Shown here: positions 1-25,366 of the stretch, piece by piece
Layout: every line of letters starts with the position of its first letter
Numbering within the stretch: position 1 is the first letter of the stretch
Source of the DNA: a virus
Direction: 5' to 3' (one strand)
Virus record (IMG/VR): IMGVR_UViG_3300028233_000199
Location: 1-25,366 of that record
Length of the DNA: 25,366 bases
Program-made: the position numbers and the translations under genes
Notes under the pieces: generated by a model
Database searches by the model: none
Told to the model about the DNA's origin: nothing
What the model saw: only the letters and a program-made list of their open reading frames with translations

Positions 1-2
1 AA

Positions 3-23
3 TGAGATGCCTTCGGGGTCTCA
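3..23 (+). other. UUCG-tetraloop hairpin upstream of hsp20
   Basis: The outer stem TGAGA/TCTCA and an inner CC/GG pair close a TTCG loop, with a small internal mismatch. C(UUCG)G hairpins are common between genes in T4. No U tract follows, so it may be a processing or RNA-stability element, or the 3' end of a gene lying outside the window, rather than a simple intrinsic terminator. Confidence 0.4.
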
Positions 24-43
24 CAACACATAACCTGCCTAAT

Positions 44-49
44 AGGAGG
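44..49 (+). promoter_or_regulatory. Canonical Shine-Dalgarno of hsp20
   Basis: AGGAGG lies 9 bases before the ATG at 59. It is the only perfect ribosome-binding site in the window; most other genes have none or only a weak purine run. Confidence 0.8.
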
Positions 50-58
50 AACAAATAA

Positions 59-496
59 ATGACAAAAGCAACATATCAATGGCCAGGCTCAACTTGGTCA
101 GTAGGTCTCGATTCTATTTTTGATAGACTCGAAAAACAAAGCACACAACCATCTGGTTATCCACCTCACAATGTGGTGAGACATGATGATGACCAATTCG
201 AAATTGCAATTGCTGTTGCAGGTTTCGGTGAGAAAGATCTTACAGTTGAACAAGATCAGAATATTCTCACTATCGCATCTAAAGATGTTGATCTAAATGG
301 TGATAAAGAATATATCCATAAGGGTATTGCTACACGTAAATTCGATAAGAAGTTCACACTTGGTGAATATATCGAAGTGAAAGAAGTGGCTCTTGTAGAC
401 GGTATTCTCTCGGTATATCTTGAAAAGAATATCCCAGAAGAGAAGAAACCAAAGAGCTTCTCTATCAATTCAAAGCCAGAATTCTTGGCTGAATAA
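59..496 (+). CDS. hsp20: Hsp20 / alpha-crystallin small heat-shock protein
   Basis: This 145-residue protein is an ATP-independent holdase of the Hsp20/IbpA family. The alpha-crystallin domain spans about residues 38-130: it opens with the typical PPHNVVR segment and a D-x-F-E-I-A-I-A-V-A-G-F strand, continues with the 'LTVEQDQNILTI' strand pair, and ends near the 'LVDGILSVYLEK' strand, followed by a short polar C-terminal tail. The length matches bacterial and cyanophage Hsp20 proteins. The start is fixed by a perfect AGGAGG nine bases upstream. T4-like cyanophages often carry hsp20, so a role in folding virion proteins during late infection is plausible, but that is inference. A terminator-like hairpin follows the stop, so it is probably the last gene of its transcript. 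Family assignment is firm; the client proteins are unknown. Confidence 0.92.
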   Translation: MTKATYQWPGSTWSVGLDSIFDRLEKQSTQPSGYPPHNVVRHDDDQFEIAIAVAGFGEKDLTVEQDQNILTIASKDVDLNGDKEYIHKGIATRKFDKKFTLGEYIEVKEVALVDGILSVYLEKNIPEEKKPKSFSINSKPEFLAE

Positions 497-509
497 CCCT
501 ATTGGTCTT

Positions 510-543
510 TCCCTCTTTCGCCTATGAAGTAAAGGGGATTTTT
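510..543 (+). terminator. Probable intrinsic terminator after hsp20
   Basis: TCCC-(T)-CTTT at 510-518 pairs with AAAGGGGA at 531-538, with one bulged T. The loop is 12 bases, and a run of five T follows at 539-543. The late promoter at 545 starts right behind it, so the two elements separate two transcription units. Confidence 0.5.
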
Positions 544-544
544 A

Positions 545-552
545 TATAAATA
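545..552 (+). promoter_or_regulatory. T4-type late promoter TATAAATA
   Basis: An exact TATAAATA lies five bases before the ATG at 558. T4 late transcripts begin roughly six bases past this box, so the mRNA would start at or next to the ATG. Confidence 0.7.
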
Positions 553-557
553 GATAC

Positions 558-1619
558 ATGAGTAAAAGTATATCGATATCTAATCCAGATCAATTAGTAT
601 CATTGATTGTTGAGCCTAATGCAGGTCCGAAAATTGGAGGTACATTGAACCTTTCTATTTTTACTAGCGCAAGCTATATAGATGTTTCTAATAATGATAT
701 TGAAGACTTCGGCACATTACCTGGAAATTTAGAAACATTTAATTGCTCAAAAAACAAAATATCGAATATTCCTTCAACATTTAGTGTTTCTGATAAGCTT
801 CTTAATATTGATCTTCACGAAAATTCGCTAACTGAACTTGACATCGAAAGAATATTATCGTCGTTTGTTGGAATTGGTGATGTTACCGGTACATCGCCGC
901 AACCCGTAATAGATATATCTAAATTTGGTAATGCTGTACCTAACGCAACTGGTCTTGGATATATTACAACTTTGCGAAATTTCGGTTGGAATGTAAAATA
1001 TAATCCTGGAGAATATGTTTTATCGACTGATGCCGTAAGTGTTTCAGAAGGTCAATCAATTACTATTTCACTAGATAGAACTATCAGCGAAATCGCAGAT
1101 GGAACAATAGTTCCTTATACCATAACGGGTATTCAAGCCGATGACATTGCAGAGTCTCTTACTGGGAATTTTACAGTCAACAATAATACTGCATCTCTTA
1201 CTTTTAATATCGAAAGCGATATTGGTGTAGATAAGTATGCAGAAGGTGAAACATTTACTATGACTCTCGATAGCCCGAATGCAGTTACCTCAATCGATAT
1301 ACCAATTGTTGATACTACTCCTGAACCATATGCATTAACTGCTACTGCTTCAGAGACTGAGGGACAAAGTTTCAATATCACTATCAGTACTACAGTCGGA
1401 ACTACGGTCTCAGATGGAACAACTGTTCCTTATACTATAACTGGTATTCAAGCAAATGACATCACTGAGGCGCTTACTGGAAACTTTACTCTTACAAGTA
1501 ACACTGATACAATTACAATTAATCTTGAAGCTAACTCTCCGATTGACGAGAACGAGACAATGACAATTAAGTTGGATGATTATCCTACTTCTGCATCAAT
1601 CAGAATATTTGATATTTAG
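558..1619 (+). CDS. Leucine-rich-repeat plus Ig/Calx-beta-like repeat protein, probable virion adhesin
   Basis: A 353-residue protein with two parts. Residues about 25-95 hold LRR-like strands (Y-I-D-V-S-N-N-D-I-E-D-F, L-E-T-F-N-C-S-K-N-K-I, L-L-N-I-D-L-H-E-N-S-L). Residues about 155-350 hold two tandem beta-sandwich-like repeats, each with an S-E-G-Q-S opening, a VPYTITGIQA(D/N)DI core and an LTGNFT strand. The repeat is also visible in the DNA: the block starting at 1098 recurs at 1413, a 315-base period. Similar Ig-like and Calx-beta-like modules occur in phage tail and capsid surface proteins. A late promoter just upstream supports a structural role, although the gene lies directly ahead of the polymerase gene. 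There is no signal peptide or membrane segment. Virion surface attachment is inference. Confidence 0.65.
   Translation: MSKSISISNPDQLVSLIVEPNAGPKIGGTLNLSIFTSASYIDVSNNDIEDFGTLPGNLETFNCSKNKISNIPSTFSVSDKLLNIDLHENSLTELDIERILSSFVGIGDVTGTSPQPVIDISKFGNAVPNATGLGYITTLRNFGWNVKYNPGEYVLSTDAVSVSEGQSITISLDRTISEIADGTIVPYTITGIQADDIAESLTGNFTVNNNTASLTFNIESDIGVDKYAEGETFTMTLDSPNAVTSIDIPIVDTTPEPYALTATASETEGQSFNITISTTVGTTVSDGTTVPYTITGIQANDITEALTGNFTLTSNTDTITINLEANSPIDENETMTIKLDDYPTSASIRIFDI
1098..1490 (+). repeat. Two-copy tandem module repeat inside the LRR/Ig-like gene
   Basis: A stretch of about 78 bases starting GATGGAACAA at 1098 recurs with some changes at 1413. Both copies are in frame and 105 codons apart, marking two homologous beta-rich modules. 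Confidence 0.8.
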
Positions 1620-1620
1620 C

Positions 1621-1635
1621 ACCGCACTTTGTGGT
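1621..1635 (+). terminator. Short hairpin between the LRR gene and gp43
   Basis: ACCGCA and TGTGGT pair over a CTT loop (6 bp, one G-T). It sits directly after the stop at 1619 and abuts the -35 box of the next promoter. Only a short T-rich tail follows, so it is at best a weak terminator. Confidence 0.3.
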
Positions 1636-1663
1636 TTACATACCGTACATAGTATGGTATAAT
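1635..1663 (+). promoter_or_regulatory. Sigma70-type promoter for gp43
   Basis: TTTACA at 1635-1640, a 17-base spacer and TATAAT at 1658-1663, with an extended -10 TGG. The ATG at 1671 follows after 7 bases, so transcription should start about at the start codon. Confidence 0.8.
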
Positions 1664-1670
1664 TATATTT

Positions 1671-4148
1671 ATGATTTTGAACGGATTCTATACAAGTGTC
1701 GATCGTTTTGGCAACAGTTTATTATACCGAGGCTATGGAGCCAATGGTAACAAGATTTTTCAGCGGATTAAATATAAGCCGACTCTTTATATTCCTTCAA
1801 AAAAGGTAGATACCGCATGGAAAGCACTTGACGGTACACCAGTTGAGGCTATGCATTTTGATACAATGCGCGAAGCTAAAGAGTTTGAGACAACATACGC
1901 AGATGTTCCAAGCTTTAAGGTATATGGTAACAACCGACATATTCCAGCATTTATCCAAAGCCAATTTCCAAACGAAATCCAGTACTCTCGTTCTCTTGTA
2001 GATATAGCTTCAATCGATATTGAAACATCTTATGGTGACGGTTTTCCCGAGGTCGATAATCCAGTTAATGAGATTCTTACAATTGCGTATAAAAGTTCAA
2101 AGGATGATACGTATCGAGTATGGGGAATAAAGCCATATGATGCTACAAAGACGGAACTCAATGGAGTCAATATCGATTATCGTCAATATACCGCTGAGTC
2201 ATCAATGCTCGAAGCGTTTATTAACTTTTGGGCAAAGGAAGAAAATATTCCTGATGTCATTACTGGTTGGAATACACGGTTTTTCGATATACCATATATG
2301 GTATCTCGTATGGCCTTTTTGCTCGGTGAAGAAAAGGTAAAAGAGTTATCTCCATGGAAAAAGATCGATCGTAGAGAGATTAATATCCAAGGTCGTAAGC
2401 AAGTTGCATTTGATATTGTTGGTATTCAGCACCTTGACTATATGGAACTCTTTAAAAAGTTTGCATATACGTATGGCAATCAAGAATCTTATTCTTTGAA
2501 TCATATCGCAAGTGTAGTACTTGGAGAAAAGAAACTTGACTATTCTGAGGTTGGTACACTTCGTGATTTATATGATGCAGACTTTCAAATGTTTGTTGAC
2601 TACAACATTAAAGACGTTGAACTCATCGAACGTATGGAAGAAAAGCTTGGTCTTATTACATTGGTATTGACTATGGCGTACCTCGGTGGTGTGAATTATA
2701 CTGATACGCTTGGCACAACCGCGATATGGGACTCTATTATTTTCCGCAGGCTAGCACGATCTCGAATTGCGGTTCTTCCCCAAAAAGATTCTGAGACAGC
2801 ATCGTATCCAGGCGGGTATGTTAAAGATCCTCATGTAGGTATGCACGATTGGGTAATGTCGTTCGATTTAAATTCGCTTTATCCAAATTTGATTGTGCAA
2901 TATAATATGTCTCCTGAAACATTAGTTGATTCTACTTCTGATGCTGATTGTGCACAAGCTTCGAATGGTGCTAGGTTTACTAAAGAGAAAAAAGGTATTG
3001 TTCCTGAAATTGTTGAGGAACTATATAGCAAACGTGTTACAATTAAACAAGAGATGTTAGACGCAAAACGTAAGCTTGAGGGTATATCAAAGGATAAAAA
3101 GCATGAGCGTCATCAAATGACCTCACAGGTTGCCCGTCTTGAGACTCTACAGACCGCGATTAAGATTCTTCTTAATTCTCTTTATGGTGCTATGGGTAAT
3201 AAGTACTTTCGTTACTTCGATCTTCGCATTGCTGCTGGAATTACCCTTACTGGACAAGAAGTGATTAAGCATGCAGAGAAAAGCGTTAATGAATTTCTCA
3301 ATGAATTCATCGGTAATGATAAAGATCGAGTAGTTGCTATGGATACTGACTCAGTTTATATCGGTGTAAAAGATGTAGTTGATAAGTTTAAGCCAAAAAA
3401 ACCTATTGCATTCCTCGATGAATTTGGTTCTAAAGCAATTGAACCTATGTTAGCAAAAGCCTTTGACAAGTTTGCGCAAGATACAAACGCATATAGTAAT
3501 CGTATGGTTATGAAGCGAGAAGCAATTGCTGATCGTGGTATTTGGACAGCAAAGAAACGTTACATACTCAATGTACATAACAACGAAGGTGTTCAATATG
3601 CTGAACCGAAGATCAAGATCATGGGTCTCGAGTCTATTAAGTCCTCTACACCTCAAGCGTGTCGCACTGCTATGAACGAGATGTTTAAAATCATTGTAAC
3701 AGGAGAAGAAGAAAAAACACAAGAAGCAATCGCATCATTTAAGAAACACTTTAAGTCGCTTTCACCTGATCAAGTAGCGTTTCCTCGAGGAGTTACAGAT
3801 ATCAAAAAGTGGGCATCGCGTGGTACTATATACAAAAAAGGTACACCAATCCACGTTCGTGGTTCTCTTCTCTATAATGATCAGTTAAAGTCTCGAGGCC
3901 TTAATCGTAAATACCAAGTTATTCAAAATGGTGATAAGATTAAGTTCTTGTATATGCTTATGCCAAATACTCTTCGTGAAAACGTTGTAGCCTTTCCAGA
4001 CTTTTTGCCTAATGAATTAGAGCTTGATAAATATATCGATTATGATAAGCAATTTCAAAAGGCATTTCTTGATCCTATTGAAATTATTCTTAAAGCTATA
4101 GGATGGACATCGGAGCCTCAGGCTGACCTTCAGCAATTCTTCTTTTAG
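1671..4148 (+). CDS. 43: Family B DNA polymerase (T4 gp43-like)
   Basis: The replicative polymerase, 825 residues against 898 for T4 gp43. The 3'-5' exonuclease is intact: Exo I D-I-E at 116-118 (close to T4 D112/E114) and Exo III around Y-N-I-K-D near residue 316. Polymerase motif A is DLNSLYP at 399-405, motif B is KILLNSLYGAMGN near 500, and motif C is DTDS at 558-561. The spacing between motifs A and C is about 55 residues shorter than in T4, so part of the palm/fingers insertion is reduced. The C terminus ends in a short run (QQFFF) resembling the sliding-clamp-binding tail of such polymerases. There is no Shine-Dalgarno; the promoter's -10 box ends 7 bases before the ATG. Function is very well supported; clamp binding by the tail is inferred. 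Confidence 0.97.
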   Translation: MILNGFYTSVDRFGNSLLYRGYGANGNKIFQRIKYKPTLYIPSKKVDTAWKALDGTPVEAMHFDTMREAKEFETTYADVPSFKVYGNNRHIPAFIQSQFPNEIQYSRSLVDIASIDIETSYGDGFPEVDNPVNEILTIAYKSSKDDTYRVWGIKPYDATKTELNGVNIDYRQYTAESSMLEAFINFWAKEENIPDVITGWNTRFFDIPYMVSRMAFLLGEEKVKELSPWKKIDRREINIQGRKQVAFDIVGIQHLDYMELFKKFAYTYGNQESYSLNHIASVVLGEKKLDYSEVGTLRDLYDADFQMFVDYNIKDVELIERMEEKLGLITLVLTMAYLGGVNYTDTLGTTAIWDSIIFRRLARSRIAVLPQKDSETASYPGGYVKDPHVGMHDWVMSFDLNSLYPNLIVQYNMSPETLVDSTSDADCAQASNGARFTKEKKGIVPEIVEELYSKRVTIKQEMLDAKRKLEGISKDKKHERHQMTSQVARLETLQTAIKILLNSLYGAMGNKYFRYFDLRIAAGITLTGQEVIKHAEKSVNEFLNEFIGNDKDRVVAMDTDSVYIGVKDVVDKFKPKKPIAFLDEFGSKAIEPMLAKAFDKFAQDTNAYSNRMVMKREAIADRGIWTAKKRYILNVHNNEGVQYAEPKIKIMGLESIKSSTPQACRTAMNEMFKIIVTGEEEKTQEAIASFKKHFKSLSPDQVAFPRGVTDIKKWASRGTIYKKGTPIHVRGSLLYNDQLKSRGLNRKYQVIQNGDKIKFLYMLMPNTLRENVVAFPDFLPNELELDKYIDYDKQFQKAFLDPIEIILKAIGWTSEPQADLQQFFF

Positions 4149-4150
4149 AG

Positions 4151-4179
4151 TTTACAAAATACACAAAATAATATATAAT
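4151..4179 (+). promoter_or_regulatory. Sigma70-type promoter for the NTP pyrophosphohydrolase and primase genes
   Basis: TTTACA at 4151-4156, a 17-base spacer and TATAAT at 4174-4179. The ATG at 4189 follows after 9 bases with no ribosome-binding site. Confidence 0.75.
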
Positions 4180-4188
4180 ATATAACTT

Positions 4189-4599
4189 ATGAGTAACAAC
4201 TGGCCAAAAGACATAAATGAAATGCATACTAAATTTGGTGTGCGAAACGCCGTAAAGAACTTCGATAGTGTTATGCTACGAACATTCTTACGTTTTAGAT
4301 TAGATTTTTTACACGAAGAATTAGGTGAAACTGAAAAAGCGGCAGAAGCTGGCAAACCTATCGATGCAGAAGAAGTGGTTGATGGTTTGATTGACCTTTG
4401 TGTTGTAGCGATTGGCACTCTTGATGCGCTTGGTGTAGATCCATATAAAGCTTGGGACGAAGTACATAAAGCTAATATGTCAAAGGAAGTTGGCATTAAA
4501 GAGGGTAGAGATAACCCGCTTGGCCTTCCAGATTTGTGCAAGCCAGAAGGGTGGGTAGCACCAAGCCACAAAGGAAACCACGGTGATCTAGCTAAATAG
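4189..4599 (+). CDS. MazG/PRA-PH-type NTP pyrophosphohydrolase
   Basis: A 136-residue all-alpha NTP pyrophosphohydrolase. The metal-binding signature is visible as E43-E44-L-G-E47 followed by E62-V-V-D65 and D69, matching the EExxE...ExxD pattern of the MazG/dUTPase superfamily. These enzymes split (d)NTPs to (d)NMPs and pyrophosphate. T4 uses gp56 dCTPase to remove unmodified dCTP and feed dCMP to the hydroxymethylase. With a gp42-type enzyme at 6959 and a dCMP deaminase at 8492, this gene could fill that job, but substrate preference cannot be read from sequence. It is probably co-transcribed with the primase gene 4 bases downstream. Family confident; substrate open. Confidence 0.8.
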   Translation: MSNNWPKDINEMHTKFGVRNAVKNFDSVMLRTFLRFRLDFLHEELGETEKAAEAGKPIDAEEVVDGLIDLCVVAIGTLDALGVDPYKAWDEVHKANMSKEVGIKEGRDNPLGLPDLCKPEGWVAPSHKGNHGDLAK

Positions 4600-4603
4600 A
4601 AAT

Positions 4604-5536
4604 ATGTCTTACTCTCTTACGATCTACAAAAATATTTTCGATAATAAGACTCATAAGTCAATGAGCTTTGGCTCGCTTGAGAAGTTCGAAAATTTATTGT
4701 ATGATTTGTCAAAGCAGCCTGGATATAAGCCAAAGAAAGGTGAATTCAAAGAAGGTTCACCGCTTATATCTCCAGCAGCATATGTCAATGGTGAAACACG
4801 TAAGAATGTAAACGTAACACAGTGGTCAAAGTGGGCAGCATTGGATGTCGATGAGTATGATACGTCATTTGAAGAAGCAATAAAGGTGTTTAAAGATCAC
4901 TACTTTATTTGCTACTCATCGGCATCCTCGACGAAGGAGCATCCTAAGTTTAGAATTGTATTTCCACTTTCCGATAAAGTTCCAGCTGATAAGATTAGAC
5001 ACTTTTGGTTTGCTCTTAATACCGAATTTAATTCGCTTGGTGATAAACAAACTAAGGATTTAAGTCGAATGTATTATGTTCCAGCACAGTATCCGAATGC
5101 ATATAATTTTATCTTTACTCATAAAGGACCATTACTTGATCCTTACAAGTTAATGGATAAACACGAATTCGTAAATGGATTTAAAAATACATTTGCCGAT
5201 AAACTTCCAGATCATATTCGTGAGGAAATACAAAAATACCGAGAGACCAAATTGACAAATACATCTATTACATGGTCGTCATATTCAGATTGTCCATTCG
5301 TAAATAAACATCTTGTTATGGAGTATAAGACTATTAACTCATCTGGATGGTATTCAAAAATGTATTCTATTATGGTGTCTATTTCAGCTAATGCGATAAA
5401 GCGCGGATATCCAATTACTCCTGAAGAGGTATCAAGACTTTGCACAGAAATTGATCAAGATACTGGTGGATGGTATAATAATCGTCCTTTAGTTCTCGAG
5501 GCTGCAAGAGCAATCGATTATGCGCTAAAGGCGTGA
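4604..5536 (+). CDS. AEP-type DNA primase, probable functional replacement of gp61
   Basis: A 310-residue protein with hallmarks of archaeo-eukaryotic primase/prim-pol enzymes. D81-V-D83 in W-A-A-L-D-V-D-E-Y-D is the first metal-binding motif. A serine-rich strand leads to T-K-E-H-P-K-F-R-I-V-F, the second motif with its His and a basic residue. K-D-L-S-R-M-Y-Y-V-P supplies the third Asp/Arg motif typical of phage primases. Residues about 225-310 form a helical tail of the kind often found after AEP domains. It would lay RNA or DNA primers for the fork together with gp41. It follows the pyrophosphohydrolase gene by 4 bases and has no Shine-Dalgarno. T4 itself uses a TOPRIM primase, so this is a different fold in the same role. 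Role inferred from motifs and neighbourhood. Confidence 0.7.
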   Translation: MSYSLTIYKNIFDNKTHKSMSFGSLEKFENLLYDLSKQPGYKPKKGEFKEGSPLISPAAYVNGETRKNVNVTQWSKWAALDVDEYDTSFEEAIKVFKDHYFICYSSASSTKEHPKFRIVFPLSDKVPADKIRHFWFALNTEFNSLGDKQTKDLSRMYYVPAQYPNAYNFIFTHKGPLLDPYKLMDKHEFVNGFKNTFADKLPDHIREEIQKYRETKLTNTSITWSSYSDCPFVNKHLVMEYKTINSSGWYSKMYSIMVSISANAIKRGYPITPEEVSRLCTEIDQDTGGWYNNRPLVLEAARAIDYALKA

Positions 5537-5543
5537 CAATTTG

Positions 5544-5576
5544 TGAATTTTTGGAACATTTTTTGTACCAAATTCA
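5544..5576 (+). other. AT-rich inverted repeat after the primase gene
   Basis: TGAATTT-TT-GG at 5544-5554 pairs with CCAAATTCA at 5568-5576 around a T-rich loop, with a two-base bulge. No T tract follows the stem. It may end or stabilise the primase transcript. The rest of the 134-base gap (5537-5670) holds only the next promoter. Confidence 0.3.
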
Positions 5577-5608
5577 TAACTAATTGGCTATCAAAGATGT
5601 AATGCCTA

Positions 5609-5636
5609 TGTACAATTGTGTGATTTATGGTATAAT
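5609..5636 (+). promoter_or_regulatory. Sigma70-type promoter with extended -10
   Basis: TGTACA at 5609-5614, a 16-base spacer and TATAAT at 5631-5636 preceded by TATGG. Unlike most promoters here it leaves a leader of about 28 bases before the ATG at 5671. Confidence 0.7.
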
Positions 5637-5670
5637 TAATACTGTAACCAACTAATAGAGCTTATATATT

Positions 5671-5895
5671 ATGAAAAAACCAATACTACGCATCATCGAC
5701 AATCCTTACGGATCAAAGTTCACCTCCACTGACACCTCCACTGGCGTCACAGTAGAGATCAAAAAAGATACTGCAAAAGCTTTCGCGAAAATCACTTCTG
5801 GAGTGTTTCTCACAGCTCGTGCCAATGTCAACCTCAAGAGTGTACCACAGCACGAGATTTTCCCCGGCACCTCTTCTGCCCTCGCCTCCCTTTAA
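5671..5895 (+). CDS. Small hypothetical protein
   Basis: 74 residues with no family I recognise. The sequence is Ser/Thr-rich, with a basic/hydrophobic N terminus (MKKPILRIIDNP), a central V-T-V-E-I-K-K strand and no membrane segment long enough to call. The first ATG after a clear promoter is used, with a weak AGAG upstream. Its codons are unusual for this window: many end in C (TCC, ACC, CTC, GTC), and local GC is visibly higher than in neighbours, which may reflect recent acquisition. It begins a run of four small genes ending at 6915. Real gene likely; function unknown. Confidence 0.55.
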   Translation: MKKPILRIIDNPYGSKFTSTDTSTGVTVEIKKDTAKAFAKITSGVFLTARANVNLKSVPQHEIFPGTSSALASL

Positions 5896-5917
5896 TTTAC
5901 GAAAGAATATTTATATT

Positions 5918-6253
5918 ATGAAAATGACAAATGAAATGACTGATGCTATAGCTAACCTTCACGAAGCCATGAAAGCTGATTATAATCGCTTTATGGCAGG
6001 TGATGATCCTATTAAAAATGAGATGCGAGAGGAATATGCTAATTCGCTCAGCTATAAATCTGGTTCAAAATACATCGCAATTAGGACAGGTGGAGGAGCC
6101 CACTCTTTCATCGTTAATACCGATACAGATAAGAAATTCTCGTATGGCGATATTCTTAAAGCTGCTTCGTGGAAAGCCCCAACCCGAAACTTTGCTCGCG
6201 GAAACATCTTTGTCGATGAAGATCTTCCTAAGATTGCTTGGACTGGAGCATAA
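5918..6253 (+). CDS. Hypothetical protein of 111 residues
   Basis: I use the ATG at 5918. An upstream in-frame start at 5819 would overlap the previous gene by 77 bases and add a low-complexity, proline-rich stretch, so I reject it. The N-terminal 40 residues look helical and Met-rich (MKMTNEMTDAIANLHEAM). A Gly-rich turn (RTGGGAH) and beta strands follow (HSFIVNTD), and the protein ends in E-D-L-P-K-I-A-W-T-G-A. No catalytic motif is visible. Only a weak GAAAG precedes the start. I do not recognise the family. Probably a small accessory protein of the early transcript. Confidence 0.65.
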   Translation: MKMTNEMTDAIANLHEAMKADYNRFMAGDDPIKNEMREEYANSLSYKSGSKYIAIRTGGGAHSFIVNTDTDKKFSYGDILKAASWKAPTRNFARGNIFVDEDLPKIAWTGA

Positions 6254-6278
6254 CAACAAACATAATTGTAATTTAGCT

Positions 6279-6710
6279 ATGGGTAAAACTTATATTAAAA
6301 CATATGATCTTTCGAAAGTTTGGCCACCAGCGGAGATACTTCGTTGGTGCTCTCGAAATAACTTTAATCGAGGTGCAGCGTCTGATCTTGGGAATAATTA
6401 TAGCGTCATTAAAGATCGACTAGATAATTGTTTACTATACGACTATGGGCATTTAATGGTTGCACATGATGGAGAAAAATATACTGGTTGGGGATTAGCA
6501 TATAATCGCCATGAACAGAAAGAGTTTCAATGTTATGTGATGCCACGCCAACGTAGAAAAGGTATTGGCTCGCGTCTCCTTAAAAAGGCATGTTCAATTT
6601 ATAATCGAGTAGAGATATATTCACATGGAACAAGCGAATATTTCTATAAAGCAAATGGTATGACTAAGAACGAAGCTATCACAGGAAAGCGTTTAAAAAA
6701 ATCAAAATAA
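6279..6710 (+). CDS. GNAT-family N-acetyltransferase
   Basis: 143 residues from the ATG at 6279; longer in-frame versions starting near 6000 run through the preceding gene and are not credible. The acetyl-CoA pyrophosphate-binding motif A is plain: Q91-R-R-K-G-I-G97, preceded by the strand F-Q-C-Y-V-M-P and followed by helix S-R-L-L-K-K-A. The C-terminal E-I-Y-S-H-G-T-S-E-Y-F-Y-K-A-N-G-M matches the usual 'Y.k.GF' end of the GNAT fold. Substrate unknown. Acyltransferases occur in some phage base-hypermodification clusters, and this one lies just ahead of the dCMP hydroxymethylase, so a modified base is one possible acceptor; a protein or small molecule is equally possible. No Shine-Dalgarno. 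Confidence 0.75.
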   Translation: MGKTYIKTYDLSKVWPPAEILRWCSRNNFNRGAASDLGNNYSVIKDRLDNCLLYDYGHLMVAHDGEKYTGWGLAYNRHEQKEFQCYVMPRQRRKGIGSRLLKKACSIYNRVEIYSHGTSEYFYKANGMTKNEAITGKRLKKSK

Positions 6711-6711
6711 A

Positions 6712-6915
6712 ATGAATTCAAACTTAAGAGCTATATTAGGATTAGACGAACCACCCACGCGCGAAGTAAATCGCAATCGTAGAGGTATAATGTCGTATTC
6801 CTCTAAAGATGCGGGGTCCATACAACTCTTCACCAACGATAGTTGGGAGCGGAATAAAAAATACTATGTTCCAAATGGTCCACGTAGTTGTGTTAAGAAC
6901 TTTATGAGAGGTTAA
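6712..6915 (+). CDS. Small basic hypothetical protein
   Basis: 67 residues, starting one base after the preceding stop codon, so it is tightly coupled to the acetyltransferase gene. The protein is Arg/Asn-rich (TREVNRNRRG) with a C-terminal K-K-Y-Y-V-P-N-G-P-R-S segment and a single Cys. No known family or motif. Base use matches its neighbours. Translation rests on tight packing and an open frame only. Confidence 0.5.
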   Translation: MNSNLRAILGLDEPPTREVNRNRRGIMSYSSKDAGSIQLFTNDSWERNKKYYVPNGPRSCVKNFMRG

Positions 6916-6923
6916 TTTAAATA

Positions 6924-6952
6924 TGTACATATAATACCAAATACGTTATAAT
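6924..6952 (+). promoter_or_regulatory. Sigma70-type promoter for dCMP hydroxymethylase
   Basis: TGTACA at 6924-6929, a 17-base spacer and TATAAT at 6947-6952. The ATG at 6959 starts 7 bases past the end of the -10 box, exactly where transcription is expected to begin. Confidence 0.78.
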
Positions 6953-6958
6953 AATATT

Positions 6959-7702
6959 ATGCAAAATATAGTTAAAGATATACGCGAAATTTTCGTACAA
7001 AAGTTTAATGATGACGAGTTTGTCACAGATAAAACAGGAGTAAAAACCATTGAAATTATTGGTGCTTCATTCTTAGCAGATGAAGTTGCTATCTTTGGTA
7101 CACCTGACCAAAATTACATTGATCGTGAAATTCAATGGTATGAATCGCAATCGTGCAATGTGAATGATCTTGTTCCAACTCCAAAGATTTGGCAAGAGAT
7201 ATCAGATAAAGACGGTATGATTCATTCGAATTATGGTCATCTAATATTTAGCGCTGAAAACAAACATCAATATAAGCGTTGTCTCGAGCATCTCTCTTTA
7301 AATTCTAATACTCGTCGTGCTGTAATGATTTATACGCGACCAACTATGCATACCGAATATAATCTTAATGGTATGTCTGACTTTATCTGCACAAATGCTG
7401 TTCAGTATCTTATCCGCGATAATATGCTACATGCGATTGTTCAAATGCGATCTAATGATGTTGTCTTTGGTTATCGTAATGATTCAGCTTGGCAAGAGTA
7501 TGTACTCAATAAGTTGGCTAATGATCTTGGTATTGCAGCTGGTGGCATAACATGGCAAGTTGGCTCTCTTCATGTATATGAACGCCACTTTAAGTATATT
7601 GAAGAGTTTATCACTACCGAAAAAAAGAAAGTTAACACAATTAAACTAGTAGATCATGCTATGGGAAACTATATGCGAGGAGTAACTGAATTTTATGATT
7701 AG
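6959..7702 (+). CDS. 42: Deoxycytidylate 5-hydroxymethyltransferase (T4 gp42-like)
   Basis: 247 residues, almost the same as T4 gp42 (246). The enzyme uses methylene-tetrahydrofolate to turn dCMP into 5-hydroxymethyl-dCMP in the early cytosol. It belongs to the thymidylate synthase fold. The catalytic Cys is C144 in DFICTNAVQYLIRD, the phosphate/nucleotide loop is QMRSNDVVFGYRND (162-175), and the folate/sugar end is S-L-H-V-Y-E-R-H-F. D175 sits where T4 has Asp179 and where thymidylate synthases have Asn; this residue selects cytosine over uracil, so dCMP is the expected substrate. The N-terminal VTDKTGVKTIEIIGASF is nearly identical to T4. The ATG lies 7 bases after the -10 box, with no Shine-Dalgarno. 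It implies hydroxymethylated cytosine in the phage DNA. Confidence 0.95.
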   Translation: MQNIVKDIREIFVQKFNDDEFVTDKTGVKTIEIIGASFLADEVAIFGTPDQNYIDREIQWYESQSCNVNDLVPTPKIWQEISDKDGMIHSNYGHLIFSAENKHQYKRCLEHLSLNSNTRRAVMIYTRPTMHTEYNLNGMSDFICTNAVQYLIRDNMLHAIVQMRSNDVVFGYRNDSAWQEYVLNKLANDLGIAAGGITWQVGSLHVYERHFKYIEEFITTEKKKVNTIKLVDHAMGNYMRGVTEFYD

Positions 7703-8138
7703 TGTGAAATTTAATGCAAGGGAATTAAACCAAGACCACTACGTTCGCCGCGCTAAAGAAGAAGCTTCGCAAATATACGCGAAGCCTGACACCCGCAGAG
7801 GTCGCAGTTTTGTCAATATACTTCAGACTACTTTGTATGGCCATGCTCCTGAAGTGTACCTTATTGATAGGTGTGGGTTCACTGACGACGAGCGTCCTTA
7901 CAAGGATGTGATTGATACTGACGGAAATTACGTAGAAGTTAAGGCCACAAAAGGTGACTACTATGTTCCATACGTTTTAAAGAGAGCGAACGAAGCAAAA
8001 CAGATAACGTGGAAAAAGTATCCAGACATCCTTTACATTTTTATCGGCGATAAGAAAACAGCCGATTACGAATTAGAAGGAGTTTATAAGTGGAATGGCA
8101 CCCAATTTGTTTTACAACCTACAACAAACATAGTATAA
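7695..8138 (+). CDS. Predicted PD-(D/E)XK-like nuclease
   Basis: 147 residues. A nuclease core can be read: helix with E near residue 53 (H-A-P-E-V-Y-L-I-D), then Y-K-D71-V-I-D74, a turn, and E81-V-K83-A-T on the next strand, matching the D...ExK signature. A following Y-Y-V-P-Y-V-L-K-R-A-N-E helix and Y-P-D-I-L-Y-I-F-I strand fit the fold. It overlaps the hydroxymethylase by 8 bases and is preceded by AGGAG (7678-7682), one of few ribosome-binding sites here. Coupling to the hydroxymethylase suggests a nuclease that must ignore modified phage DNA, comparable in role to T4 endonucleases II/IV, but this is inference. It may also be a repair nuclease. Confidence 0.6.
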   Translation: MISVKFNARELNQDHYVRRAKEEASQIYAKPDTRRGRSFVNILQTTLYGHAPEVYLIDRCGFTDDERPYKDVIDTDGNYVEVKATKGDYYVPYVLKRANEAKQITWKKYPDILYIFIGDKKTADYELEGVYKWNGTQFVLQPTTNIV

Positions 8139-8139
8139 T
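8111..8139 (+). promoter_or_regulatory. Sigma70-type promoter inside the end of the nuclease gene
   Basis: TTTACA at 8111-8116, a 17-base spacer and TATAAT at 8134-8139, overlapping the last codons of the nuclease gene. The ATG at 8146 is 7 bases past the -10 box, the same geometry as the promoter at 6924. Confidence 0.75.
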
Positions 8140-8145
8140 AATAAT

Positions 8146-8502
8146 ATGAAAAGCGAAAAAGAATCTATTAAAGTCTTACAAGAATGTGCCGAGTTGCAGA
8201 TTAAAAAGGGTAATGATTATCAAAATCCCAATAGTCGTATTCGTCAAGCAGATTACTATCCACGTGGTGTATCAACTATTCTTGACATTGTTCATGCTAA
8301 GGTGCTTCGTATGCAGTCAGTTATTGAAGCTATGGAGAATGATCCCAACTATGATCCAAACTTTGAATCTCTTGAAGATTCAGCAAAAGATTTGATTAAT
8401 TATGGTTCGTTCATTACTTCGTATATTCGCGGTGGAATGGATGGTCAAAAGATTGATCGTGATTTTCTTAATCGTAAGATTACTTTAGACAATGCTAAAT
8501 AA
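8146..8502 (+). CDS. DUF1599/Nmad1-like nucleotide-modification-associated protein
   Basis: 118 residues, helical and soluble. The arrangement K-K-G-N-D-Y near residue 20-25, I-L-D-I-V-H-A-K-V-L-R-M in the middle, and E-S-L-E-D-S-A-K-D-L-I-N-Y at about 85-97 resembles the DUF1599 family, called nucleotide modification associated domain 1, which recurs in phages with altered bases. Its biochemical role is not settled; a MazG-like helical fold with nucleotide binding has been suggested by the pattern of acidic residues. The start is fixed by the promoter and the open frame. It overlaps the dCMP deaminase by 11 bases. Family match is from memory of the pattern, so moderate. Confidence 0.6.
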   Translation: MKSEKESIKVLQECAELQIKKGNDYQNPNSRIRQADYYPRGVSTILDIVHAKVLRMQSVIEAMENDPNYDPNFESLEDSAKDLINYGSFITSYIRGGMDGQKIDRDFLNRKITLDNAK

Positions 8503-8926
8503 ATGGCATAAACGGTATATCGAGTTAGCTCGTGATATTGCGCAATGGTCGAAAGATCCTTCAACACAATGTGGTGCAGTAGTTATTGGCGAATCAGGAC
8601 AAGTGTTATCTCAGGGATATAATGGCTTTCCTCGAGGCATGGATGATAGTGATGAATTATATAAGAACCGCGAAACAAAATATGATCGCATTGTCCATGC
8701 TGAAATGAATGCAATCTATAACGCATCTCGTACTGGAGTATCTTTAGAAGGTGCAACAGCATATATCCATGGACTTCCATGTTGTCATGAATGCGCTAAA
8801 GCAATGATTCAAGTTGGCATTAAAGAAGTTGTTATGGGAGAAGCTAGTAACATACGCTGGAACGATTCTTGTGGAAAAGGAATGGACTATCTAAATGAAG
8901 CTAATGTAAAAATAACCTATATATAA
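8492..8926 (+). CDS. cd: dCMP deaminase
   Basis: 144 residues of the zinc-dependent cytidine/deoxycytidylate deaminase fold. The signature is complete: H69-A-E71-M-N-A-I as the zinc/proton-shuttle motif and P-C-C98-H-E-C101 as the paired cysteines, followed by A-K-A-M-I-Q-V-G-I-K-E-V as in T4 Cd. It converts dCMP to dUMP, feeding dTMP synthesis and setting the C:T balance of the pool. T4 Cd is about 193 residues; this copy is shorter, without the long insert before the HAE motif. The ATG lies within the end of the preceding gene, suggesting translational coupling. Together with the hydroxymethylase it draws on the same dCMP pool. Confidence 0.93.
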   Translation: MLNKWHKRYIELARDIAQWSKDPSTQCGAVVIGESGQVLSQGYNGFPRGMDDSDELYKNRETKYDRIVHAEMNAIYNASRTGVSLEGATAYIHGLPCCHECAKAMIQVGIKEVVMGEASNIRWNDSCGKGMDYLNEANVKITYI

Positions 8927-8930
8927 TATT

Positions 8931-9224
8931 ATGGCAAAAATAAAACTAAAATACCCACCAAACGAAGTCTACTTTAAAAAGGTAATTGACTTTGATTTAG
9001 ACGTTGGAGGTAAACTTCTAACAGTTCGTCTTGAAGAAGATTCAAACGAAGGACATATACACTATAAGTATGAAGATGGTTTTAGCGAAACTCCTCCAGA
9101 GTGGATCACAGAAATGGGAGAAGATGATTATGGAGATCTAATCTTTGAACAAGCATTGTTTGAAAACCTTCCGTGTATGTCAGTAGGTGAAGAAATCTAT
9201 ACACACGAAGACGACGAACTATAA
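8931..9224 (+). CDS. Small acidic hypothetical protein
   Basis: 97 residues, strongly acidic (C-terminal H-E-D-D-E-L), with beta-rich first half (K-L-L-T-V-R-L-E-E-D, H-I-H-Y-K-Y-E-D-G-F). It has no motif I recognise. It starts 4 bases after the deaminase stop and its own stop overlaps the next start by one base (TAATG), so it belongs to the same operon. A TATAAT lies 3 bases before the ATG but lacks a -35 partner. It could be a small partner of the modification enzymes or a DNA mimic; neither is shown. Confidence 0.6.
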   Translation: MAKIKLKYPPNEVYFKKVIDFDLDVGGKLLTVRLEEDSNEGHIHYKYEDGFSETPPEWITEMGEDDYGDLIFEQALFENLPCMSVGEEIYTHEDDEL

Positions 9225-10420
9225 TGGTGAATACTACTCCATACTATGATGAGTTTAAATATTACTTTAAGCTTGCTAAAGACCAACAAAACAAATCTAA
9301 TTTAGGTCATATACCGCATAAAGATTCACAGCTCAATGATCCTTTAATGGAGACGATTGAGCTTTATGATGTGGTTGAACGCAAGTTTGCAGGCTTTAGC
9401 CAAATCGTAAATGATGCGTTCTATGGTTGGTCAGAAGATCATCCATATTGGTCACGTATGGATGCAGGCCTTTATACTAAACAACGTAAAGAAGTAGCCA
9501 CAAAATGGACCAATAAGCGAGATACATTTGGATTACCTGAATGGTTATATGTTTTTATCTTACACCGCGTATGTGGTTCTGCTATTAATTATGGCACAAA
9601 GCCAAGTGGATACCACAATACTCTCTTGTTTGATCTATGGCAGTCAGATACAATTGAAGAAATGTGTGATCAAGTAAGATTCGCGAATAAGACATTCTAT
9701 ACTTCAATTGGTTATCAGTTTCCTGCATTCCCTAAACCACCTAAACCAAAGGTCGAAGCTGCACCATTATTTGGAATTGAAGGTGATTATGTGTACAAGC
9801 GAGGTGGAGATTATTTCCTTTGCGAGTTTGCGCCAAGATTGGCTCGAGACCTTGCCACATTTTTGGAGACCAGCAATAAGAAACTTGATCTACGAGAAAT
9901 CGGTGATTGGATGTTTGATTGGAATAAGACTAATAATCTAAGAGTCTATCGTTTTCAGTATGCAGCTATCATAGCAGATATTGCAGATTGGTTTCCTGAG
10001 TTTGTTAATACAGAATCAATGTTCTACTATGGAACGAATGCAGTCGAATGCATTGGATACTTAGCAGACACACCAAACGGTAAGGGTAAAAAATCTGAAG
10101 AATTTTTAGATGGTGTAATGAAGTTAATTTACGAAGAAACAGGTTCAGTTCCATATAATGCTGAAGATGTTGCTTGTGACTTTATTCGATGGATTGAAAA
10201 CTATGTCCGCCCTGGAGCCGATTATGCCGATGTAAATATGGATACCTTATGGAATTCATCTAGCATTAAAGATCACCCATACGGAAGACAGAAAGCGATG
10301 TTAGACTTCGGTCTAGTAAAGACTTTCAACAAAATTAAGAATCACCCATCAGACGATACTATTCTAAAACAAGCAGGAATGACAGTCGAACAATACAAAG
10401 AAAAATGCAAAACACTATAG
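9224..10420 (+). CDS. Candidate DNA-base hypermodification protein (ADDT/aGPT-PPlase-like)
   Basis: 398 residues, no membrane segment. The N-terminal half contains a conserved-looking block around residues 105-135: L-P-E-W-L-Y-V-F-I-L-H-R, then G-S-A-I-N-Y and G-Y-H-N-T. This H-R...G-S...G-(Y/F)-x-N arrangement recalls proteins described in phage thymine-hypermodification clusters (amino acid:DNA transferase and alpha-glutamyl/putrescinyl thymine pyrophosphorylase groups). The C-terminal half (about 190-398) is helical and Trp-rich (I-G-D-W-M-F-D-W-N-K; Y-G-T-N-A-V-E-C-I-G-Y-L). It overlaps its upstream neighbour by one base and its downstream partner by 16. I assign it by pattern memory and context, so the exact family could be wrong; a plain hypothetical protein is the fallback. 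Confidence 0.4.
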   Translation: MVNTTPYYDEFKYYFKLAKDQQNKSNLGHIPHKDSQLNDPLMETIELYDVVERKFAGFSQIVNDAFYGWSEDHPYWSRMDAGLYTKQRKEVATKWTNKRDTFGLPEWLYVFILHRVCGSAINYGTKPSGYHNTLLFDLWQSDTIEEMCDQVRFANKTFYTSIGYQFPAFPKPPKPKVEAAPLFGIEGDYVYKRGGDYFLCEFAPRLARDLATFLETSNKKLDLREIGDWMFDWNKTNNLRVYRFQYAAIIADIADWFPEFVNTESMFYYGTNAVECIGYLADTPNGKGKKSEEFLDGVMKLIYEETGSVPYNAEDVACDFIRWIENYVRPGADYADVNMDTLWNSSSIKDHPYGRQKAMLDFGLVKTFNKIKNHPSDDTILKQAGMTVEQYKEKCKTL

Positions 10421-11382
10421 AAGATTTTATCGATGATAATAGCGCTAATAAGATTGTCTATCCAAATTCATCTGAACCGATTCTAAAAAAAGGAAAACCA
10501 ACCAATTGCTTATTAGAGGACTATACACTGGAAGAACGTTTTCAAAAGTTCTTCGAGTTCTGTAGAGCATATGATGTAAGGGAAGAACCGTTACTTAAAG
10601 CAAACCCACAGCAGTTCTCTCATCGATTACACTGGGATGAAATGCCGTTTGTAGAAGAGATGAAGGACGAGAAAGATTTAAAAACTCTTTTACATCACAC
10701 AATTGTATGGTCATTTAGTAACGAACATTGGCTAACGTTTAGAGCGCTTCGTGATCATGGCATTAATGGAATGAAGATTAGATTCGAAACTGAAAGGCAT
10801 GCACGTTCTGATCTTTTTCAGATTTATTATCCAAAGGGAACTATCGTTCGAGATTGGCTATGTGAAGTTCCTCAGCAAATTGCAGAGGATTGTTATTCGA
10901 TTCTAGAATCTGATAGAAAGCTTACCATGATGGAATTGGCATCTAAGCTAGAGCGACATACTAAAGAGAAATTTGGATTTCGTAATGTGATGTATCCATT
11001 TAAGAACCTTTCTCGCCACATCGCAATGGCTCGTCCTGATTTAGTTGATCCAGAATCGTGGGTTACTCCAGGTACATTATCGTTTTATGGATTATGGCAA
11101 CTTTTTGGAGGTAAGAATCTTTTTGGTAAAACAAAATTCGCATTAGATGAATCGACCGGAGCATACACACCAATTAATGATCCAGCAAAAGAGCTTGTTC
11201 ATCAATTCAATGAGGTCGCAGCCCATCCGGATAATCCGATGAAGCGCCAATACAATATCAACATTGAAGATAAGGCGTGTATGTGGTGTAAGCATCTATT
11301 CATTCGACACGGCATAAAGGGAACCACCAAAAAAATTCCATACGAGTGGATCTATCCGAAGTCATTCTCCCTAAAAAACTAG
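10405..11382 (+). CDS. Candidate hypermodification partner protein, CxxC near C terminus
   Basis: 325 residues. The first 35 residues are loosely structured; then come helical segments beginning E-E-R-F-Q-K-F-F-E-F-C-R-A-Y, a central H-H-T-I-V-W-S-F-S-N-E-H-W-L-T-F-R-A-L-R, and a helical middle with many aromatic residues. Near the end, D-K-A-C-M-W-C-K-H-L-F carries a CxxC that could bind a metal or act as a redox pair. Its 16-base overlap with the preceding gene argues that the two products work together. The general look (helical, DNA-glycosylase-like size, aromatic-rich) fits the helical proteins of phage base-hypermodification clusters, but I cannot name a family. It ends just before the promoter at 11383. 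Confidence 0.4.
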   Translation: MQNTIEDFIDDNSANKIVYPNSSEPILKKGKPTNCLLEDYTLEERFQKFFEFCRAYDVREEPLLKANPQQFSHRLHWDEMPFVEEMKDEKDLKTLLHHTIVWSFSNEHWLTFRALRDHGINGMKIRFETERHARSDLFQIYYPKGTIVRDWLCEVPQQIAEDCYSILESDRKLTMMELASKLERHTKEKFGFRNVMYPFKNLSRHIAMARPDLVDPESWVTPGTLSFYGLWQLFGGKNLFGKTKFALDESTGAYTPINDPAKELVHQFNEVAAHPDNPMKRQYNINIEDKACMWCKHLFIRHGIKGTTKKIPYEWIYPKSFSLKN

Positions 11383-11411
11383 TGTACAATATAGGCTAAA
11401 TATGGTATAAT
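11383..11411 (+). promoter_or_regulatory. Sigma70-type promoter for the PLP-enzyme gene
   Basis: TGTACA at 11383-11388, directly after the preceding stop, a 17-base spacer and TATAAT at 11406-11411 with extended TGG. The ATG at 11420 follows after 8 bases. Confidence 0.78.
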
Positions 11412-11419
11412 AGTAAATT

Positions 11420-12313
11420 ATGGCACACGATAAGCATATAATAGATAATTCAAATAAGGACATTGATTGTCTACTATTTAGCGGAGTAAATAATCGCTAT
11501 GAGGCTCGAGAGTATTATTTAAACTTGGCTGGAGATTGGGAAGATCCTAATCCAAAGCCAGTTGTAAAGATCCACGAAGGAGTGAGGGTTGTTCGAGATG
11601 ATCTTCTTGTTGGCAGTAAAGTGCGAGGAGGAGATTGTCTTATATCCAATATTAAAGAAAAGACACTTGTATACGTCCAACCTCGTACTGGATTAGCTGG
11701 AGTATCTCTCTTAGATGTTGCATCGCGTCACAATAAGAAAGTAAGGTTATTCATGCCATCTTCAAAGCGCATCTCACATCATCAGGCATGCTGCATTGAG
11801 CGCGGGGCAGATTATGAATTTCACCGCATTGCTGCTATGCCCAACCTAAATGCAATCGCTAAAAAATGGGCAGATGAGCAAGATGACGCATATTTTATTC
11901 CCCTTGGTTTGAAGCACGAACTTGTTACAGCTGGATTTGTGAAGACTGCGTGCCAAATCCCAGAACCAGAAGAGGTGTGGACCGTAATCTCAACTGGGGT
12001 TCTTCACCGAGCTTTACAGATTGCATGGCCAAATGCGAAATTTCATTGTGTAGCTGTATCTCGTAATATGAAACAAGGAGAAATTGGTCATGATAGTATC
12101 ATATCACACCCCTTACCATTTACTACTCCAATTAAGGAAGATTTGCCTCCATTTCCATCTGTAGCAACATACGATTCCAAGTGTTGGAAGTATATTCCTA
12201 AAAATACTGGTAGAGACATTCTTTTTTGGAACGTTGGACAAAATCCAACTCTTGAAGACGAAACAATTTACGATAAAATAAACTCATACAGAAAGTGGAA
12301 AAAAGATGAATAG
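11420..12313 (+). CDS. PLP-dependent fold-type-II enzyme (ACC deaminase / D-cysteine desulfhydrase-like)
   Basis: 297 residues. R-V-V-R-D-D-L-L-V-G-S-K67-V-R-G matches the 'RxDxxxGxK.R' cofactor-lysine motif of the tryptophan-synthase-beta family, with K67 the likely Schiff-base residue. The Rossmann-like part follows (R-T-G-L-A-G-V-S-L-L, then R-L-F-M-P), and a glycine/Ser/Thr phosphate-binding turn appears at I190-S-T-G193-V-L-H-R-A-L. These enzymes perform eliminations or deaminations on amino acids. In thymidine-hypermodifying phages PLP enzymes trim an amino acid attached to the base, so a similar reaction on a modified cytosine is a reasonable idea here. Overlaps the next gene by 8 bases. 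No Shine-Dalgarno. Fold assignment moderate to good; reaction unknown. Confidence 0.62.
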   Translation: MAHDKHIIDNSNKDIDCLLFSGVNNRYEAREYYLNLAGDWEDPNPKPVVKIHEGVRVVRDDLLVGSKVRGGDCLISNIKEKTLVYVQPRTGLAGVSLLDVASRHNKKVRLFMPSSKRISHHQACCIERGADYEFHRIAAMPNLNAIAKKWADEQDDAYFIPLGLKHELVTAGFVKTACQIPEPEEVWTVISTGVLHRALQIAWPNAKFHCVAVSRNMKQGEIGHDSIISHPLPFTTPIKEDLPPFPSVATYDSKCWKYIPKNTGRDILFWNVGQNPTLEDETIYDKINSYRKWKKDE

Positions 12314-13340
12314 TAAATTACTATTAACAGGCTTAGGGCCAATCTCGAATAAGATCGCTTCGCATAAAGCGGCGCAAGCTATTATATATGCTGATCAAAT
12401 TAGAGAAGCTAGAAATAAGGTTGAAATCAATTTGGTTTCAAATAAAATTTCTGATTATTCAGATTATTATGCGCTTGCATTCTATCATGGAAGCGATTGG
12501 AGTGGCAACCTAAATCTATTTGGTGGAATTCAGGCATATAAGAATAGAGAATTCCTTGTTGCTCTTTCTCGATTTAAGGGAGCGGTCAATTCTTTGATAG
12601 TTGATTTCCCTGATTATGCATCAATGTTTCAAGATAGATTGGAAAAGGCAAACTTGACATGGCCAGATGTCGATTGGGAAGGACTAAGGGCTGTGCAAGA
12701 TCGTGCGATCACGGTTGATCCAAATACGCTAAAACGGTATAATCGAATCTCTATAGGAGATAGCCATGCCATTTGTATGTATCGTCCTCGGTGGGAAAAT
12801 GTATCTCGACCATTTTCTACATTACATGGATCAATCAACAAAGGCTTTGAAACGTTTATCCCTGCAGGTTCAGAGTATGATATTATTGAAACATATTTTG
12901 GAAACATTGATATTCGACATCATTTGTGCCGGTTTGACGATCCAATCCTTGAGGCTAAAAAGTTAGCTGATCGATATGCTGCAGAATTAGAACGGATATC
13001 TCTTAAATTTGGTGCTAAGACACTCGCTTATGAACCTCTGCCTATCGAGTGTGAATCTCGTAAGGTTCCTAAAACTGGCTGGTATAAAGGAACACCATTC
13101 TTCGGGTCATGGAAAGAGCGCACCGAAGTACGCGAAGCATTTATTTCCCAGTTGCAATTAAACGCGAATGTCTATAAGTGGACAGAATCACTAAAAAACC
13201 AGGATGGGTATCTCAGCTTTGATGCAATGGAAAAACCGCAATCAGTGCATCTTTCTCGAGCATCATATCCGCATTGGCAAGGTAAAGAATGGACCGAACC
13301 AGCTGATTTGTCTGGCAACTTAGATGAGTTCTTTGCATAG
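12306..13340 (+). CDS. SGNH/GDSL-like protein
   Basis: 344 residues. Two blocks suggest an SGNH hydrolase fold placed in the second half: I-G151-D-S-H154 (block I, Ser153 as nucleophile) and Y-F-G199-N-I-D-I-R-H-H206 (a block III-like G-x-x-D/R-H segment of the kind seen in SGNH-like acyl-handling proteins). Residues 1-140 have no motif I know, and the C-terminal 90 residues include W-Y-K-G-T-P-F-F-G-S-W. Such proteins remove or transfer acyl groups. It overlaps the PLP-enzyme gene by 8 bases, so the two probably act in one pathway. Whether the substrate is a base modification, a nucleotide or a surface sugar cannot be told. Confidence 0.5.
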   Translation: MNSKLLLTGLGPISNKIASHKAAQAIIYADQIREARNKVEINLVSNKISDYSDYYALAFYHGSDWSGNLNLFGGIQAYKNREFLVALSRFKGAVNSLIVDFPDYASMFQDRLEKANLTWPDVDWEGLRAVQDRAITVDPNTLKRYNRISIGDSHAICMYRPRWENVSRPFSTLHGSINKGFETFIPAGSEYDIIETYFGNIDIRHHLCRFDDPILEAKKLADRYAAELERISLKFGAKTLAYEPLPIECESRKVPKTGWYKGTPFFGSWKERTEVREAFISQLQLNANVYKWTESLKNQDGYLSFDAMEKPQSVHLSRASYPHWQGKEWTEPADLSGNLDEFFA

Positions 13341-13347
13341 ATAAAGC

Positions 13348-13376
13348 TTTACAAATGACCATATTTATGGTATAAT
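13348..13376 (+). promoter_or_regulatory. Sigma70-type promoter for uvsX
   Basis: TTTACA at 13348-13353, a 17-base spacer and TATAAT at 13371-13376 with extended TGG. A leader of roughly 17 bases without Shine-Dalgarno precedes the ATG at 13400. Confidence 0.78.
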
Positions 13377-13399
13377 TAAATCTTCAATTAACAAATATT

Positions 13400-14434
13400 A
13401 TGTCACTACTAGAAAAACTAAAGAAATCAAGTCGAGTCACTGGCACAGATGTGCTATCAGACTCTAAGCTATTCGGCGAAAAGGAACTTACTACTACAGC
13501 AGTTCCTATGGTAAATGTCGCCTTATCGGGAAGTATCGATGGTGGATTAGCCTCAGGACTTACTGTCCTTGCTGGTCCATCTAAGCACTTTAAAACATCA
13601 TTCGCATTACTTATGGCATCGTCGTATCTAAAGAAACACGATGATGCAGTACTGCTCTTTTACGACTCAGAATTTGGATCACCTCAATCTTATTTTGAAG
13701 CATTTGATATTGATCCTGCGCGTGTTCTTCATACGCCTGTTACTAATATTGAAGAACTTAAATTTGATCTTGTTCATCAACTAAATGAGATTGATCGTAA
13801 AGAAAAGGTAATTGTTGTAATTGATTCGGTTGGCAATATTGCTTCTAAAAAGGAAGTTGAAGATGCTGAAAATATGAAGTCAGTTGCGGATATGACTCGT
13901 GCGAAAGCTCTTAAAGGCCTCTTCCGCATGATCACACCAATGCTTACAATTAAAGATATTCCACTACTTGCAATCAACCACACTTATATGGAACAAGGAA
14001 TGTTTCCAAAGGCAGTTGTTTCAGGTGGTACTGGTGTAATGTACTCAGCAGATAATGTATGGATCATTGGTCGTCGACAAGAAAAGACTGGTACTGAAAT
14101 TACAGGTTATGACTTTGTGATCAACGTTGAAAAATCACGATTTGTAAAAGAAAAGTCAAAGATTCCAATCTCGGTTTCTTGGGAAGGTGGTATTGAAAAA
14201 TGGTCAGGCCTTACCGAAGTTGCTCTTGATCTTGGATATGTGGTTAAACCAAAAAATGGGTGGTATCAAGCAAAGAATCCTGCTGATGGAAGTGAGCTCT
14301 CTGGTAATGTTCGCATGAAAGACACATTGAAAAAAGAATTCTGGGATAACATTCTCGAAAAAACTGATTTCGCTACAGCGCTTGAAGAAAAATACAAAGT
14401 TGCGTATCGATCAATCCTTGATAATAATGAGTAA
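13400..14434 (+). CDS. uvsX: UvsX recombinase (RecA family)
   Basis: 344 residues versus about 391 in T4 UvsX. The Walker A box is the UvsX-type G59-P-S-K-H-F-K-T-S67, not the usual RecA GPESSGKT. Walker B is V-I-V-V-I-D-S-V-G-N near 130-140, and a catalytic Glu/Asp pair lies in F-Y-D-S-E-F-G-S. The first 20 residues look like the oligomerisation motif region. UvsX coats single-stranded DNA and drives strand invasion for recombination-dependent replication. Its stop overlaps the start of the next small gene by 8 bases. T4 has the same uvsX-40-41 order, which supports the assignment of the three genes here as one unit. Confidence 0.95.
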   Translation: MSLLEKLKKSSRVTGTDVLSDSKLFGEKELTTTAVPMVNVALSGSIDGGLASGLTVLAGPSKHFKTSFALLMASSYLKKHDDAVLLFYDSEFGSPQSYFEAFDIDPARVLHTPVTNIEELKFDLVHQLNEIDRKEKVIVVIDSVGNIASKKEVEDAENMKSVADMTRAKALKGLFRMITPMLTIKDIPLLAINHTYMEQGMFPKAVVSGGTGVMYSADNVWIIGRRQEKTGTEITGYDFVINVEKSRFVKEKSKIPISVSWEGGIEKWSGLTEVALDLGYVVKPKNGWYQAKNPADGSELSGNVRMKDTLKKEFWDNILEKTDFATALEEKYKVAYRSILDNNE

Positions 14435-14747
14435 CAATTATGTTTTCGTAGAGAAAGAGGACTCTGAACTTTATTCATTAAAGATTGTACAAGGTCCTTA
14501 TAATAAGGTAATATATACGTATGGCGCAGTTACGATTGAAGAAGATATTGAAAATGACTTAGCGCGTCTTAAATTCAATTATGTTATTGAAGAAGTACCA
14601 CCACCGTATTCAAAAGAAGAGCTTGAAGAAAGCAATGAGTTCCGAAATTATATCGGAGACATACTAACAGAAATATTAGAGGATCAAACAGCACAAATTG
14701 GTAATGCAGGACATACAGACGATAATACTGAAATCATTGACGAATAA
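14427..14747 (+). CDS. Small acidic protein in the gene 40 position
   Basis: 106 residues from the ATG at 14427, which overlaps the uvsX stop; a TTG start at 14382 is in frame but less likely. Very acidic, with E-V-P-P-P-Y-S-K-E-E-L-E-E-S in the middle and a D/E-rich C terminus. The first 50 residues look beta-rich (Y-V-F-V-E-K-E-D, I-Y-T-Y-G-A-V). In T4, gene 40 lies between uvsX and 41, but I see no similarity to gp40 and make no claim to it. It overlaps the helicase start by about 44 bases. Function unknown; a loader or regulator of UvsX or gp41 would fit its position. Confidence 0.65.
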   Translation: MSNNYVFVEKEDSELYSLKIVQGPYNKVIYTYGAVTIEEDIENDLARLKFNYVIEEVPPPYSKEELEESNEFRNYIGDILTEILEDQTAQIGNAGHTDDNTEIIDE

Positions 14748-16065
14748 TGAGGCGTTCCTCAGAAAGGCCCTTCCGCATATTAAGAAGGAATATTTTGAGG
14801 ATCATCATAAAGCAGTCTATGATTTATTCTTGCAGTTCGTAACTAAATATAATAAGTTGCCAACTCCGGCCATTCTTGAAATTGAGTTTCAGGAATCAGA
14901 ATATACTAATCGTCCTGTTGCGAATGATGCACTCGCTTTAATCAAAACTCTTCATGAAGAAAATAAGGTTGAATTAGAGTGGTTAATCGAATCGACAGAG
15001 AAGTGGTGTAAAGATAGAGCAGTATATCTTGCATTGATGGAATCGATATCGATCGTTGATGGTAATACCGACAAGGCCGAGGGAGCAATTCCTGATATCT
15101 TGACAAAGGCCTTGTCGGTCACGTTTGACACCAATGTCGGCCATGATTACTTTGAAAATGTTGAAGAACGATATGACTTCTACCATCTAAAGGAAGATAA
15201 GATCCCCTTTAATATTGAACTTCTTAATACAATCACTAAAGGTGGTGTTCCAAGAAAGTCTCTTAATATTATATTAGCTGGTACAGGTGTGGGAAAATCT
15301 CTTGCGATGTGTCATTTTGCTGCAGATGCTCTTGCTCAAGGGAAAAATGTGTTATACATTACACTTGAAATGGCTGAAGAGAAGATTGCCGAACGTATCG
15401 ATGCTAATCTATTCGATGTAGATATTTCTACTTTGACAGACCTAAGTAAAGATGCATTTATTAATAAGGCGCATATCGTCAATCAAAAGACGCATGGTAA
15501 GTTAATCATTAAAGAATATCCTACAGCTGTTGCTCACGTTGGTCACTTTCGTTCATTGCTTAATGAGCTGAAGATGAAAAAGAAGTTTACTCCCGATGTC
15601 ATATACATTGATTACCTTAACATCTGCTCAAGCTCAAGAATCAAAGGGTTGGGTGGATCTATTAATACGTATTCTATGATTAAAGCTATTGCTGAAGAGA
15701 TTCGTGGTCTTGCTGTTGAATATAATGTGCCTATATGGTCAGCTACTCAAGTCACACGCACTGGTTTTGGTAATTCTGATGTTGAGATTACTGATACGTC
15801 AGAGTCTTTTGGTTTGCCAGCAACTGCTGACTTGATGATTGCTCTTATATCTACAGAGCAGCTTGAAGGCATGAATCAGATTATGGTAAAACAATTGAAG
15901 AATAGATACAACGATCCTACAGAAAACAAACGGTTCTGTGTTGGAATTGACAGATCTAAGATGAGATTATATGATGTAGAAGATTCCGCACAGACATTAT
16001 CAAGCGACGAAACCACTACACCAGCAGCTTCAACAAATAATGACTTTAGCGCCTTTAAAATTTAA
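14704..16065 (+). CDS. 41: Replicative DNA helicase (DnaB family, T4 gp41-like)
   Basis: 453 residues, T4 gp41 being 475. I choose the ATG at 14704; a TTG two codons earlier is possible. Residues about 1-125 are the helical N-terminal domain. The RecA-like ATPase follows with Walker A G193-T-G-V-G-K-S199, L-Y-I-T-L-E-M-A-E-E (catalytic Glu region), Walker B I-Y-I-D303-Y-L-N, the arginine-finger/Q-T-R region W-S-A-T-Q-V-T-R and K-N-R-Y-N-D-P near the end, typical of DnaB. The last 25 residues are Ser/Thr-rich and probably flexible. It unwinds the fork 5'-3' and would work with the primase at 4604. Stop and next start overlap (TAATG). Confidence 0.94.
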   Translation: MQDIQTIILKSLTNNEAFLRKALPHIKKEYFEDHHKAVYDLFLQFVTKYNKLPTPAILEIEFQESEYTNRPVANDALALIKTLHEENKVELEWLIESTEKWCKDRAVYLALMESISIVDGNTDKAEGAIPDILTKALSVTFDTNVGHDYFENVEERYDFYHLKEDKIPFNIELLNTITKGGVPRKSLNIILAGTGVGKSLAMCHFAADALAQGKNVLYITLEMAEEKIAERIDANLFDVDISTLTDLSKDAFINKAHIVNQKTHGKLIIKEYPTAVAHVGHFRSLLNELKMKKKFTPDVIYIDYLNICSSSRIKGLGGSINTYSMIKAIAEEIRGLAVEYNVPIWSATQVTRTGFGNSDVEITDTSESFGLPATADLMIALISTEQLEGMNQIMVKQLKNRYNDPTENKRFCVGIDRSKMRLYDVEDSAQTLSSDETTTPAASTNNDFSAFKI

Positions 16066-16535
16066 TGGTTGTTTCGGTTACAGGTTCGTGTAAGTCCAAG
16101 AGAGAAATGGCAGAAGACATTGCTCATTTCTCTCTTGGCATTTTAGCCCCAAGACTAGGCACTAAATTAGAGGTAGACATAGTATTAGTCAATAAATTGA
16201 GGGACAAAGAAAGCATCGCGGGAGATTGTACATGGGAAGATAGTTCCTATAGACCTCGTGAATTTACAATACGTGCCGATTCCTCGCAACCAAAGCAAGA
16301 ATTACTTGAAACTATTGCGCATGAGATGGTGCATGTAAAACAATTTGCTAGAGGAGAGTTAAAGGACACCAATTCTCTATCCGTTTGTAAATGGAATAAT
16401 AAGGAAGTTAACCATGAAAAAACTAATTATTATGATCTTCCATGGGAGATTGAAGCCCACGGACGAGAACGCGGTATATTTATACGATGGTTTGAGCAAA
16501 GTAAATGGAAAAAATGTAAATGGGCCAATTATTAA
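16065..16535 (+). CDS. SprT-like zinc metallopeptidase domain protein
   Basis: 156 residues. H86-E-M-V-H90 is a clear HExxH zinc site within E-T-I-A-H-E-M-V-H-V-K-Q, and W-E-I-E130-A-H-G downstream supplies the likely third ligand region, as in SprT/Spartan-type peptidases. Spartan-like enzymes cut DNA-bound proteins; phage versions are widespread but largely untested. It follows gp41 with a one-base stop/start overlap, so it is the last gene of the replication transcript before the late module. No Shine-Dalgarno. Peptidase fold is likely; substrate unknown. Protein-DNA crosslink repair during replication is a context-based guess. Confidence 0.75.
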   Translation: MVVSVTGSCKSKREMAEDIAHFSLGILAPRLGTKLEVDIVLVNKLRDKESIAGDCTWEDSSYRPREFTIRADSSQPKQELLETIAHEMVHVKQFARGELKDTNSLSVCKWNNKEVNHEKTNYYDLPWEIEAHGRERGIFIRWFEQSKWKKCKWANY

Positions 16536-16547
16536 AATGTAATATAT

Positions 16548-16555
16548 TATAAATA
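16548..16555 (+). promoter_or_regulatory. T4-type late promoter TATAAATA
   Basis: An exact TATAAATA 22 bases before the ATG at 16578. It opens the late module of putative prohead-internal proteins. Confidence 0.72.
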
Positions 16556-16577
16556 GAATAAACATATATTACATAAA

Positions 16578-16898
16578 ATGGGAACTATGCTAAATTTTAA
16601 AGATTCTCTTCAATTCGAAGAGACTGAATATAAGGGTAAAAAAGTTACTCTCAACAAGCCATTTCGCGGGAATGATGGTAAGAAAAAGTTCTACGTATAC
16701 GTAAAGAACGAAAAAGGCAATGTCATCAGGTTAGGATTTGGAGATCCTAATATGGAAATCAAACGTGATGATCCAGCTCGCCGTAAGAGTTTTAGAGCTC
16801 GTCATCAGTGCGATACTGACCCAGGCCCTAAATACAAAGCACGTTATTGGTCATGTAAATTTTGGGCAAAAGGTAAATCAGTTACTGACTTGACTTAA
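16578..16898 (+). CDS. Small putative prohead-internal protein with conserved Cys/Arg core
   Basis: 106 residues; the fourth codon (ATG at 16587) is an alternative start giving MLNFKDSLQFEE. That N terminus resembles the T4 capsid-targeting peptide (aromatic-basic-x-x-hydrophobic, then an acidic cleavage site). The rest is a compact domain: K-F-Y-V-Y-V-K-N-E-K-G, then D-P-A-R-R-K-S-F-R-A-R-H-Q-C-D and a C-terminal K-A-R-Y-W-S-C-K-F-W. I have seen the last two blocks in other tailed-phage virion-associated proteins of unknown function. Two conserved Cys and one His could bind zinc. First gene after a late promoter. Targeting and cleavage are inference. Confidence 0.65.
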   Translation: MGTMLNFKDSLQFEETEYKGKKVTLNKPFRGNDGKKKFYVYVKNEKGNVIRLGFGDPNMEIKRDDPARRKSFRARHQCDTDPGPKYKARYWSCKFWAKGKSVTDLT

Positions 16899-16899
16899 G

Positions 16900-18285
16900 A
16901 TGGCGATATTCGGAAAGGCAGATCTATCGAAATCGAAATATATCGTAGCCATTGTTGCGAAGATCAACGCTGGTGATAAAATCAAAGTTAAAGGTGGTAA
17001 GTCATATAAATTTAAAAAGACAAATGATATTGTTGCCTTAGAAAAGGTGCAAACTAAGATTGCATCATATCAAAAAATTCTATATCCCAAGAATGAGTAT
17101 GCCGCAATCTTTACTGATGGGAAAATATCATTTCGATTTAACGATATTGATAAAGCTCCATTTTCTGGCATGGGAGGTGGATCGCGTAATGCCTTAGGAA
17201 AAAAACTTGCAGATGCGGGAGAACTTGCCACGGTCATGTCTTTAGTTAAAGATATTAAAACACCAAAGGATACAGGCCAAAAAATATTTGTTGACAATCC
17301 AGATGCATTTACTGCGTGGTACGAAACATTTCAATCTACTCGACCCGCAGTTGTCAAGATTACTGGAAATCTTAATCGCTTTGATATATTACATGATGCG
17401 ACAGACAAATCTGCATTTGCTACTGCGATTACTGCATTTACTAAGAAGGTAAAAATCGCTAAGGATTCTTGGAATCCAGCTGATATCTTTATCATTGATA
17501 AAGGCAAAAAGACAAAGATAATTAAAGATCTCCAATTCTGCGTTGACAATTACGAAGTTAAGGACGGATTAATATCTATGTTTAATAATAAGATGTACGA
17601 TTTTTATAAAAAGAAGCTTCTATATCCAGTATCTCTTAAGCAATTAGTGAGCAATAAACCATCTGTTGACTTTGCTAATGAACCTGGTAAGGCTAAGAAG
17701 GCAGCGTATAATATTGAGATTGCAAAATTCAATTGTAACTTAAGCGCTGAAGGTAAAGAAATTGGCTTATTCACATTTAAGAACACCGACACATTAAAGC
17801 AAATAAGCTTACAAGTTAGAGGATTTCCTCATGGATATGGCACAGCTCAAACTGAAATCACATCTGATGGTACGCCTTCTGGTGGTCGATTAGGCAAAAT
17901 TAGCACTGCAATCGTTGATCGTGTAATGGAAGAGTTTGATGATGAGAGAATCAAGAGTATTAAATATTTTGGAAGAACACCAGAGGTGTTTGAAGCATTT
18001 GATAAAACCCGAATCGCAGAAATTTATAAAATGTACCAGACAGTATCTAAACACAAAAAAGTTCAAGACCAAAATAAATTAAAGAAATCCGAGTTTGAGG
18101 ACTTGATTGCAAAAGCACAAAGTGATATGGATATTGCAGCTAATCTTTGTATGAAGATACAAGGTCTTAAAATGATGCATTTCTTTGTTACTAATGAAAA
18201 GAATATTTCTACTATCATGAATAAAATGATTAACGGAGCAAAGAAGATCAGCGATGACAACGGTTTCTTCATTAAAATTTATTAA
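16900..18285 (+). CDS. Large late protein of unknown function, possible nuclease-like core
   Basis: 461 residues, lysine-rich, no membrane segments. Starts one base after the preceding stop. Recognisable stretches are S-G-M-G-G-G-S-R-N near 90, W-N-P-A-D-I-F-I-I-D near 190 followed about 55 residues later by P-V-S-L-K-Q-L, and the Gly-rich R-G-F-P-H-G-Y-G-T-A-Q-T-E-I. The N-P-A-D-I ... S-L-K pairing is reminiscent of PD-(D/E)XK restriction-type nucleases with a Ser in place of the acidic residue, but this is weak. Unlike most genes around it, the N terminus lacks the FKxF capsid-targeting pattern. It is expected in the virion or prohead from its operon only. Confidence 0.55.
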   Translation: MAIFGKADLSKSKYIVAIVAKINAGDKIKVKGGKSYKFKKTNDIVALEKVQTKIASYQKILYPKNEYAAIFTDGKISFRFNDIDKAPFSGMGGGSRNALGKKLADAGELATVMSLVKDIKTPKDTGQKIFVDNPDAFTAWYETFQSTRPAVVKITGNLNRFDILHDATDKSAFATAITAFTKKVKIAKDSWNPADIFIIDKGKKTKIIKDLQFCVDNYEVKDGLISMFNNKMYDFYKKKLLYPVSLKQLVSNKPSVDFANEPGKAKKAAYNIEIAKFNCNLSAEGKEIGLFTFKNTDTLKQISLQVRGFPHGYGTAQTEITSDGTPSGGRLGKISTAIVDRVMEEFDDERIKSIKYFGRTPEVFEAFDKTRIAEIYKMYQTVSKHKKVQDQNKLKKSEFEDLIAKAQSDMDIAANLCMKIQGLKMMHFFVTNEKNISTIMNKMINGAKKISDDNGFFIKIY

Positions 18286-18293
18286 TATAAATA
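18286..18293 (+). promoter_or_regulatory. T4-type late promoter TATAAATA
   Basis: An exact TATAAATA directly after the stop of the 461-residue protein. The first ATG (18299) is five bases past the box, the same spacing as at 545-558. Confidence 0.7.
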
Positions 18294-18304
18294 GGAATAT
18301 GCAT

Positions 18305-18601
18305 ATGAAAACATTTAAGGAACACGTAATCGAAAAGGAGCAAGAACTTGAAGAAGGTTATGCAATCGATCTAACACCTTGGCAATTCTCACATCGAGGA
18401 CGACAACCCAAGGGTAAAGGAACATGGGCATTTAATTATAAAGCATCTTTAGATTCTGGTGGAATGATTGGAATGCAACAAGATACATTCTTTTCAAAAG
18501 CAATGTCAACATATAAAGACGCCGTTAAACAATTGACTAAATTTCTAAAGAAAGAGTTGAAAGTAAAACCAAAACAAGTTGAAATTAAACTAGCTCCATA
18601 A
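18305..18601 (+). CDS. Short basic putative internal protein with capsid-targeting N terminus
   Basis: 98 residues from the ATG at 18305, which has AGGA eight bases upstream; an ATG at 18299 would add Met-His and would be leaderless from the promoter at 18286. The N terminus MKTFKEHVIEKEQELEEG is close to the T4 internal-protein capsid-targeting peptide (T4: MKTYQEFIAE). L15-E-E17 followed by Gly fits the (L/I)-x-E prohead-protease rule. The predicted mature part (18-98) is rich in Lys, Arg, Gln and aromatic residues, ending in a basic helix (K-F-L-K-K-E-L-K-V-K), as expected for a DNA-associated internal protein. Function after injection unknown. Confidence 0.7.
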   Translation: MKTFKEHVIEKEQELEEGYAIDLTPWQFSHRGRQPKGKGTWAFNYKASLDSGGMIGMQQDTFFSKAMSTYKDAVKQLTKFLKKELKVKPKQVEIKLAP

Positions 18602-19539
18602 TGATATCGTTTAAGGCATTCCTAGTTGAAACTAAAATATCGCCAACATTCATTACTCATATTGAGACAATGAAACCAATCGATTTTCTGTCTCTCATTA
18701 AGGAGTTAGAATCTGAATATAAGGGCGTTCTTAAATTAAAGGATATATCTATTACTGAAAAGATTGATGGTAGCTCTCTTACGATTGGTCAAGATTCTAA
18801 AGGCAAGACATTTATTAATACTAAAATGTCTCAGCGGTATTTTAAGCCTGGCGATTTTACATCCTTTGCAACTTCTAAGGGTTATGATAACAGTATTAGC
18901 ATTAATTTTGATAATATACTAAAAGAAGTGCAGAATGATAAAAAGCTGCAGAGTGTACTTTCTAAATATAATACCGGAAATGGTATCGTTATTACTGGAG
19001 AGGTGCTTTATGTGCCACTTGCATCTGAGGCTAAGAATAACAAACTCCAATTTATTTTTATGGATTACGATAAAAAGAATTTAGGGGAAGAATGGACATT
19101 TGTACCATTCGATGTTCAAGACTTCGACGGAAACCCTATCGAAAATAAGGAAGAGATATTCAAAGCTTTATATAAGATTTCGACTAAGGCGCGTAAGTAC
19201 ACCAGTGCAAATTTAAAGATTGATTCTGATATAGATATCACGTTAAGCATTGATAAGGTTAAAAAGAATATTCTCTCTAAGTATGATAATATCGATGCAG
19301 CATTAGTGTCACGAAAAAAGATAGATAAACCTCTCAAAGATAAACTTAAACAAGAGATTGCTAAATACCAAACAGAGCTTTCAAATAAAATACTATCATA
19401 TGTAAGAGCTGGAAAGTTTGGAGATGATTTCGAAGGCATCGTTCTTAAAACAAAATCAGGTACTACACTAAAGGCCACTTCATCTAGATTTAAAGATCGC
19501 AGAGCAAAACTAAAAGATATAAAATTTAAAAAGAAATGA
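18601..19539 (+). CDS. KxDG-type nucleotidyltransferase (RNA/DNA ligase-like) with capsid-targeting N terminus
   Basis: 312 residues. Ligase motifs are visible: motif I E53-K54-I-D-G57-S-S with K54 the AMP-accepting lysine; motif III-like T-G133-E134-V-L-Y; motif IIIa-like L-Q-F-I-F-M-D-Y; motif IV F-E278-G-I-V-L-K283; and motif V around L290-K291. These catalyse adenylation of the enzyme and transfer of AMP to a 5' phosphate end. The size is near T4 Rnl2 (334), but RNA or DNA preference is unclear. The first ten residues, MISFKAFLVE, align position by position with T4's MKTYQEFIAE, with E10 at the known T4 cut position, so the enzyme may be packaged in the capsid and trimmed. Starts with TAATG overlap. 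Confidence 0.72.
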   Translation: MISFKAFLVETKISPTFITHIETMKPIDFLSLIKELESEYKGVLKLKDISITEKIDGSSLTIGQDSKGKTFINTKMSQRYFKPGDFTSFATSKGYDNSISINFDNILKEVQNDKKLQSVLSKYNTGNGIVITGEVLYVPLASEAKNNKLQFIFMDYDKKNLGEEWTFVPFDVQDFDGNPIENKEEIFKALYKISTKARKYTSANLKIDSDIDITLSIDKVKKNILSKYDNIDAALVSRKKIDKPLKDKLKQEIAKYQTELSNKILSYVRAGKFGDDFEGIVLKTKSGTTLKATSSRFKDRRAKLKDIKFKKK

Positions 19540-20429
19540 TAAACTTTAAACAATTTATACAAATCAATGAAGGCGGAAATGCTGTCGAAGGAGTTGTTGG
19601 TATCAACCAAGAAAACTCGATTGCCACTGTAAAATCTGTATTTAAAGATTATTTAAAGCTTCTTGGTCTTAGCGAAAAAGATACTGCATTGCTAGGTTCT
19701 ACTGGAAAGAAAGCTCCTAAAGCAGTTTCAGGAGATATTGATATTGCTCTTTCTTCTCGAGAATTACTTAAGCATAAGAACGTATCTACATTTGGTGACA
19801 TGATAGACCTTATCATTAACATCACAAAGAAAAAGGGATATAAATTTAGAGATCTGCGAACTATTGGCATTGTTTCGGTTGGGTATCCAATTACAAATGT
19901 AGATGGTAAACAAGAAGGTGAAACTGTACAACTTGATTTCATGCTCGTTGATAATGTTAAGCTCGCTTCTTGGTCTTATTATTCTCCTTCATATCTTGAA
20001 TCAAGCCTAAAGGGATTATACCGAAACGAATTGTTTTACGCTGTTGCTAAGTTTGCTGGATTGAAAGTAAAGGAAATGTCAAACGATAAGACACCTATTA
20101 CTTGGGACCGTTTTTGGTTCGATTTATCGAGCGGCTTACAAAAAGGAACTCAAACTCTAAAATCTCCTAAAACTGGAAAAGTTACTAAGAGCGCCAAGAA
20201 AGTAAAACCAGCAGAAATTTTAAGTGATGATCCTGACACAATTGTTAAGTATCTCTTTGGAGATAAATATAAGGCTAATCAACTGTTAACTTTTGAGCAA
20301 GCTTTAAAAGCAGTACAATCATCTTCTTTCCCGCATAAGAAATATCGCAAAGACATCTATAAGATGGCTAAAGAAGGTCTCCTAAAAAAGAAATATCCAG
20401 TGCCAGAGTCGTTAGATAGATTGGCGTAA
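19536..20429 (+). CDS. Pol-beta superfamily nucleotidyltransferase with capsid-targeting N terminus
   Basis: 297 residues. The catalytic pattern is complete: G54-S55, D67-I-D69-I-A in S-G-D-I-D-I-A-L-S, and the third carboxylate D134 in V-Q-L-D-F-M-L-V. This is the minimal nucleotidyltransferase fold of pol-beta, tRNA nucleotidyltransferases and aminoglycoside-type enzymes. A helical segment follows (E-L-F-Y-A-V-A-K-F-A-G-L), and the last 90 residues are Lys-rich. The N terminus MINFKQFIQINEG fits a capsid-targeting peptide with an I10-N-E12/Gly cleavage site. It overlaps the ligase-like gene by 4 bases (ATGA), and the two may form an end-healing/sealing pair. Substrate (RNA 3' end, nucleotide, protein) is unknown. 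Confidence 0.72.
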   Translation: MINFKQFIQINEGGNAVEGVVGINQENSIATVKSVFKDYLKLLGLSEKDTALLGSTGKKAPKAVSGDIDIALSSRELLKHKNVSTFGDMIDLIINITKKKGYKFRDLRTIGIVSVGYPITNVDGKQEGETVQLDFMLVDNVKLASWSYYSPSYLESSLKGLYRNELFYAVAKFAGLKVKEMSNDKTPITWDRFWFDLSSGLQKGTQTLKSPKTGKVTKSAKKVKPAEILSDDPDTIVKYLFGDKYKANQLLTFEQALKAVQSSSFPHKKYRKDIYKMAKEGLLKKKYPVPESLDRLA

Positions 20430-20434
20430 TTGTG

Positions 20435-20463
20435 TTTACAAATCGTATAAATATAAGTATAAT
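20435..20463 (+). promoter_or_regulatory. Sigma70-type promoter overlapping a late promoter
   Basis: TTTACA at 20435-20440, a 17-base spacer and TATAAT at 20458-20463. The spacer contains an exact TATAAATA at 20446-20453. A leader of about 10 bases runs to the ATG at 20479. Confidence 0.65.
20446..20453 (+). promoter_or_regulatory. T4-type late promoter TATAAATA inside the sigma70 spacer
   Basis: An exact late box within the spacer of the promoter at 20435-20463, 25 bases before the ATG at 20479. Confidence 0.6.
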
Positions 20464-20478
20464 TAACTTCTTATAAAA

Positions 20479-20673
20479 ATGAAATCAGAAAATAGCAACA
20501 TGAATAAATTACCAGAGAAAGTTTTAAACTTTAAAGATTTTTTAGTGGTAGACTATACTCAACAAGCTGGCGCTGATATCGATCCCGATGGTATGTTAGC
20601 ATATAAAACCGCTAAAAGAAAGAAATTGCATTCAGGCGGTGGACCATCAGAATCAACCGTAAAGAAAAAATAG
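20479..20673 (+). CDS. Very small putative internal protein
   Basis: 64 residues; the eighth codon is also ATG and could be the true start. It contains V-L-N-F-K-D-F-L-V-V-D-Y, the same FKxFL core as its neighbours but placed deeper and without the Glu of the cleavage rule. The C terminus is basic and Gly/Ser-rich (A-K-R-K-K-L-H-S-G-G-G-P-S). No domain known. It is the only gene in the window under the combined early/late promoter, and it ends one base before the next gene. Confidence 0.55.
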   Translation: MKSENSNMNKLPEKVLNFKDFLVVDYTQQAGADIDPDGMLAYKTAKRKKLHSGGGPSESTVKKK

Positions 20674-20674
20674 T

Positions 20675-22981
20675 ATGTTTGTAAAAGGATTTAAACAGTT
20701 CAACGAGGAAAAGACTAAAGCGGTAACATTTACCTATGGGAGATTTAATCCTCCGACTATTGGTCATGAGAAACTTATTCTTGAGGTAATCAAAGCTGCA
20801 CGTGGTGGCGATTATAAGATTTTCGTATCGCAGTCTAATAAGCCTAAGTCTGATCCTTTGCAGTATAAAGAAAAAGTTGGAATCATGCGTAAGATGTTTC
20901 CAAAGTATGCACGAAATATCATACTTGACGAAAAACTTAAAACTGTATTTGACATATGTGTATCGTTATATAATCAAGGATACACAGATTTAACAATGGT
21001 GGTTGGTTCAGATAGAATCAAAGAATTTAAAACTCTACTTCTTAAATACAACGGATCAAAGGCACGCCACGGATTCTACGAATTTGGTAATATTTCTTTT
21101 CAATCTGCTGGCGAGCGTGATCCTGATTCAGATGATGTTTCTGGAATGTCAGCCTCAAAAATGAGAGCAGCTGCTGTATCTGGTGATTTTCAATCTTTTG
21201 CAGACGGTCTTCCAAAATCCTTTGGTGATAAGCTATCGGTGTTTAACCTTCTTCGTAAAAGAATGGGATTGAAAGAAATGGTTAACTTTCGTAAACACGT
21301 ACAGCTTCCAACAGTTTCAGAAAAACGAGAAAGGTTTATCTCTGGTGAAATCTTCAATGTTGGAGATAGAGTTCAGTGCCAAAAGTCGAATCAAAATTTT
21401 ACAATAGCTGAGCGTTGCTCAAACTATGTTCTAAGCTCTATCGGTACTAAGTACTTTATTAATGATCTCGAAGAATATCTCGATGAGAATGTTAAGTACC
21501 ACGCCGGCCTATCTAAATCTACTAAAGATAAAAGAAAAGCACAGTTTAAAAAGCAGGCCAAAATGGATGATGATAATCCAGATGCATATAAGCCTGCACC
21601 CGGCGATGCACAAGCAAAGACGAAACCTTCCAAATATACCAAAAAATTTAAAGATATGTTTGGCGAAGAATCTCTTGAAGAAGGTGTAGATGATCCTGCA
21701 ATTTTTAAAGCAATCTTTCTTGCTGGCGGGCCAGGTTCTGGTAAATCGTTCACTGTTGGTAAAACTGGCCTCACAGCTCTTGGTTTCAAGGTTGTCAACT
21801 CAGATGATAAATTTGAAATTGCCTTAAAAAAGGCCGACCTTGAACCAACACCAAAAAATATCTATAGCCCAAAAGGACAAAAACTTCGGAGTAGATCAAA
21901 GGAATTAACAGCAAAGCAACAAGATCATTATATCAATGGACGTCTTGGTTTAGTTATTGATGGAACTGGTAAAGACTATGCTAAGATCAAGAAACAATCT
22001 GAACTACTTAAAACCATTGGATATGATATAGCGATGATTTTTGTTAATACTGATCTTGATACAGCACAGTTTCGTAATAATAAACGTTCAAGAAGTTTGC
22101 CAGATGATCAAGTAAAGAAAATGTGGCAAGAAGTTCAAAACAATCTTGGTAAATTCCAATCGATGTTTGGCTCTAATTTCGTTATTATTGATAATTCTGA
22201 TGGTTCGAATATTGAGAAAGCGACAACATCGGCTTATAAGAAAATGGCTAAGTTTGCTAAAGAAGCTCCTAAGAATAATATTGCAAGAAGTTGGATTAAG
22301 AAGCAACTTGGAGAAGAGACTGAGATACTGATCTCTGAAAATAAAAAAGGAATTCAAAATAAAGCTAAAGCTACTGGTATTTCATACTCGATTCTAAAGA
22401 AAGTATTCGACCGCGGAGTTGCAGCTTGGAGAACTGGTCATCGACCTGGAACTACTCCATCCCAATGGGGATTTGCACGAATTAATTCGTTTGCTACGGG
22501 TGGTAAGACTAGAACGACTGCTGATAAAGATCTTTGGGCCCAACATAAAGGAAAGAAAGAGTCTATTGAAGAATCAAAAGATTTCGAACCGCATTGGATG
22601 TATGATCCTAAAACCGGGAAAAAAGCATGGGCAAAGGTTAAAGCTGATCACGATAGATTAAATAAAAAGGGTTGGGTTCATGAGCCGGTCGAAGCTTTAG
22701 ATTACGGCACGTCTGCAACAACAAAAACATTTAAACAATATACTCCTGGTCAAAAGATTGAAGAAGGAGAAGGTAAGTATAAAGGTGAAACTTGGGAGCA
22801 GGGATACAAACGCAGAGTTGTTAAAACCTCTGACCCCGCTCACCTCGAAAAGGGTTATAAATGGCGGATAAAGGGAAAAGAACGCCCAGAAATTTCTATT
22901 AAGCTATATAAAGAAAAACCGGATTTTAAAGAATATAGCAAGCAAATGGAACGAGTGGCTGGTCATGAATTTGGAAAATAA
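20675..22981 (+). CDS. Giant fusion: nucleotide adenylyl/cytidylyltransferase + P-loop kinase + DUF5824-like, probable prohead polyprotein
   Basis: 768 residues. Region 16-200: HxGH-type nucleotidyltransferase (G22-R-F-N-P-P-T-I-G-H31; S159-A-S-K-M-R164 as the second phosphate-binding motif), as in NMN adenylyltransferases or cytidylyltransferases. Region 272-331: Lys-rich linker seen in T4-like virion proteins. Region 337-540: P-loop kinase, G351-G-P-G-S-G-K-S358, with a V-V-N-S-D-D segment resembling zeta-toxin/polynucleotide-kinase enzymes. Region about 556-628: a DUF5824-like block (A-A-W-R-T-G-H-R-P-G-T-T). Regions 634-697 and 698-768: two small domains. (L/I)-x-E sites at 334-336, 553-555, 631-633 and 695-697 fall at the domain borders. 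The N terminus has G-F-K-Q-F-N-E-E. Activities are motif-based; processing is inferred. Confidence 0.72.
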   Translation: MFVKGFKQFNEEKTKAVTFTYGRFNPPTIGHEKLILEVIKAARGGDYKIFVSQSNKPKSDPLQYKEKVGIMRKMFPKYARNIILDEKLKTVFDICVSLYNQGYTDLTMVVGSDRIKEFKTLLLKYNGSKARHGFYEFGNISFQSAGERDPDSDDVSGMSASKMRAAAVSGDFQSFADGLPKSFGDKLSVFNLLRKRMGLKEMVNFRKHVQLPTVSEKRERFISGEIFNVGDRVQCQKSNQNFTIAERCSNYVLSSIGTKYFINDLEEYLDENVKYHAGLSKSTKDKRKAQFKKQAKMDDDNPDAYKPAPGDAQAKTKPSKYTKKFKDMFGEESLEEGVDDPAIFKAIFLAGGPGSGKSFTVGKTGLTALGFKVVNSDDKFEIALKKADLEPTPKNIYSPKGQKLRSRSKELTAKQQDHYINGRLGLVIDGTGKDYAKIKKQSELLKTIGYDIAMIFVNTDLDTAQFRNNKRSRSLPDDQVKKMWQEVQNNLGKFQSMFGSNFVIIDNSDGSNIEKATTSAYKKMAKFAKEAPKNNIARSWIKKQLGEETEILISENKKGIQNKAKATGISYSILKKVFDRGVAAWRTGHRPGTTPSQWGFARINSFATGGKTRTTADKDLWAQHKGKKESIEESKDFEPHWMYDPKTGKKAWAKVKADHDRLNKKGWVHEPVEALDYGTSATTKTFKQYTPGQKIEEGEGKYKGETWEQGYKRRVVKTSDPAHLEKGYKWRIKGKERPEISIKLYKEKPDFKEYSKQMERVAGHEFGK

Positions 22982-23014
22982 TATGATTATAGTATAACTG
23001 AAAGCTTATAATAA

Positions 23015-23022
23015 TATAAATA
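23015..23022 (+). promoter_or_regulatory. T4-type late promoter TATAAATA
   Basis: An exact late box in the 74-base gap before the 637-residue protein. A TATAAT lies just upstream (23007-23012) without a good -35 partner. Confidence 0.68.
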
Positions 23023-23055
23023 TAAAACAATCAATTAACAATGGGATTACTTTAA

Positions 23056-24969
23056 ATGAATATAAAAGAACAAGAAATTATCGAGAAATTTATTTCTGAG
23101 GCATCAACCGCTGATTACGCAAAGCTTTCTACAAAAGAATTAAAAGATTTGTTAAGTATCTTCAAAAACGTTGGAAGATCAGCAGCAAAGCCAATATTGC
23201 GTTCTATTAGTGCAGAGCTTAATAGTCGCCTAAAAGAAAATTCCGAAGAGCTTGAAGAAGCTAAAGTAGTTCCATTTAAGAAGCTTGAACAAGCTTGGAC
23301 CAGAACAAACGGCGATAAAGCCAAACAAGCAAAGCTTATTAAAAAGCATGATTTAAAGAAGCTTATTTCCTCTGTCCGTCCTGGAGAAATTAAACTTGGC
23401 ATTAAAAATAAGCTATTAGGAACAACAAAGGCTGCAACTGCGGTTGGATTAGATTTAGATGATGAGTTGATTTTTATTACAAATAATCCTCTTAAAATCA
23501 TTTACCCTAAAAAGAGCACTCGTCGTCCTGAAGGAGAAGAGATTAAGGAATCAACAGTTGTAAAGGATGTTAAAACTCTTCGATTTGAAAAAATAGTATC
23601 CCTTACAATTAAAGAAGACTGCGAAGATATTATCGAATCTTTTATTAGTGAATCTAATCTTGAAGTTGATTCTACTCCAGCTCAAATCCGAACAGCATAT
23701 AAGACATATAGTCTTAGCGAATCAGCTGCCAATTTACGTAAGCTAAAAGAAGCTTCTGCTTCAGATATTAAAAAGGTCCTAGCGGCAGCGAAAAAGGCTG
23801 GTGGCACGGTTAAAGGAAATCAAATCGATTTTGGCATGGGTGCAGTAATCGATGTATCTATTGAAAAAGGTAAAATTAAGCTCGATGCTGGTTTATCTAA
23901 CGGAGTAGAATACTTTAAAAATGCTAAAGATGCCATCATGGCATTTGAATCAGTTGAACTTGAAGAAGCAGTCAAATGGTGGACAGTTACTATTACTAAG
24001 AAAACTGGTAAACTTTTTAAAGGACAAACGGTTGATGTGAAAGCAAGTAACTCTGCTCAAGCTATTAAGAAAGGTCTTAAGCAAATGAAGGCTGATCCAA
24101 TGACTGTACCAAGCGATAGTGTTGATGCAGTATTAGGAGAATCTGTCGAGCTTGAAGAAGCTAAAATACCAAGTTCTAATATATCTAAATTTTCAAGTCC
24201 TCAAGCAGCGAAGCGAGCAGCTTCAAAACAGAAATATAAAACTCAAATATTTATGGGTGATGATGGCTTGTTTTGGGTTCCTTCAACAAACAAAGAAGCA
24301 GGACAGTTGAAAAAAGATGGATATGAAGTATACGAATCAGCTGATCTTGAAGAAGCAATCAAAGTTAAGACTCATAAAGGCATGTTTTCTATGAAAAAGG
24401 GAGAAGAATCCCTAAGAAAGTGGGTTGATGGAATAGTGATCATGAGCGACGCTGTAAAGAAGAATCAACGCAAAACTGTTGCGCAGAATATTGTTAAAGC
24501 AATTGAATCTGGTAAGATTAAGAATGCTGATCTAACACAAGATCTCGGCGCTCTTATTGGTATTAAATCACCAAAAGGTATGGAAGCACCAGCTAATACA
24601 GTAAAAGCTAAATTAAAAGATCTTGGTTTGAATGAAGCTAAGAACGACACTCAGAAAGATATCGAATCATTGAAGAAAATGATCAAGAATCCTGATCCCA
24701 AGAGAGTTAAATCGTATGGTGGTACTAAATACGTTGATATGCTAAAGAGCAAATTGGCTAAGTTACAAGAATCAACTGAGCTTGAAGAAGCAAACAATAG
24801 ACTTGTAGCTCACAGTCCAGCTGCAGCCCAGAGACTCATTAAAAAACTCAAGAATAAATTTAGTGGATATTCGTGGGATCAACGAATTAAAGGCAATGAA
24901 GTCATTTATCCAATGGAGCCTCACATTATTAGATTCATTAAAAAACAACCAGAGGTCGCAACTATTTAA
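23056..24969 (+). CDS. Putative prohead-internal polyprotein with repeated ELEEA junctions
   Basis: 637 residues, Lys/Ala/Glu-rich, helical and without membrane segments. It begins with a capsid-targeting-like helix ending I13-S-E15-Ala. The same junction recurs: L66-E-E-A, L302-E-E-A, L366-E-E-A, L431-E-E-A and L576-E-E-A, each preceded by an acidic residue and mostly by E-S-x. Related sites are I197-S-E-S, L230-K-E-A and L525-N-E-A. They split the chain into small units, mostly 50-95 residues (305-368, 369-433, 434-527, 528-578, 579-637). The rule (L/I)-x-E then small residue is that of T4 gp21. Some units look like distinct small domains (W-W-T-V-T-I-T-K-K; F-W-V-P-S-T-N). No enzyme motif found. 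Scaffold or internal-protein role is inferred. Confidence 0.65.
   Translation: MNIKEQEIIEKFISEASTADYAKLSTKELKDLLSIFKNVGRSAAKPILRSISAELNSRLKENSEELEEAKVVPFKKLEQAWTRTNGDKAKQAKLIKKHDLKKLISSVRPGEIKLGIKNKLLGTTKAATAVGLDLDDELIFITNNPLKIIYPKKSTRRPEGEEIKESTVVKDVKTLRFEKIVSLTIKEDCEDIIESFISESNLEVDSTPAQIRTAYKTYSLSESAANLRKLKEASASDIKKVLAAAKKAGGTVKGNQIDFGMGAVIDVSIEKGKIKLDAGLSNGVEYFKNAKDAIMAFESVELEEAVKWWTVTITKKTGKLFKGQTVDVKASNSAQAIKKGLKQMKADPMTVPSDSVDAVLGESVELEEAKIPSSNISKFSSPQAAKRAASKQKYKTQIFMGDDGLFWVPSTNKEAGQLKKDGYEVYESADLEEAIKVKTHKGMFSMKKGEESLRKWVDGIVIMSDAVKKNQRKTVAQNIVKAIESGKIKNADLTQDLGALIGIKSPKGMEAPANTVKAKLKDLGLNEAKNDTQKDIESLKKMIKNPDPKRVKSYGGTKYVDMLKSKLAKLQESTELEEANNRLVAHSPAAAQRLIKKLKNKFSGYSWDQRIKGNEVIYPMEPHIIRFIKKQPEVATI
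23242..24797 (+). repeat. Interspersed short repeat encoding (E)S-x-(E/D)-L-E-E-A
   Basis: Five near-identical stretches with the core CTTGAAGAAGC lie at about 23242, 23947, 24139, 24334 and 24770, most preceded by GAATC. All are in frame and encode the same junction peptide between otherwise unrelated segments. Confidence 0.8.
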
Positions 24970-24991
24970 TTCAAACATCTAACTCCTTACA

Positions 24992-25303
24992 ATGGGAAAC
25001 ATGAACTCTTCCGAAAAAACTCGTTTAGATAGGATCGAAGAAAAGATCGATAAGATGGCAGATGCTATCATTGCTCTTGCTAGAGCAGAAGAAAAGATCA
25101 CAAATCTAGATGAAACAACAAGAATTATCTTAAAGCGCATGGTTGCTCAAGAAGAGCGCTTGAGGCATGTTGAACAACAACAAGCTGATGCTGAAGGAAC
25201 ACTAAAGACAGTCAAGTCCATTGCTTGGACATTTGTATCAGCAATTATTACTGGTTTAGGTGGAGCTATACTCTGGATGATTGGATTTCCAGCTGATAAA
25301 TAA
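24992..25303 (+). CDS. Small coiled-coil protein with C-terminal membrane segment (holin-like)
   Basis: 103 residues; a second ATG three codons in is an alternative start. Residues 5-70 are charged and heptad-like (R-L-D-R-I-E-E-K-I-D-K-M), typical of a coiled coil. A single hydrophobic segment follows at about 76-97 (A-W-T-F-V-S-A-I-I-T-G-L-G-G-A-I-L-W-M-I), ending in a short P-A-D-K tail. This layout resembles XhlA-type hemolysin/holin-associated proteins of phages. It could also anchor or gate another lysis or virion protein. No Shine-Dalgarno and no late box in the short gap upstream, so read-through from 23015 is likely. Lysis role is a guess from topology. Confidence 0.6.
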   Translation: MGNMNSSEKTRLDRIEEKIDKMADAIIALARAEEKITNLDETTRIILKRMVAQEERLRHVEQQQADAEGTLKTVKSIAWTFVSAIITGLGGAILWMIGFPADK

Positions 25304-25331
25304 ATTTTAATAACACATATCACAAACTACT

Positions 25332-25366
25332 ATGAATTTAAATGACAAATTAACACAAGAATTGGC
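25332..25366 (+). CDS. Start of a gene cut by the window edge
   Basis: An ATG at 25332 opens a frame M-N-L-N-D-K-L-T-Q-E-L that stays open to the end of the window (11 codons). The tight spacing to the previous gene (28 bases) makes it likely to be real. Nothing can be said about its function. Confidence 0.4.
   Translation, partial: MNLNDKLTQEL

Follow-up and report, generated by a model that had tools for sequence, protein, structure and literature searches.

The pairing of RNA ligases with Pol-beta enzymes and the injection of proteins by phage T4 are already known, each separately from the other. RlaP is a phage Pol-beta nucleotidyltransferase (NTase) linked to ATP-grasp RNA ligases and predicted to restore nucleotides lost to anticodon nucleases (PMC7824862, section 3.4.9). 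In T4, the first 10 residues of the internal protein IPIII suffice for packaging, residues 4 and 7 acting in targeting and residues 8 and 10 in processing, and the prohead protease gp21 cuts after L/I-x-E (PMC9026906). From Alt only six residues are removed, at ITE (PMC5694885). The T4 internal proteins bearing such leaders are ejected with the DNA (PMC9026906). In the open-access literature, no published report of a packaged or injected ligase–NTase combination was found.

The gene pair analysed here resembles RlaP, as described in that section, in that both couple a Pol-beta NTase with an ATP-dependent RNA ligase in phages. It differs in its NTase family, the 41 members of which match no RlaP Pfam model at E up to 1, and the RlaP account in section 3.4.9 of PMC7824862 does not include capsid-targeting leaders, protease sites or virion packaging. 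With IPI–IPIII and Alt of T4 the pair shares a short N-terminal leader, aromatic residues at positions 4 and 7, and a gp21-type L/I-x-E site (PMC9026906, PMC5694885). The cargo differs, being an ADP-ribosyltransferase or a restriction inhibitor in T4 and a predicted ligase/NTase pair here. Judged from the sequences, what would be new is that the NTase forms a family of its own, that capsid-targeting leaders come with conserved protease sites, that a GGN terminus is predicted to be exposed, and that polyprotein forms exist.

The ligase and nucleotidyltransferase genes

The window, meaning the whole 25.4-kb stretch of DNA analysed, is a fragmentary record from a virus. It carries T4-like replication genes (DNA polymerase, UvsX, DnaB-like helicase, primase and thymidylate synthase), which the gene pair adjoins, and the source virus is a marine T4-like phage. 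No head genes were found in this 25.4-kb fragment, and the window contained no tRNAs or Rfam elements. The two genes and their active-site features are the following:

18601..19539, plus strand: RNA-ligase-superfamily enzyme of 312 aa (PF09414 match; AlphaFold2 model near RNA ligases)
18760..18771, plus strand: ligase motif I, K54-I-D-G57, with the predicted adenylylated lysine (K54, D56 and G57 in 22/22)
19000..19002, plus strand: ligase motif III glutamate E134 (22/22)
19432..19473, plus strand: ligase motif IV, E278-G-I-V-L-K, to motif V, K291 (E278, G279 and V281 in 22/22; K291 in 20/22)
19536..19539, plus strand: ATGA start/stop overlap coupling the ligase and NTase genes, read from the sequence
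19536..20429, plus strand: Pol-beta/Pol X-like nucleotidyltransferase of 297 aa (AlphaFold2 model nearest DNA polymerases beta/lambda)
19695..19742, plus strand: NTase active-site segment G54-S-T-G-K-K..S-G-D67-I-D69 (invariant or nearly so in 41 homologues)
19935..19937, plus strand: third NTase carboxylate, D134 (41/41)

The sequence-only reading had described a 4-base overlap of the ORFs 18601-19539 and 19536-20429, and the ATGA at 19536-19539 bears this out. The residues it had picked out, K54-I-D-G and E278-G-I-V-L-K of the ligase and D67, D69 and D134 of the NTase, were all found at these positions and are invariant in distant relatives. Also its enzyme classes, KxDG ligase-like and pol-beta-type, are supported by the motifs and predicted structures and, for the ligase, by a profile.

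The ligase matched the PF09414 RNA_ligase profile with 36.5 bits (E 6.8e-9; curated cut-off 27). Altogether 21 of the 22 ligase family members matched PF09414 and one matched RNA_lig_T4_1, and no DNA-ligase Pfam match was found among the 22. The AlphaFold2 model (pLDDT 88) has the ligase nucleotidyltransferase fold, and its closest PDB folds were NgrRnl (Z 11.5), T4 Rnl2 (10.1), TbREL1 (9.8) and Rnl1 (9.7), the best DNA ligase reaching Z 8.5. The catalytic core fold and motifs I, III, IV and V are like those of T4 Rnl2, the Naegleria RNA ligase and TbREL1, but the identity to these enzymes is 11–17% and the N-terminal domain of NgrRnl is absent. Past the motif V residue K291 only 21 residues remain, leaving a nucleotidyltransferase core with almost no tail: no OB-fold domain was found after the catalytic core, nor a T4 Rnl2-type C-terminal domain after motif V, the alignment reaching only Rnl2 residue 234. 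PDB sequence searches gave no meaningful match. A tblastn search of the ligase against cultured phages gave no match at E 1e-3, and its weak matches (E up to 10) led to the Stenotrophomonas phage module. By profile, motifs and model, the product of ORF 18601-19539 is an RNA-ligase-superfamily enzyme with a predicted sealing activity.

The AlphaFold2 model of the NTase (pLDDT 93.8) aligned over residues 21-253 with residues 148-335 of Pol beta, covering palm and thumb (Z about 11). Among viral models, it was closest to uncharacterised phage proteins and then to annotated DNA polymerases of giant viruses. Palm, thumb, the GS..SGDxD motif and the third Asp are as in DNA polymerase X (Pol beta, lambda), while the NTase has neither the lyase nor the fingers domain of these enzymes. 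The catalytic triad and the triphosphate-site residues are conserved throughout, with G54, S55, K58, K59, G66, D67, D69, Q132 and D134 invariant in 41/41 sequences. No Pfam family was found for the window NTase and none convincing for its 40 relatives; the only Pfam matches noted among the 41 were to PF18765 in one (E 0.019) and PF22600 in two (E 0.0041), and the Pfam Pol X palm and thumb profiles had no significant match. No member matched a PHROG family. By these comparisons the NTase is a distinct family without a name, and its activity is likely to be the addition of nucleotides to a 3' end or in a gap.

The pair is flanked by three further genes relevant to the comparisons below:

18299..18601, plus strand: 100-aa protein with a CTS-like start (MHMKTFKEHVIEKEQELEEG), joined to the ligase gene by TAATG
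20479..20673, plus strand: 64-aa protein with a CTS-like stretch, LNFKDFLVVD
20675..22981, plus strand: 768-aa protein with an HxGH nucleotidylyltransferase, a P-loop kinase (Zeta/PNK-like) and DUF5824, a recurrent neighbour

A relative of the 768-aa protein, in L106, has a clear leader, MKSFKTFIKE. In L028 the neighbour is of NadM-Nudix type, and a role in NAD metabolism is therefore also possible. The 637-aa protein at 23056-24969 has no family match; its start, MNIKEQEIIEKFISEAS, holds ISE/A (here and below the slash marks the predicted cut position), and it may be another packaged protein. Upstream, the 461-aa protein at 16900-18285 (phrog_1462) has a WNPADI..YPVSLK stretch reminiscent of PD-(D/E)xK nucleases. 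An hhalign comparison (probability 1.3%) did not support its kinship with the nuclease-like genes of phages YB07, X1 and PA5oct.

Pairing and fusion in other phages

In a profile-style search, the NTase turned up at 80 viral loci and the ligase at 21; narrower alignments worked as queries, while very diverse ones lacked conserved stretches. In most close relatives the ligase is adjacent to the NTase or fused with it, and it lies next door in many of the NTase loci. Stenotrophomonas phage YB07, Xanthomonas phage X1 and Vibrio phage phiKT1024 each have distant relatives of both genes in a single cluster. NTase and ligase form a single chain in L037, L038, L098, L072-L074 and L047, and in L117 they do so in the reverse order. 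The third recurrent neighbour of the pair is the HxGH nucleotidylyltransferase.

In other loci, the neighbour of the NTase is a DUF6267 protein with KxDG and EG motifs like those of the ligase. Alignment of the DUF6267 family with the ligases gave a probability of 96.7% (E 3.5e-10), and DUF6267 is, on this sequence evidence, probably an unannotated ligase-like enzyme. The DUF6267 proteins (PF19782) of L041, L045, L061, L026 and others carry the ligase motifs and also LxE leaders.

Several other arrangements were seen. At L117:5974-8166, L047:5059-9723 and L116:191-1924, domains of the ligase, NTase or HxGH type are joined into polyprotein-like chains with LxE-type sites at the joints. A second, paralogous NTase starting with MSGVAG lies directly downstream of the first in loci of the range L056-L095 (e.g. 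L057:6948-9872), frequently joined to an HxGH domain in chains 500-1100 aa long. In phage YB07 (L014:7076-8678), the ORF of the nuclease-like protein and that of the ligase overlap, each in its own frame, and both match the 552-aa phrog_12709, which suggests a frameshift or a split gene.

Predicted leaders and cleavage sites, and the prohead protease

Both enzymes of the window start with a predicted leader:

18601..18630, plus strand: predicted ligase leader MISFKAFLVE, cut after E10 (T4 IPIII-type layout, disordered in the model, leaders of partner homologues)
19536..19571, plus strand: predicted NTase leader MINFKQFIQINE, cut before GGNAV (leaders of homologues)

The leaders are disordered in both models, with ligase residues 1-8 at pLDDT <50. 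The layout of MISFKAFLVE is that of the T4 IPIII leader at the residues known to matter (4, 7, 8, 10), and the features of a T4-type leader (about 10 residues, aromatic at 4 and 7, hydrophobic at 8) are present in MISFKAFLVE and MINFKQFI. The gp21-type L/I-x-E sites of the pair are FLVE/TK and INE/GGN. The core pattern combined with [LI]xE occurs in only four of the 30 window genes, and these are contiguous (18299-20673). Shuffling a leader's own residues produced the pattern in 0.7% of cases for the NTase and 5.6% for the ligase, so that one leader alone is weak evidence; the strong evidence for the leaders is comparative, not drawn from a single sequence.

The distinct NTase leaders number 45 and are 4-26 residues long. 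E is the last residue in 44 of them and [LI]xE the closing motif in 43, with GGN or a close variant following immediately; the background of [LI]xEGG was 10 in 318,526 residues of other ORFs. The sole leader without a terminal E, that of L076, probably reflects a wrong start call, MGGN beginning there at an internal Met. Thirteen NTase homologues are leaderless and start with MGGN, MSGM or MGGK. Of 28 leaders of ligases and DUF6267 proteins, 19 contain [LI]xE; shuffling gave 5.9 on average and never more than 12. At the domain-fusion junctions, all ten examined had [LIVM]xE in the 25 residues that precede the second domain (background frequencies 0.19-0.53), several of the ten proteins being near-copies and the independent cases therefore fewer than ten. 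Examples are NLLKE/GGNVF in L117 and KMLRE/NGSTKRVGIKHL in L116.

On a 58-sequence NTase tree, gains or losses of the leader number no fewer than three if only well-supported branches are counted, and eight by parsimony; both counts are approximate, since the tree includes a paralogue in one row and has some long branches. The leader states of NTase and ligase were paired significantly under the relaxed site rule (p 0.0025) and not under strict [LI] (p 0.22), relatedness being uncorrected in both. The cultured homologues found (YB07, X1, phiKT1024, PA5oct, Atu_ph07, immuto, Phosso and Lak) are all leaderless, and packaging is thus not universal.

In a 171-kb relative, G025, whose ligase is 43% identical to that of the window, the ligase, NTase and HxGH genes (120315-123670) all have leaders. 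G025 also encodes a gp21-family prohead protease at 80589 (E 8e-44). On either side of the protease gene lie terminase, portal, scaffold and capsid genes, which were identified by eye, on their sequence and order and not with profiles. Its capsid protein has YLNE/AGEP near the N-terminus, likely a cut site by analogy with T4. Of 28 other homologue records, several of them fragmentary, 15 had the gp21-type protease family. Other small proteins of G025 (98934-133763; L126-L128) start with the CTS-like leaders MKSFQTFLIE, MISFKHFISE and MIPFKDFIKE, pointing to a possibly larger set of packaged cargo.

Virion data were available for two phages with leaderless homologues. In PA5oct, gp253, a distant homologue of the NTase, is annotated as a structural protein by ESI-MS/MS. 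The same list flags UvsX, dNMP kinase and rIIB, and not the PA5oct ligase; the detection of gp253 may thus be carry-over, since replication enzymes were flagged too, and it lends weak support to packaging. In Atu_ph07, the pair (gp065, gp066) lies within CDS 31-76, a region from which 29 detected proteins are reported (PMC6102473).

The capsid-targeting signals that had been predicted for both enzymes from the window sequence are supported, much more strongly than by the window sequence alone, by the conserved protease sites, the shared leaders and the gp21-type protease in a close relative. Packaging and maturation of the pair are well supported as predictions.

Proposed packaging and role of the pair

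It is moderately probable that the pair is a nucleic-acid end-repair set, loaded into the head as T4-type internal proteins and injected. The comparative data point strongly to the first two steps: the short N-terminal leaders would bind the scaffold core and bring the enzymes into the prohead, where the gp21-type protease would cut after L/I-x-E and release the mature enzymes, the NTase now starting with Gly-Gly-Asn. At infection, the enzymes would leave the head along with the DNA, and injection of the pair is plausible by analogy with the T4 internal proteins. The Pol X-like NTase may then refill missing nucleotides at a 3' end or in a gap, and the ligase, adenylylated on K54, may seal the break. 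The earlier proposal that the pair repairs DNA nicks or host tRNA ends fits both the enzymes and the RlaP concept, and such an activity is plausible. Going by fold and Pfam only, RNA is slightly favoured over DNA as the substrate, for instance tRNAs cleaved by anticodon nucleases of the host.

It is somewhat unlikely that the packaged pair acts on DNA instead, filling gaps in the manner of Pol X and sealing nicks in the incoming phage genome before expression. The NTase model is nearest to the gap-filling DNA polymerases beta and lambda and, among viral models outside its own family, to annotated giant-virus DNA polymerases, and Pol X with a ligase makes a minimal gap-repair set, but the Pfam matches and best folds of the ligase are those of RNA ligases, and its core lacks a following OB-fold domain. 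The leaders and protease sites show prohead entry only, and the enzymes could in principle be packaged and cut but work in the head or in maturation, or be passive cargo, without injection. This is improbable given that such leaders, in T4, belong to internal proteins ejected along with the DNA (PMC9026906), and the full conservation of the catalytic residues argues against passive cargo.

That the leaders are not targeting signals at all, and the enzymes are cytosolic during infection like T4 Pnkp/Rnl1, would agree with the many phages that have leaderless homologues and with genes that adjoin replication and not head genes. Such a reading is given a low probability, as it leaves no other simple reason for an [LI]xE kept exactly before GGN across unrelated leaders of 4-26 residues, for the [LIVM]xE retained at fusion junctions, and for the protease in a close relative. 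Small Pol-beta NTases can also modify proteins or tRNA. The NTase could accordingly be an effector acting on proteins or tRNA ends, for example by AMPylation, and not a break-repair enzyme, and no Pfam or PHROG model matches the family; its repeated pairing and fusion with ligases and its Pol X-like palm and thumb make this quite unlikely.

Extended from the window to the family, the reading of an injected end-repair set becomes tentative: many large phages may preload their heads with a ligase and Pol X-like set, sometimes as a polyprotein, from which the protease would expose a conserved N-terminal Gly-Gly-Asn and which would be injected against host nuclease damage before phage expression. 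RNA repair by phages is usually pictured as relying on enzymes made once infection has begun, which is too late against fast anticodon-nuclease defences. A repair kit that is injected, if true, would act at time zero. The finding also ties the unannotated DUF6267 family to RNA ligases and defines an NTase family, and it gives a comparative rule for head-packaged enzymes in sequence data, an [L/I]xE directly before a conserved mature N-terminus.

Follow-up and report, generated by a model that had tools for sequence, protein, structure and literature searches.

A shuffled modular protein of marine T4-like phages, predicted to be cut by the prohead protease at repeated ELEEA junctions

Main finding

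A 637 aa protein encoded near the end of a marine-type virus fragment is built of small modules that are joined at repeated acidic sites and have been reshuffled among its relatives. We believe, with a probability of about 0.75, that it is a late, capsid-targeted polyprotein which the prohead protease would cut into 9-10 pieces. It is one case of a large, broad and apparently undescribed family in marine T4-like phages. We found no report of such a polyprotein architecture in the literature covered, which includes few preprints or subscription journals. A similar but simpler gene block is present in Melnitz, a cultured phage of OM43, and a term search of its genome paper gave no hit for virion proteomics, polyprotein or protease.

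The window, by which we mean the whole stretch of 25,366 nucleotides analysed, is a 25 kb virus fragment in IMG/VR with no DNA match among deposited phages. Its DNA polymerase has its best relative in Phage C48C1 (Kyanoviridae), at 49% identity, with cyanophages next; the source is a marine-type, Kyanoviridae-related T4-like phage. Being a fragment, its contig includes neither gp21 nor gp23, and no head gene was recognised adjoining 23056-24969 in the window. The link to gp21 and gp23 is made through relatives with a DNA polymerase about 75% identical to the window phage's own (contigs L126 and L127; L and G numbers are our own labels), both of which carry the protease, a scaffold and the major capsid protein. 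Of this gene, only modules are found at the gp20-gp21 position, and these in relatives.

Table 1. Features of the window. The slash marks a predicted cut.
Feature	Position	Strand	Remarks
Targeting-like neighbour	18305..18601	+	capsid-targeting-like start MKTFKEHVIEKEQELEE/G; late promoter at 18286
RNA-ligase-like protein	18601..19539	+	start MISFKAFLVE; Pfam RNA_ligase
Protein with start MINFKQFIQINE/G	19536..20429	+	from sequence
Cytidyltransferase / zeta-toxin-like kinase / DUF5824 fusion	20675..22981	+	targeting-like start; internal LEE/G and IEE/S; domain matches
T4-type late promoter match, TATAAATA	23015..23022	+	33 nt from its end to ATG; six distinct orthologs have it 32-33 nt upstream
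Modular polyprotein gene	23056..24969	+	open ORF, 637 aa; relatives in IMG/VR
Putative N-terminal propeptide, residues 1-15	23056..23100	+	capsid-targeting-like, MNIKEQEIIEKFISE/A; seven distinct orthologs have [IL]-x-E-A, with S, N, A or D at P2
Module 1, residues 16-68	23101..23259	+	helical; end LEE/A; pLDDT below 50 at 61-73
Module 2a, residues 69-165	23260..23550	+	end IKE/S; family E; comes after module 4 in L009
Module 2b, residues 166-232	23551..23751	+	end LKE/A; family C (mixed cluster); ortholog junction ELEEA or ELHEA
Module 3, residues 233-304	23752..23967	+	homology to C-terminal domain of prohead-core gene
Module 4, residues 305-368	23968..24159	+	VKWWTVTITKK; 22 copies; 18 left and 14 right neighbour labels
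Module 5, residues 369-433	24160..24354	+	free-standing gene in ZQG1 and Lebethron; within prohead-core genes
Module 6, residues 434-527	24355..24636	+	end LNE/A; family W, four contexts
Module 7, residues 528-578	24637..24789	+	within prohead-core genes L126, L230, L232; pLDDT below 50 at about 574-580
Module 8, residues 579-637	24790..24966	+	terminal in window gene, internal in L004
Second modular polyprotein, start only	25332..25366	+	clipped by window end; whole in L001 12277-13203, 308 aa

Junctions in the 637 aa protein

The initial annotation was built on the motif S-x-[DE]-LEEA, found five times with its leucine at 66, 302, 366, 431 and 576, and on the related motifs ISEA (13-16), ISES (197), LKEA (230) and LNEA (525), and all of these are indeed where it placed them. 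LEEA occurs 5 times in 637 aa against a shuffle mean of 0.031, and [LI]xE[AGS] 14 times against 1.9; in neither case did any of 20,000 shuffles reach the observed count. All other genes of the window, 7,561 aa together, contain no LEEA at all, and their rate of [LI]xE[AGS] equals 1.6 per 637 aa. The chain opens with a short putative propeptide ending ISE/A (13-16), the L/I-x-E/A ending of T4-type targeted internal proteins, and it holds several sites of the gp21 rule (L/I-x-E), as prohead-core-type proteins do. Several junctions are double, of the form [LV]xE/S-x-[DE]-LEE/A.

The set of junctions needed revision in two places. We reject 197, since ISES there ends a confidently predicted helix (190-199) and its glutamate is lost in orthologs, which have ISKS, VASS, VDSS or ISSA. 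A junction at 163-165 (GEEIKE/S), where relatives have IKE/A or IEE/A, had been overlooked. The segments, described as mostly 50-95 residues, are 51-97 aa, and 69-232 is probably two of them. What survives these corrections is the core idea of a capsid-internal polyprotein with gp21-type junctions, which draws on the shuffling, the core-gene modules, the capsid protein site, the pattern at P3, P1 and P1', the late promoter and predicted disorder.

AlphaFold models were made of the two halves separately, with checked alignments, because a MAFFT alignment misplaced the shuffled modules; module 4, with too few rows, was left out. Mean pLDDT is 63.5 and 65.2, which is low to modest confidence. The models place predicted disorder (pLDDT below 50) at 61-73 and at about 574-580, two junctions that are among the best resolved.

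Late promoter and targeting-like starts

The late promoter sequence has five matches on the + strand of the window (545, 16548, 18286, 20446 and 23015), all of them 13-41 nt before gene starts, and these probably mark late genes, that of the 558-1619 protein included. It precedes 39 of 70 modular ORFs as against 12.5% of other ORFs (P = 1e-16). By promoter match the 637 aa protein is predicted to be expressed late, as the targeted internal proteins of T4 are.

The neighbours in 18305-22981 open with M-x-x-FK-x-F/Y-like targeting sequences as well. The product of 20675-22981, 768 aa long, has a zeta-toxin/polynucleotide-kinase-like domain and an extra C-terminal domain. In L006 the domain that follows ESIEE/S in this neighbour is a separate protein behind MLNFKQYIAE/A, and the homology begins at the cut; therefore junction and targeting-propeptide site are interchangeable. 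Two domains, DUF5824 and EYxGKxVxLNKP, are likewise each part of a fusion in one phage and a protein of their own in a different one. The 768 aa neighbour, too, may be a polyprotein that is cut, here into enzymes.

Modules are shuffled among relatives

A first scan of IMG/VR gave 15 relatives of the 637 aa protein, in which modules of 45-95 aa recur with their order, number and neighbours changed. Three further scans, with a stricter clustering that demands mutual coverage, brought this to 409 segments and 65 families of at least two; the earlier clustering had merged modules by chaining and was replaced. Family C mixes several modules even under mutual coverage and its context counts are unused. 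Module 4 is tandemly duplicated in L009 and L012, a different module is placed between modules 3 and 5 in L003, and module 1 is missing in L164, L166, L172, L250, L260 and L261, where a short leader ending TIELHE/A stands directly before module 2. Polyproteins of 902 aa (L004) and 880 aa (L011) occur, and neither these nor the second array have a match among deposited phages.

Of the internal ends of local alignments between family members, 44.6% lie no more than 5 aa from a junction, compared with a mean of 10.9% and a maximum of 20.7% in 500 nulls made by randomly shifting the junctions, a null that ignores shared ancestry among the proteins. Alignment starts cluster 0-12 aa before a junction, as would be expected if the common ESxELEE tail aligns too. 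Assembly artefact was considered as a source of the shuffling and rejected, since identical arrays are found in contigs of different metagenomes (L009, L010 and L012) and since Melnitz, an isolate, has a related block.

The modules are not confined to these arrays. Module 5 (370-425) corresponds to a whole 70 aa gene in phage ZQG1 (39% identity) and to one of 64 aa in Lebethron (36%). A 364 aa modular protein containing array modules is encoded upstream of DNA polymerase (L042 4817-5911, L044 2004-3098), so modules reach a third location in the genome.

The prohead-core gene and the cut rule

The interval of T4 from gp20 to gp21, portal to head protease, is the place of the core proteins gp67 and gp68. 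The gene that relatives of the window phage have between portal and protease encodes, in its basic form, 134-143 aa: an N-terminal segment, a junction (VNE/A, INE/A, ITE/A or LEE/A) and a domain with homology to module 3. In other relatives the same gene reaches 207-407 aa through modules inserted at the junction, which are modules 5 and 7 in L126, L230 and L232, module 5 in L228, and modules 5 and 4 in L182. The protease matches the PHROG head maturation protease. Peptidase_S77 is found above its curated cut-off in the array-carrying contigs G042, G043, G044 and G050, and a protease of this type is present in Melnitz, C48C1 and G016 too; one Peptidase_S77 contig, of 105 kb, encodes a 783 aa modular protein.

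T4 gp21 cleaves after L/I-x-E and cuts gp22, gp67 and gp68 each to several fragments (PMC9026906). In this phage group the predicted site of the major capsid protein follows the same rule, with [LM][NS]E/[AGT] at the expected position in 11 relatives. Among orthologous sites of the polyproteins and core genes, P3 is L, I or V, P1 is E in 26/26 and P1' is A in 26/26, while P2 varies (S, D, A, N, E, T). Old orthologous junctions have drifted to IDEA, LDEA, VNEA, INEA, ITEA and IAEA with P3, P1 and P1' preserved. The divergent sites keep only aliphatic-x-E/A, which is the T4 gp21 rule and one that the capsid protein site also fits.

Scaffold proteins (L126 11055-12455, - strand, and others) contain repeated [MV]EE/AKAKTEEE, a loose fit to the head-protease rule.

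The core gene suggests another way to read the predicted cleavage, in which it serves the scaffold only: the protein would be of the gp67/gp68 core type, its fragments helping to form the prohead before they exit from it, the modules being filler and not cargo. In relatives a gene between gp20 and gp21 does contain modules 4, 5 and 7 as well as module 3 homologs, and the fragments of T4 gp22, gp67 and gp68 mostly exit the head (PMC9026906). However, module content varies freely among close relatives and the basic core gene has no extra modules, which would be odd for an essential scaffold. Other phage lineages have module 5 as a gene by itself, and the neighbours with targeting-like starts are enzymes. 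We therefore regard scaffold-only processing as unlikely.

Junction DNA

The junctions are also very uniform as DNA. Across 152 junctions the leucine codon is CTT in 132, against 41% elsewhere, and the first glutamate codon is GAA in 151, against 81% elsewhere; the junction DNA CTTGAAGAAGC is nearly invariant. The last 35 bases of the window are the first 35 of a second array. That array has a stretch of 65 bp, 97% identical, in common with the final part of module 5 and its junction. Codons this uniform, together with the shared 65 bp, indicate that junction DNA has spread recently, and it probably serves as a recombination handle.

A conserved DKDIDNDGDVDSSDEYLH domain that resembles a calcium loop stands at the start of second arrays (L001 12277-13203, L002 9092-10081, L004 13070-13933); C48C1 has it as well, and there are weak matches in cyanophages.

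It is important to realize that recent spread of junction DNA explains part of the repeat without any selection for cleavage, although it is still compatible with cleavage. Because the junction DNA itself spreads, the copies of the site in a single protein do not count as independent evidence of cleavage, and the argument from sequence has to be made from the pattern of drift at old sites and the core-gene context. The DNA data could also be read to mean that the protein is an uncut multidomain chain, with ELEEA as a flexible acidic linker whose DNA supplies short homology for recombination of modules and no protease involved. Both the near invariance of the junction and the 65 bp common to the two arrays of one phage are what this predicts. 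It does not account for old junctions that drift and yet preserve exactly P3, P1 and P1', for junctions interchangeable with capsid-targeting cut sites, or for a capsid protein site that obeys the same rule, and we consider it improbable. The idea that ELEEA repeats are docking peptides, by which an uncut internal organiser binds shell or scaffold, has in its favour an acidic, repeated motif and the [MV]EE/A stretches of scaffold proteins, but it leaves unexplained both a strict P1/P1' with free P2 and the boundaries between independent modules, and is very improbable.

Comparison with known systems

T4 internal proteins counter host restriction and each is delivered by its own gene. They are a diverse defence-countering set with only the targeting sequence in common (PMC3012670), and they are the model for the function we propose. 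The window protein resembles IPI, IPII, IPIII and Alt in its targeting-like propeptide ending L/I-x-E/A and in the hypervariable parts that follow, as well as in presumed packing into the prohead core and release by gp21. It differs in that each of those is encoded by a gene of its own, has a single propeptide (Alt a C-terminal one as well) and gives one mature protein, whereas here one propeptide precedes about nine modules in a chain. No family match to IPI-III or Alt was found, and tblastn gave no match to T4-type phages.

With gp22, gp67 and gp68 it shares several predicted L/I-x-E cuts per chain, and modules 4, 5 and 7 occur in a gene at the gp67/gp68 position. Those proteins are described as scaffold yielding small peptides, whereas here the predicted pieces are domains that differ from one another and are shuffled independently, and one of them is found elsewhere as a gene by itself. 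The nearest published idea is that of the polyvalent proteins, known from phages and conjugative elements, with other domains and embedded peptidases (PMC5512222). P1 DarB/DdrB and the N4 virion RNAP are likewise long multidomain chains with variable domains, some of them packaged and processed. In polyvalent proteins the enzymatic domains are large and known, and a peptidase is often embedded; the modules here are 51-97 aa, the junction is a predicted head-protease site, and Pfam and PHROG find neither a peptidase nor a large enzymatic domain in the 637 aa protein. The ejection proteins of phiKZ and SPN3US are head proteins too, and a gp21-like protease cuts them behind a short motif whose last residue is Glu, but they are separate genes, and shuffled module arrays are not described for them in the literature covered.

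Proposed role of the modules

We picture the process as follows. The N terminus, MNIKEQEIIEKFISE, would act as a capsid-targeting propeptide that carries the whole chain into the prohead core, where a gp21-type prohead protease would cut after L/I-x-E and free the propeptide and about nine folded modules within the head. Arrays would diversify at their junctions by gain, loss and swap of modules, with CTTGAAGAAGC as the short homology handle. At least some of the freed modules would probably be delivered with the DNA and act early, perhaps against host defences, as T4 internal proteins do. The reshuffled modules of relatives suggest a mix-and-match cargo that is packed in the head and cut there.

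That the modules are delivered as injected effectors is plausible, at slightly less than even odds. The effector role is argued by analogy because family searches gave no module function: Pfam and PHROGs have nothing significant for the whole protein or for single modules, nor does a sequence search of solved structures, and the best PDB hits of the two low-confidence models in Foldseek have E about 0.8 and 1.5, with none under 0.001. We hold with similar reserve the full picture of an exchangeable cartridge in widespread marine T4-like phages, in which arrays and genomes would exchange dozens of small effector modules, each flanked by a cut site that doubles as a recombination handle. The modules would be packed in a single chain, cut in the head and injected as a mixture at equal copy number.

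If this picture is right, simple recombination would be enough to give a phage a new injected set, and a single targeting signal would load many different proteins in set proportions. There would then be a sequence rule for finding many candidate injected proteins among those now called hypothetical in abundant marine phages. The role of hypervariable head-internal proteins in marine T4-like phages, a long-standing question, would become directly testable in a cultured phage. Relatives of module 5 are short stand-alone genes in Pseudomonas phages (L134 3977-4189, L135 3980-4174), and these could reveal what this module does.
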